Source: an uncultured Pelagibacteraceae bacterium
GTDB lineage: Bacteria > Pseudomonadota > Alphaproteobacteria > Pelagibacterales > Pelagibacteraceae
Reading direction: 5' to 3'
Assembly (NCBI GenBank): GCA_902636165.1
Contig: CACPQV010000002.1
Span: 1-51,863 of the forward strand
DNA: 51,863 nt
Positions 1 through 51,863 of the stretch are shown one piece after another; position 1 is the first letter of the stretch; each line of letters starts with the position of its first letter. The notes under the pieces are model-generated. The model was not told the origin of the DNA. It saw nothing but the letters and a program-made list of their open reading frames with translations, and made no database searches. The position numbers were made by a program, and so were the translations under genes.

Positions 1-577
1 TTTCTTTGAACCATTCATAATATTCAGGGTGTTCTTTAATTAGGTATCTTGACATGATTAAAATATCTCTAACTGTAGAATAATTATCAGGATCATTGAT
101 GCCAGATGAATTAGCAAAATTTGTATTTTCCATTCCGAGCTCTTTGGCTTTAGTTGTCATCATTAATGCAAATTCTTCCTCTGTCCCTGCAATACCTTCA
201 GCTAAAGCAATACATGCATCATTACCAGAGGCAACAATTATACCTTTTAATAAATCCTCAACAGAAACTTCATCACCTACCATCACAAACATTGATGAAT
301 ATCCTGCTGTTGATAGCCGCCAAGCTTTTTCAGAAATTATAAATTTTTCTTCTAAATTTAAATCTCCAGACTTAATTAAATCAAAAGCAATTATACTGGT
401 CATAATTTTTGTCATTGAAGCTGGATAAATTGATCTATCTGGGTCTTTTTCATATAATATTTCACCTGAGAGGAAATCTTGTAAAATAGCTGTTCGGGCT
501 TTGATATCAATATTTGCTATAGCAATCTGTAAAGATAATAAATTTAGAAATATACTTGCTATAAAATATTTATACAT
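1..577 (-). CDS. D-alanyl-D-alanine carboxypeptidase (PBP5/DacA family), C-terminus cut by window start
   Basis: Reverse-strand translation gives signal peptide then ...ARTAILQDFLSGEILYEKDPDRSIYPASMTKIMTSIIAFDLI... with the SxxK motif (SMTK) and SGNDACIALAEG (SxN). ATG at 575-577 overlaps the next gene's stop. No stop before position 1. Confidence 0.9.
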   Translation of the reverse strand, partial: MYKYFIASIFLNLLSLQIAIANIDIKARTAILQDFLSGEILYEKDPDRSIYPASMTKIMTSIIAFDLIKSGDLNLEEKFIISEKAWRLSTAGYSSMFVMVGDEVSVEDLLKGIIVASGNDACIALAEGIAGTEEEFALMMTTKAKELGMENTNFANSSGINDPDNYSTVRDILIMSRYLIKEHPEYYEWFKE

Positions 578-1322
578 TTTTAATAATTTCTAAGTTTTCG
601 AAATTGAGTAAGTTTATTTTTTCAAACGATTTTTGTAAACTTTTTATATCATTAAAAGGACCTATTAATACCCTATATTTCGTTTTTGATAATCTAATTA
701 TTTTCAAATTATTTATTAAAGTTTCTTTTTTTATTCTATCAACCATTAATTCGGCTGTATCTTTGTAATAAAAATCAGCAATTTTAATAGAATAAGAAAA
801 TATTTTCTTTTTTAACTTCTTTTTTTTTTGTTTTTTTTTATTCAAATCATTAATTAGAATCCCATCAACTGGAGCTTTCTCAGCAACTGATCTTTCTTCT
901 TCAAACATTTTTGCCTTCTTTGCAATAAAAGTGGAATCTTTAGATACTAAAACTAATTCAATATATGGTTCATCAAAATCTAATTCTAATTCCTCAGCAA
1001 TTCTTAGACTTAAGATTGAATTGTAAAAATTTGAAAATTTTACTCTATTTGATCTCACTTCAGCTATCAAATATTTTCCATTAGATGGATTAGTGATTTT
1101 TACAATTGATTTTTTTTTTAAAGATTTATGATAAATATTTAAAGATCGTGGATCTAAATTTTTTATATTTTTTTGTTTATCATTAGAAATTAGGGCAAAC
1201 CCTGAATTATTATATTTTTCTAAAAGCTCAAGATTTTTATTTTTAGAAACTTTTAAAGAGGACTGATTACATCCGAGTATCAAAAAATTGAACAAAATTA
1301 CAAAAAAAAGTCTATAATTCAT
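570..1322 (-). CDS. rlpA: RlpA-like lipoprotein with C-terminal SPOR-like domain
   Basis: Lipobox-like LILGC at N-terminus; RlpA-like middle (VKITNPSNGKYLIAEVRSNRVKF); C-terminal SPOR-like repeat; sits between MltB-like and DacA-like genes as in other alphaproteobacteria. Confidence 0.7.
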   Translation of the reverse strand: MNYRLFFVILFNFLILGCNQSSLKVSKNKNLELLEKYNNSGFALISNDKQKNIKNLDPRSLNIYHKSLKKKSIVKITNPSNGKYLIAEVRSNRVKFSNFYNSILSLRIAEELELDFDEPYIELVLVSKDSTFIAKKAKMFEEERSVAEKAPVDGILINDLNKKKQKKKKLKKKIFSYSIKIADFYYKDTAELMVDRIKKETLINNLKIIRLSKTKYRVLIGPFNDIKSLQKSFEKINLLNFENLEIIKNV

Positions 1323-2313
1323 TTTTAATTTTATCCTTTAGTGTACATACCGCAAGAGCAAATCTAAGAGATCTATTCCATTTTAAAATAATTTCATAAT
1401 TTTCAAAGACTATGTAAGCTGGACTTAATAGATTTGATTCTGGAACTATGTCTTTATCAGGGGTAATAATAGCTACTTTCAAATCATCATCAATAAAGTC
1501 TAAATTTTTTGGGTCTATGATAAATCTTTTAAAATATTTTAATTTTTTTTTATTATTTAGTTTTTTTGCTGAAACATTAAGGTATTTTTTCTTAATATCA
1601 TTTTTTAATTCAACTTTATAAAAACAATGCGAATTTTGTTTCCATCCCATGTTATTTAAATAATTTCCTGCGGATGCGTAGGCATCTTGAGGATTTTTTA
1701 AATCAATATAATCGTCACGATTAAAATCAATAGCATGATTTTTAATTGTAGACGGCATGAATTGAAAAAAACCAAAAGCACCAGCCCATGAACCATAAAG
1801 AGTTTGATAATCAATTTTTTTTGAGTCAATCAATTTTAGTAAAATTAAAAGTTCGTTAGTAAAAAATTGTGATCTTCTTTTATCATAACTTAAAGTTGAT
1901 AGAGATGAAAGAATATCCATTTTACCAACGTATGTACCATAATTAGTTTCTATTCCCATCAATGATAGAAGAAGTTCTTTTTCTATATTAAAGTTCTTTT
2001 CTACATTATTTATTAAATCTAAATTTTCTTTATAAAAAGTAATACCTTTATTAACTTTTTTTTGTGAAGTTCTTTTTGAAACATACGTTTTTGTATCTTC
2101 ATAAAACTCTGGTTGAAATCTATCGTATTGAATTACTTTAGGTAGAAACTGAACATTTGCCATCACTAAATCAAAGGTCTTTTCAGAAATATCATTTGAG
2201 ATTGCTAAACTTCTAAAGTTTTTTTTCCATTTTTGGAATTCAATTTGATCGTTTGCAAAAAGACTTGAGATTGAAAAAATATAAATTAGAAAAAAAATAC
2301 TAATTTGTTTCAT
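1312..2313 (-). CDS. Lytic murein transglycosylase (MltB family)
   Basis: ELLLSLMGIETNYGTYVGKMDILSSLSTLSYDKRRSQFF and SWAGAFGFFQFMPSTIKNHAID are MltB family signatures; N-terminal signal peptide. Confidence 0.92.
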   Translation of the reverse strand: MKQISIFFLIYIFSISSLFANDQIEFQKWKKNFRSLAISNDISEKTFDLVMANVQFLPKVIQYDRFQPEFYEDTKTYVSKRTSQKKVNKGITFYKENLDLINNVEKNFNIEKELLLSLMGIETNYGTYVGKMDILSSLSTLSYDKRRSQFFTNELLILLKLIDSKKIDYQTLYGSWAGAFGFFQFMPSTIKNHAIDFNRDDYIDLKNPQDAYASAGNYLNNMGWKQNSHCFYKVELKNDIKKKYLNVSAKKLNNKKKLKYFKRFIIDPKNLDFIDDDLKVAIITPDKDIVPESNLLSPAYIVFENYEIILKWNRSLRFALAVCTLKDKIKNEL

Positions 2314-3178
2314 AAAGATCCCTTAGATATATAATTACAGCAATCCAAATAATAATAAAACTTACAAATTTAATTAATGAAAAATCTTCATTGTAATAAA
2401 AATAACCTAAAATAAACTGCAAAGTGGGTGTTATATAGAAAATCATTCCTGTTGGCCCTAACCCAATTAGTTCTACTCCTCTAACATACAAGAATAAAGG
2501 AATCACTGTCATTGGACCTGCTAAAACCAAAAGTAAACTTAGTCCAGGATTTGTAAAATTAAAATCATTTAAATTATTTTTAAAAATTAGATAAAAAACT
2601 ACTAATGCAAAAGGAAAAATAAATAAGCTCTCTATTAGTAGACCTATGTCTGTGTCAATATTTATTTTTTTTCTTACAAGATTATAAAAGGCCCAACTAA
2701 ATGCTACTATCAGCCCAACCCAGGGTATGCTTTTGTAGCTAAAAAAAATTAATATAAAAATTGAGATTAGAACTAATAAGATAGAAATTATCTTTTTATT
2801 ATTTAAATTCTCTTTGAAAAAAATATAACCCAATAAAACACTCAAAATTGGCATTATAAAGTAACCAAAACTTGCATCTATTATTCTATCGGTAGCAACA
2901 GCATAAATCCATATTGCCCAATTTATAAAAATTAATAAGCCTGATAAAAATAAACCCAAAAGATTTTTTAAATTTGATCCTATTTTCAAAAAAAGTTTCC
3001 ATTTCGATAAGATTGTCGTAGTTATAATTAACATTACAGCAGTCCATAAACATCTGTGAACAACAAGCTCTATATGGCCAATAAAAGAAACATACTCAAA
3101 ATAAATAACACCTATAAATCCCCACCAAAAAGATCCCAGAGATGTAAGTATCAAACCTTTATTAAAATTTTTATTCAT
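2300..3178 (-). CDS. rarD: EamA/RarD family transporter
   Basis: Ten-TM-like hydrophobic protein with RarD-type start (GLILTSLGSFWWGFIGVIYFEYVSFIGHIELVVHRCLWT). Confidence 0.85.
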   Translation of the reverse strand: MNKNFNKGLILTSLGSFWWGFIGVIYFEYVSFIGHIELVVHRCLWTAVMLIITTTILSKWKLFLKIGSNLKNLLGLFLSGLLIFINWAIWIYAVATDRIIDASFGYFIMPILSVLLGYIFFKENLNNKKIISILLVLISIFILIFFSYKSIPWVGLIVAFSWAFYNLVRKKINIDTDIGLLIESLFIFPFALVVFYLIFKNNLNDFNFTNPGLSLLLVLAGPMTVIPLFLYVRGVELIGLGPTGMIFYITPTLQFILGYFYYNEDFSLIKFVSFIIIWIAVIIYLRDLYETN

Positions 3179-3264
3179 AAATGGTTAAAAGAATTTAATA
3201 ATAAAGTTTAAATAGACTATTTTAAAGTTGAATTAAATAATTTTAATTATAAAACCTTATTCAC

Positions 3265-3354
3265 GGAGAGATGGCTGAGCGGTTGAAAGCACCGGTCTTG
3301 AAAACCGGCAAAGGGGCAACTCTTTCCTGGGTTCGAATCCCAGTCTCTCCGCCA
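3265..3354 (+). tRNA. tRNA-Ser (anticodon TGA), CCA encoded
   Basis: Acceptor GGAGAGA...TCTCTCC-G-CCA, anticodon loop CTTGAAA, long variable arm, GGTTCGAATCC T-arm. Confidence 0.97.
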
Positions 3355-3357
3355 TTA

Positions 3358-3627
3358 TTAGTCTTCTTTTTGATATTTAAAATTCTTAAATAATAAATTT
3401 ATATTATTATCATTAAATATAATTTCAGTTTTAAGATTATTGTAAAAATTGTATAGATTATTATCGTCTATATCTAATAATCTTTCTAAGTCCATTAAAT
3501 CTTTATTGTCAAGTACATCAATATATTTTTTTACGAATGCGCCCAAAAGTTTATCCATTTCTTTTGTTCCTCTATAGTTTGAACGGTATATAATTTTTTT
3601 TTTTAATTGTTCTACATTAAGGATCAT
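3358..3627 (-). CDS. sdhE: FAD assembly factor SdhE (succinate dehydrogenase assembly factor 2 family)
   Basis: Small protein with KKKIIYRSNYRGTKEMDKLLGAFVKKY (RGxKExD motif of the SdhE family), divergent from recG. Confidence 0.85.
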   Translation of the reverse strand: MILNVEQLKKKIIYRSNYRGTKEMDKLLGAFVKKYIDVLDNKDLMDLERLLDIDDNNLYNFYNNLKTEIIFNDNNINLLFKNFKYQKED

Positions 3628-3649
3628 AATAAGAATATAATAGCAGTTT

Positions 3650-5701
3650 ATGAATAATAAAAGTAGTTATGAATATCTTCTTTCAGATTTATCTAAATTA
3701 AAAGGTGTTGGAACTAAAACAAGTAATTTATTAAAGAAAAAAAATGTAAACAATATTTTTGATTTATTATGGAAATTGCCAAAATCCTATACAGACAGGA
3801 GTTTTTCATCAAAAATTAAAGATTTAAAAATTGGGGAAGATCAAACAGTTACTGTAACTCCTAAAAAATATTATTTTCCAAGAATTAGAAATTTACCAAA
3901 TAGAGTAATATGTTTAGATGATACTGGAGAAATGGAATGTATTTTCTTCAATAGTTATGAAGGATATATAAAAAAAATCTTACCTCTAAACAAAGAAATT
4001 ACAATTAGTGGAAAAATTAGTTTTTTTAGAAATAAATACCAACTAACTAATCCAAAATATGTTTCAGAAAACTCATCTTTAATAAAACAAAAACATAACA
4101 ATTATGCTCTTACTGATGGAATTTCAGATAAAATTTATAACAAAATCCTTAAACAAATTTTAAATGAATTACCTTATTTAGATGAATGGCACTCAAATGA
4201 TGTAATCAAAAAATTTAATTATATTAGTTGGAATAATTCAATTAAAGAATTGCACAAACCAGAAAATATAGGCAATTTTAAGAAAAACTTTTATCAAAGA
4301 CTGGCATTTGATGAAATTTTTTCTACATTTTTAGTAAATTCTGAAATAAGAAAAAAAATTAAAAAAGTAAAAAAGGAAAATAAAAAAATTAATTATAAAG
4401 AACAAAATAAATTAATCAAAAAATTAGAATACTTATTAACTAAGGATCAAAAAAAAGCATTAGATCAAATAAATTATGATTTATCATCATCAACAAAAAT
4501 GTTTAGATTGTTACAAGGAGATGTAGGAAGTGGAAAAACTATAGTTTCTTTAATATCAGCCTTTAATGTTATCAACTCAGGTTTTCAAGTTGCAATTATG
4601 GCCCCAACAGAAATTTTAGCTAGACAACATTTTAATTTTGCAAAAAAACTATATCCAAAAGAAATTAAAGCTGAATTAATATCAGGTAAATCTGAATTCA
4701 AGAATAAAAAAGATATCTTAACCCGCTTATCAAATCAAAAGGTAGATATTATTTTTGGAACTCATGCAATTTTTCAAAAAAAAGTTTTTTTTAAAAAACT
4801 TGGCTTAATTATTATTGATGAGCAACACAAATTTGGGGTAAATCAAAGAAAAAAACTTTCTGACAAGGGTGGAAATAATTGTGATGTTTTATTGATGACA
4901 GCTACCCCAATACCAAGAACTTTGACAATGACCGTTTATGGTGACATGGATCTTTCAATTATACGTGAGAAACCAAAAATCAGAAAAGACATTCAAACTT
5001 ACAGTAAATTAAACAGTAAAATCGATGATGTAATTAAATTTATTAAAAATGAAATTAAACTAAAAAATCAAATATTTTGGGTATGTCCATTAATTGAAGA
5101 GTCAAAGAAAATAGATCATGAGTCTGCTATTGATAAATTTAATTATTTAAAAAAAATTTTCCCAAATAGAGTTTCATTATTACATGGAAAGACTGATATT
5201 GATGATAAAGAAAAAATATTGGATAATTTTCTAAAAAATAAATTTGATATTCTTGTTTCAACTACAATAATCGAGGTCGGAATTGATTTTCCAAATGCAA
5301 ATGTAATTATTATAGAAAATGCAAATAAATTTGGTTTATCTCAATTACATCAACTTAGAGGAAGAGTTGGTCGCGGAAATAAAAATGCAACTTGTATACT
5401 AATGTTTAAGTCTAATTTAAGCGAAAATGCAAAAAAAAGGATTAATATTTTAAAAAACTCAAATGATGGTTTTTATATTTCCGAAGAGGATATGAAAATA
5501 AGAGGATTTGGAGATATTCTTGGATTTAAACAAAGTGGCGTTAAAAATTTTAAGTTAGCTGACCCAATACATAATCATGATTTATTTCTTTTAGCTGAAA
5601 AAGAAATTAAAAGAATTGAAAATTCTCAAGAAGATATTGGTAAATACAAACCATTGTTAAAATTATATGATAGAGCAGATATCATAAATGATATTGCTTA
5701 A
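3650..5701 (+). CDS. recG: ATP-dependent DNA helicase RecG
   Basis: RecG wedge domain start (LKGVGTKTSNLLKK), Walker A LLQGDVGSGKTIVS, DEQHKFGVNQR, MTATPIPRTL, QLRGRVGRG. Confidence 0.97.
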   Translation: MNNKSSYEYLLSDLSKLKGVGTKTSNLLKKKNVNNIFDLLWKLPKSYTDRSFSSKIKDLKIGEDQTVTVTPKKYYFPRIRNLPNRVICLDDTGEMECIFFNSYEGYIKKILPLNKEITISGKISFFRNKYQLTNPKYVSENSSLIKQKHNNYALTDGISDKIYNKILKQILNELPYLDEWHSNDVIKKFNYISWNNSIKELHKPENIGNFKKNFYQRLAFDEIFSTFLVNSEIRKKIKKVKKENKKINYKEQNKLIKKLEYLLTKDQKKALDQINYDLSSSTKMFRLLQGDVGSGKTIVSLISAFNVINSGFQVAIMAPTEILARQHFNFAKKLYPKEIKAELISGKSEFKNKKDILTRLSNQKVDIIFGTHAIFQKKVFFKKLGLIIIDEQHKFGVNQRKKLSDKGGNNCDVLLMTATPIPRTLTMTVYGDMDLSIIREKPKIRKDIQTYSKLNSKIDDVIKFIKNEIKLKNQIFWVCPLIEESKKIDHESAIDKFNYLKKIFPNRVSLLHGKTDIDDKEKILDNFLKNKFDILVSTTIIEVGIDFPNANVIIIENANKFGLSQLHQLRGRVGRGNKNATCILMFKSNLSENAKKRINILKNSNDGFYISEEDMKIRGFGDILGFKQSGVKNFKLADPIHNHDLFLLAEKEIKRIENSQEDIGKYKPLLKLYDRADIINDIA

Positions 5702-6321
5702 TTTTTTTCTGCAGATGTTCCAGCTGAAACAATAAATTTTGAGGCTTCTTCAAAAGTCATATTTAAATGTATTACTTCATCTATCGGGAACATTAATAGA
5801 AATCCACTAGTTGGATTTGGCGTTGTGGGTACAAAAACATTAATTAAATTTTTATTTGTTTTTTTTGCCATTTCACCTTTATTTTCTTTAGTAGCAAAAC
5901 CAACTGCCCATACACCTTTTCTTGGATATTCGACTAACACAACACTTTTTTTATCATTATCTTTTTTTGAGAATGTTTCAGTCATCTGAAGTATTGCTGA
6001 ATATATTGTTCTTAAAAAAGGAATTCTTTTAAATAAATCATCTATCAGCTTTAAAATTCTCTTTCCCAAAAATGATAAAGAGAGCCCCCCAACAATAGTT
6101 ATAAAAATAATTGAAATTAAAATTTCAATTCCTGGTATTGCATAAGGAAGATAATTATTAGGATTGATATTTTGAGGAATTATATTTGATGAGATGCCAA
6201 TTATAAATTTAGTTAAATATAATGTAAATCCTATAGGTATTAATACAACTACTCCTGTTATAAAATAATTTCTCAATATGAGAGTCAATGATTTTTTCTT
6301 TTTATCTTTAGCCATAATCAT
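5698..6321 (-). CDS. DUF502 family membrane protein
   Basis: Two TM segments and DUF502-like FVPTTPNPTSGFLLMFP motif; adjacent to recG. Confidence 0.88.
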   Translation of the reverse strand: MIMAKDKKKKSLTLILRNYFITGVVVLIPIGFTLYLTKFIIGISSNIIPQNINPNNYLPYAIPGIEILISIIFITIVGGLSLSFLGKRILKLIDDLFKRIPFLRTIYSAILQMTETFSKKDNDKKSVVLVEYPRKGVWAVGFATKENKGEMAKKTNKNLINVFVPTTPNPTSGFLLMFPIDEVIHLNMTFEEASKFIVSAGTSAEKN

Positions 6322-6425
6322 CTAAAACTTGAATATATTACAAAAATAATTGCCAATATAAACAATATTAACAATATATTATTATTTAGATTCATTTGGA
6401 TATATAATATCAATGTTAGTTTAAA

Positions 6426-7253
6426 ATGAATAGAAGAAAATTTTTATCATATCTAGGTTGTGGATGCTGTGGTTTTATTTTAAATTCCTGTTCTACAGCG
6501 CCTATTACAGAAAGAAAACAATTTAAAATAATTCCAGAATCTACACTTAATGCTAAAGCAGCAAAGATTTATGAAGGAGTTAAAGAAAAAGAAAAATTAA
6601 TCAAAGACTCTAAATCCTTAAATGAAATTAAAGAAATAGGAAAAAAGATGGAAAATTCTATAAGTGAATATTTTCATCAATCTAATTTGGAGGATCCGAC
6701 GTTAAATTTTGATTGGGAATATATTTTAATTGATAATAAAAAAGTTAGAAATGCTTGGTGTTTGCCAGGAGGAAAAATTGCAGTTTATTCAGGAATTTTT
6801 GAAGTTACTAAAAATACAAATGGTTTAGCTGCAGTTATGGGTCACGAGATAGCTCATGCTGTAGCAAAACATTCAGTAGAAAGAGCTAGTAGAGGGGCCG
6901 TACTTAATGTTGGTACACAAGTAATTGATTTTGTTACTGGAGGGAAATTATCTCAAGTTAATAATGCAACAGGTATGAACACTGTAGGATTATTATCACA
7001 GCTCGGAATTATGAATCCTTTTAACAGAAAACAAGAAAGTGAAGCAGATTATTTAGGTATGATTTTTTCATCTTTATCAGGATATGATATTAGAGAAACT
7101 AAAAAAATTTGGGAGAGAATGCAAGAATTTAATAAAGGGAAATCTCAACCTGAATTCTTAAGCACTCATCCATCCGCAGAGAACAGAATAAAAAAAATAA
7201 ATGAGTGGACTAATAAAATTATTATTCAATATCCACCAATTAATATTTCTTAA
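6426..7253 (+). CDS. M48 family metallopeptidase, putative Tat-type lipoprotein
   Basis: AVMGHEIAHAVAKHS (HExxH), ESEADYLGM, STHPSAENRI. N-terminus MNRRKFLSYLGCGCCGFILNSCST has twin arginine plus lipobox-like cysteine. Confidence 0.93.
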   Translation: MNRRKFLSYLGCGCCGFILNSCSTAPITERKQFKIIPESTLNAKAAKIYEGVKEKEKLIKDSKSLNEIKEIGKKMENSISEYFHQSNLEDPTLNFDWEYILIDNKKVRNAWCLPGGKIAVYSGIFEVTKNTNGLAAVMGHEIAHAVAKHSVERASRGAVLNVGTQVIDFVTGGKLSQVNNATGMNTVGLLSQLGIMNPFNRKQESEADYLGMIFSSLSGYDIRETKKIWERMQEFNKGKSQPEFLSTHPSAENRIKKINEWTNKIIIQYPPINIS

Positions 7254-7260
7254 ATATTAA

Positions 7261-7336
<76 letters not shown>

Positions 7337-7407
7337 GAAAATACTTTGTATATACATATTTATTTGAATATTTCAAACAGGAATCGATGAGACATATGGT
7401 TTCTTTA

Positions 7408-8523
7408 TTACAATTTATCTATGTATTCATCATGAAATTCATTAAAAGTGCCCTTTTGAATATTTTTTCTAATTTCACTCATTAATTCTTGATAAAAATT
7501 AATATTATTCAATGTTAAAAGCATCGACCCTAAAATTTCATTAGTATTAAATAGATGATTTAAATAATTTTTTGAATATTTATTTAAGTTGAAATTTTTA
7601 CATTTTTTATCAAGTGGTGAATTGTCATTTTGATATTTGTTATTTTTAATATTTATTCTTCCATTCCATGTAAAAGCTAAACCTGTCCTACCAGATCTAG
7701 TCGGCATTACACAATCAAACATATCTATTCCTCTTTTGACAGCACCTAAAATATCAGAAGGTGTGCCTACTCCCATCAAATAATGTGGTTTATTTTCTGG
7801 AAGATATTCTTTTATATCGTCTAAAACCTTAAACATTTCCTCTTGCGTTTCGCCAACTGCGAGACCACCAATAGCATACCCATCAAAATTTAGATTTAAT
7901 AAACCTTTTAAAGATGAGAGTCTTAAATCTTTAAAAAGACCCCCTTGCACTATACCAAAAAGAGCTTTATGAGGATTTTTTCCAAATGCCTTTTTGGATC
8001 TATTAGCCCAATATAATGATAGTTCCATTGATTTTTTTATAACTTCATAATCATCAGTTTTTTTTGGACATTCATCCATAATCATTACAATATCTGAGTT
8101 CAATCCGAGTTGAATTTTAATACTTTCCTCAGGACTCAAATAAAATTTCTTTCCGTCAACATGAGAATTGAAAATTGCACCTTTTTCCCTGTCTATTCTA
8201 TTTAGTTTTGAAAGAGACATTACTTGAAAACCACCCGAGTCGGTAAGTATTGGTAAATCACAATTCATGAATGAATGTAATCCACCTGTATTTTTAATTC
8301 TTTCAACTCCTGGCCGGATCATTAAGTGATATGTATTAGCTAAAATTATATCAGAACCAGTTTTTTTTATATCGTCTATCGTACAGGCTTTAACTGTAGC
8401 CTGAGTACCGACTGGCATAAAAGCAGGAGTTTTTATAACCCCCCTATGTGTTTCTATAATTCCTTCTCTTGCAAATTTGTCTTTATTCAATAATTTGAAG
8501 GCAAACTTTTTTAATGCCATCAA
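7408..8523 (-). CDS. tgt: Queuine tRNA-ribosyltransferase
   Basis: TPAFMPVGTQATVK, ILTDSGGFQVMSL, HYLMGVGTPSDIL, FDCVMPTRSGRTGLAFT. Confidence 0.97.
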   Translation of the reverse strand: MMALKKFAFKLLNKDKFAREGIIETHRGVIKTPAFMPVGTQATVKACTIDDIKKTGSDIILANTYHLMIRPGVERIKNTGGLHSFMNCDLPILTDSGGFQVMSLSKLNRIDREKGAIFNSHVDGKKFYLSPEESIKIQLGLNSDIVMIMDECPKKTDDYEVIKKSMELSLYWANRSKKAFGKNPHKALFGIVQGGLFKDLRLSSLKGLLNLNFDGYAIGGLAVGETQEEMFKVLDDIKEYLPENKPHYLMGVGTPSDILGAVKRGIDMFDCVMPTRSGRTGLAFTWNGRINIKNNKYQNDNSPLDKKCKNFNLNKYSKNYLNHLFNTNEILGSMLLTLNNINFYQELMSEIRKNIQKGTFNEFHDEYIDKL

Positions 8524-8527
8524 ATTA

Positions 8528-9088
8528 TTATAATGATTTAAAACTAATTATCTTATCTGGATCTGCGACAGCGCCATTATTGTTTTCATCGCCTCGTTGA
8601 ATTTTATCAACAAATTCCATTCCTTCGATAACTTTACCAAATACTGTATATTGTCTATCTAAAAATGGAGCAGGTTTAAAACAAATAAAAAATTGACTAT
8701 TGGCACTATCTGGGTCTGAAGATCTTGCCATTGATAATGTCCCTCTTTCATGTGGTAAATTATTAAATTCTTGTTTTAGATCTGGTAAATCTGAACCTCC
8801 CATTCCTGCTCTATTTAGATTAAATTCAGAAGTTCCTGAATTTCCAAATTTAACGTCTCCTGTTTGAGCCATAAAACCGTCTATAACCCTATGAAAAACT
8901 ACATTGTCATATTTTCCTGCATCAGCTAATTCTTTAATTCTTTTCACGTGATTAGGTGCAACATCTTCAAATAATTCAATCTTAACATCTCCATCTTTTA
9001 ATTTCAGTATCATTATATTCTCCTCAGAAATTGATTTGTTGATTATTAAAAAAAAGAAAAAGATTAAATATATTACAATTTTATTCAT
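8528..9088 (-). CDS. Exported peptidyl-prolyl cis-trans isomerase (cyclophilin type)
   Basis: Cyclophilin motifs VVFHRVIDGFMAQTGD, SANSQFFICF, LDRQYTVFGKVIEGM; N-terminal signal peptide. Confidence 0.95.
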   Translation of the reverse strand: MNKIVIYLIFFFFLIINKSISEENIMILKLKDGDVKIELFEDVAPNHVKRIKELADAGKYDNVVFHRVIDGFMAQTGDVKFGNSGTSEFNLNRAGMGGSDLPDLKQEFNNLPHERGTLSMARSSDPDSANSQFFICFKPAPFLDRQYTVFGKVIEGMEFVDKIQRGDENNNGAVADPDKIISFKSL

Positions 9089-9578
9089 ATTTTTTTTTTA
9101 ATAATTTTATAGTGCTTTTAGTTGTAAACTTTTTAATATTACCCTTTAATTTAATAATTTCTTTAACAAATTTTGATGAAATTATTTGATTTTCTACATC
9201 TGACATCAAAAAAAGAGTCTCAATATCATTATTTAATTTTCTGTTCATACCTGCTAATTGAAACTCATATTCAAAATCTGATACTGCTCTTAATCCTCTT
9301 AAAATAATATTTGATTTATATTTCCTACATAAATCTGTCGTCAAAGACGTAAAGGAAATTATAAGAATTTTTTTTTTATTCAATTTTAAATCATTAAATA
9401 AAGCTTTTTTAATTATTTCGATTCTTTCATTTGAGTCAAAGAGATAATCTTTGTTTTCTACGTCTGAAACTGCAACAACAATTTTATCAAATAATTTTAT
9501 CCCTTTTTTAATAACATCAATATGACCATAAGTAATTGGATCAAATGTTCCAGGATAAATAGCTACTTTTTTCATCAA
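9081..9578 (-). CDS. coaD: Pantetheine-phosphate adenylyltransferase
   Basis: [45 protein letters not shown]. Confidence 0.97.
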
Positions 9579-12151
9579 ACCAAATTATCATCTATTTTAT
9601 CAGCTGAAACAACTTTTTCTTCTCCTGTCAGTTTTATAATTCTTACACCTTGAGTATTTCTTCCAGCTGTTCTAATTTCTTTCACAGCAACTCTAATTAC
9701 TCTTCCTTTGTTTGTTGATATTAAAATTTCGTCACCCTCAAAGACAGGAAATGATGATGAAATATTTCCATTTCTAGGAGAATTGATAATTCCGATAATG
9801 CCTTTACCCCCTCTATTTGTAACTCTATAATCTGTATGCAAAGTTTTCTTTCCGTAACCATTTTCAGTTAATGATAAAATAAATTTTTCTTTAGCCTTTA
9901 ATTCGGATTTCTGGTCTTTACTTTTTCCATTTTTAAGACTTTTGTCATTATCTATAATTGATAAAGATACTATTTTATCATTAGGGGCTAAAACAATACC
10001 TTTTATGCCCTTGGATGATCTACCCTTAAAAACTCTTAATTTTTTTGACTCAAACCTGATACATTTACCAAGCTTAGTGCTTAAAATTATATCTTGATCG
10101 TCTTTACAAATTTTTACACCAATAATTTTATCATTATTGTCTAGTTTCATCGCTATTTTACCAGAGGCATTAATAGATGAAAAATCCTCAAGACTATTTT
10201 TTCTTATTTTTCCTTGAGAGGTAGCAAAAACAATCTGATAGTTTTTTAACTCTGAATCATTCTCAGGAAAAGGCATTATTGAACTTATAGATTGATGATT
10301 TCTTAATGGTAGTATATTAAACAATGATTTTCCCTTTGAGGCAGCAGAACCCTCTGGGATTTTCCAGGCTTTAATTTTATATACTAATCCTTCAGTAGAA
10401 AAAAATAAGACTGAGGTGTGTGTATTTACAGATAACGTTTGAACAACAGAGTCCTCATTTCTAGTAGTCATACCAGTTTTACCTTTACCGCCCCTTTTTT
10501 GAGTTTTCACTCTATTTAAAGAGCCTCTTTTAATATAGCCTTGTAAGGTAACAGTAATTAAAACTGATTGTTTTTGGATTGTTTCCTCAATATCATAATT
10601 TAAAACAGCATCAATAATATCTGTTCTTCTTTTAACAGAATATTTTTCTTTTATAGTTTTTAATTCATTACTTATTACTTTTTGTAATTCTTTTTTTGAA
10701 GAAATTATTTTTTTATAATTTGAAATTAATTCAGATAATTTTTTAATTTCTATTTCAATTTCATTAATACCAAGTGCTGTCAATTTTTGTAATCTAAGTT
10801 CTAATATAGCATCAACTTGTGCCTGCGAGATAGAGTACGTCCCCTTAAATTTTTTATTTTCTATCAATGAAATCATTTTTTGTGATTTATTAATCTTCCA
10901 TTTAATCTTTAATATAGATTTTTTTGCATCATCAGGATTTTTGGATGCTCTTATGATTTTTATAATCTTATCTAAATTTTCAACTGAAACAGATAAACCA
11001 ATTAAAATATGAGCTCTCTCCTCTGCTTTTTTTAAGTCGTATTTTGTTTTTTTTATAACTACATCTTCTCTAAATGTTAAAAAATTTGTTAAAAATTTTT
11101 TTAGATCACATGTATCTGGTTTTCCATCAACAATTGCCAAAGTATTAAAACCGAAAGAACTTTCTATTTGAGTATTTTTGTATAATTGTCTTTTAACTGT
11201 TTCTGGTTCAACCCCATTTCTTAAATCTATAGCAACTCTTATTCCCTCCCTATTAGACTCATCTCTAATATCTCTTATTCCCTCTATTTTTTTTTCTCTA
11301 ACCAATTGTGCAATTCTCTCATTCAATACAGATTTGTTAACTTGATATGGTATTGATGTAATTACTAATCTCTCTCTACCACCTTTAATCTGTTCAATAG
11401 ATATTTTTCCTCTAATCTTAAAAGAACCTCTTCCTTTAGTATAACCCTCTTTAATAACATTTTTTCCAATGATTACTCCTCCTGTTGGAAAATCAGGACC
11501 TGGGATATATTTCATTAATTGTTTTATGGTTATGTCTTTATTCTCAATCAATGCTAATGTAGCATCAATAACTTCACCAAGATTATGTGGGGGAATACTT
11601 GTAGCCATACCCACTGCAATACCCCCAGCGCCATTGACTAATAAATTTGGAAATTGAGCTGGTAAAACTGTAGGTTCTTTTTCAGTCTCATCATAATTAC
11701 TTTTAAAAGTAATGGTATTTTTCTCAATATCCTCAATTAAAAATTCAGAAACTTTTGATAATCTTGTTTCTGTGTACCTCATAGCTGCAGCTGGATCTCC
11801 ATCAATGGAGCCAAAATTTCCTTGACCATCTACTAATGGTAAACTCATTGAAAAATCCTGAACCATTCGAACTAGGGCATCATAAACTGACTGATCACCA
11901 TGAGGATGATATTTACCTATAACGTCTCCTACTATTCTTGCAGATTTTCTAAATTGTTTTGACCAATCGTAACCACCTTTATACATCGCGTACAAAATTC
12001 TTCTATGAACAGGTTTCAATCCATCTCTTATGTCTGGTAGAGCTCTACTTACAATTACGCTCATTGCATAAGAGAGATAAGATGAACTCATCTCATCATG
12101 CATAGATATAAGTTTTATGTTTTTATCTTCAGGAACCTCAGTATTTTGCAT
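9575..12151 (-). CDS. gyrA: DNA gyrase subunit A
   Basis: [44 protein letters not shown] catalytic Tyr region; C-terminal [11 protein letters not shown] GyrA-box-like motif. Confidence 0.98.
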
Positions 12152-12156
12152 ATTCT

Positions 12157-12615
12157 TTAAAATGGAATCTCATCATCCATATCATTGGATATTTGAGACA
12201 AATCATCGTTTTTATTATTTGTTGTAGGTGAGTTATCGTTAGCAATTCCACCGCCAGAATTTCCACCACCTAACATAGTTAAAGATGAATTATAACCTTG
12301 TATGATAACTTCAGTTGAGAATTTATCTTGTCCAGATTGTTCATCTTTCCATTTTCTAGTTGTTAATTGTCCCTCTACATAAATCTGAGCACCTTTTTTT
12401 AAATATTGTTGAACTACATTTACAAGACCCTCATTGAATACAACTATACGGTGCCACTCAGTTTTTTCTTTTTTTTCACCAGTATTTTTATCTTTCCAAG
12501 ATTGACTTGTAGCAAGGCTTAATCTAGCAACACTTTTTCCGTTTACCATTTGTTTAATTTCTGGGTCTGCGCCTAAACGACCAATTAAAAGTACTTTATT
12601 TAAACTTCCAGCCAT
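12157..12615 (-). CDS. ssb: Single-stranded DNA-binding protein
   Basis: [33 protein letters not shown]; acidic DDEIPF C-terminal tip. Confidence 0.97.
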
Positions 12616-12704
12616 AATATTTATTATTTGTTTAATTAATTAATTTAAATTATATCACAATTTACTCTGAATATTAATTTTATTAAGTCAAAGCAACATA
12701 AATT

Positions 12705-15560
12705 ATGATTAAAAAGATAGTTATTAAAGGTGCTAAAGAACATAATTTAAAGAATATTTCTTTAGAAATTCCTAAGGACAAATTTGTAGTCATAACTGGC
12801 CTCTCTGGTTCAGGAAAATCATCACTTGCATTCGACACAGTTTATGCCGAGGGTCAAAGAAGATACGTAGAAAGTTTATCTGCTTATGCTAGACAATTTT
12901 TAGATAAAATGAAAAAACCTAACGTCGATCTAATAGAAGGTTTAAGTCCAGCGATATCTATTGAGCAAAAAAATACATCAAAAAATCCAAGATCTACTGT
13001 TGCAACTGTTACAGAAATTTATGATTATATGAGAGTTTTATTTGCTAGAGCAGGAATTCCTTACTCTCCGTTTACTGGAAAACCGATACAATCACAAACT
13101 ATAACACAGATTGTGGATAAGATAAAAGAATTACCCAAAAAAGCAACTATATATCTTTATGCTCCCGTGGTTAGAGGTCGTAAAGGTGAATATAAAAAAG
13201 AAATTTTAAATTATAAAAAAAGAGGTTTTAGAAAAATTAAAATAGATGAAAAATTATACGATATAGAGAAAATTCCCGAACTAAATAAAAAAATAAAACA
13301 TGATATTTCTATACTTGTAGACAGAATAATACTTAACTCATCTTTAGGAAATAGACTTGCTGAAGGCATAGAAACTGCAGTTAATTTAGCAAATGGTTTG
13401 TTATTTGTAGAATATGAAGATGAGACTTTACCAAAAAAATTTAGAAAGTTAGAGAAAATAATATTTTCCACAAAATTTGCTTGTCCTGAGAGCGGTTTTA
13501 CAATTGAAGAAATTGAACCAAGATTGTTTTCTTTTAATAGTCCTTTCGGTGCATGCGAAGAATGCGAGGGTATTGGGATTAAACTTAATGTTGATCCAAA
13601 TTTGGTAATTCCCAACGAAAAAAAAAGTATAATCGACGGAGCAATAGAGCCTTGGGCCAAAACAACTACTTTATACTATGCTCAAACATTAGCCTCACTT
13701 GCAAAACATTATGATTTTTCTTTAGAAGAAAAATGGATAAAACTCCCTAAAAAAATTAAGGATATAATACTTTATGGATCAGATGATGAAGAAATTAAAT
13801 TTTCATATGATGATGGTTATGAAAAATATTCCCATAAAAAGACTTTTGAAGGTGTGATAAATAATCTGGAAAGAAGATACTTAGAGACCGACAGCGACTG
13901 GAAAAGAGAAGAAATAGCACAATATCAGTCAGATACTAAATGTGAAAGATGTAATGGTCACAGATTAAAAGATGAAGCTCTTTGTGTTAAAATTAATGGA
14001 TTACATATAAGTGAAGTAACTGAAAAATCAATTTTAGACGCAGCAAAGTGGTTTGAGGATTTGAAAGAAAATCTTGATAAGAAACAACTAAAAATTGCTG
14101 AACATATATTAAAAGAAATTAATGAAAGATTAAATTTTTTACTAAATGTGGGATTAGATTATCTTACTTTGTCTAGGGAGTCAGGAACACTTTCTGGTGG
14201 AGAGGCACAAAGAATTAGACTTGCTTCACAAATAGGTTCTGGACTGACTGGTGTTTTATATGTTTTGGATGAACCATCTATTGGACTTCACCAAAAAGAT
14301 AATGTTAAACTCATTAACGCTTTAAAAAGACTCAGAGATTTAGGAAATACAGTAATTGTTGTTGAACATGACACTGAAACAATGGAAAATGCTGATCATA
14401 TAATTGACCTTGGTCCTGAAGCAGGAAATAATGGTGGTGAAATAGTTGCACAAGGTACTTTCAAAGAAATAAGTCAGAATAAAAATAGTATAACAGGAAA
14501 ATATCTTTCAAATAAACTCAAAATTCATGTACCACCAAAAAGAAGATTGGCAAAAAACGGAAGATTTCTAGAAATTTCAGGTGCTACTGGAAACAATTTA
14601 AATAACGTTAATCTTAAGATACCTTTAGGAAGTTTAACTTGTGTTACAGGTGTATCTGGAAGTGGAAAATCTACATTAATTTTACAAACTTTATATAACG
14701 CTTTAAATCTTACTTTGAATAATAACAAATCGAGAAAGATACCTAAACCTTTCAAAGGATTTAAAGGAACTGAGTTAGTAGATAAAATAATTGATATTGA
14801 TCAATCTCCTATTGGAAGAACTCCAAGATCTAATCCGGCTACTTATACAGGTGCATTTGGACCAATAAGAGATTGGTTTACCAGTTTACCAGAATCAAAA
14901 ACAAGAGGATATAAACCAGGAAGATTTTCTTTTAATGTTAAAGGTGGAAGATGTGAGGCCTGTGAGGGAGATGGTGTAATAACTTATGAAATGCATTTCC
15001 TACCTGATGTATATATACAATGTGATGAGTGCAAAGGAACAAGATACAATCGCGAAACTTTAGAGATTAAGTTTAAAGATAAAAGTATAGCTGATGTTTT
15101 AAATATGACTGTAGATGAAGGCTGTGAATATTTTGAAAATATCTCAAATATAAAGACTAAATTGTTGACTTTAAAAAAAGTTGGCCTTGGATATATTAAG
15201 ATAGGTCAACAAGCTACAACATTATCTGGTGGAGAAGCTCAAAGAATTAAATTAGCAAAAGAGTTATCGAAAAGATCAACCGGTAGAACAATGTATATTT
15301 TAGATGAACCAACTACTGGATTACACCAACATGATATTAAAAAATTACTTGAAATTCTTCATACTTTTGTCTCATTAGGTAATACTGTTGTGGTAATTGA
15401 GCATAATTTAGATGTGATAAAAACCGCTGATTATATTGTCGATATGGGCCCTGAAGGTGGTGTTAAAGGTGGAAAAATTATCGCAGAAGGAAAGCCTGAA
15501 GAAATTTGTAAAATTAATGGGAGTTATACTGGAAAGTTTTTGAAACCACTTTTAAATTAA
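12705..15560 (+). CDS. uvrA: Excinuclease ABC subunit A
   Basis: Two ABC domains ([25 protein letters not shown]), two LSGGEAQRI signatures, zinc-finger CxxC motifs. Confidence 0.98.
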
Positions 15561-15606
15561 AGTTTTAACTTAAATTAATTAAAAATTAGAGTATATTTTG
15601 CTAGAA

Positions 15607-16230
15607 ATGAAAAACATTCAAGCTTCTATTTTCAACTTTTTATCTTCTTTATCAAAAACAGTACATGCCTCAATAGCTCTAACAATTATATTATTTCTAT
15701 TTCTTTTTTATTTAAATAGTGGTTTTAATTTTGATAAATCATTTTGGAGTGCTATTACAAGATATACTCACTCTATAGTAGCAATAATGTGGATTGGATT
15801 ACTATGGTATTTTAATTTTGTTCAAATACCTAATATGGACAGAATTCCTGATGAACAAAAACCAGCAATGGGCAAAATAATAACTCCAGCCGCACTATTT
15901 TATTTCAGGTGGGCTGCGGCTTTTACTATATTATCAGGGCTTATTCTTGCTTTATTAAATGGTTATTTGCAAGATGCAATGACACTAAGTATAAATTCAA
16001 AAATACCAAAACATACTGCGATAGGAATTGGCATGTGGCTTGGAATTATTATGGCATTTAATGTTTGGTTTGTGATTTGGCCTAATCAAAAAAAAGCACT
16101 TGGTATCATTGAATGTGATGTAGAAACTAAAAAAAAATCTTCTAAATTAGCTGTCATTTTCTCTAGAATTAACACCATTCTTTCATTGCCAATGTTATTC
16201 ACAATGATTTCAGCACAAAATTTATATTAA
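15607..16230 (+). CDS. PuuD/urate-oxidase-N-terminal-like membrane protein
   Basis: Multi-TM protein with RYTHSIVAIMWIGLLWYFNFVQIPNM and GIGMWLGIIMAFNVWFVIWPNQKK. ATG at 15607 preferred over the TTG start used in the ORF track. Confidence 0.75.
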   Translation: MKNIQASIFNFLSSLSKTVHASIALTIILFLFLFYLNSGFNFDKSFWSAITRYTHSIVAIMWIGLLWYFNFVQIPNMDRIPDEQKPAMGKIITPAALFYFRWAAAFTILSGLILALLNGYLQDAMTLSINSKIPKHTAIGIGMWLGIIMAFNVWFVIWPNQKKALGIIECDVETKKKSSKLAVIFSRINTILSLPMLFTMISAQNLY

Positions 16231-16231
16231 T

Positions 16232-17113
16232 TTATTTATCTTCTCTTAAGACTGTTTTTTGCGTGACTTTTAACCTAACCAAAACTGTATTAGCAATGTA
16301 AATTGATGAATATGTTCCAAAAATAACTCCAAAAATCATAGCCAATGAAAAACCCTTTAAAATTTCTCCTCCAAAAAAGAATATAGATAATAAGGCTAAT
16401 AAAGTGGTTACAGATGTAATTAAAGTTCTGGATAAAGTTTCGTTTATAGAAATATTCGTTAAATCATAGATTTTTATATCTGAATATTTTCTTAAATTTT
16501 CCCTGACTCTATCATAAATTACGACTGTATCATTCATCGAGTAACCTACTATTGTTAAAACAGCAGCTATAATTGATAGATTGATTTCTAATCCAAGTAA
16601 CGAAAATAAACCAAGTGTCACAATGACATCATGAAATAAAGCAAGAATAGCACCCAAGCTGAACTGCCATTCAAATCTTATCCAAATATATATCAGCATT
16701 AAAGTTAAGGCTACACAGATAGCTACTATTCCTGATTTAAGAAGTTCAGCACTTACTTTAGGTCCAACATTTTCTACTCTTCTAAAATCAAAATTGTTAC
16801 CAAATGATTTATCTAAATTAGTCTTGATTTCTTCTATGACATTTTTGTTATCACTAATTTCAAATTTGATTAAATAGTCTGTGTCATTTCCAAAATTTTT
16901 TACTGATACATCGCCTAAATCCATTTGATTTAAGTTATCTCTTAAGGATGTAACATTAATCTTATTATCTGAAGATCTTAATTCAATGAGTGTTCCTCCT
17001 TTAAAATCTATCCCAAAATTTAAACCTTTAAAAATTAAAAATAATAAAGACACAGAGACAAGTAATACGGAAAGAATATTAAATTTATTATAATATTTAT
17101 TGAAAGCTATCAT
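16232..17113 (-). CDS. secF: Protein translocase subunit SecF
   Basis: GLNFGIDFKGGTLIELR, VLTIVGYSMNDTVVIYDRVREN. Confidence 0.97.
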   Translation of the reverse strand: MIAFNKYYNKFNILSVLLVSVSLLFLIFKGLNFGIDFKGGTLIELRSSDNKINVTSLRDNLNQMDLGDVSVKNFGNDTDYLIKFEISDNKNVIEEIKTNLDKSFGNNFDFRRVENVGPKVSAELLKSGIVAICVALTLMLIYIWIRFEWQFSLGAILALFHDVIVTLGLFSLLGLEINLSIIAAVLTIVGYSMNDTVVIYDRVRENLRKYSDIKIYDLTNISINETLSRTLITSVTTLLALLSIFFFGGEILKGFSLAMIFGVIFGTYSSIYIANTVLVRLKVTQKTVLREDK

Positions 17114-18667
17114 CTAAATAATTCCAATCTTTTCTTTATTTTTTGAAATGTATAAAACAGTCAATAACCTTGCTATGAAATATACAGAAAAAAGAGTAGT
17201 AAAAATGCCTACTCCTAATGTTAATGAAAATCCTTTTATTGGACCAGATCCCATAAAAAAAAGAATTATTGCTGCTAATAAAGTAGTAATATTTGCATCA
17301 AGAATTGCTGTTCTAGATTTTGTATAACCACTATCAAAAGCAATTAGATTATTTTTTTCACTCTTTAATTCTTCTTTAATTCTCTCAAAAATAAGAACAT
17401 TAGCATCAACAGCCATACCGACTGTCAAAATAATTCCAGCTATTCCAGGAAGAGTTAATGTTGCTTCGAATATTGTCAATACACCAATTAAAAAAAATAG
17501 ATTTATAATTAACGCTATATTAGTAATTAGACCAAATATTTTATATTTTATAAAAATAAATAAAATAACTAAAATAAAACCTATTAATAAAGCAATCATT
17601 CCAGCATTAATTGAGTCCTGACCTAAATCTGGTCCCACGGTCCTCTCCTCAATAATGTTTAATGGAGCTGGTAAAGCTCCAGATCTTAGTAATAAAGCTA
17701 GATCAGTTGCTGATTGAAAAGTAAAACCACCACTTATTTGTCCTGATCCACTTGCAATTGTATCTCTGATGACCGGTGCACTTATAATTTTTCCATCCAA
17801 AATTATTGCAAGTTGCCTACCAATACCCTTAGAGGTAGCTCTACCAAATCTTTTAGCTCCGACCCTATCTAATGTAAAAGTAACAACTGTCTCGTTAGTT
17901 TCGCTATCCATTCTTGGTTGTGCATCCAAAAGGTTGTCACCACTAAGAATTATCCTTTTACTTACAATTGATTCTTCGTCACTGTCTTCATACATCAACT
18001 TTTCAGAACCAAACGAGTCATCATCATCATTAGTTACAAATCTAAAAGTTAAATTTGCGGTTTTTCCCAATAATGATTTAATTCTCATAGGGTCGTCTAA
18101 ACCTGGCAATTCAACTAAAATTCTATCATTACCACGTTTAAGTATGTTAGGTTCATTAGTTCCTATTTCATCAATTCTTCTTCTCACTATTTCTAATGCT
18201 TGATCCTGTGATGAAGTTTTAAGTTCAACCATTCCTTGTTTTGAGTAAGTAACAATAAACTTATCATCATCATCTACTATATCTAATTGGTGCGATTTAA
18301 ATCTTGGGTAATAAGGATTTATTTCACTTTCTTCATCTAAAAAAATATCTAATACATTTTTTTTATATTTTTCATCGACAGAGAAAAAAAGTTTTTGATC
18401 AATAAATTTAAAATTTTTTATTCTAATATTTCTTTCTTTAAAATAATTTCTAATTGATATTGATAAATTCTGAAGTTTTTGATCGATTACAGGAGTATTA
18501 TCAATTTCTAAAAGAAGATATGAACCGCCTTGTAAATCCAAACCAAGATTTATTTTCTTATTTAAAAATTTACTTTCTAAATTTAAAAAATTTGATGAAG
18601 TAATTATTATAAAAAATATAGTTAAAAAAGTTATAATAGCTATTTTAAATTTTGAAAAGTGTAACAC
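17114..18667 (-). CDS. secD: Protein translocase subunit SecD
   Basis: NLGLDLQGGSYLLLEID, VGMAVDANVLIFERIKEE; directly upstream of secF. Confidence 0.97.
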   Translation of the reverse strand: MLHFSKFKIAIITFLTIFFIIITSSNFLNLESKFLNKKINLGLDLQGGSYLLLEIDNTPVIDQKLQNLSISIRNYFKERNIRIKNFKFIDQKLFFSVDEKYKKNVLDIFLDEESEINPYYPRFKSHQLDIVDDDDKFIVTYSKQGMVELKTSSQDQALEIVRRRIDEIGTNEPNILKRGNDRILVELPGLDDPMRIKSLLGKTANLTFRFVTNDDDDSFGSEKLMYEDSDEESIVSKRIILSGDNLLDAQPRMDSETNETVVTFTLDRVGAKRFGRATSKGIGRQLAIILDGKIISAPVIRDTIASGSGQISGGFTFQSATDLALLLRSGALPAPLNIIEERTVGPDLGQDSINAGMIALLIGFILVILFIFIKYKIFGLITNIALIINLFFLIGVLTIFEATLTLPGIAGIILTVGMAVDANVLIFERIKEELKSEKNNLIAFDSGYTKSRTAILDANITTLLAAIILFFMGSGPIKGFSLTLGVGIFTTLFSVYFIARLLTVLYISKNKEKIGII

Positions 18668-18683
18668 TTTATTTAATTGAAAT

Positions 18684-18971
18684 TTATTTCTTAACTTCTT
18701 GAGAGTTCATTAAGCTTTGAATTCCAGTGCCTCTTATCACTTCAACTGTTACATTTTCAGCAATTTCTACTTCAACTTTGTCATTGTCAATTACACGAGA
18801 GATCGTACCAGTTATTCCACCAGAAGTAACAACCTTGTCACCTTTTTTCAAACTCTCTACCATTGCTTTGTGCTCTTTGACTTTTTTTTGTTGAGGTCTT
18901 ATTAAGAAAAAATAAAAAATAACAAAGATTAGTATTAATGGTATAAATTGACCTATTCCTGAACTTTCCAT
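18684..18971 (-). CDS. yajC: Preprotein translocase subunit YajC
   Basis: FFLIRPQQKKVKEHKAMVESLKKGDKVVTSGGITGTI. Confidence 0.97.
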   Translation of the reverse strand: MESSGIGQFIPLILIFVIFYFFLIRPQQKKVKEHKAMVESLKKGDKVVTSGGITGTISRVIDNDKVEVEIAENVTVEVIRGTGIQSLMNSQEVKK

Positions 18972-19025
18972 AAAACTCCTTAATTCAAAGTGAATATTTA
19001 TACTATCTACTCAGTTAAAACAACT

Positions 19026-20285
19026 TTAATTGAGTGAAATTTTTTCCAAATTATTCATATACGGTCTAAGTACTTTTGGAACTATTACAGATCCATCTTT
19101 TTGTTGGTAATTTTCTAAAATTGCAATTAAAGTTCTTCCTACTGCCAATCCACTTCCATTAAGAGTACCTGCAAACAAAATTTCTTTATTTTGGTCTTTA
19201 TATCTAGCCTTCATTCTTATAGCTTGGAAAGTTCCACATGAAGAACAAGATGAAATTTCTCTATATCTATTTTCAGATGGAAGCCAAACCTCAAGATCAT
19301 ATGTTTTTTCAGCGCTAAAACCCATATCGCCACTACATAAAATTACTTTTCTATAAGGTAACTCAAGTAAATCTAAAATACCAGTTGCACAATCTGTCAT
19401 TCTCTCTAACTCTTCCATACATTTTGATTGTTCAACAATACTAACTAATTCAACTTTGTAGAATTGATGTTGTCTAATCATGCCTTTTGTATCTTTTCCA
19501 TAACTACCTGCTTCTTTTCTAAAACAAGGGGTAGATGCAACAAATCTCATAGGCAATAAATTTGAATCTAAAATTTTATCCTTAACAATGTTTGTTAAAA
19601 TAACTTCAGCCGTTGGAATTAAAAATTTTCTTTCACTTCCTTTATCAATTTTAACTTCGAATTGATCATTCTCAAATTTAGGAAGTTGACCTGTTCCAAA
19701 CATTGTATTTTCAGAAGCCATCAAGGGTGGAGAAATTTCTTGATAACCATTATTTGTAATATGAATATCTAACATAAAATTTGAAATAGCTCTTTCCATT
19801 AAAGCTAATTTGTTCTTTACAAATACAAATCTTGCTCCAGTAGTTCTAGTAGCTAAATCAAAATCAAGCATGTTAAGATTTTCGCCTATTTCAAAATGTG
19901 ACTTTGGATTAAAATCAAATTTGGGTATTTGTCCTTTTTTTATTACTTCAAGATTATCATTTTCATCTTTACCTATAGGAACATCAGGGTGTGGGATATT
20001 GGGTATATTGGATAAAATATTATCTAAACTTAATTTAATTTGTTTTTGCTTTTCAGTAATTTCATCAATAGATTTAGAAATTTCTTTTGATTTAGAAAAC
20101 AAAGATTTGTCTTTAGATTTTGAAATATCTTTTTTTTCTTTCTCTAATGTCTCTTTTTTTTGAATAAAATCTCTATTTTGTACATCTAAATCTTTTAATT
20201 TATTAAAATCAACATTAGCAGACCGAATTTCTAATTTTTTTTTGAAAGTATCAAAATCTTTTCTTATTTCTTTTAAATTATGCAT
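19026..20285 (-). CDS. serS: Seryl-tRNA synthetase
   Basis: N-terminal coiled coil plus class II motifs (FRKEAGSYGKDTKGMIRQHQFYKVEL, NGSGLAVGRTLIAILENYQ). Confidence 0.98.
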   Translation of the reverse strand: MHNLKEIRKDFDTFKKKLEIRSANVDFNKLKDLDVQNRDFIQKKETLEKEKKDISKSKDKSLFSKSKEISKSIDEITEKQKQIKLSLDNILSNIPNIPHPDVPIGKDENDNLEVIKKGQIPKFDFNPKSHFEIGENLNMLDFDLATRTTGARFVFVKNKLALMERAISNFMLDIHITNNGYQEISPPLMASENTMFGTGQLPKFENDQFEVKIDKGSERKFLIPTAEVILTNIVKDKILDSNLLPMRFVASTPCFRKEAGSYGKDTKGMIRQHQFYKVELVSIVEQSKCMEELERMTDCATGILDLLELPYRKVILCSGDMGFSAEKTYDLEVWLPSENRYREISSCSSCGTFQAIRMKARYKDQNKEILFAGTLNGSGLAVGRTLIAILENYQQKDGSVIVPKVLRPYMNNLEKISLN

Positions 20286-21048
20286 CAGAATTTTCTAATT
20301 TTTTATTCTCTATAAATTTTACAGAAAAAATGGATAATTCATATAAAATTAATAATGGTATTGCTAATCCAATTTGAGTAATTGGATCAGGTGGAGTTAA
20401 CAATGCTGCAGCAGCAAATATTATAACTACAACATATTTTCTTCTCTTTTTTAAAAAATCTGAATCAACTAATCCAACTCTTGCAAGCAAACTTAAAACA
20501 ACTGGCAATTGGAAACTTATTCCAAACGCAAAGATTAGTTTCATAACTAAAGATAGATATTCGTTTACTTTTGCTTCTAATTGAATGGGTAAATTTGTAG
20601 ATAAACCTGTACTCTCAAATGATAAAAAAAACTTAATAGCTAATGGCATGATTAAGTAATAAACTAACATACCACCTAAAAAAAATAAGATTGGTGTTAA
20701 TACTAGATAAGGTAAAATTGCAATTTTTTCATGTTTGTAAAGACCGGGTGCGATGAACTTCCATATTTGCATTAATATGTAGGGGCATGTTACAAAAAAT
20801 GCTGTAAAAAAAGAGACTTTTAGGTATGTTAAAAATGTTTCTTGAAGAGCTGTAAAAATTAATCTTCTATCTGACCCATCGTTTTTTACAGCTGTTGCAA
20901 ATGGTTCAACTAAAAAACCATAAATATGTTCAGCAAAAAAATAACAAGCTACAAAAAAAATTATCAAAAAAATAAAACTATTGATTAATCTTTTTCTTAA
21001 TTCAGCTAAATGACTTATGAAGCCACTATCATTTTCATCATGATTCAT
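20278..21048 (-). CDS. tatC: Twin-arginine translocase TatC
   Basis: HLAELRKRLINS, six-TM profile, downstream of tatB/tatA. Confidence 0.96.
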   Translation of the reverse strand: MNHDENDSGFISHLAELRKRLINSFIFLIIFFVACYFFAEHIYGFLVEPFATAVKNDGSDRRLIFTALQETFLTYLKVSFFTAFFVTCPYILMQIWKFIAPGLYKHEKIAILPYLVLTPILFFLGGMLVYYLIMPLAIKFFLSFESTGLSTNLPIQLEAKVNEYLSLVMKLIFAFGISFQLPVVLSLLARVGLVDSDFLKKRRKYVVVIIFAAAALLTPPDPITQIGLAIPLLILYELSIFSVKFIENKKLENSDA

Positions 21049-21250
21049 CTTTTTTTTCTTTTTTTTCTTCTATTTTATTTTCTTCAAGATCGATGTTTGA
21101 AACTTCACTTTGAATATTGTTGATATATTTTTTAGCTGTTCCTATCCAAGAACCAACTTTTTTTAGCATGATTGGAAAATCTTTTGGTCCAAGAACTATA
21201 ATAGCTATTGCTACAACAATTAAAATCTCAAACCAACCAATAGTGGGCAT
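21038..21250 (-). CDS. tatB: Twin-arginine translocase TatB
   Basis: MPTIGWFEILIVVAIAIIVLGPKDFPIMLKKVG. Confidence 0.93.
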   Translation of the reverse strand: MPTIGWFEILIVVAIAIIVLGPKDFPIMLKKVGSWIGTAKKYINNIQSEVSNIDLEENKIEEKKEKKDES

Positions 21251-21255
21251 GTGAT

Positions 21256-21456
21256 TTATTCTTTTTTATTTGAATCTTGATTATCGTCAGAAATATTTTT
21301 AGGTTCATTATCATCAGTTACATCTGATGCCATGCCCTTTTTAAAACTTTTTATTCCTTTAGCAACATCGCCCATTAAGCTTGATATTTTTCCTCTTCCA
21401 AACAGTAATACCACTAAAATTACTACGATTGCTATTTGCCAAATTCCAATGCTCAT
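21256..21456 (-). CDS. tatA: Twin-arginine translocase TatA/E
   Basis: [42 protein letters not shown]. Confidence 0.94.
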
Positions 21457-21504
21457 AGAAAACTTATATCCTTTTTATTAATAATTTAAAAGTCAAATAT
21501 ATTT

Positions 21505-22206
21505 CTATTTTTTTTCCTCAGAGTCTAAAGTGCTACTTAACATTTCATCTATATTTGAATAAATATCATCTTTTTGAACATCTTGCTTTTCTTTATAGAA
21601 TTTACCAGTTCCAAAAATTGCATTATCTATATTTGCACTATCAATTAATCCAGCTGCCCCCAATTCATCTACAGTAGGTAAATCAGATAGCTTTTGTAAA
21701 TTAAAATGACTTAAAAAATCGTCAGTTGTTTTGTATAAGATAGGTTTACCTGGGACATCTTTTCTTCCTCCTGGCTTAACCCAATTTAACTCCATTAAAA
21801 TTTCTAAAGTATTAGTACCAAAAGCAACACCCCGAATTTCTTCTATTTCAGCTCTTGTTACAGGTTGATGATAAACTATAATTGCGAGAGTTTCTATAGC
21901 AGCTTTTGATAATTTTTTTTCAACAGTTTTTTCTTGAGTCATAAGATTTGATAAATTAGGTGATGTTCTAAAAGACCATTTTTTTGAAATACAAACTAAA
22001 TTTATTCCTCGATCTGAATATTCATTTTGTAATTTAACTAATATTTTTTCAACGTCAGTTTTTTTTGAAATTTTATTTTCAATAGTTTCAATATCTAAAG
22101 GTTCAGCCGCTGCAAAAACTATACCTTCAATCTCTTTTTCAATAGAAGATAGTTTTGTTGGAAAGTTAATAATATTATCTTTTTTTTTTATCTTTTTTTT
22201 TATCAT
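21505..22206 (-). CDS. scpB: Segregation and condensation protein B
   Basis: IEGIVFAAAEPL, KAAIETLAIIVYHQPVTRAEIEEIRGV. Confidence 0.95.
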   Translation of the reverse strand: MIKKKIKKKDNIINFPTKLSSIEKEIEGIVFAAAEPLDIETIENKISKKTDVEKILVKLQNEYSDRGINLVCISKKWSFRTSPNLSNLMTQEKTVEKKLSKAAIETLAIIVYHQPVTRAEIEEIRGVAFGTNTLEILMELNWVKPGGRKDVPGKPILYKTTDDFLSHFNLQKLSDLPTVDELGAAGLIDSANIDNAIFGTGKFYKEKQDVQKDDIYSNIDEMLSSTLDSEEKK

Positions 22207-22943
22207 TGTTTTTCTTTAATATAGATATCATCAAAAAGATTTTCTTGTTTTATTCTAAGATTACCCTCTTTAACTAATTCTAATGAGCCAGCTAGTACAC
22301 CGGCCCTCCCTGTACGTTTATATTTTGAGCCTTTTTTAAAATTTTTAGGTATTAAATCGTCTAATTTTTTCCAATTGGTGAGGCTACCAAAGAATTCTTT
22401 AATAGTTTTTATGCCTTCTTCTGTTGTGAATACTGGTAATTTAGGAATATTCATTTTTTGAAAATCTTTTGTCATTATTATTGTTGAATAAGTTTTAAGT
22501 AATTCAAATAAATTAATTTTATAGTCACTGTTATAGATTGGTTTAATGCCCGCTTTCATTCCTCTCGTTCTAATTTCTCTACCCAATCTTTTTCTTTTTA
22601 ACATTTGATCAGATAATAATCTTATTAATTCAAGTTTTTTAAGTTGAAGTTTTAATTTTTCTGCTACTTCTTGAACTTTAAAGTCTTCTTCAGGTGTACC
22701 TGGTAATAGTAATTTTGACTTTAAATAGGCTAGCCAAGTAGCCATTAATAAATATTCTGAGGCAATTTCTAAATTTAAATCTTTTTCTTTTGTTATAAAA
22801 TCATGAAATTGATCTGCTAATTTTGTGATTGAAATATCCTCTAAATTTACTTTTTGGGCTTTAGCTAAATCAAGAAGAACATCTAAAGGACCGTTATAAT
22901 TATCTACATTGACTTTGAATAACATAGAATCATTTTCAATCAT
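22203..22943 (-). CDS. scpA: Segregation and condensation protein A
   Basis: NYNGPLDVLLDLAKAQKVNLEDISI, YLLMATWLAYLKSKLLLP. Confidence 0.95.
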   Translation of the reverse strand: MIENDSMLFKVNVDNYNGPLDVLLDLAKAQKVNLEDISITKLADQFHDFITKEKDLNLEIASEYLLMATWLAYLKSKLLLPGTPEEDFKVQEVAEKLKLQLKKLELIRLLSDQMLKRKRLGREIRTRGMKAGIKPIYNSDYKINLFELLKTYSTIIMTKDFQKMNIPKLPVFTTEEGIKTIKEFFGSLTNWKKLDDLIPKNFKKGSKYKRTGRAGVLAGSLELVKEGNLRIKQENLFDDIYIKEKQ

Positions 22944-22952
22944 TCAAAGATA

Positions 22953-23900
22953 TTAACTTAAAATCTTATAAAATTGTGATGTTTTTTTTATTATAAATTT
23001 ATTAATTAAAGGTGAGTTTTTTCCAACAATTCTCATTTCTTTTAAATTTCCATTACAATGTAGAGCTATATTACAACCTGCATTAAACGTTTTGATTGTA
23101 TTTTCCTCTAAATTGCCTTTTAAACTTTTCATTGATAAATCATCAGAAATTAGAATATTTTTGAAACCAACTTTATTTCTTATTATTTGAATTAATTTCT
23201 TTGATTGAGTCACAGTATTTTCTTTATCAATTTTATAAAAAATAATATGTGCAGTCATAGCGAAAAAAGTTTTTTTATTTTTGAATGGAATAAAATCGTT
23301 TTTTTTTAAATATTTTAAATTTTTTTTTACTATTGGTGTAAAAAAATGACTATCGACTTTTGCTAATCCATGACCAGGTATGTGTTTCATTACAGTACCA
23401 ATTCCATTCTTGTGAAATAAATTTATACAAAAATCACCTATTTTTGATACTATTTTTGGATCTTTTGAGAATGATCTGTCGCCAATTATATTTGAACACC
23501 CTTTCATCCTTAAATCTAAGACAGGACTTGTATTAATATTTACACCTATTGAGTTTAGTAAATAAGATGTTTTATCAATAAAAAGACTATAATAAAATTT
23601 AAATTCACTATAATTTTTTTTATATTTTTTCCCAAAGAATTCAGATGTAAGATTATCAAATGAAATAAAGTTTTTTAGTCTATTTATGCGTCCTCCTTCT
23701 TGATCGATCAATATTGGATATTTTTTATCTTTAAAGATTTTTCTAATCTCTGTTGTCAATTTTTGAGTTTGTAAGATGTTCTTGATATTTCTTGAAAATA
23801 AAATAACTCCCCATGGTTTGAATTTTTTTAAAAAAATTTTCTCTTTTAAAGAAAGTTTGACGGATTTAATACCTACTACAAATGATCTACGATTATTCAT
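22953..23900 (-). CDS. nagZ: Beta-N-acetylhexosaminidase (NagZ family)
   Basis: LIDQEGGRINRL, KHIPGHGLAKVDSHFFTP, LISDDLSMKSL. Confidence 0.93.
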   Translation of the reverse strand: MNNRRSFVVGIKSVKLSLKEKIFLKKFKPWGVILFSRNIKNILQTQKLTTEIRKIFKDKKYPILIDQEGGRINRLKNFISFDNLTSEFFGKKYKKNYSEFKFYYSLFIDKTSYLLNSIGVNINTSPVLDLRMKGCSNIIGDRSFSKDPKIVSKIGDFCINLFHKNGIGTVMKHIPGHGLAKVDSHFFTPIVKKNLKYLKKNDFIPFKNKKTFFAMTAHIIFYKIDKENTVTQSKKLIQIIRNKVGFKNILISDDLSMKSLKGNLEENTIKTFNAGCNIALHCNGNLKEMRIVGKNSPLINKFIIKKTSQFYKILS

Positions 23901-24159
23901 TATTATTATCTAATAATTCCCAAAAGTTAAATTTTTTTCTTTTTTTGTTATTCGTTTGCTCAATATACTCTATGATATTTTTGGTATCGTCATCTAAAAC
24001 AGGAATTTTTTCACTGTATAAATTTAATCTTTCTTCAATATTATTTAAAGATCTAAATGATTTCTTTTTATTTATATCTGAAAAATAGTATTTCAAAGTA
24101 AAAAAAATAAAGAGAAAGATTGCAACAATAAATATAAGATTTTTGACTTCTTTTAACAT
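23893..24159 (-). CDS. Small single-TM protein of unknown function between argS and nagZ
   Basis: 88-aa ORF with N-terminal TM helix, 1-bp overlap with argS and 8-bp overlap with nagZ; occupies the position where many alphaproteobacteria carry a SPOR-domain protein. Confidence 0.75.
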   Translation of the reverse strand: MLKEVKNLIFIVAIFLFIFFTLKYYFSDINKKKSFRSLNNIEERLNLYSEKIPVLDDDTKNIIEYIEQTNNKKRKKFNFWELLDNNNE

Positions 24160-25889
24160 TACATTTTTTCAGGAACACTTACGCCAACTATATTCATTCC
24201 AGATTTAATTACATTAGAAATGACTTTTAAAAAGATTAATTTATCATCTGTAATTTTGTTATCATTATTAATAAATCTTTTTTCTGGATTATCTTTTCCT
24301 AAATTCCAATATGAATGAAATAAAGCAGCTAATTCAAATAAATATGTTGGAATCCTATGTGGCTCGAGTTTGTTGGTTGATGACTCAATACATTTAGGCC
24401 ATTCAGCAATTTTTTTAATCACTTTTATTTCATCGCTGGTATACTCAAATTCAAAATTTTTTATATCCACATCATTAATCAAATCCATCTCTAAATGTCT
24501 AAAAACAGATGCAATTCTAGCATAACAATATTGAACATAGTAAAGTGGATTTTCTTTAGATTTTTCTACAACATTATCAAAATCAAAATCTAATTCTGCA
24601 TCACTACTTCTATTTAACATGATAAATCTTGTTGCATCTTTTCCTACCTCACTTATTAAATCATCAACTGTTATATAGTCTCCTTTTCTTTTAGACATTT
24701 TAAAAGGTTTTTTATTTTTAATAAGTTTTACTAATTGACTAACTTTACAAATAAGTTTCCTTTTTGATTTTGACAAAGCCTCGACGGAAGATGAAATCCT
24801 TTTTATATAACCAGCATGATCTGCCCCTAAAATATTTATCAAATAATCAAAATTTCTATCTAATTTATTTTTATGGTAAGCAACATCACTAGCAAAGTAT
24901 GTCCAGGTTCCATCCGATTTTTGTAATGCTCTATCTTTGTCATCACCAAAATCTGTTGACTTAAACAATAACTGTTCTCTCTCGATCCAGTTATTATCAT
25001 CCTCACTAGCCGGGGCTTTAATCTTGCCCTTATAAACAAATTTATTTTTTTGAAGATATTCTATTACTTTTTCTACTTCTTGATTTTGAACCAATCGTTT
25101 CTCACTCACAAAATTATCGTGGTTTATTCCTAGACTATTAAGATTTTTTTTAATTAATCCAAGTGCCTCTTCTATTGCGAGACTAGTTAATTTTTCTGAA
25201 ATATCATCAAAATTACTAAATTCAATTTCTTTATTTGATAAAATAATATTTTTAGCAAAATCTTTTAAATATTCTCCTGGATATAGATCTTCATTCTTAG
25301 GAAAGGTCTCTTTAAATTTTATTTCCCTTATTCTAAAAAAAACAGATTTAGTGAAATTTACTATCTGGTTACCATAATCGTTTACATAATATTCTCTTGT
25401 AACCTTATGATTATTAAACAGCAAAATATTTGCAATAACATCCCCTAATATTGCTCCTCTACAATGACCAACATGTAACGGACCTGTTGGATTAGCTGAA
25501 ACAAATTCAATAAGATAATTTTTTTTCTGTTTTTTTAAATTTTTTCCAAAATTTTTTGAATTTTTTTTAATTTCTTGAATGAAATTGGTCCAAAAAATTG
25601 GTTTTAATTTTATATTTATAAATCCAGGTTTTACGACCGATATATTTTCTATAAATGGGTCATTATTTTTTAATCTATCAATTATAATTTCTGCTAAATC
25701 CATTGGTGATTTTTTATTTATTTTTGATAAAACCATCCCCACATTTGACGAAATATCACAATTAAATTTTTCAGGAGGTATTTCAGTATTTATCCCATCT
25801 AATGAATCTGGCAATTTAACTAAACCTTCTTTTGATAAATCTATCAGAGACTTTTTTATATTATCTAAATATATATCGAAAATGTTCAT
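24159..25889 (-). CDS. argS: Arginyl-tRNA synthetase
   Basis: EFVSANPTGPLHVGHCRGAILGD, KMSKRKGDYITVDDLI. Confidence 0.98.
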   Translation of the reverse strand: MNIFDIYLDNIKKSLIDLSKEGLVKLPDSLDGINTEIPPEKFNCDISSNVGMVLSKINKKSPMDLAEIIIDRLKNNDPFIENISVVKPGFINIKLKPIFWTNFIQEIKKNSKNFGKNLKKQKKNYLIEFVSANPTGPLHVGHCRGAILGDVIANILLFNNHKVTREYYVNDYGNQIVNFTKSVFFRIREIKFKETFPKNEDLYPGEYLKDFAKNIILSNKEIEFSNFDDISEKLTSLAIEEALGLIKKNLNSLGINHDNFVSEKRLVQNQEVEKVIEYLQKNKFVYKGKIKAPASEDDNNWIEREQLLFKSTDFGDDKDRALQKSDGTWTYFASDVAYHKNKLDRNFDYLINILGADHAGYIKRISSSVEALSKSKRKLICKVSQLVKLIKNKKPFKMSKRKGDYITVDDLISEVGKDATRFIMLNRSSDAELDFDFDNVVEKSKENPLYYVQYCYARIASVFRHLEMDLINDVDIKNFEFEYTSDEIKVIKKIAEWPKCIESSTNKLEPHRIPTYLFELAALFHSYWNLGKDNPEKRFINNDNKITDDKLIFLKVISNVIKSGMNIVGVSVPEKM

Positions 25890-27004
25890 TTTATATTGTT
25901 ATAAAGATTTATAGCGTATCTATCGGTCATTCCAGATATAAAATCTGATATTGCTCTATATTTGTTTTTAGAAAACTCATCTTTCGAGAGAAATTTTTTT
26001 GGATTTTTGCTTATTTTTTTAAATAAATTTTCTATAATAATTTTACCATTATTATTTTTGGATACAACATTTTCATTATTGTACATTTTTGATCTTAAAA
26101 AAAATTTAATTTCTTTTTCAGAATCTTTAATTTTATCAGAAAAATTAACCATTAGAAAATCTGCTTTAACTACATCTTTTAAAGTTTTAATTTTATTTTT
26201 TTTCAAATTTCTTAAAGTATTTTTAATTAAATCTTTAATCATCAAATTAATTGAGTCTCTAATGATCTGATAGACTACAATTTTATAGTTTTTTTTATTA
26301 ATCTTTTTTTTATATTTTCTGTAAATATCTTTAAAAAAATTTATTTCAACTAACTCCTCTAGTTTAAATAAATTTGCATTTATTCCATCTTGTATATCAT
26401 GATTATTATAAGCAATATCATCTGAAATTGCTGCGATTTGAGCTTCAAGTGATGGATATGTATTAAAATTAATCATATTTCTGAACTTTTTAATCCCAAT
26501 TAAATCATCTACTAAATCTAAGTTATAAACTGGTCCATTATGTTTTAATAAACCCTCTAACGTTTCGATTGTAAGATTTAGACCATTAAATTTTAAATAT
26601 TTATTTTCCAAGAACATAACTATTCTTAATGTCTGTAAATTATGATCAAAGCCTCCATATTTGCTCATACAAATATTTAATACTTCTTCACCTGCATGAC
26701 CAAAAGGTGTGTGGCCTAAATCGTGAGCGAGACTTAATGTTTCAGCTAAATCCTCATTCAAATTAAGATAATGCGCTATAGATCTTGCTATTTGAGCAAC
26801 TTCCATTGAATGAGTTATTCTGGTTCTATAATGATCACCCTCAGTATTAACAAATACCTGGGTTTTATGTTTCAACCTTCTAAAGGAGGCGCTGTGAATT
26901 ATCCGATCTCTATCTCTTTGAAATGGGGATCTATATTTTGATGAAGATTCCCTATATATCCTTCCTTTACTTTTGAATAGACCTATCTTTGAGTATATTT
27001 TCAT
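25886..27004 (-). CDS. dgt: Deoxyguanosinetriphosphate triphosphohydrolase-like protein
   Basis: HD-domain motifs RTRITHSMEVAQIARSIA, LAHDLGHTPFGHAGEEVL. Confidence 0.95.
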   Translation of the reverse strand: MKIYSKIGLFKSKGRIYRESSSKYRSPFQRDRDRIIHSASFRRLKHKTQVFVNTEGDHYRTRITHSMEVAQIARSIAHYLNLNEDLAETLSLAHDLGHTPFGHAGEEVLNICMSKYGGFDHNLQTLRIVMFLENKYLKFNGLNLTIETLEGLLKHNGPVYNLDLVDDLIGIKKFRNMINFNTYPSLEAQIAAISDDIAYNNHDIQDGINANLFKLEELVEINFFKDIYRKYKKKINKKNYKIVVYQIIRDSINLMIKDLIKNTLRNLKKNKIKTLKDVVKADFLMVNFSDKIKDSEKEIKFFLRSKMYNNENVVSKNNNGKIIIENLFKKISKNPKKFLSKDEFSKNKYRAISDFISGMTDRYAINLYNNIK

Positions 27005-27054
27005 TCTTTAAATTAAAATATTAAGTATTATATTAGTAATACCAGTGATCAATT

Positions 27055-27372
27055 ATGATTAAAGAAATTAAATTTACTGATAAAGCACTAAAACAGATCA
27101 ATGTCTTATTGTCTAAAAAAGATAAAGGGTCTTTTTTTAGAATCGCTATCAAAGGTGGTGGATGTTCAGGTTTTCAATACGAATTTACTTTTGATAAAGA
27201 AAAAGGTTCAGATGATTTAAACTTTGAAAATATACTAATCGATAAAACTTCTGCTGATCTTTTAAAAGGATCTGAAGTTGACTATGTTTCAGAACTAATA
27301 GGTGAACAATTTAAAATTACAAACCCACAAACAAAATCTTCTTGTGGTTGTGGTGTTTCATTTTCTATTTAA
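27055..27372 (+). CDS. erpA: Iron-sulfur cluster assembly/insertion protein (IscA/ErpA family)
   Basis: KGGGCSGFQYEFTFD and SSCGCGVSFSI cysteine motifs. Confidence 0.92.
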   Translation: MIKEIKFTDKALKQINVLLSKKDKGSFFRIAIKGGGCSGFQYEFTFDKEKGSDDLNFENILIDKTSADLLKGSEVDYVSELIGEQFKITNPQTKSSCGCGVSFSI

Positions 27373-28148
27373 TGATTATCTCATCATGGAATGTAAATTC
27401 GGTTCGAGCTCGAATTGAAAATATTAAAAGTTATCTTCTAAAATATAAGCCTAATATTGTTATGATGCAGGAGATTAAGACTGAAGATACAAGTTTTCCT
27501 TATGATGACTTTTCGTCTATGGATTATGAAAGCCATGTATTTGGTCAAAAAAGTTACAATGGTGTAGCAATTATTTCTAGGGGAAAACTAAAGAATATTA
27601 GAACAGATTTAATTAAAGATAAATTAAAACAATCTAGAATAATATCCGCTGAGCTTGAATATAAGAAAAAAAATATTCAATTAATTAATATTTATACACC
27701 TAATGGTAATCCTGTGGATACTGAAAAATATGATTATAAAAAAAAATGGCTTAACGACTTAATTAAGCAATTAAAAACTTTGAGTAAAAAAAATCCTAAT
27801 ATCATTCTTGCTGGTGATTTTAATATTATTCCAGCCGCTGAAGATGTTTATAATTCCAAAAGCTTTGAAGATGATGCTCTATTTAGATTAGAAATAAGAA
27901 AAAAATTAAGAGAAATGATCAATCTTGGTTTTAACGATGTTTATAGACATTTTTATGAGACTAAAGAAGGATATACATATTGGGATTATATGAGAGGTGC
28001 TTGGCAAAAAAACAATGGTATGAGAATAGATCACTTTCTAGTCTCTAATTCTCTAATTGATCAAATCAAAAGTATAAATATAAATAAAGATCCAAGAGGT
28101 CGAGAAAAGCCATCAGACCATACTCCAATAGAGATCACTTTAACTTAA
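27372..28148 (+). CDS. xthA: Exodeoxyribonuclease III
   Basis: SWNVNSVRARIENI, MMQEIKTED, LAGDFNIIPAAEDVY, RIDHFLVS, PSDHTPI. ATG at 27372 overlaps the erpA stop (TAATG); the 27342 start lies inside erpA. Confidence 0.96.
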   Translation: MIISSWNVNSVRARIENIKSYLLKYKPNIVMMQEIKTEDTSFPYDDFSSMDYESHVFGQKSYNGVAIISRGKLKNIRTDLIKDKLKQSRIISAELEYKKKNIQLINIYTPNGNPVDTEKYDYKKKWLNDLIKQLKTLSKKNPNIILAGDFNIIPAAEDVYNSKSFEDDALFRLEIRKKLREMINLGFNDVYRHFYETKEGYTYWDYMRGAWQKNNGMRIDHFLVSNSLIDQIKSININKDPRGREKPSDHTPIEITLT

Positions 28149-29138
28149 AGACTTTATTTTATTAACTAACTCCTCGTTAATATTACGAGGCCCTTTATCA
28201 AGTCTATTTTTATGTCTTCTTTCACCAGGAAGTCTAACGCCATCAAAAGATTTCATTTTATTAAAAAATTCGTCAGCATGTTTTTGCCAATTTGTGTGTG
28301 AAGTTTTGTCAGGTGAAATTGCAATAATAAATTCTCCACCACTAGGTGGTCCTCCATCATTATTATCTTTTTCGGCTGTTTCAAAACTAAAATTATCACC
28401 AACTAAAGCACCAGCCATTAACTCAACCATCATTGCTATTGCAGAACCTTTGTATCCACCAAAAGGAAGTAGCACACCACCATCAGCTATTGCTCCTGGA
28501 TCAGTTGTTTCTTTTCCATCTTTAGTTAAACCAGTTCCAAGTGGAACTTTATGCCCTTCTCTTTTTGCAACTTGAACTTCACCCATGGCCATTGATGCAG
28601 TTGCCATATCGTAAACTACAGGAGTTTTTCCTGGTCGTGGCCATGCAAAAGAAATTGGATTTGTTCCAAACAAGGGTTTGATAGCTCCAGCGGGTGCTAC
28701 AGCAGGCTTGTAGGATGTACATGCAAAAGCAACTAAGCCTTCTTCTGCTAATTTTTCTGTTTCAGGCCACATAGCAGCCATATGATGAGAATTATTTATT
28801 GCGAGTACAGCGACTCCATTTTCTTTTGCTGCTTTTGCTAATTCTGGCAAACCCTTATTTAAAACAACAGGTGCCAAACAATTATTACCTTGAACTTTAA
28901 TTACTGATGAGGAAATCTTTTTTATCTCTGGTTTACCTTTACCATTAATCTTTCCACTTTTTAAACCACTCACATATGCAGGTAACCTAAATAACCCGTG
29001 AGATAAAGATCCATCTCTTTCAGCATTTCTTATTAAATCAGAGAGAATAGATGCTGTTTCATCATCACAGCCATTAGCTAGTAAAGTCTTTTTAGCTAAA
29101 TCAAAAATTTCGTCTAATGTGAGGGAAACGGTACTCAT
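28140..29138 (-). CDS. Ldh2/malate-L-lactate dehydrogenase family oxidoreductase
   Basis: NAERDGSLSHGLFRLPAYV, NNSHHMAAMWPETEKLAEEGLVAFACTS, FGTNPISFAWPRP, PFGGYKGSAIAMMVELMAGAL. Confidence 0.92.
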   Translation of the reverse strand: MSTVSLTLDEIFDLAKKTLLANGCDDETASILSDLIRNAERDGSLSHGLFRLPAYVSGLKSGKINGKGKPEIKKISSSVIKVQGNNCLAPVVLNKGLPELAKAAKENGVAVLAINNSHHMAAMWPETEKLAEEGLVAFACTSYKPAVAPAGAIKPLFGTNPISFAWPRPGKTPVVYDMATASMAMGEVQVAKREGHKVPLGTGLTKDGKETTDPGAIADGGVLLPFGGYKGSAIAMMVELMAGALVGDNFSFETAEKDNNDGGPPSGGEFIIAISPDKTSHTNWQKHADEFFNKMKSFDGVRLPGERRHKNRLDKGPRNINEELVNKIKSLS

Positions 29139-29180
29139 CCCAATATTAGATATTATTAATGGTTAAAGATCAATTTTTAT

Positions 29181-30230
29181 TTAACAGCCTTTAAAAGATT
29201 TAGACATATTGCCAATTAAATCGAAGTATAGATCTTTGCCAGGGTTAAGTGTTGCCCCTAATGGATCAATTACGCCTGTTGCAACGTTAGTATCTTTTGC
29301 TACAGCCTTAATAATATCAGGGTTAAACTGTGGCTCTGAAAATATACAGCTTACTTTATCATGCTCAATTACTTCTCTAATTTCAGCCAATTGCTCAGCA
29401 CCGGGCATAACATCTGTATTTACTGTAAATGCGCCTAAAATATTAACACCAAATCTCTCTTCAAAATATTGATACGCATCATGGAATACTATTGATTTAA
29501 AATCTTTATTTAATTCAGATTTAACTTTGTTAGTTAATTTATCTAAATCTTTATGTGCTTTTTTTAAATTTTCTTTATATTTGGCAGTATTTTTTGGATC
29601 ATTCTCAATCAAGTGCTCTGCCATTTCGCTTAAAATAACTTTTGCATTCATCGGATCTAACCAAATGTGCGGATCGTACTCACCATGAGCATGTCCTTCA
29701 TGTCCATGGCCGTGATCATCATGGTCGTCTTCTTTATGACCTTCTTTGTCATGATCATGTTCTTTCTCTTTTTTATCATGATCGTGGTCATCATGATCGT
29801 CTTCTTTTTTAGCATGATCATCATGATCATCCTCTTTATGACCATGATCGTCATGACCTTCAAAAATATTTCTTTCTCTAAACTTAAGTTTGGTTATCCC
29901 TTTAATTTCCATTAATTCAATTTTTTCAGCTTTTTTTGCAATAGATTTTAATGGTTTTTCTAAAAAACTTTCTATGTCTTCACCTACCCAAAAAATAATA
30001 TCTGCATTTTGGATCATTTTTGCATGCGATGGTTTAAGTGCAAATCCATGAGGTGATGCGTAGCCATCAACTATTAAATCTGGTTTACCAATACCGTCCA
30101 TCAAATAGCTTGCGAGTGAATGAATTGGTTTTATTGATGCTACTATCTTAATTTCAGCATTAACAGGTGAAAAAATTGTTAGGAATGATAAAAGTGATAT
30201 TAATAATGGGATTTTTTTAATAGTTTTCAT
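29181..30230 (-). CDS. znuA: Zinc ABC transporter substrate-binding protein ZnuA
   Basis: Metal-binding SBP (IVASIKPIHSLASYLMDGIG, EYDPHIWLDPMNAK, FSEPQFNPDIIK) with a very His/Asp-rich loop; divergent from znuC. Confidence 0.96.
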   Translation of the reverse strand: MKTIKKIPLLISLLSFLTIFSPVNAEIKIVASIKPIHSLASYLMDGIGKPDLIVDGYASPHGFALKPSHAKMIQNADIIFWVGEDIESFLEKPLKSIAKKAEKIELMEIKGITKLKFRERNIFEGHDDHGHKEDDHDDHAKKEDDHDDHDHDKKEKEHDHDKEGHKEDDHDDHGHGHEGHAHGEYDPHIWLDPMNAKVILSEMAEHLIENDPKNTAKYKENLKKAHKDLDKLTNKVKSELNKDFKSIVFHDAYQYFEERFGVNILGAFTVNTDVMPGAEQLAEIREVIEHDKVSCIFSEPQFNPDIIKAVAKDTNVATGVIDPLGATLNPGKDLYFDLIGNMSKSFKGC

Positions 30231-30247
30231 AGTTTAATTTTTTAAGT

Positions 30248-30262
30248 TGTTATAATATAACA
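30248..30262. promoter_or_regulatory. Zur box 1 (TGTTATAATATAACA)
   Basis: Palindrome with core GTTATAATATAAC, matching the GTTATANTATAAC core of the published gammaproteobacterial Zur consensus; lies in the 70-bp znuA/znuC divergent region and a zur-like gene is in the same locus. Confidence 0.85.
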
Positions 30263-30266
30263 CTAT

Positions 30267-30279
30267 GTAATAATATAAC
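30267..30279. promoter_or_regulatory. Zur box 2 (GTAATAATATAAC)
   Basis: One mismatch from box 1, centre-to-centre spacing 18 bp, same divergent intergenic region. Confidence 0.72.
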
Positions 30280-30300
30280 GTTTATAAGTCAAGTGATATA

Positions 30301-31047
30301 ATGAATGCTAATCAAAATATATTGGTCAAATTAAAAGACGCTGGTTTTAAAATAAACGATAAATGGCTCGTTCAAGGCGTTTCCCTTCAAGTTGAAAAAG
30401 GTAAAATAGTTACTTTAATAGGACCTAATGGATCAGGAAAAAGTACAACGGCTAAAATTGCTTTAGGAATTTATAAAAAAATTGAGGGAGAAGTAGAAAA
30501 ATACACAAATAAAATTGGTTATGTTCCACAAAAAATTTCAATTGATTGGACTTTACCACTTAGGGTCAATGATTTTATGGTATTAACTGAAAGTTTAAAA
30601 AATGAAATAATTGATGAGGCACTATCATTAACTGGCGTTATTCATTTAAAAGATAAAAATTTAGGTGATTTATCAGGTGGTGAATTTCAAAGAGTACTGC
30701 TAGCAAGAGCTATTTCAAAAAAACCAGAATTGTTAGTTCTTGATGAGCCAGTTCAAGGTGTAGATTTTACAGGTGAGATAGCTTTATATGAACTTATAAA
30801 GAAAATTTCTGATGAATTGAATTGTGGTATCTTATTAATTTCTCATGATTTACATACTGTAATGAGTGCTACAGACCATGTTGTTTGCTTAAATGGTCAT
30901 GTATGCTGCTCAGGGACACCCATGGATGTCGCAAAAAATAATGAATATAAGGCTTTGTTTGGTGAACAAGCTTCACAGATATTATCAAGATATGAACATA
31001 GACATGATCATATTCATACTGATGAGGGTAAAATTAAGAAAAATTAA
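30301..31047 (+). CDS. znuC: Zinc ABC transporter ATP-binding protein ZnuC
   Basis: TLIGPNGSGKSTTAK, LSGGEFQRVLLARAIS, LLVLDEPVQGVD; next to znuB and znuA. Confidence 0.96.
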   Translation: MNANQNILVKLKDAGFKINDKWLVQGVSLQVEKGKIVTLIGPNGSGKSTTAKIALGIYKKIEGEVEKYTNKIGYVPQKISIDWTLPLRVNDFMVLTESLKNEIIDEALSLTGVIHLKDKNLGDLSGGEFQRVLLARAISKKPELLVLDEPVQGVDFTGEIALYELIKKISDELNCGILLISHDLHTVMSATDHVVCLNGHVCCSGTPMDVAKNNEYKALFGEQASQILSRYEHRHDHIHTDEGKIKKN

Positions 31048-31851
31048 ATGTTCGATGATTTTTTTATAAGAGCATTGGTGGCTGGAATTGGAGTTGCTTT
31101 CGTTACAGGGCCTCTTGGTTGTTTTGTAATTTGGAGAAGATTATCTTATTTTGGTGATACGTTAGCCCATTCGGCTTTATTGGGAGTAACATTAGCATTT
31201 ACAATGGAATTTAATATTGCGTTATCTGTGTTTATAATCTCATCTTTAATTGCTTTAACATTAATACAACTTCAAAAAAGAACTAATCTTCCGGGAGATG
31301 CTTTATTAGGGCTTTTAGCTCACTCATCTTTAGCCGTAGGACTTGTTGTTATTGGTTTCTTAACATTTATCAGATTTGACATTATGGGATTATTATTTGG
31401 AGATATATTAGCTGTTACAGTTGATGATCTATTAATAATATGGGTTGGAGGAGCAGTAATTCTGTTAATTTTGAAATTAATTTGGAAACCTTTATTCGCA
31501 TCCACAGTAAACTATGAGTTAGCTGAAGCAGAAGGTTTAAATCCTGATAGAGCAAAAGCAATATTCACAATATTGATGGCTGCAATTATTGCTATATCAA
31601 TTAAAATGGTTGGTTTGTTATTAATAACAGGAATGCTAATCATACCAGCTGCAATGGCTAGAAATATTTCGTCTAGTCCACAAAGAATGGTTATCTATTC
31701 AATCATTGGAGGTCTTCTGTCAGTAATTTTAGGATTATTTACATCCTTGGAATTTAATACCTCCTCAGGTCCATCAATTATAACGGCAGCATTATTTTTG
31801 TTCATACTTTCATTATTTAATATCAAACAATCAATTAAATTGAAAAACTAA
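31048..31851 (+). CDS. znuB: Zinc ABC transporter permease ZnuB
   Basis: ABC-3 family permease: GCFVIWRRLSYFGDTLAHSALLGV, AMARNISSSPQRMV. Confidence 0.96.
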   Translation: MFDDFFIRALVAGIGVAFVTGPLGCFVIWRRLSYFGDTLAHSALLGVTLAFTMEFNIALSVFIISSLIALTLIQLQKRTNLPGDALLGLLAHSSLAVGLVVIGFLTFIRFDIMGLLFGDILAVTVDDLLIIWVGGAVILLILKLIWKPLFASTVNYELAEAEGLNPDRAKAIFTILMAAIIAISIKMVGLLLITGMLIIPAAMARNISSSPQRMVIYSIIGGLLSVILGLFTSLEFNTSSGPSIITAALFLFILSLFNIKQSIKLKN

Positions 31852-31866
31852 TGAGGAATCAGTAAA

Positions 31867-32274
31867 ATGAATAAAATGCACAAAGAACATAATCTCACCA
31901 AAAATCAGAAAATTATTTTTGATTTAATTGATAAATCACCTCAGCCACTTAAGGCCTACTCAATACTCTATAATGTTCAAAAAAAAGGTATTAAAGCTCC
32001 TCTGCAAGTTTATCGAGCATTAGATAAGTTAGTTGAAATAGGTAAGATTCATAAAATTGAAAGTAGAAATGCCTTTATTGCATGTCATAATTCAAGTTGT
32101 CAGGTGGCTAAAGCTACTGCGTTTTCAATCTGTGAGATTTGTGAAAAAGTAACAGAAATAAGTAGCGCAGGTCTTTCCAAATACTTAGCTAACTTCAAAG
32201 ACAAAGATGGTATGAAATACAGTAAATATAATCTTGAGTTTTTTGGTTTATGCAAAAAATGCACACTTAAATAA
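31867..32274 (+). CDS. zur: Fur-family transcriptional regulator (Zur)
   Basis: Fur fold with two CxxC motifs (CEIC, CKKC); co-oriented immediately after znuB. Confidence 0.9.
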   Translation: MNKMHKEHNLTKNQKIIFDLIDKSPQPLKAYSILYNVQKKGIKAPLQVYRALDKLVEIGKIHKIESRNAFIACHNSSCQVAKATAFSICEICEKVTEISSAGLSKYLANFKDKDGMKYSKYNLEFFGLCKKCTLK

Positions 32275-32318
32275 AATCATATCATTAATGATGTTTTTTT
32301 AATAAAGTTAATTCATTA

Positions 32319-32657
32319 ATGATATTTTTTACCTTAAAGATTGTTCTTGCTGCAATTATAATTGCCTTTGCTAGTTGGCTTTCGGGTCAAAATCCAAAAC
32401 TTGCAGGTTTTATTATTGCTTTGCCTCTTGTATCACTCATAGCTATAGCTTTTTCCTACTATGAGCATAATGATATAGAAAAAACAGTTCTTTTTACTAA
32501 GAGCATACTAGTAGCGGTACCTGTGAGTTATTTATTTTTTTTACCCTTCTTTTTTGCGAAATCATTTAACATGAATTTCTTCCTAATTTATGGCACAGGC
32601 TTAGGATTTATAGTTGTTGGTTTTTTTATTCATAAATATATAACTAATTTTCTCTAA
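32319..32657 (+). CDS. Small multi-TM membrane protein (DUF3147-like)
   Basis: 112-aa hydrophobic protein (SWLSGQNPKLAGFIIALPLVSLIAIAFSYYE); family label from memory. Confidence 0.6.
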   Translation: MIFFTLKIVLAAIIIAFASWLSGQNPKLAGFIIALPLVSLIAIAFSYYEHNDIEKTVLFTKSILVAVPVSYLFFLPFFFAKSFNMNFFLIYGTGLGFIVVGFFIHKYITNFL

Positions 32658-32679
32658 TACTGTTACGCCTTAATAAATT

Positions 32680-32697
32680 TGTAACATTGATGTAATA
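32680..32697 (+). promoter_or_regulatory. Putative 11-bp-period direct repeat (TGTAACA-TTGA-TGTAATA) upstream of the arsC operon
   Basis: Two 7-mers spaced by 4 bp, geometry like a PhoB/Pho box; preceded by TGTTAC forming an inverted repeat with GTAACA. No experimental support. Confidence 0.3.
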
Positions 32698-32717
32698 ATT
32701 AATAAAAAGGAGAAAAT

Positions 32718-32939
32718 ATGTTTATAAAAAGATATCTAAAGTGGATCAGTACTTTTTTAGTTTTAGTAGGAATACTTCTTACAAACTTAAATATATATCC
32801 ATTAAATATTTATTTTCATGGATTGGGAGTTGTTGGATGGACTATAGCAGGATTTATTAGTAAAGATAAAGCGATACTTACTAACTTTGGATTACAAATT
32901 CCATTATTTGTTATTGGAATTTATAAGATTATTTTTTAA
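32718..32939 (+). CDS. Small membrane protein of unknown function
   Basis: 73-aa ORF with good Shine-Dalgarno (AAAAAGGAGAAAATATG), directly abutting arsC. Confidence 0.75.
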   Translation: MFIKRYLKWISTFLVLVGILLTNLNIYPLNIYFHGLGVVGWTIAGFISKDKAILTNFGLQIPLFVIGIYKIIF

Positions 32940-33371
32940 ATGAAGAATATTTTGTTTGTATGCACAGGTAATTCAGCAAGAAGTATTATTGCTGAAAGTA
33001 TAATAAATAACGAGTATGACGATAAGTATAAAGGTTTTAGTGCTGGGAGTAATCCAACAGGAAAAATTAATGAGGATGTGAAGAATTATTTGTTATCAAA
33101 ACATTATGATCTTTCAAATTATAGATCTAAAAATTTTAATGAGTTTATTAATGGTCAAATTAAAATGGATTATGTGATTACAGTTTGTAATAATGCCAAT
33201 AACGAAGTCTGTCCTATTTGGCCAAATAAAGATCAGATAATTCATTGGGATATAGAGGATCCTGTTAAATTACTTGATGAAACAAACGACTTAAATAAAA
33301 AAGATGAAATAATAGAAAAAGTTTACAATAATATTCATAAAAGAATAAAGGAACTGCTTTATGAAAAATAA
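32940..33371 (+). CDS. arsC: Arsenate reductase / low-molecular-weight phosphatase family (ArsC)
   Basis: NILFVCTGNSARSIIAESI P-loop; VITVCNNANNEVCPIWP; IHWDIEDPVK. Confidence 0.9.
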   Translation: MKNILFVCTGNSARSIIAESIINNEYDDKYKGFSAGSNPTGKINEDVKNYLLSKHYDLSNYRSKNFNEFINGQIKMDYVITVCNNANNEVCPIWPNKDQIIHWDIEDPVKLLDETNDLNKKDEIIEKVYNNIHKRIKELLYEK

Positions 33372-34011
33372 AAGCCGCTATTTTCTTGCTGAATTATTAG
33401 GCAGTTGTTTTTTAGTAATGATTATTGTTGGTTCAGGTTTAATGGCTGAAAACCTTACAAATGATAATGCTTTAAGATTAACAGCTAATACACTTGCAAC
33501 TGGAGCTGGTCTATTCGTTTTAATAACTGCTTTTGCAAATATTTCAGGTGCACATTTCAATCCTTTTGTAAGTTTAGCGATGTTTTTAAGAAAAAAAATC
33601 ACTGGAAAACTTCTGATTATATATATCCCTGCCCAAATACTTGGTTGTTTGCTTGGTGTTATGTTGGCTAATGTTTTTTTTGAACACAATATTCTTGAGT
33701 TATCAACAAAAAATAGGGATGGCTTTCATATTTTCTTGTCTGAAATAATTGCTACTTTTGGTTTAATTTTTATTATTTTTGCTACTCTAAAAGATGGCAA
33801 AATAACAATAGCTGCAAGTGTAGCAACATATATCATGGCTGGTTATTGGTTCACATCATCAACATCTTTTGCAAATCCAGCTGTTGCTATAGCTAGAACT
33901 TTTACTGATTCTTTTACAGGAATTAATTATTTGAATACGCCTACATATATTTTAGCTGAATTTTTGGGAGCTCTAATAGCTGTATATTTTATTAAGAAAT
34001 TAATTAAATAA
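33361..34011 (+). CDS. MIP/aquaporin family channel (AqpS-like)
   Basis: GAHFNPFVSLAMFLR (first box NPF) and SFANPAVAIARTFTDSFTGI (second NPA box); 11-bp overlap with arsC. Confidence 0.9.
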   Translation: MKNKSRYFLAELLGSCFLVMIIVGSGLMAENLTNDNALRLTANTLATGAGLFVLITAFANISGAHFNPFVSLAMFLRKKITGKLLIIYIPAQILGCLLGVMLANVFFEHNILELSTKNRDGFHIFLSEIIATFGLIFIIFATLKDGKITIAASVATYIMAGYWFTSSTSFANPAVAIARTFTDSFTGINYLNTPTYILAEFLGALIAVYFIKKLIK

Positions 34012-34201
34012 ATACAACTTTATTGAGAAAAAAAAATATTTAAAAGTAGACATCAATATTTAATAGTTTATTAGTTAACGAATCTCCCCCTGATTCTAAT
34101 ATTATTTTATTCTTTTATAGAATAATCTTTATTCTCACATTACATACATCTTAAGTCATGAATCGATAGGAACCGAAAACAATAATATAAAGGAGATAAA
34201 A

Positions 34202-35167
34202 ATGGATATGACTTTAATTTACACGGTTATAGGGTTTGCCCTTGCCGGTTATAGCGTAATCGCTAACGACTCAATTCAAACACTAGGTACATTTATAGCT
34301 TCAAAAAAGAAGTGGTTTAAATGGTATACTCTTGCAGGATCTGCATCTGCTGTTATGATTATTGCGTTAGCATGGGGATGGTATACGTATAATGGTGATA
34401 TTTCTTATGGAAGATTAACTAGAATACCTTATCAAGAAATTCAATGGTATCACGCAGTAGCGCCTGCAATACTGTTATTATTAACAAGAATTGGAATACC
34501 AGTTTCAACTACCTTTTTAGTTCTTTCAGCATTTGCCTCAACGGTTGTGCTTGAAAAAATGCTCATGAAAAGCGTCGTTGGTTATGGTTTAGCAGCAATG
34601 GTTGCTTATATTGCCTGGATAGCTGTCTCTAAATTCATCAATGAAAAATTTGATGAAGTAGATGAAAAATGGGTAGGCTTCTGGAGAAATAGTGTTTGGA
34701 TTTCCTCTGGTTGGTTATGGTGGGTGTGGCTGTCTCACGACGTGGCTAATATTGCTGTGTATCTACCTAGACAATTAGATTTAACATTGCTTTTAATAGT
34801 AATGGGTTACTTTACAGCACTGTTATTCTATATTTTCTACATTCAAGGTGGACCAATTCAAAAAGTTGTTCTTGAAAAAACAGGAACAAGGTACGCAAGA
34901 TCAGCGACAATTATTAATATAATTTATGCTGGTGTATTATTTTACTTTAAAGAACTAAACGATTTACCTATGTCTACTACATGGGTTTTTGTTGGTTTAT
35001 TATGTGGAAGAGAACTTGCTATAGCTACCATGAACAAAGAATATAAGTTAGGTTATGTCTTTCCATTAATTGGAAAAGATTTCTTAAAAATGGTATTCGG
35101 ATTAACTGTCTCAGTGGGTATAGTGCTTGCGATACATTACATAATAATACCGAATAGCTGGTTTTAA
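34202..35167 (+). CDS. Divergent PiT-like inorganic-ion transporter homologue (function unknown)
   Basis: Multi-TM protein with two internal PiT-like half-motifs: IANDSIQTLGTFIASK and GIPVSTTFLVLSAFAS (half 1); LSHDVANIAVYLPR and DLPMSTTWVFVGLLCGRELA (half 2). Strong Shine-Dalgarno AAAGGAGATAAAAATG. Confidence 0.75.
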   Translation: MDMTLIYTVIGFALAGYSVIANDSIQTLGTFIASKKKWFKWYTLAGSASAVMIIALAWGWYTYNGDISYGRLTRIPYQEIQWYHAVAPAILLLLTRIGIPVSTTFLVLSAFASTVVLEKMLMKSVVGYGLAAMVAYIAWIAVSKFINEKFDEVDEKWVGFWRNSVWISSGWLWWVWLSHDVANIAVYLPRQLDLTLLLIVMGYFTALLFYIFYIQGGPIQKVVLEKTGTRYARSATIINIIYAGVLFYFKELNDLPMSTTWVFVGLLCGRELAIATMNKEYKLGYVFPLIGKDFLKMVFGLTVSVGIVLAIHYIIIPNSWF

Positions 35168-35173
35168 ATCTAT

Positions 35174-35209
35174 TTATTTGGTCGTGTATAGTTATACACG
35201 GCCAAATAA
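35174..35209 (+). terminator. Rho-independent terminator downstream of the PiT-like gene
   Basis: Long stem (TATTTGGTCGTGTATA / TATACACGGCCAAATA, one G-U pair), 2-nt formal loop, followed by TTTTT. Confidence 0.88.
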
Positions 35210-35217
35210 TTTTTAAT

Positions 35218-35247
35218 TTGACTTTTATTGATATAAATAGGTATAAA
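35218..35247 (+). promoter_or_regulatory. Putative sodB promoter (TTGACT, 18-bp spacer, TATAAA)
   Basis: -35-like TTGACT at 35218-35223 and -10-like TATAAA at 35242-35247, immediately upstream of the ATG at 35255. Confidence 0.5.
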
Positions 35248-35254
35248 AAACTAT

Positions 35255-35848
35255 ATGGCTTTTGAATTACCAAAATTAGACTATGCTAATAGTGCTTTAT
35301 CTCCAATAATGTCTGAAGAAACGCTTGATTTACATCATGGAAAACACCATCAAACATATATAACAAATCTTAACAATTTTATAAAAGATACTGACATGGC
35401 TAATAAATCTTTAGAAGAAATAATTGTTGATAGCTCAAAGGATAAAACAAAAGCAGGAATTTTCAATAATGCTAGCCAACATTGGAACCATAATCTGTTT
35501 TGGAAATGCATGAAGCCTAGTGGCGGTGGAAAAATACCTCCAAAATTAGAAAAAAGAATTATTGATGATTTGGGAGGTGTTGAGCAATTTAAAAAAGATT
35601 TTATTCAAGCTGGAACAACACAATTTGGTTCAGGGTGGTGTTGGTTATCAGTTAGTAATGGCAAATTAGTTGTAACTAAAACTGCCAATGCAGCAAATCC
35701 CTTAATAGAAAATATGAAACCAATTTTAGGTTGTGATGTTTGGGAACACTCATATTACATTGATTACAAGAATAGAAGACCCGAGTACTTAAATAACTTT
35801 GTAGAAAAATTAATTAATTGGGAATACGTAGAATCTCTTTTAGATTAA
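35255..35848 (+). CDS. sodB: Superoxide dismutase (Fe/Mn family)
   Basis: FELPKLDYANSALSPIMSEETLDLHHGKHHQTYI, FGSGWCWL, DVWEHSYYIDYKNRRPEYL. Confidence 0.96.
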   Translation: MAFELPKLDYANSALSPIMSEETLDLHHGKHHQTYITNLNNFIKDTDMANKSLEEIIVDSSKDKTKAGIFNNASQHWNHNLFWKCMKPSGGGKIPPKLEKRIIDDLGGVEQFKKDFIQAGTTQFGSGWCWLSVSNGKLVVTKTANAANPLIENMKPILGCDVWEHSYYIDYKNRRPEYLNNFVEKLINWEYVESLLD

Positions 35849-37038
35849 TTTTTAACTCTACCATATACATCCTCAAATCTTACAATATCTGTCTCTTTAA
35901 GAATAGAACCTATCTGCGCTTCAATTATCTTTACTGGTTTTTTGTAAGGGTTAGCTATTCTATGAACAGCTCCTAAGGGTATAAAAATGGTTTCATTAGG
36001 TTTTTTAACAAAAGATTTTTTGTTTAAAGTAATCATTGGTTTACCTTGAGTAACTACCCAGTGTTCAGCTCTATGGTGATGTTTCTGGAGACTTAAAATA
36101 CCTTTAGGTTTAACGTATAACTCTTTTATTAAAAAATCTTTTCCATAAAATAAATTCACATATTTTCCCCATGGACGATAAAATACATTTTTCTTTTTAA
36201 AGTATTTTTGTTTGTTTCTGCCATACATTTTGCAAATTTCTTTCCAAGATCCAAGATCTGACCAAGGTATATCTAATTTGATAGCGTTAATATCTTTGGT
36301 TTTTTCTAATATCGCATAATCAAATGATTTTGCTGTAGCTTTGGTAAAAGATTGTTTGTCTAAATAATAAACATTATTCTTATATTTTCCTTTTGTTACA
36401 GCTTTGTTGCAATTTCTATAAATGTTTATTTGATATTTCTTAAAATTATTAATTATTGAGTCTTTTCTCAAATAAAACATTCCAGAATTCCAATAACCCT
36501 TTTTACTAATAATTTGCTTGGCTCTAGCTTCTTGTGGTTTCTCTACAAATCTAGTCACTTTATCTTTTCTTGTTAAAAAATAACCAAACTCACTAGAGGG
36601 CATTTTAGGTTTGATTCCAAAAATAAAAATATTATTTTGAGTAAGTTTCTTTTGATTTTTTTTAATAGCTTTATTGAACAAGCTTGCCTTCTCTATTAAA
36701 TGATCAGCTGCCAAAAATATTAACGGTTGCTCATTTGGAATATCCTTTATTAATGCGGCACTTAAAATAGCTGGTGCAGTATTCCTTTTAGATGGCTCTA
36801 AAACTATCTTAAATTTTCTTATTTTATATTTTTTTAAATGTTGTTTAACTTTTTTTAGATATTTTGTATTTGTACTTATAATTGGTGGATCAAATATTGG
36901 TGCTTTAACTCTCTCAAGAGTTTTGCCTAATAAGGTCCAATTACCAAAATCTATAAATTGTTTAGCCTGATGTTTTTTTGAGTTTGGCCAAAGTCGTGTT
37001 CCAGCACCACCACATAAGATAACCGGGCGTATTTTCAT
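35845..37038 (-). CDS. manC: Mannose-1-phosphate guanylyltransferase / type II phosphomannose isomerase-like
   Basis: PVILCGGAGTRLWPNSKKHQAKQF; C-terminal cupin (SLQKHHHRAEHWVVTQGKP). Confidence 0.88.
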   Translation of the reverse strand: MKIRPVILCGGAGTRLWPNSKKHQAKQFIDFGNWTLLGKTLERVKAPIFDPPIISTNTKYLKKVKQHLKKYKIRKFKIVLEPSKRNTAPAILSAALIKDIPNEQPLIFLAADHLIEKASLFNKAIKKNQKKLTQNNIFIFGIKPKMPSSEFGYFLTRKDKVTRFVEKPQEARAKQIISKKGYWNSGMFYLRKDSIINNFKKYQINIYRNCNKAVTKGKYKNNVYYLDKQSFTKATAKSFDYAILEKTKDINAIKLDIPWSDLGSWKEICKMYGRNKQKYFKKKNVFYRPWGKYVNLFYGKDFLIKELYVKPKGILSLQKHHHRAEHWVVTQGKPMITLNKKSFVKKPNETIFIPLGAVHRIANPYKKPVKIIEAQIGSILKETDIVRFEDVYGRVKN

Positions 37039-38759
37039 TAAATTTTAGAGTATTCCTTTACTTCTTTTTTCTTACCAGGATGGGTTGGTGCGCCTAAATA
37101 AGCAGGTCCAACTGTTTGTGCATATTTCCAAAGAGTTCCTGATCCAAAATCAGATTTTCTAGCCTTCCATTTTCTTTTTCTTGAAGCTAATTGTGCTTTA
37201 CTTAATCTTACGTTAATTGTTCCTTTTTTAGCATCAATATCTATAACATCGCCGTTACGTAAAAGAGCAATTGGTCCACCTAATGCTGCCTCTGGACCAA
37301 CATGACCAACACAAAAGCCACGAGTAGCACCTGAAAATCTTCCATCAGTAATTAAGGCTACCTTTTCTCCCTTTCCTTGACCATAAATAGCACCAGTTGT
37401 TGAGAGCATCTCTCTCATTCCTGGTCCACCTACTGGTCCTTCGTATCTAATGATGATCACATCACCATCTTTATATTTTCTAGTCTGGACTGCTTTCATT
37501 GCACTTTCTTCGTTATCAAAACATCTAGCTCTTCCAGTAAATTGTAATTTTTTTAGCCCTGCAATTTTAACAATCCCTCCTTCTGGAGCTAAATTACCTT
37601 TTAATCCAACAACTCCACCATCTGGTGATAACGGTCTATTATAAGCTCTTATAACTTTTTGCTTTGGATTAAATTTTATTCCCTTTAAATTTTCTTTCAT
37701 TGTTTTACCAGTCACTGTCATACAGTCACCGTGAATGTAACCTCCGTCATAAAGAGTTTTTAAAAGCATTGGTACTCCACCAGCTAACCACATGTCTTTT
37801 GCAACATATTTTCCACCAGGTTTTAAATCGGCAAGATAAGGAGTTTTCTTAAATATTTTTGCAACATCCATTAAATCAAATTTAATTCCAGCTTCATTAG
37901 CAATAGCTGGTAAATGTAATGCAGCATTTGTAGAACCACCTGTTGCAGCAACTATTGTTGCAGCATTCTCTAATGCTTTTCTTGTAACGATATCTCTTGG
38001 TTTAATTTTTTTAGCAAGTAATTCCATTACCATTCGACCACTTGCTTTTGCATATTTATCTCTTTCTTCATATGGAGCAGGTGTTCCTGCTGAATAAGGT
38101 AATGCTAAACCAATTGCTTCTGACACACACGCCATAGTGTTTGCAGTAAATTGCCCTCCACAAGCTCCAGCAGTTGGACATGCAATTAATTCTAATTTTC
38201 TTAATTCTTTTGCTGACATTTGACCTGATGAATGTTTTCCAACAGCTTCAAAAACATCTACCACAGTTACATCTTTTCCTTTATATTTTCCTGGAAGTAT
38301 TGATCCGCCATAAATAAAAACACTTGGCACATTTAATCTTACCATTGACATCATTAAACCTGGTAAAGACTTATCACAACCTGCGATACCTACTAATGCA
38401 TCGTAGCAATGTCCTCTTACAGTTAATTCAGCACTATCTGCGATTACTTCTCTTGAGATTAACGAAGATTTCATTCCCTCGTGTCCCATTGCAATACCAT
38501 CAGTGACCGTGATCGTGCAAAATTCTCTTGGAGTTCCACCTGATGCTCTTACACCCTTTTTAACTGACTGAGCTTGTCTCATTAAAGCAATGTTGCATGG
38601 AGCGGCTTCATTCCATGTTGATACAACTCCTATAAATGGTTTTGAGACATCTTTTTCAGTTTCTCCCATAGCGTAATAAAAAGATCTATGTGGAGCCCTA
38701 TCAGCACCTAGAGAGGTATGTCTACTTGGTAATTTTTTCTTGTTAAACTTCCGCATCAT
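37038..38759 (-). CDS. ilvD: Dihydroxy-acid dehydratase
   Basis: [65 protein letters not shown]. Confidence 0.96.
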
Positions 38760-41383
38760 AAACTTTCAATCGTTAATGATATTTTTTTGATATCATTTTT
38801 TAAATTACTATAGTTAGTTTTTTCTTGTTCAACAATATTTTTTGGTGCTCTAGCAGTAAATCCTTCATTAGATAATCGTTGTGATATCTTGTCCATTTCT
38901 TCCTGATATTTGCTCTGTCTTTTGACTAAATTTTCTTTAATTAGATTCAAATCAACATTCTCATCAAAATATATCTTAAATATGTCACCAGATATAACTA
39001 AAGTTGCCGACGGTTTTTGTTGATCTTTCTCGTAAAAATTATTAATTCGACCAAGCCTTTTAAGAACTACTTCATTATTAATCATAAAAGTTTTTTCTTT
39101 TTTAGCAATTTTATTAATAGATATATCAACAAATGAACCTGGATTTACATTTAACTCATTCTTAAATGATCTTAATTCTGAAATTATATTAATAATTTTT
39201 TCAACATCTTTTTGAGACTGATCTTTTTTTGCTTTACCAGATGGCCAATTTTTATACATGAGAAAATTTTTATTTGATCTATCAAACTTATTTTTTAACC
39301 ATATTTCTTCAGTCACAAATGGAATAAAAGGATGAAGCATTATTAGTATTTGTTTAAAAATATAAGCTGATACCTCTTTTACCTCTTTTTTTGCCTTTTT
39401 ATTTTCGGAATAAAGAATTGTTTTTGAAAGTTCAATGTACCAGTCACAATATGAATGCCAAGCAAACTGATAGGCATTTTTAGCTGCCTCATCAAAACGA
39501 TAATCTTCGATATTTTTTTGAATTTTATTTTTAATTTCAATTAACTCTGAATATATCCATTTGTTAATATTTAATGTAGTTTTTGGAACTTTGTCAGTTT
39601 TTTTGAAATCACATTTATTTGTTATTAAAAAATTATTAGCATTCCACAATTTATTTAAAAAATTCCTATAACCTTTAACCCTATCTTCAGAAAGTTTGAC
39701 ATCTGTTCCTGGAGATGCCATTGATAATAATGTAAATCTTAAGGCATCGGCACTATACTTTTCAATTAAATCTAATGGATCAATTACATTACCCTTTGAC
39801 TTAGACATTTTTTGTCCTTTTTCGTCTCTTACAAGTGCATGGACATAAATATCTTTGAAAGGTTCTTTATTTAAGAACTCCATTCCAAACATCATCATTC
39901 TAGCAACCCAAAAAAAGATAATATCAAAACCTGTAACTAAAACTGAGGTAGGATAGAATTTCTTAATAAAATCTTTTTTTTCAGGCCAACCTAATGTTGC
40001 AAAAGGCCATAAACCAGATGAAAACCACGTATCTAAAACATCTGGATCTCTAATTAATTTAACATCTTTTTTATAAAATCTTTTAGCTTGTTTTTTTGCA
40101 TCTACTTCATTTGTTGCAACAAATATTTTTTTATCTGGTCCGTACCAAGCTGGTATTTGATGACCCCACCAAAGTTGTCGAGAAACACACCACGGTTCAA
40201 TATTATTCATCCATTGAAAATAAGTTTTAGACCAATTAGTTGGAAAGAAATTTGTTTTTTTTGATTTAACTATTTTTTTTGCTTTTACAGCTAGTTTTTT
40301 TGCATCAACAAACCATTGTTCAGTTAAAAAAGGTTCTATAACTGAATTAGATCTATCACCATAAGGAACTTTATTTTTTATATTTTCCTCTTTAACAAAA
40401 AAATCTTTTTCTTTAAGTTCATTTAATAACTTTTTACGTGCATCAAATCTATCTAAACCTATATAATCATGAGGAGCGTTATTGTTAATTTTTCCCTCTT
40501 CTGTAAAAACATTTATGATCTCAAGTTTGTTTCTTTGACCTACATCATAATCATTAAAATCATGTGCAGGGGTAATCTTCAATGCTCCTGTACCTTGTTC
40601 TGGATCTGCATAATTATCCTTAATAATTTTAATCTTTCTACCTACAATAGGTATAGTAACAGTTTTACCAACGTGACTTTTATATCTGTCATCATTTGGA
40701 TTGACTGCGATCGCAGTATCTCCAAGCATTGTTTCCGGTCTAGTTGTTGCAATAGTAATAAATTCTGAGGTATTTTCAATTGGATATCTAATATAGTAAA
40801 TCTTAGAATTCATCTCTCTTTGATCAACTTCCAAATCTGAAATGGCAGTTTTTAAAACTGTATCCCAATTTACTAGTTTTTCAGCTTTGTAGATTAATTT
40901 TTTTTTATGTAGTTCAACAAAAACCTTTATTACAGATTTGGATAAATTTTTATCCATAGTAAAAGCATTTCGTGACCAGTCGCAAGAGCAACCAAGTTTT
41001 TTTAATTGATTGATAATTATATCACCGTATTGATTTTTCCATTCCCATACTTTTTCAATAAATTTTTCTCGTCCTAATGTATTTTTATTCAAATTTTCTT
41101 TTTCAAGCTTTTTTTCAACAAGTGCTTGCGTTGCTATACCTGCGTGATCTGTGCCAGGCTGCCATAAAGTTTCGTAATTATTCATTCTGTAATACCTAAC
41201 TAGTAAATCTTGAATTGAGTTATTTAGAGCATGACCCATGTGTAAACTTCCAGTTACATTTGGTGGGGGTATTACTATAGAAAATTTTTTTGAATTTTTT
41301 TGTGGTTTAAATAATTTGTGTTTTTCCCAATATGCATAAATTCTATCTTCTACTTTAGAATGTATATATTTATCGCTTATCAT
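38756..41383 (-). CDS. valS: Valyl-tRNA synthetase
   Basis: [16 protein letters not shown] (HIGH), [18 protein letters not shown] (KMSKS), [17 protein letters not shown]. Confidence 0.98.
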
Positions 41384-41503
41384 GGATACAATTAGTTTAT
41401 AATTTAATAATCAAAATTAACAATAATCAAATTGGAACGTTATTTAATAGACTAATTGTTATAATTTTATATAAAACGTTTGTAGCTATCATCTAAAACA
41501 TAG

Positions 41504-41577
41504 GGCAACGTGGCGGAATGGTTACGCAGAGGATTGCAAATCCTTGTATCCCGGTTCGATTCCGGGCGTTGCCTCCA
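41504..41577 (+). tRNA. tRNA-Cys (anticodon GCA), CCA encoded
   Basis: GGCAACG...CGTTGCC-T-CCA acceptor, anticodon loop TTGCAAA, GGTTCGATTCC T-arm. Confidence 0.97.
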
Positions 41578-41626
41578 AAAAAAATCTTGTTTTAGAAAAA
41601 AAAGAAAGTAAGTTGTGCTTTAATAT

Positions 41627-41702
41627 TCCTCGGTAGCTCAGTTGGTAGAGCAGTTGACTGTTAATCAATTGGTCGCAGGTTCGAGTCCTGCCCGAGGAGC
41701 CA
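41627..41702 (+). tRNA. tRNA-Asn (anticodon GTT), CCA encoded
   Basis: TCCTCGG...CCGAGGA-G-CCA acceptor, anticodon loop CTGTTAA, GGTTCGAGTCC T-arm. Confidence 0.97.
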
Positions 41703-41706
41703 AATA

Positions 41707-42078
41707 TTACACTACTTTTGAAATATTGCTACCTGCTACCTGTAAAGACTTGTTGAACTTCAATTTTTGGTCAGCATTCAGTTCTGAGTAAAGTTTTACT
41801 AAAAAATTATAGTTAACATTCATATGACCTTCTTGAGACTTTTCTAAATTTATTAAATATTCAGAAAAATCCTCAAAAAAATAATTTATTGGCACTTTAA
41901 GATAATTTGAAAGCTGTAATAATCTTATGGAACTTACTCCATTAGTACCTTTTTCGTATTTTTGAATTTGCTGGAATGTTACGTTGATTGCTTTAGCTAC
42001 TTTAGTCTGAGTTAAACCTAGTGCTAATCTTCTAAGCTTAAGCTTATTGCCTAAATGCTTATTAAAATTATCTTCCAT
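41707..42078 (-). CDS. XRE-family helix-turn-helix transcriptional regulator
   Basis: LGNKLKLRRLALGLTQTKVAKAINVTFQQIQKYEKGTNGVSSIRLLQLSNYLKVPINYFF. Confidence 0.93.
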   Translation of the reverse strand: MEDNFNKHLGNKLKLRRLALGLTQTKVAKAINVTFQQIQKYEKGTNGVSSIRLLQLSNYLKVPINYFFEDFSEYLINLEKSQEGHMNVNYNFLVKLYSELNADQKLKFNKSLQVAGSNISKVV

Positions 42079-42241
42079 TAAGACCCCTCTTAATTATTTT
42101 AAAAAACTTATTCAACTAGTTTTTAATACCTACTGCAACTATTTATTTTTTTATTTTTGATGAAAAAACCCAAGAATACAAAAATATGTCAAGCAATACT
42201 TCTATCTAAAATATAGAAATATTCCTTGATAAAATCGCTTT

Positions 42242-42976
42242 CTATAGTATCTGGCTTAAAAAAAGTTTAGTCCTTTCACTCCTAGGATTAGCAAAAAATT
42301 CCTTTGTATCTGCTTTTTCTACTATCATTCCCTCATCCATAAATATCATTTGATCAGCCACTTCTTTTGCAAAACCCATTTCATGAGTAACAACAATCAT
42401 AGTCATTCCTTGTTTTGCTAAATTTACCATTACATCTAACACTTCTTTAATCATTTCTGGATCTAAGGCTGATGTTGGTTCATCAAAAAGCATTATTTTT
42501 GGCTCCATACATAAAGCTCTTGCTATTGCTGCTCTTTGTTGTTGTCCACCAGACAATTGTCCTGGATATTTTTGTGCTTGATCAAGTATTTGAACTCTTT
42601 CTAAGTGTTTAAGAGCAAGTTCTTCTGCATCTTTCTTGGGCATTTTTTTTACCCAAATAGGAGCTAGAGTACAATTATCTAAAATAGATAAATGAGGAAA
42701 TAAATTAAATTGTTGAAACACCATTCCTACTTCAGCTCTAATTTGTTCAATATTTTTTGTATCCTCTGTTAATTCTGTACCGTCTACAATTATATTTCCT
42801 TCTTGATGTTCTTCTAATCTATTAATACATCTAATCAAAGTTGATTTACCTGAGCCCGAAGGACCACATACAACAATTTTTTGTTTTGGTTTAACCTCTA
42901 AATTAATTCCTTTTAAAACTTGGAAATCTCCAAACCATTTATTCATGTTATTTATTTGGATGATACTTTCAGACAT
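42242..42976 (-). CDS. aapP: Polar/general L-amino-acid ABC transporter ATP-binding protein (AapP/BztD type)
   Basis: [51 protein letters not shown]; operon context. Confidence 0.94.
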
Positions 42977-42981
42977 ATTCT

Positions 42982-44424
42982 TTATCTATCAGTTTTATAT
43001 TTAATTTCTAAATTATAGCTATATTTACTCATTGCATAACAAATAATCCAGAAAATTATTGCGGCAAAAACATAACCTTCCATAGCAAATCCTAACCATT
43101 CTGGGTTAGTTTTGGCAAGATTTAACATTCCAACTATTTCTAAAAGTCCAACAACAAATATTAATGGAGTATCTTTCACTAAAGCTAAAAATGTGTTTGC
43201 AATACCTGGAATAACTAATTTTAAAGCTTGGGGCAAAATTACAAAAATATGCATTTTCCAATATCCCATTCCTAAAGACTTAGCAGCCTCATATTGTCCT
43301 CTTGGAAGTGCTTGCAATCCTCCTCTTATAACCTCAGCTACATATGCGGCCTCAAACAATGAAATTGCTATAATGCATCTTACTAATTTATCTATAAAAA
43401 AATCTGCTGGTAGAAACATTGGAAACATTACAGCAGACATAAATAAAACTGTTATTAACGGAACACCTCTCCAAAATTCAATAAAACCAATTGAAATATA
43501 TCTTATCAATGGAAAATCTGATCTTCTACCTAAAGCAAAAGCCATTCCGATTGGAAAACAAAAAATTAAACAGAAAAAAGAGATAATAAAAGTTAAAGAT
43601 AATCCACCCCAAGCACCTGTTTCAACCCAATTTAAACCATCCAACTTTCCTAACTCTATAGTTTCCTCAAAAAAAAGAAAATATTTTAATAAAATATATA
43701 AAAATAATGGAACAATTAAAAAATAGTAAAATTTAAACTTATTTGGTATGAAAAATCCTATAATTATAGATACAATTGCAGCAATAATTCCATAAGAAAA
43801 GTCAAAAAATACCGGACCACCTGAAATAAAGAAAAATATAAATAAAAATGCAATAAAAGGATAAATTACAACATAATAAAGTGTTAAATATTTTTTAAAT
43901 CTATCAGTTGCAAAATATCCAACTGATCCAAGTAATGCTAGTGCTATAAATGAAAGATTGATTCTCCATTGTTCTGCATTAGGATACATTCCATACATAA
44001 ATCTTCTCATCCAAACCTTTATGTAAGTCCAACAAGCACCTGATCCTGAACATACATCTTTACTATCACCGGCAAAACTAGCTTCGATAAAAAACCAATC
44101 AAGAATTGGTGGTATTGATTTAATTACTGTGAAGATTATTAATAAAGACAGTATCGCATTGAAATTATTAGTATTTATGTTTTTATTTAATAGATCAAGT
44201 TTTTTGATACCGCTATACTCAATTCTTATGAAATAAAGTCCAATAAAACCTAAGATTAAAGGCATAATAAAACTCAAAAAATTTGGTAAAAAACCTACAA
44301 AATTTATTTTAAAAAAGGAGTTTAAAAAAACATCTAAAATACTGATGAAAAATAAAAAAGATCCTAAATATAGAAAAGTATTTAGATTTGATTTATCAGG
44401 TTTTAAAAAATTTATCCTATTCAT
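42982..44424 (-). CDS. aapM: General L-amino-acid ABC transporter permease (AapM/BztC type)
   Basis: HisM-type permease ([59 protein letters not shown]) with long N-terminal TM extension. Confidence 0.93.
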
Positions 44425-45575
44425 TATTTTTCCTGTATTGCGATTTTCTTGTTGTACCAGTTCATCAAGATTGAAATTGAAATACTTAAGCTCAAATAGG
44501 TAAACATTGTAATAGAAACAATCTCAATAGCTTTACCAGTTTGCATTAAAGCGGTACCAGCAAAAACTAAAACCAAATCAGGATATGCTATTGCAGCAGC
44601 TAAAGATGAATTTTTCGTTAAGTTTAAATATTGATTGGTTGTTGGTGGAATTATAATTCTCAAAGCTTGGGGCATTATCACTAATTTTAAAACTTGATTG
44701 GGCGTCAATCCAATAGATGCGGCAGCTTCTTTTTGACCCTTACCCACGCCTTGTATTCCAGCTCTTACACATTCAGCTATAAAAGTAGCTGTATATAAAG
44801 ATAGAGATAAAGTTAGCGCTATTAATTCTGGGGGCAAGCTTAATCCACCATCATAGACAAATGAAGTAGCAGCCAATTGTTTTAGTTGAGGTATTTCAAA
44901 AGATAAGCTTACCCCTCCAATTAAAAAACTTAATAGAGGTAAAATGAAAAGTAATCCAATTGAAATTAAAAAAACAGGAATTTGTTTACCTTGTGTTTCT
45001 TGCAATTTTTTAGCTTGGAACCTAATTACAATGATTGCAATTGTTGCAGCAACTATTGAATAAAAGAAAATATTTAAATTTTCCCAAATAAAAGCTGGCA
45101 CATAAAGACCTTTTATTGTTAAAAAAAACACACCGAAAATTGCTTCAGCATCCTGAGGTAATGGAAGAGCTCTTAAAGCAGCAAAATACCAGAAAAAAAT
45201 TTGAAGAAGTAGTGGTATATTTCTAAAAAATTCTACATAGTAAGCAGCAAATTTATTTATTAGATAATTTGGAGACAATCTTGCTACTCCAACAATAACT
45301 CCGATAATTGTTGCTATAATAATTCCAATAACAGAGACAAGTATAGTATTTAATAAACCTACTAAATAAGCTCTAAAGTATGAATGAGAACCGTCGTACT
45401 CAATTAAAGAAAACTGAACATCAAAAGATGACTCTTGAGATAAAAAACCATAACCAAAATCAATACCTCTATTTTCCATATTGATTTGTGCATTGTATGT
45501 AAAAAAACCAAAAATCAGAACTACAGCTATAACTGTAATTAATTGAGGACCTAAGTCTTTTAATTTAAAGTTCAC
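44424..45575 (-). CDS. aapQ: General L-amino-acid ABC transporter permease (AapQ/BztB type)
   Basis: EFFRNIPLLLQIFFWYF, AECVRAGIQGVGKGQKEAAASIGLTPNQVLKLVIMPQALRIIIPP. Confidence 0.93.
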   Translation of the reverse strand: MNFKLKDLGPQLITVIAVVLIFGFFTYNAQINMENRGIDFGYGFLSQESSFDVQFSLIEYDGSHSYFRAYLVGLLNTILVSVIGIIIATIIGVIVGVARLSPNYLINKFAAYYVEFFRNIPLLLQIFFWYFAALRALPLPQDAEAIFGVFFLTIKGLYVPAFIWENLNIFFYSIVAATIAIIVIRFQAKKLQETQGKQIPVFLISIGLLFILPLLSFLIGGVSLSFEIPQLKQLAATSFVYDGGLSLPPELIALTLSLSLYTATFIAECVRAGIQGVGKGQKEAAASIGLTPNQVLKLVIMPQALRIIIPPTTNQYLNLTKNSSLAAAIAYPDLVLVFAGTALMQTGKAIEIVSITMFTYLSLSISISILMNWYNKKIAIQEK

Positions 45576-45602
45576 AGTGTGATAATATATGGGTTTATAA
45601 AA

Positions 45603-45630
45603 AAAAGGGCTAGAAAAATCTAGCCCTTTT
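45603..45630 (-). terminator. Rho-independent terminator/attenuator between aapJ and aapQ
   Basis: Perfect 12-bp inverted repeat AAAAGGGCTAGA / TCTAGCCCTTTT with 4-nt loop; U-tract on the minus strand (A-run 45599-45606 on plus). Confidence 0.85.
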
Positions 45631-45649
45631 AAATTGTTTTAAACTACAA

Positions 45650-46690
45650 TTATCTTGCAGGTGGTACGTAAAGTATTCCGCCTTTTGTCCATAATTGGTT
45701 TGGACCTCTGTCTGGTAAAATACCAGTGTCAGCTATATTTCTCTTATAACTTTCACCGTAGTTACCAACTTGCTTGATAATTCTTAAGCTCCACTCGTTA
45801 TCAAGACCAAAAGCAGCACCTAATTCACCTTCAGCTCCAACTAATCTTTTAATCGCTGGGTTATCTGAAGTTTTCATTGAGTCTGCATTTGCTGAAGTGA
45901 TTCCATATTCCTCTGCTTCAATCATAGCATTTAAAGACCATCTTACGATATCTTCCCATACTGAATCACCTTGTCTAACAACTGGACCTAATGGCTCTTT
46001 AGAAATAGTTTCAGGTAATACAATGTGCTCATCTGGATTGCTCATTTTAGTTCTTTGAGCAGCTAGACCAGATTTATCAGTTGTATACGTATCACATCTT
46101 CCTGAGTCATAAGCAGCAACAACTTCGTCTGCTTTTTCAAAAGCTACTGGCTCATAAGAAATTCCTCTAGAATTAAAGAAGTCTCTCATGTTTAACTCAG
46201 TTGTTGTACCTATATTTGTACAAGCTGAGATACCATTTTTGAATTGATTTACAGAAGAGATACCTGAGTTTTTTCTAACCATGAAACCTTGACCATCGTA
46301 GAAATTTACTCCAACGAAAGTAAGTCCAATATCAGCATCTCTAGAAAGAGTCCAAGTTGTGTTTCTTGATAAGATATCAATCTCACCAGATGTTAAAGCT
46401 GTAAATCTTTCTTTAGCACTTAGTGGTGTAAATTTAACTTTATTTGCATCACCTAGAACTGCAGCAGCTACCGCTCTACATACATCAACGTCAACACCAG
46501 TCCAATTTCCTGCAGCATCAGCGTTAGAAAATCCTGGAAGACCTTGAGATACTCCACATCTTACAAAACCCTTCTTTTGAGTGTTTTTAAGTGTTTTTGA
46601 TTTTTTAGCAGCCATAGACTCTGTTGTAAAAGTAAACAACACAGCTACCATAGCAACTAAAGAAGTTAATTGTTTTAAGTATTTAAACAT
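45650..46690 (-). CDS. aapJ: General L-amino-acid ABC transporter substrate-binding protein (AapJ/BztA type)
   Basis: Signal peptide; KKGFVRCGVSQGLPGFSNADAAGNWTGVDVDVCRAVAAAVLGD, PLGPVVRQGDSVWEDIVRW. Confidence 0.95.
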   Translation of the reverse strand: MFKYLKQLTSLVAMVAVLFTFTTESMAAKKSKTLKNTQKKGFVRCGVSQGLPGFSNADAAGNWTGVDVDVCRAVAAAVLGDANKVKFTPLSAKERFTALTSGEIDILSRNTTWTLSRDADIGLTFVGVNFYDGQGFMVRKNSGISSVNQFKNGISACTNIGTTTELNMRDFFNSRGISYEPVAFEKADEVVAAYDSGRCDTYTTDKSGLAAQRTKMSNPDEHIVLPETISKEPLGPVVRQGDSVWEDIVRWSLNAMIEAEEYGITSANADSMKTSDNPAIKRLVGAEGELGAAFGLDNEWSLRIIKQVGNYGESYKRNIADTGILPDRGPNQLWTKGGILYVPPAR

Positions 46691-46711
46691 TATTCTTCCT
46701 TTTGTTATTAT

Positions 46712-46749
46712 TTATTTGTTAACAAATAATTCAAAACTTTGTTTTGAAT
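46712..46749 (-). promoter_or_regulatory. Two consecutive inverted repeats in the aapJ leader
   Basis: Perfect 18-bp palindrome TTATTTGTTAACAAATAA (46712-46729) adjoining ATTCAAAAC-TTT-GTTTTGAAT (46729-46749). Confidence 0.6.
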
Positions 46750-46756
46750 ATTTATA

Positions 46757-46785
46757 ATTTAATCACTTTAAAAAACTCTGATCAA
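46757..46785 (-). promoter_or_regulatory. Putative sigma70 promoter of aapJ (TTGATC-N17-TTAAAT on minus strand)
   Basis: -35-like at 46785-46780, 17-bp spacer, -10-like at 46762-46757; predicted start about 46750, just upstream of the inverted repeats. Confidence 0.45.
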
Positions 46786-46869
46786 GAAAAATTTAAATAT
46801 ATAAGATGATTTATTAGATTCACGTCAAGAAAATAATTGAAGAAAATATGAGTATTTAAATTGATAAAA

Positions 46870-46946
46870 TGGCGCGCCCTGAAGGATTCGAACCTACGAC
46901 CCTCGGTTTAGAAAACCGATGCTCTATCCAGCTGAGCTAAGGGCGC
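46870..46946 (-). tRNA. tRNA-Arg (anticodon TCT), CCA encoded
   Basis: Reverse complement GCGCCCTTAGCTCAGCTGGATAGAGCATCGGTTTTCTAAACCGAGGGTCGTAGGTTCGAATCCTTCAGGGCGCGCCA; anticodon loop TTTCTAA. Confidence 0.97.
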
Positions 46947-46977
46947 ATTTCTAAGAAGATACGTATACAACAATAAT

Positions 46978-48384
46978 TTAGCTTTTAAAAAGAAATTTTT
47001 TTATTAATAGAAGAATTGTTAATAACTCAATTCTACCGATAATCATAAATAAAATAAGACAGTATTTAGTTAAAAAATGAAGGTTATTAAAATCAAAATA
47101 GGCTAATCCATAAATAGAGGAGTTTACTGTATTCATTAAAGTTAAAATAGATAATTTAAATGAATTTTCAAAATCTATTCCACTTATACTCAAAAAAGAA
47201 GTAAGAGCGAACATCGATAAAATGAATATTAATAAAGTTAAGAAATATTTATTTATTTCATTAAAATCAAAATATATTTTTGAGAACATCAATTTATTCA
47301 TAAAAATATTTTTAGGTTTACTGAAGGATAAAATTTGATTCAAAGAGTATTTAAATAAGGAATAAATCTTTATAAACCTCAAGCCTGAACTTGTAGAGAA
47401 AAAAGATCCTCCAATAATTACTAATATTAAAAAAATAAATATTAAATTTTCTTGATTGTTGTTTAAGGAAATACCGATGTTTGAAACACTACTTGTTATA
47501 GATAAAAGATTGACAGAAAAATCCTTATTAAAACTGAAAAATAATAAAAAAATTGCAATTATAATTATCAAATAAACTATTAAATGAAGATCTTCATAAA
47601 AAAAATTTACATTTTTTTTTTTAAAAAAAATTAAATTATAACTAAAAAAAATACTAAAAAATGAGATAAGCATTAACAAAGATAAGACTAAAATTTGTGA
47701 ATTTTGTTTAATTATGCTTGTAAGATCGTTAACAGGTAAAAAACCACCAGATGAAATAAGTGTAAATGCAAGATTCAGTGAATTAAATGACCTTATAGAA
47801 AAAATATTAAGAACTAAAAAAATAATTAATGTCAATATTGAGTAAAGAAAAAATATTTTTATTGCTTGTTTAAATATCTCCGAACTATCAAATGAAATAA
47901 AATTAGTTAATGTTTTTTTAAAATTTTCATCATAAATGTCTATTAGAAGAATTATAGAAAATAAAAAGTAAAGCCCACCTAACCATTGCGTTGATGATCT
48001 CCATAAAATTAAGCTTTGATCAATATGTTTAATATTTTCAAAAATACTAAATCCTGTAGATGTAAAACCTGATACAGACTCAAAATATGAATTTAAAAAA
48101 GTTAAATTATAAATACTGAAATAAAATGGGATTGATAATATTAAAGGGATTAAAAGATAGCCTAAAAATATAGTCAAAATTTTATCAAAAATTGAAATTT
48201 TTTTACTTTGAATTTTTAATTTATAAAATATTACCGAGATTATAAAAGATACGATTAAACTATAGTAATAAGTATTTAGATTTAAATACAAATTTAAATA
48301 ATAAGAATAAATAATATTAAAAAAAGATAGAATAGATATTAATCCAAAAAAAAAACTTAAATATCTAATTTGTAAGCTAAACAT
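46978..48384 (-). CDS. trkH: Trk-type potassium uptake membrane subunit TrkH
   Basis: Multi-TM protein with P-loop-like segments (YFESVSGFTSTGFSIFENI, WRSSTQWLGGLYF, LTLMNTVNSSIYGLA); next to trkA. Confidence 0.9.
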   Translation of the reverse strand: MFSLQIRYLSFFFGLISILSFFNIIYSYYLNLYLNLNTYYYSLIVSFIISVIFYKLKIQSKKISIFDKILTIFLGYLLIPLILSIPFYFSIYNLTFLNSYFESVSGFTSTGFSIFENIKHIDQSLILWRSSTQWLGGLYFLFSIILLIDIYDENFKKTLTNFISFDSSEIFKQAIKIFFLYSILTLIIFLVLNIFSIRSFNSLNLAFTLISSGGFLPVNDLTSIIKQNSQILVLSLLMLISFFSIFFSYNLIFFKKKNVNFFYEDLHLIVYLIIIIAIFLLFFSFNKDFSVNLLSITSSVSNIGISLNNNQENLIFIFLILVIIGGSFFSTSSGLRFIKIYSLFKYSLNQILSFSKPKNIFMNKLMFSKIYFDFNEINKYFLTLLIFILSMFALTSFLSISGIDFENSFKLSILTLMNTVNSSIYGLAYFDFNNLHFLTKYCLILFMIIGRIELLTILLLIKKFLFKS

Positions 48385-48388
48385 TTAA

Positions 48389-49780
48389 TTATACCGAGCT
48401 CAATCTAAAAATATTTTCTACAAAAGATATAGAGTCTTTTTTAACAATAAAAACAACTCTATCATCTTTTTGAAATATAAAATTTGATCTTGGTATAATA
48501 ATTTTTTTATCTCTTAGAACTGCTCCAATTCTTGATTCCTCAGGAAGATTTGAGTTTTTTATTTCTTTATTAATTAACTCTGATGTTTCTATAATCTCGG
48601 CTTCAATTACCTCATATTCTCCATTAGAAATAGTATAAGCATTCTCAATCGTACCTTTGTGAATATGTTTTAAAATACTGGAAACAGTTGTCATTCTTGG
48701 ATCGATTAAGTCATCGATTTTTAAAGAAGACTGAAGCAAAGAATAATTTGGTTTATTTGTTAATGCCATGGTTCTTTTATCATCAATCTTTTTTTTATCT
48801 TTTGCAAACTTCTCAACTAAAACACTTACCATTAAGTTATCTTCATCATCATTTGTTAATGCTAACACCGTCTCAGCCTCTTCTAAATTAGCCTCTGTTA
48901 ACACTTCTTCATCTAATCCATCACCATTAATGATAATTGTGTCGTTAAGTTCACTAGCTAAATATTCTGCTCTTTGTTTATTTTTTTCGACAATTTTTAC
49001 TCTAACTGTATCTAAAGTCTCCTCAATATTTTTAGCTAAGTTAAAACCAATATTTCCTCCGCCTATTATTAATATTTTTTTTGATATTTTTTCTGAGTGA
49101 CTAAACGCTTCTAAAGTTTCTGACATTTGAGAAGAATTAATAATAATATAAATTTTATCATCCTTCTGTACAAAGTCTGTTTTCTTAGGAATAAAAAATT
49201 TATCATTTCTATTAATACCAATTATATTTGCTTCCAACTTTGGGTGTTTTTTTGTTAGTTCATTAAATTTAATTCCAATAGATTTACAATCTTCTTTAAT
49301 TAAAATTTCTAGTAGTCTAATCTTGTTATCTGCGAAAGGTACACTGTCCAATGCTCCAGGTGCTTCTAGTTTTCTTTGTATAGACTTTGCAATCTCAAGT
49401 TCAGGTGAAATAATAACATCTATAGGAAGATTTTCTTTATTATAAACCCTTGTAAATTTTGGGTTTAAATAATCCTGTGACCTAATTCTTGCTATTTTTT
49501 TCTGTATATTGAATATAGAAAAAGCGATTTGACAAATTAGCATGTTAATTTCATCATTTCTTGTGACTGCTATAATCATGTCTGTTTCAGATGCATTAGC
49601 TTTTTCAAGTATTGAAGGATAGGTTGCTTTTCCTACTATAGCTTTCACATCTAAACTATCATTGATTTTTTGAATATCTTCACTTGATTGATCAATAACA
49701 GTAATAGAATGACCCTGTTCACTCAATAATTTTGAGATAGTAAACCCTACTCTTCCAGCACCACAAATAATAATATTCAT
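48389..49780 (-). CDS. trkA: Trk system potassium transport regulatory protein TrkA
   Basis: Two RCK/TrkA-N domains: MNIIICGAGRVGFTISKLLSEQGHSITVID and KILIIGGGNIGFNLAKNIEE. Confidence 0.95.
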   Translation of the reverse strand: MNIIICGAGRVGFTISKLLSEQGHSITVIDQSSEDIQKINDSLDVKAIVGKATYPSILEKANASETDMIIAVTRNDEINMLICQIAFSIFNIQKKIARIRSQDYLNPKFTRVYNKENLPIDVIISPELEIAKSIQRKLEAPGALDSVPFADNKIRLLEILIKEDCKSIGIKFNELTKKHPKLEANIIGINRNDKFFIPKKTDFVQKDDKIYIIINSSQMSETLEAFSHSEKISKKILIIGGGNIGFNLAKNIEETLDTVRVKIVEKNKQRAEYLASELNDTIIINGDGLDEEVLTEANLEEAETVLALTNDDEDNLMVSVLVEKFAKDKKKIDDKRTMALTNKPNYSLLQSSLKIDDLIDPRMTTVSSILKHIHKGTIENAYTISNGEYEVIEAEIIETSELINKEIKNSNLPEESRIGAVLRDKKIIIPRSNFIFQKDDRVVFIVKKDSISFVENIFRLSSV

Positions 49781-49781
49781 T

Positions 49782-51140
49782 CTAATTAAATTCTTTAATT
49801 CCCAGACCTTTTAGTTTTCTATGAAGCGCGCTTCTTTCCATACCAACAAAATTAGCAGTTTTGGATATATTTCCGTTAAATTTTTTCAATTGGATAGTTA
49901 AATACTCCTTTTCAAATTTTTCTCTAGCCTCTTTTAATGGAACAGATAGGTCATTTTCCTGAATTTTATTAAAAAAATCATCTTTTTTAAGAGATTCCTT
50001 TACAATATTAGAAATTTTTTCTTTTGAGTCGGGTTGTAAAATTGCAATTCTTTCTATTAAATTTCTTAGCTCACGTACGTTTCCTTGCCAATTATGATTT
50101 AGAATGTAACTGTTATTATCATCAATTTCTAATTGTTTGATGCTGTAATTGTCACAAATTTTTTTATTAAAATATTCTATAAGTAATGGAATGTCCGATA
50201 ATCTTTCATTTAATGGTTTTATATCAATCTCAAAAACATTCAATCTATGATAAAGGTCTTCCCTAAAATTTCCATTTTTAACTTCCTCCTTTAAATCTTT
50301 ACTTGATGAGCAAATTAGTCTGACATCAACATTAATATCGTCGTTACCATTAATTCTTTTAAATTTTTGATCAGTTAAAACTCTTAAAATTTTTGATTGA
50401 ATAGCTAAAGGAATTTCAGAGACTTGATCTATTAATAATGATCCTCTGTTTGCTTTTTCTAAAGCACCGTAAGATATAGATCCATTTTCTTTCTCTTCAC
50501 CAAATAACTCTAATTCATATTTATTTGAGTCAAGTAATGCCCCATTTAAAATTATAAATGCATTTTTATTTCTTTTAGATTTTTTATGAATTTTTCTCGC
50601 GACCAATTCTTTTCCTGACCCTGATGGACCTTTTATCAAAACTCTACTTTCTGTGATTGCAATTTTTTCAATTTGATCCTTAATAGTTAGAATATTTTTA
50701 CTATTTCCAATTAATTCATATGAGGAAAACAATTTATTCTCATATTCTTTATTTTGAGATTTCAAATTTAGATTTTCAACAGCCCTTTTAATAAAATTTA
50801 ATAATCTAGTTTGATCAAATGGTTTTTCAATAAATTCAAATGCACCATGTTTTAAAGAGTTAACGGCCATCTCTACATTAGCATGACCTGTTATAATAAT
50901 TACTGGAACATCTTTGTTTTTAGATTTAATATGAGTTAACAATTCTATGCCATCATTATCACCTTTATCTAATTTCACATCTAATATAGCAACATCAGGC
51001 ATTTTTTTATCAATTTCAGATAAAGCTTGTTTATAATTTGCTGCTAGTCTAGTTTTATAACCAGCATCGACAATTAATTCATTGAGGATATTTCGAATAT
51101 CCGCATTATCATCAACAATTAAAATTTCAATTGACATCAA
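49782..51140 (-). CDS. ntrX: NtrX-type nitrogen regulation response regulator (receiver-AAA+-Fis HTH)
   Basis: Receiver (EILIVDDNADIRNILNELIVDAGY...ILDVKL...GAFEFIEKPF), AAA+ Walker A GPSGSGKELVA, C-terminal Fis HTH (NGNISKTANFVGMERSALHRKLKGLGI); downstream of ntrY. Confidence 0.92.
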   Translation of the reverse strand: MMSIEILIVDDNADIRNILNELIVDAGYKTRLAANYKQALSEIDKKMPDVAILDVKLDKGDNDGIELLTHIKSKNKDVPVIIITGHANVEMAVNSLKHGAFEFIEKPFDQTRLLNFIKRAVENLNLKSQNKEYENKLFSSYELIGNSKNILTIKDQIEKIAITESRVLIKGPSGSGKELVARKIHKKSKRNKNAFIILNGALLDSNKYELELFGEEKENGSISYGALEKANRGSLLIDQVSEIPLAIQSKILRVLTDQKFKRINGNDDINVDVRLICSSSKDLKEEVKNGNFREDLYHRLNVFEIDIKPLNERLSDIPLLIEYFNKKICDNYSIKQLEIDDNNSYILNHNWQGNVRELRNLIERIAILQPDSKEKISNIVKESLKKDDFFNKIQENDLSVPLKEAREKFEKEYLTIQLKKFNGNISKTANFVGMERSALHRKLKGLGIKEFN

Positions 51141-51863
51141 ATCTAAAATTTATCTCGACTTTTGCTCCATTAGAAATTGGAAAAAAATCTAGTTTGCCAT
51201 TATGATCATTTATAATCTTATTAACTATCGACAATCCTAATCCTGTTCCATTTTTTTTAGTTGTAAAATATGGGTTTAGTATCTCATTTATTCTATTTTT
51301 TATATCTTTAAATCCAATACCATTATCGATTAATACTATATTAATATGGTCATTATATCTCATAATTTCAATTGAAATTTTCTTTTTAAAATCAAGGTTT
51401 TTTTCTGATTTTTGATTAATACTCTCTATTGAATTTTTTATTAAATTAAAAAAAACTCTACCAATTTGTTCTTTGTCACAATTAAAAAAAATTTTATCAT
51501 TATTTTTTGTTAGCTCAATTTCAATTGATTTATCTATTTCAGATAATAATTTTATATTCTCATTCAATATTTTTAAAATATCATTATCTTTAAATATTGG
51601 TTTTGGCATTCTGGCAAAATCAGAAAATTCATTAACTAAGTTTTCAATTTGTTTGATTTGATTATTTATAATCTTTAAGTTTTCTTTAAAATTCTCTTGC
51701 TCATTGTCTGAAAGTTTACCAAGATACTTATTTTTAATTTGATCAATAGTTAATTGAATTGGAGTAAGAGGATTTTTTATTTCATGTGCAAGTTTTCTTG
51801 CAAGACTACCCCATGCTTCATGTCTTTCATTTATAATTAGTTTTTCTTGCTGAGTTTTAAGCT
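51127..51863 (-). CDS. ntrY: NtrY-type sensor histidine kinase, N-terminus cut by window end
   Basis: Frame continues upstream of the listed ORF start to the window edge: ...HEAWGSLARKLAHEIKNPLTPIQLTIDQIK (H-box), FFNLIKNSIESI (N-box), DNGIGF, GTGLGLSIV. Confidence 0.9.
   Translation of the reverse strand, partial: LKTQQEKLIINERHEAWGSLARKLAHEIKNPLTPIQLTIDQIKNKYLGKLSDNEQENFKENLKIINNQIKQIENLVNEFSDFARMPKPIFKDNDILKILNENIKLLSEIDKSIEIELTKNNDKIFFNCDKEQIGRVFFNLIKNSIESINQKSEKNLDFKKKISIEIMRYNDHINIVLIDNGIGFKDIKNRINEILNPYFTTKKNGTGLGLSIVNKIINDHNGKLDFFPISNGAKVEINFRFDVN

Follow-up and report, generated by a model that had tools for sequence, protein, structure and literature searches.

A divergent PiT-type transporter, probably for phosphate, in SAR11 bacteria and uncultured marine phages

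Life in the surface ocean is limited by the supply of phosphate, where SAR11 bacteria rank with the most abundant organisms. According to a recent report, 55% of offshore SAR11 genomes possess pstSCAB-phoU-phoB-phoR and the remainder appear to rely solely on pitA (PMC12636525). An LMWPc-type ArsC and the aquaporin AqpS are described in another study as an arsenic module of the SAR11 ecotype 1a.3 (PMC6426599). In the GCA002718135 family, a Pit gene lies inside a phosphate island in two genomes (PMC10734472, the available text of which does not state whether the subfamily considered here or a canonical PiT is meant). A connection with viruses was suggested by a Pacific metagenome clone in which a pho4 ORF placed near HIMB59 adjoins a phage-like ORF (Monier et al., 2012; PMC3429862). 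As for the protein itself, the residues of PiT2 that are critical to phosphate transport are D28, E55, S113, D506, E575, S593 and H502 (PMC3126765).

The window analysed here, that is, the whole stretch of 51,863 nucleotides from contig CACPQV010000002.1 (assembly GCA_902636165.1), comes from an uncultured Pelagibacteraceae bacterium represented by a 661-kb assembly that is 55% complete. A sequence-only reading had singled out in it an orphan, strongly divergent PiT-fold transporter with degenerate motifs. The ORF in question (34202-35167) is uninterrupted and is a SAR11 (Pelagibacteraceae) gene, and both the ORF and the quoted motifs are present as described, IANDSIQTLGT spanning residues 20-30 and LSHDVANIAVYLPR residues 177-190 (Table 1).

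Table 1. Features of the transporter gene and its upstream neighbourhood, in window coordinates
Feature	Position	Strand	Remarks
zur, Fur-like regulator	31867..32274	+	name from place after znuCB only
arsC, LMWPc-type arsenate reductase (predicted)	32940..33371	+	Pfam LMWPc 6.5e-19; pair in PMC6426599
aquaporin, AqpS-like	33361..34011	+	Pfam MIP 2.5e-28; pair in PMC6426599
conserved leader AAGTCATGAATCGATAGGAACCGAAAACAATAATAT and ribosome-binding site AAAGGAG	34153..34201	+	12-sequence alignment; just 5' of the PiT start
divergent PiT-type phosphate transporter (predicted)	34202..35167	+	ATG ORF, 321 aa
first signature N-D-S-I-Q-T-L-G-T	34265..34291	+	residues 22-30; replaces canonical GANDVANA core
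first P-V-S-T-T	34499..34513	+	residues 100-104; P100-T103 invariant (62 members)
second signature H-D-V-A-N	34736..34750	+	residues 179-183; His instead of canonical Asn
second P-M-S-T-T	34967..34981	+	residues 256-260; all five invariant (62 members)

The divergence from PiT is indeed strong: the signatures are altered, and against Pfam PHO4 (PF01384) the window protein scores 10.1 bits (E 0.37), far under the gathering cut-off of 33.7 bits. Its relatives, when tested singly, reach 17.8-25.7 bits, and PHO4 is matched by 12 of the 13 members in one set and by 42 of 62 in another (best E 2.2e-9). The Pfam cut-off is a curator's convenience and not a biological feature; standard family models miss this protein, so that surveys based on the cut-off under-count it. 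Comparison with alphaproteobacterial PHO4 proteins by hhalign yields alignments with E 2.9e-6 over 295 columns, covering both repeats, and, in a second comparison, E 5.5e-5 over 250 columns; in both, the two motif sets are in register with canonical PiT. Searching the PDB directly, whether by sequence or by profile, produced no match. The fold comparison rests on an AlphaFold (AF2) model obtained from a 62-row alignment (pLDDT 80.2, pTM 0.78), a single-sequence model with pLDDT 42 having been discarded. At E<0.001, the only PDB matches of this model are 6l85_B (2.9e-4) and 6l85_A (5.2e-4), with prob 1.00, that is, TmPiT, the sodium-dependent phosphate transporter of Thermotoga. The TM-scores are moderate (0.62-0.66, rmsd 7.7-9.2), so the domain arrangement may differ or the model may represent another state. 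The sequence-only reading had named the lack of a structural match to PiT as the result that would count against it; the match to TmPiT favours PiT, and the homology and fold are backed by profiles, profile-profile comparison and the model alike. Judging from these data, the protein is a divergent, functional-looking PiT (PF01384-like), and we consider it highly probable that the gene encodes an inner-membrane phosphate transporter with the PiT (SLC20/PHO4) fold, belonging to a divergent marine alphaproteobacterial and phage subfamily.

The internal duplication that had been read from the sequence is supported indirectly. The spacing of the motif pairs is nearly equal in the two halves (78 residues in the first and 77 in the second), the matches to PHO4 cross over (in some family members the first half aligns with its C-terminal half, and in the window protein the second half aligns with its N-terminal half), and the model match to TmPiT points the same way; yet by profile comparison the halves are unlike each other, their similarity (E 0.064) falling inside the shuffled range.

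Residue conservation was read from 62 aligned family members that are 52-99% identical to the window protein. The invariant residues are N22, D23, Q26, P100, V101, S102 and T103 in the first half, where residue 104, the fifth of the first P-V-S-T-T, is either S or T, and H179, D180, A182, N183, P256, M257, S258, T259 and T260 in the second. This invariance indicates that the motifs are not a chance occurrence. The GANDVANA core is altered, with N-D retained in the first signature and D-x-A-N in the second, and the His that replaces Asn in the second signature is itself invariant among the 62 members. Furthermore, D23, S102, D180 and S258, which correspond to D28, S113, D506 and S593 of human PiT2, are all invariant in the same set. 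The positions equivalent to E55 and H502 vary, and the equivalent of E575 may be D/N239; in the hhalign alignments, the Glu at the E55 and E575 places is also missing in some alphaproteobacterial PHO4 proteins. The motifs are thus changed from the canonical form, as had been noted, but because the His of the second signature is invariant and the Asp and Ser residues are kept, "altered but conserved" is a better description than "degenerate".

Nor can the gene be called an orphan, given 289 genome matches and at least 544 matches on viral contigs. The best 80 relatives in the genome collection all come from Pelagibacteraceae and are 93-99% identical. The gene was detected in 37 of the 147 sampled SAR11 genomes (7 of the 53 near-complete ones) and in 41 of the 114 genomes of one other alphaproteobacterial order (around G237); a sample of 385 genomes from the class Alphaproteobacteria gave strong matches in about 8, and a 349-genome sample of the phylum contained only three weak matches besides the window's own genome. 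We found no experimentally characterised member of the subfamily.

So what does this transporter carry? One clue comes from the Pst system. A search for pstA in the same 147 SAR11 genomes, with "clear" defined as E<1e-40, shows that this gene is absent from most near-complete carriers of the divergent PiT: of the 53 near-complete genomes, 42 of the 46 non-carriers have a clear pstA, vs 1 of the 7 carriers (Fisher p 6e-5, with kinship ignored; common descent may exaggerate the association). Among all SAR11 carriers, mostly incomplete genomes, pstA is found in 6 of 37. The PF02690 Na/Pi cotransporter, a conceivable substitute, is absent from all nine pst-less genomes searched. Four near-complete SAR11 genomes (G481, G489, G507 and G523) lack a clear pstA, the divergent PiT, a listed PHO4 match and PF02690. 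No association with pstA is seen in the order around G237 (9 of 41 carriers vs 11 of 73 non-carriers, p 0.44), where few carriers of the divergent PiT also have a canonical one (2 of 41 vs 17 of 73 non-carriers, p 0.016).

The genomic location of the gene adds to this picture. In five of the six SAR11 carriers with pstA (G406, G386, G437, G442 and G467), the PiT gene adjoins, in divergent orientation, a phoR-pstS-pstC-pstA-pstB-phoU-phoB operon, the domains of which were verified in L280 (G442) and identified in the other four from their agreement in gene order and in the starts of the sequences. In the sixth, G398, the PiT gene stands at the end of its contig, and a different contig carries the pst operon, followed by arsC and the aquaporin. 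In a sister genome, G430 (L286; 75% complete), zur and PiT are adjacent at the same place, the pst operon being missing from between them. In the window, the arsC-aquaporin pair stands where other genomes have the pst operon. A search of the window for Pho boxes gave 2 matches vs 3.6 expected, none near the PiT gene. Of the 147 SAR11 genomes, only 9 have a canonical PHO4 match that passes the cut-off and, for this reason, the SAR11 pitA of PMC12636525 is very probably the same gene as the divergent PiT; the trade-off with Pst in SAR11 is therefore already known from that report.

In many SAR11 lineages that lack Pst, phosphate import appears to fall to the divergent PiT. If it works as characterised PiT proteins do, it would import phosphate by cation symport, with some arsenate unavoidably entering too, and transport would involve the two inverted repeats through their paired N-D and P-x-S-T motifs. 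Many SAR11 lineages without the high-affinity PstSCAB would be supplied with phosphate in this way, and in other lineages the divergent PiT may work alongside Pst encoded at the same locus. We infer the substrate, the coupling ion, the affinity and the cooperation with the arsenic genes.

The PiT family includes a sulfate permease, CysP of B. subtilis, and the protein could in principle be a PiT-fold transporter mainly for another oxyanion, such as sulfate, or for a metal-phosphate complex. The replacement of V-A-N by S-I-Q in the first signature and of Asn by His in the second would agree with such a role, zinc-uptake-type genes are also found in the window locus, and the SAR11 pitA is termed, in PMC12636525, a permease of "phosphate or sulfur". 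Nevertheless, we regard this as unlikely in view of the linkage to the pst-pho operon, the absence of pstA from most SAR11 carriers, and the invariance of the Asp and Ser residues that are critical for phosphate. The suggestion of the sequence-only reading that the substrate may not be ordinary phosphate runs against the first two of these observations, and the changes in the signatures give no indication of a different substrate. A non-phosphate substrate was accordingly set aside on gene linkage.

Phosphate import would also explain the company that the gene keeps. The gene order in the window is znuACB-zur, a small ORF with no Pfam match, arsC, aquaporin and PiT; arsC and the aquaporin gene overlap by 11 bases and a gap of 190 bp separates the latter from PiT, 3' of which are genes for an Fe/Mn superoxide dismutase, manC, ilvD and valS (these names and those of znuACB-zur are read from the sequence). 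In related genomes, zur is the anchor of a variable SAR11 locus, located either beyond pst-PiT or directly beside PiT. Among the SAR11 loci of the best 80 relatives, the aquaporin gene usually, and arsC often, lies upstream of the PiT gene, so that the association is frequent and inconstant. Arsenate enters cells through phosphate carriers, and the association is accordingly best read as protection from incoming arsenate; the adjoining arsC-aquaporin pair would clear the arsenate that enters with phosphate. The link to the arsenic genes proposed at the outset is therefore real in SAR11 and fits arsenate as a phosphate analogue, but the neighbours are optional. A stronger version, under which the PiT-like protein is a dedicated part of an arsenic module together with arsC and the aquaporin, for example an arsenate carrier for which phosphate is incidental, could draw on the arsC and/or aquaporin genes that adjoin the PiT gene in most SAR11 loci. 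It is very improbable, however, considering that the aquaporin gene is absent beside PiT in L031, L032, L039 and L063, that several other SAR11 genomes have pst there instead, that inspection by eye revealed no ars genes next to the relatives in other alphaproteobacteria, that the phage copies sit among replication genes, and that no physiological need for arsenate import is known.

Two further features of these loci deserve mention. A 73-codon ORF (MF[IL]KKYLKWIST..LV.GILLTNLN; L053 4534-4755, L022 4516-4737, and others) overlaps the arsC start or precedes the aquaporin gene, and is absent at the corresponding place in the window. In L002 (2585-5159) and L007 (2589-5159), the zur side is separated from the aquaporin gene by an insert with ORFs of 480 aa, 243 aa and 73-78 aa; inserts of this kind show that the site is variable.

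The leader upstream of the PiT gene is conserved as well. Its 17-bp core, GAACCGAAAACAATAAT, is exactly preserved in 75 fetched loci and occurs as a single copy in the window. The leader is kept in Pelagibacter-type loci while the remaining intergenic region has diverged, and most of the other SAR11 genera that were checked have no recognisable counterpart upstream of the PiT gene. An Rfam search of the 29-36 kb region, leader included, found no match, and the leader showed no consistent single-sequence fold.

A scan of IMG/VR matched at least 600 stretches, at least 544 of which encode relatives of the divergent PiT; the best 80 of these are 58-66% identical to the window protein. The viral surroundings are diverse. 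On one contig (L242), the neighbours are T4-like, namely a gp43-type polymerase, UvsX, a DnaB-like helicase and a primase; elsewhere, they include a T4-like polymerase (L223), a T5-like polymerase with an NAD-dependent ligase (L211) and a virion structural protein (L168), and lysozyme and an Rz-like spanin are among the common neighbours. At least one of 16 checked neighbour families, some of which are not phage hallmarks, is present on 58 of the 85 viral contigs, and for the others the viral label rests on IMG/VR. Among these contigs (L167-L251), the divergent PiT is found in both T4-like and T5-like phages, whose replication types are unrelated; this suggests movement of the gene between phage lineages. 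Searches for the divergent PiT in 50,697 deposited phage records and in 72,556 plasmid records gave no match, PHROGs contains no family for it, the BFVD library of viral structures yielded no significant match to the model, and a literature search, largely outside subscription journals, found no report in which the subfamily is described as common among phages.

In the phylogenetic tree, the SAR11 copies form a single clade (100/99), and the SAR11 and viral copies together are separated from other alphaproteobacteria with support of 97/88 (77 rows) or 98/89 (69 rows, including 28 other alphaproteobacteria). The SAR11 clade is nested among the viral rows, with L187 the nearest (97/90), although the root is not fixed and the selection of viral rows by similarity to the SAR11 protein is a possible source of bias. 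The AU test does not reject a single clade of all viral rows (p-AU 0.132). Exchange of the gene between SAR11 and phages, in one direction or the other, appears likely. A more specific scenario, which we put forward only tentatively and regard as rather doubtful, is that SAR11 acquired the PiT gene from phages, in which it would serve as an auxiliary metabolic gene; this would have let many offshore lineages lose Pst and its control by PhoBR, the gene still being common among uncultured marine phages of the T4-like and T5-like kinds. That the gene encodes a decaying or non-transporting homologue (a relic or sensor), as the altered signatures and the score under the Pfam cut-off might hint, is extremely unlikely given the strong purifying selection among SAR11 copies (rough dN/dS 0.03-0.17), the invariant motifs over 62 members, and the fact that SAR11, other alphaproteobacteria and phages have all kept the gene over the long term.

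With at least 544 viral contigs carrying the gene, marine phages of at least two kinds may steer the phosphate uptake of their hosts, and the copies of the divergent PiT found in metagenomes are not necessarily cellular. It is this spread through uncultured marine phages that seems worth following.

How, then, does the divergent PiT relate to the systems already described? With the PiT/SLC20/PHO4 proteins, exemplified by TmPiT (6L85), it shares the model fold, the two half-repeats, the N-D and P-x-S-T-x motifs with their nearly equal spacing and the critical Asp and Ser residues; it differs in the signatures, which here read AND[SA][VI]QTLG and HD[VMIL]ANIA instead of the GANDVANA core, in its length of 321 aa, the additional central segment of longer PiT proteins being absent, and in that most members of the subfamily score under the Pfam cut-off of PHO4. 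The Pit of the GCA002718135 family (HIMB59/AEGEAN-169 order), as presented in PMC10734472, is likewise a low-affinity marine alphaproteobacterial Pit. The arsenic module of PMC6426599 involves the same two neighbour genes, arsC and the aquaporin; in the accessible portion of that paper, only two arsenic-related genes are reported and the adjoining PiT gene goes unnamed. The closest counterpart in SAR11 is the pitA of PMC12636525 (ISME J 2025), a Pit in offshore Pelagibacteraceae without pstSCAB-phoU; viruses in the context of pitA and the altered motifs, both of which figure here, go unmentioned in the available part of that report. Finally, the clone of Monier et al. (PMC3429862) resembles the viral copies in that its pho4 ORF branches near the alphaproteobacterium HIMB59 and has a phage-like neighbour, but that study had a single clone, detected by means of the PHO4 model and placed without support, whereas here a single subfamily is encoded on at least 544 viral contigs.
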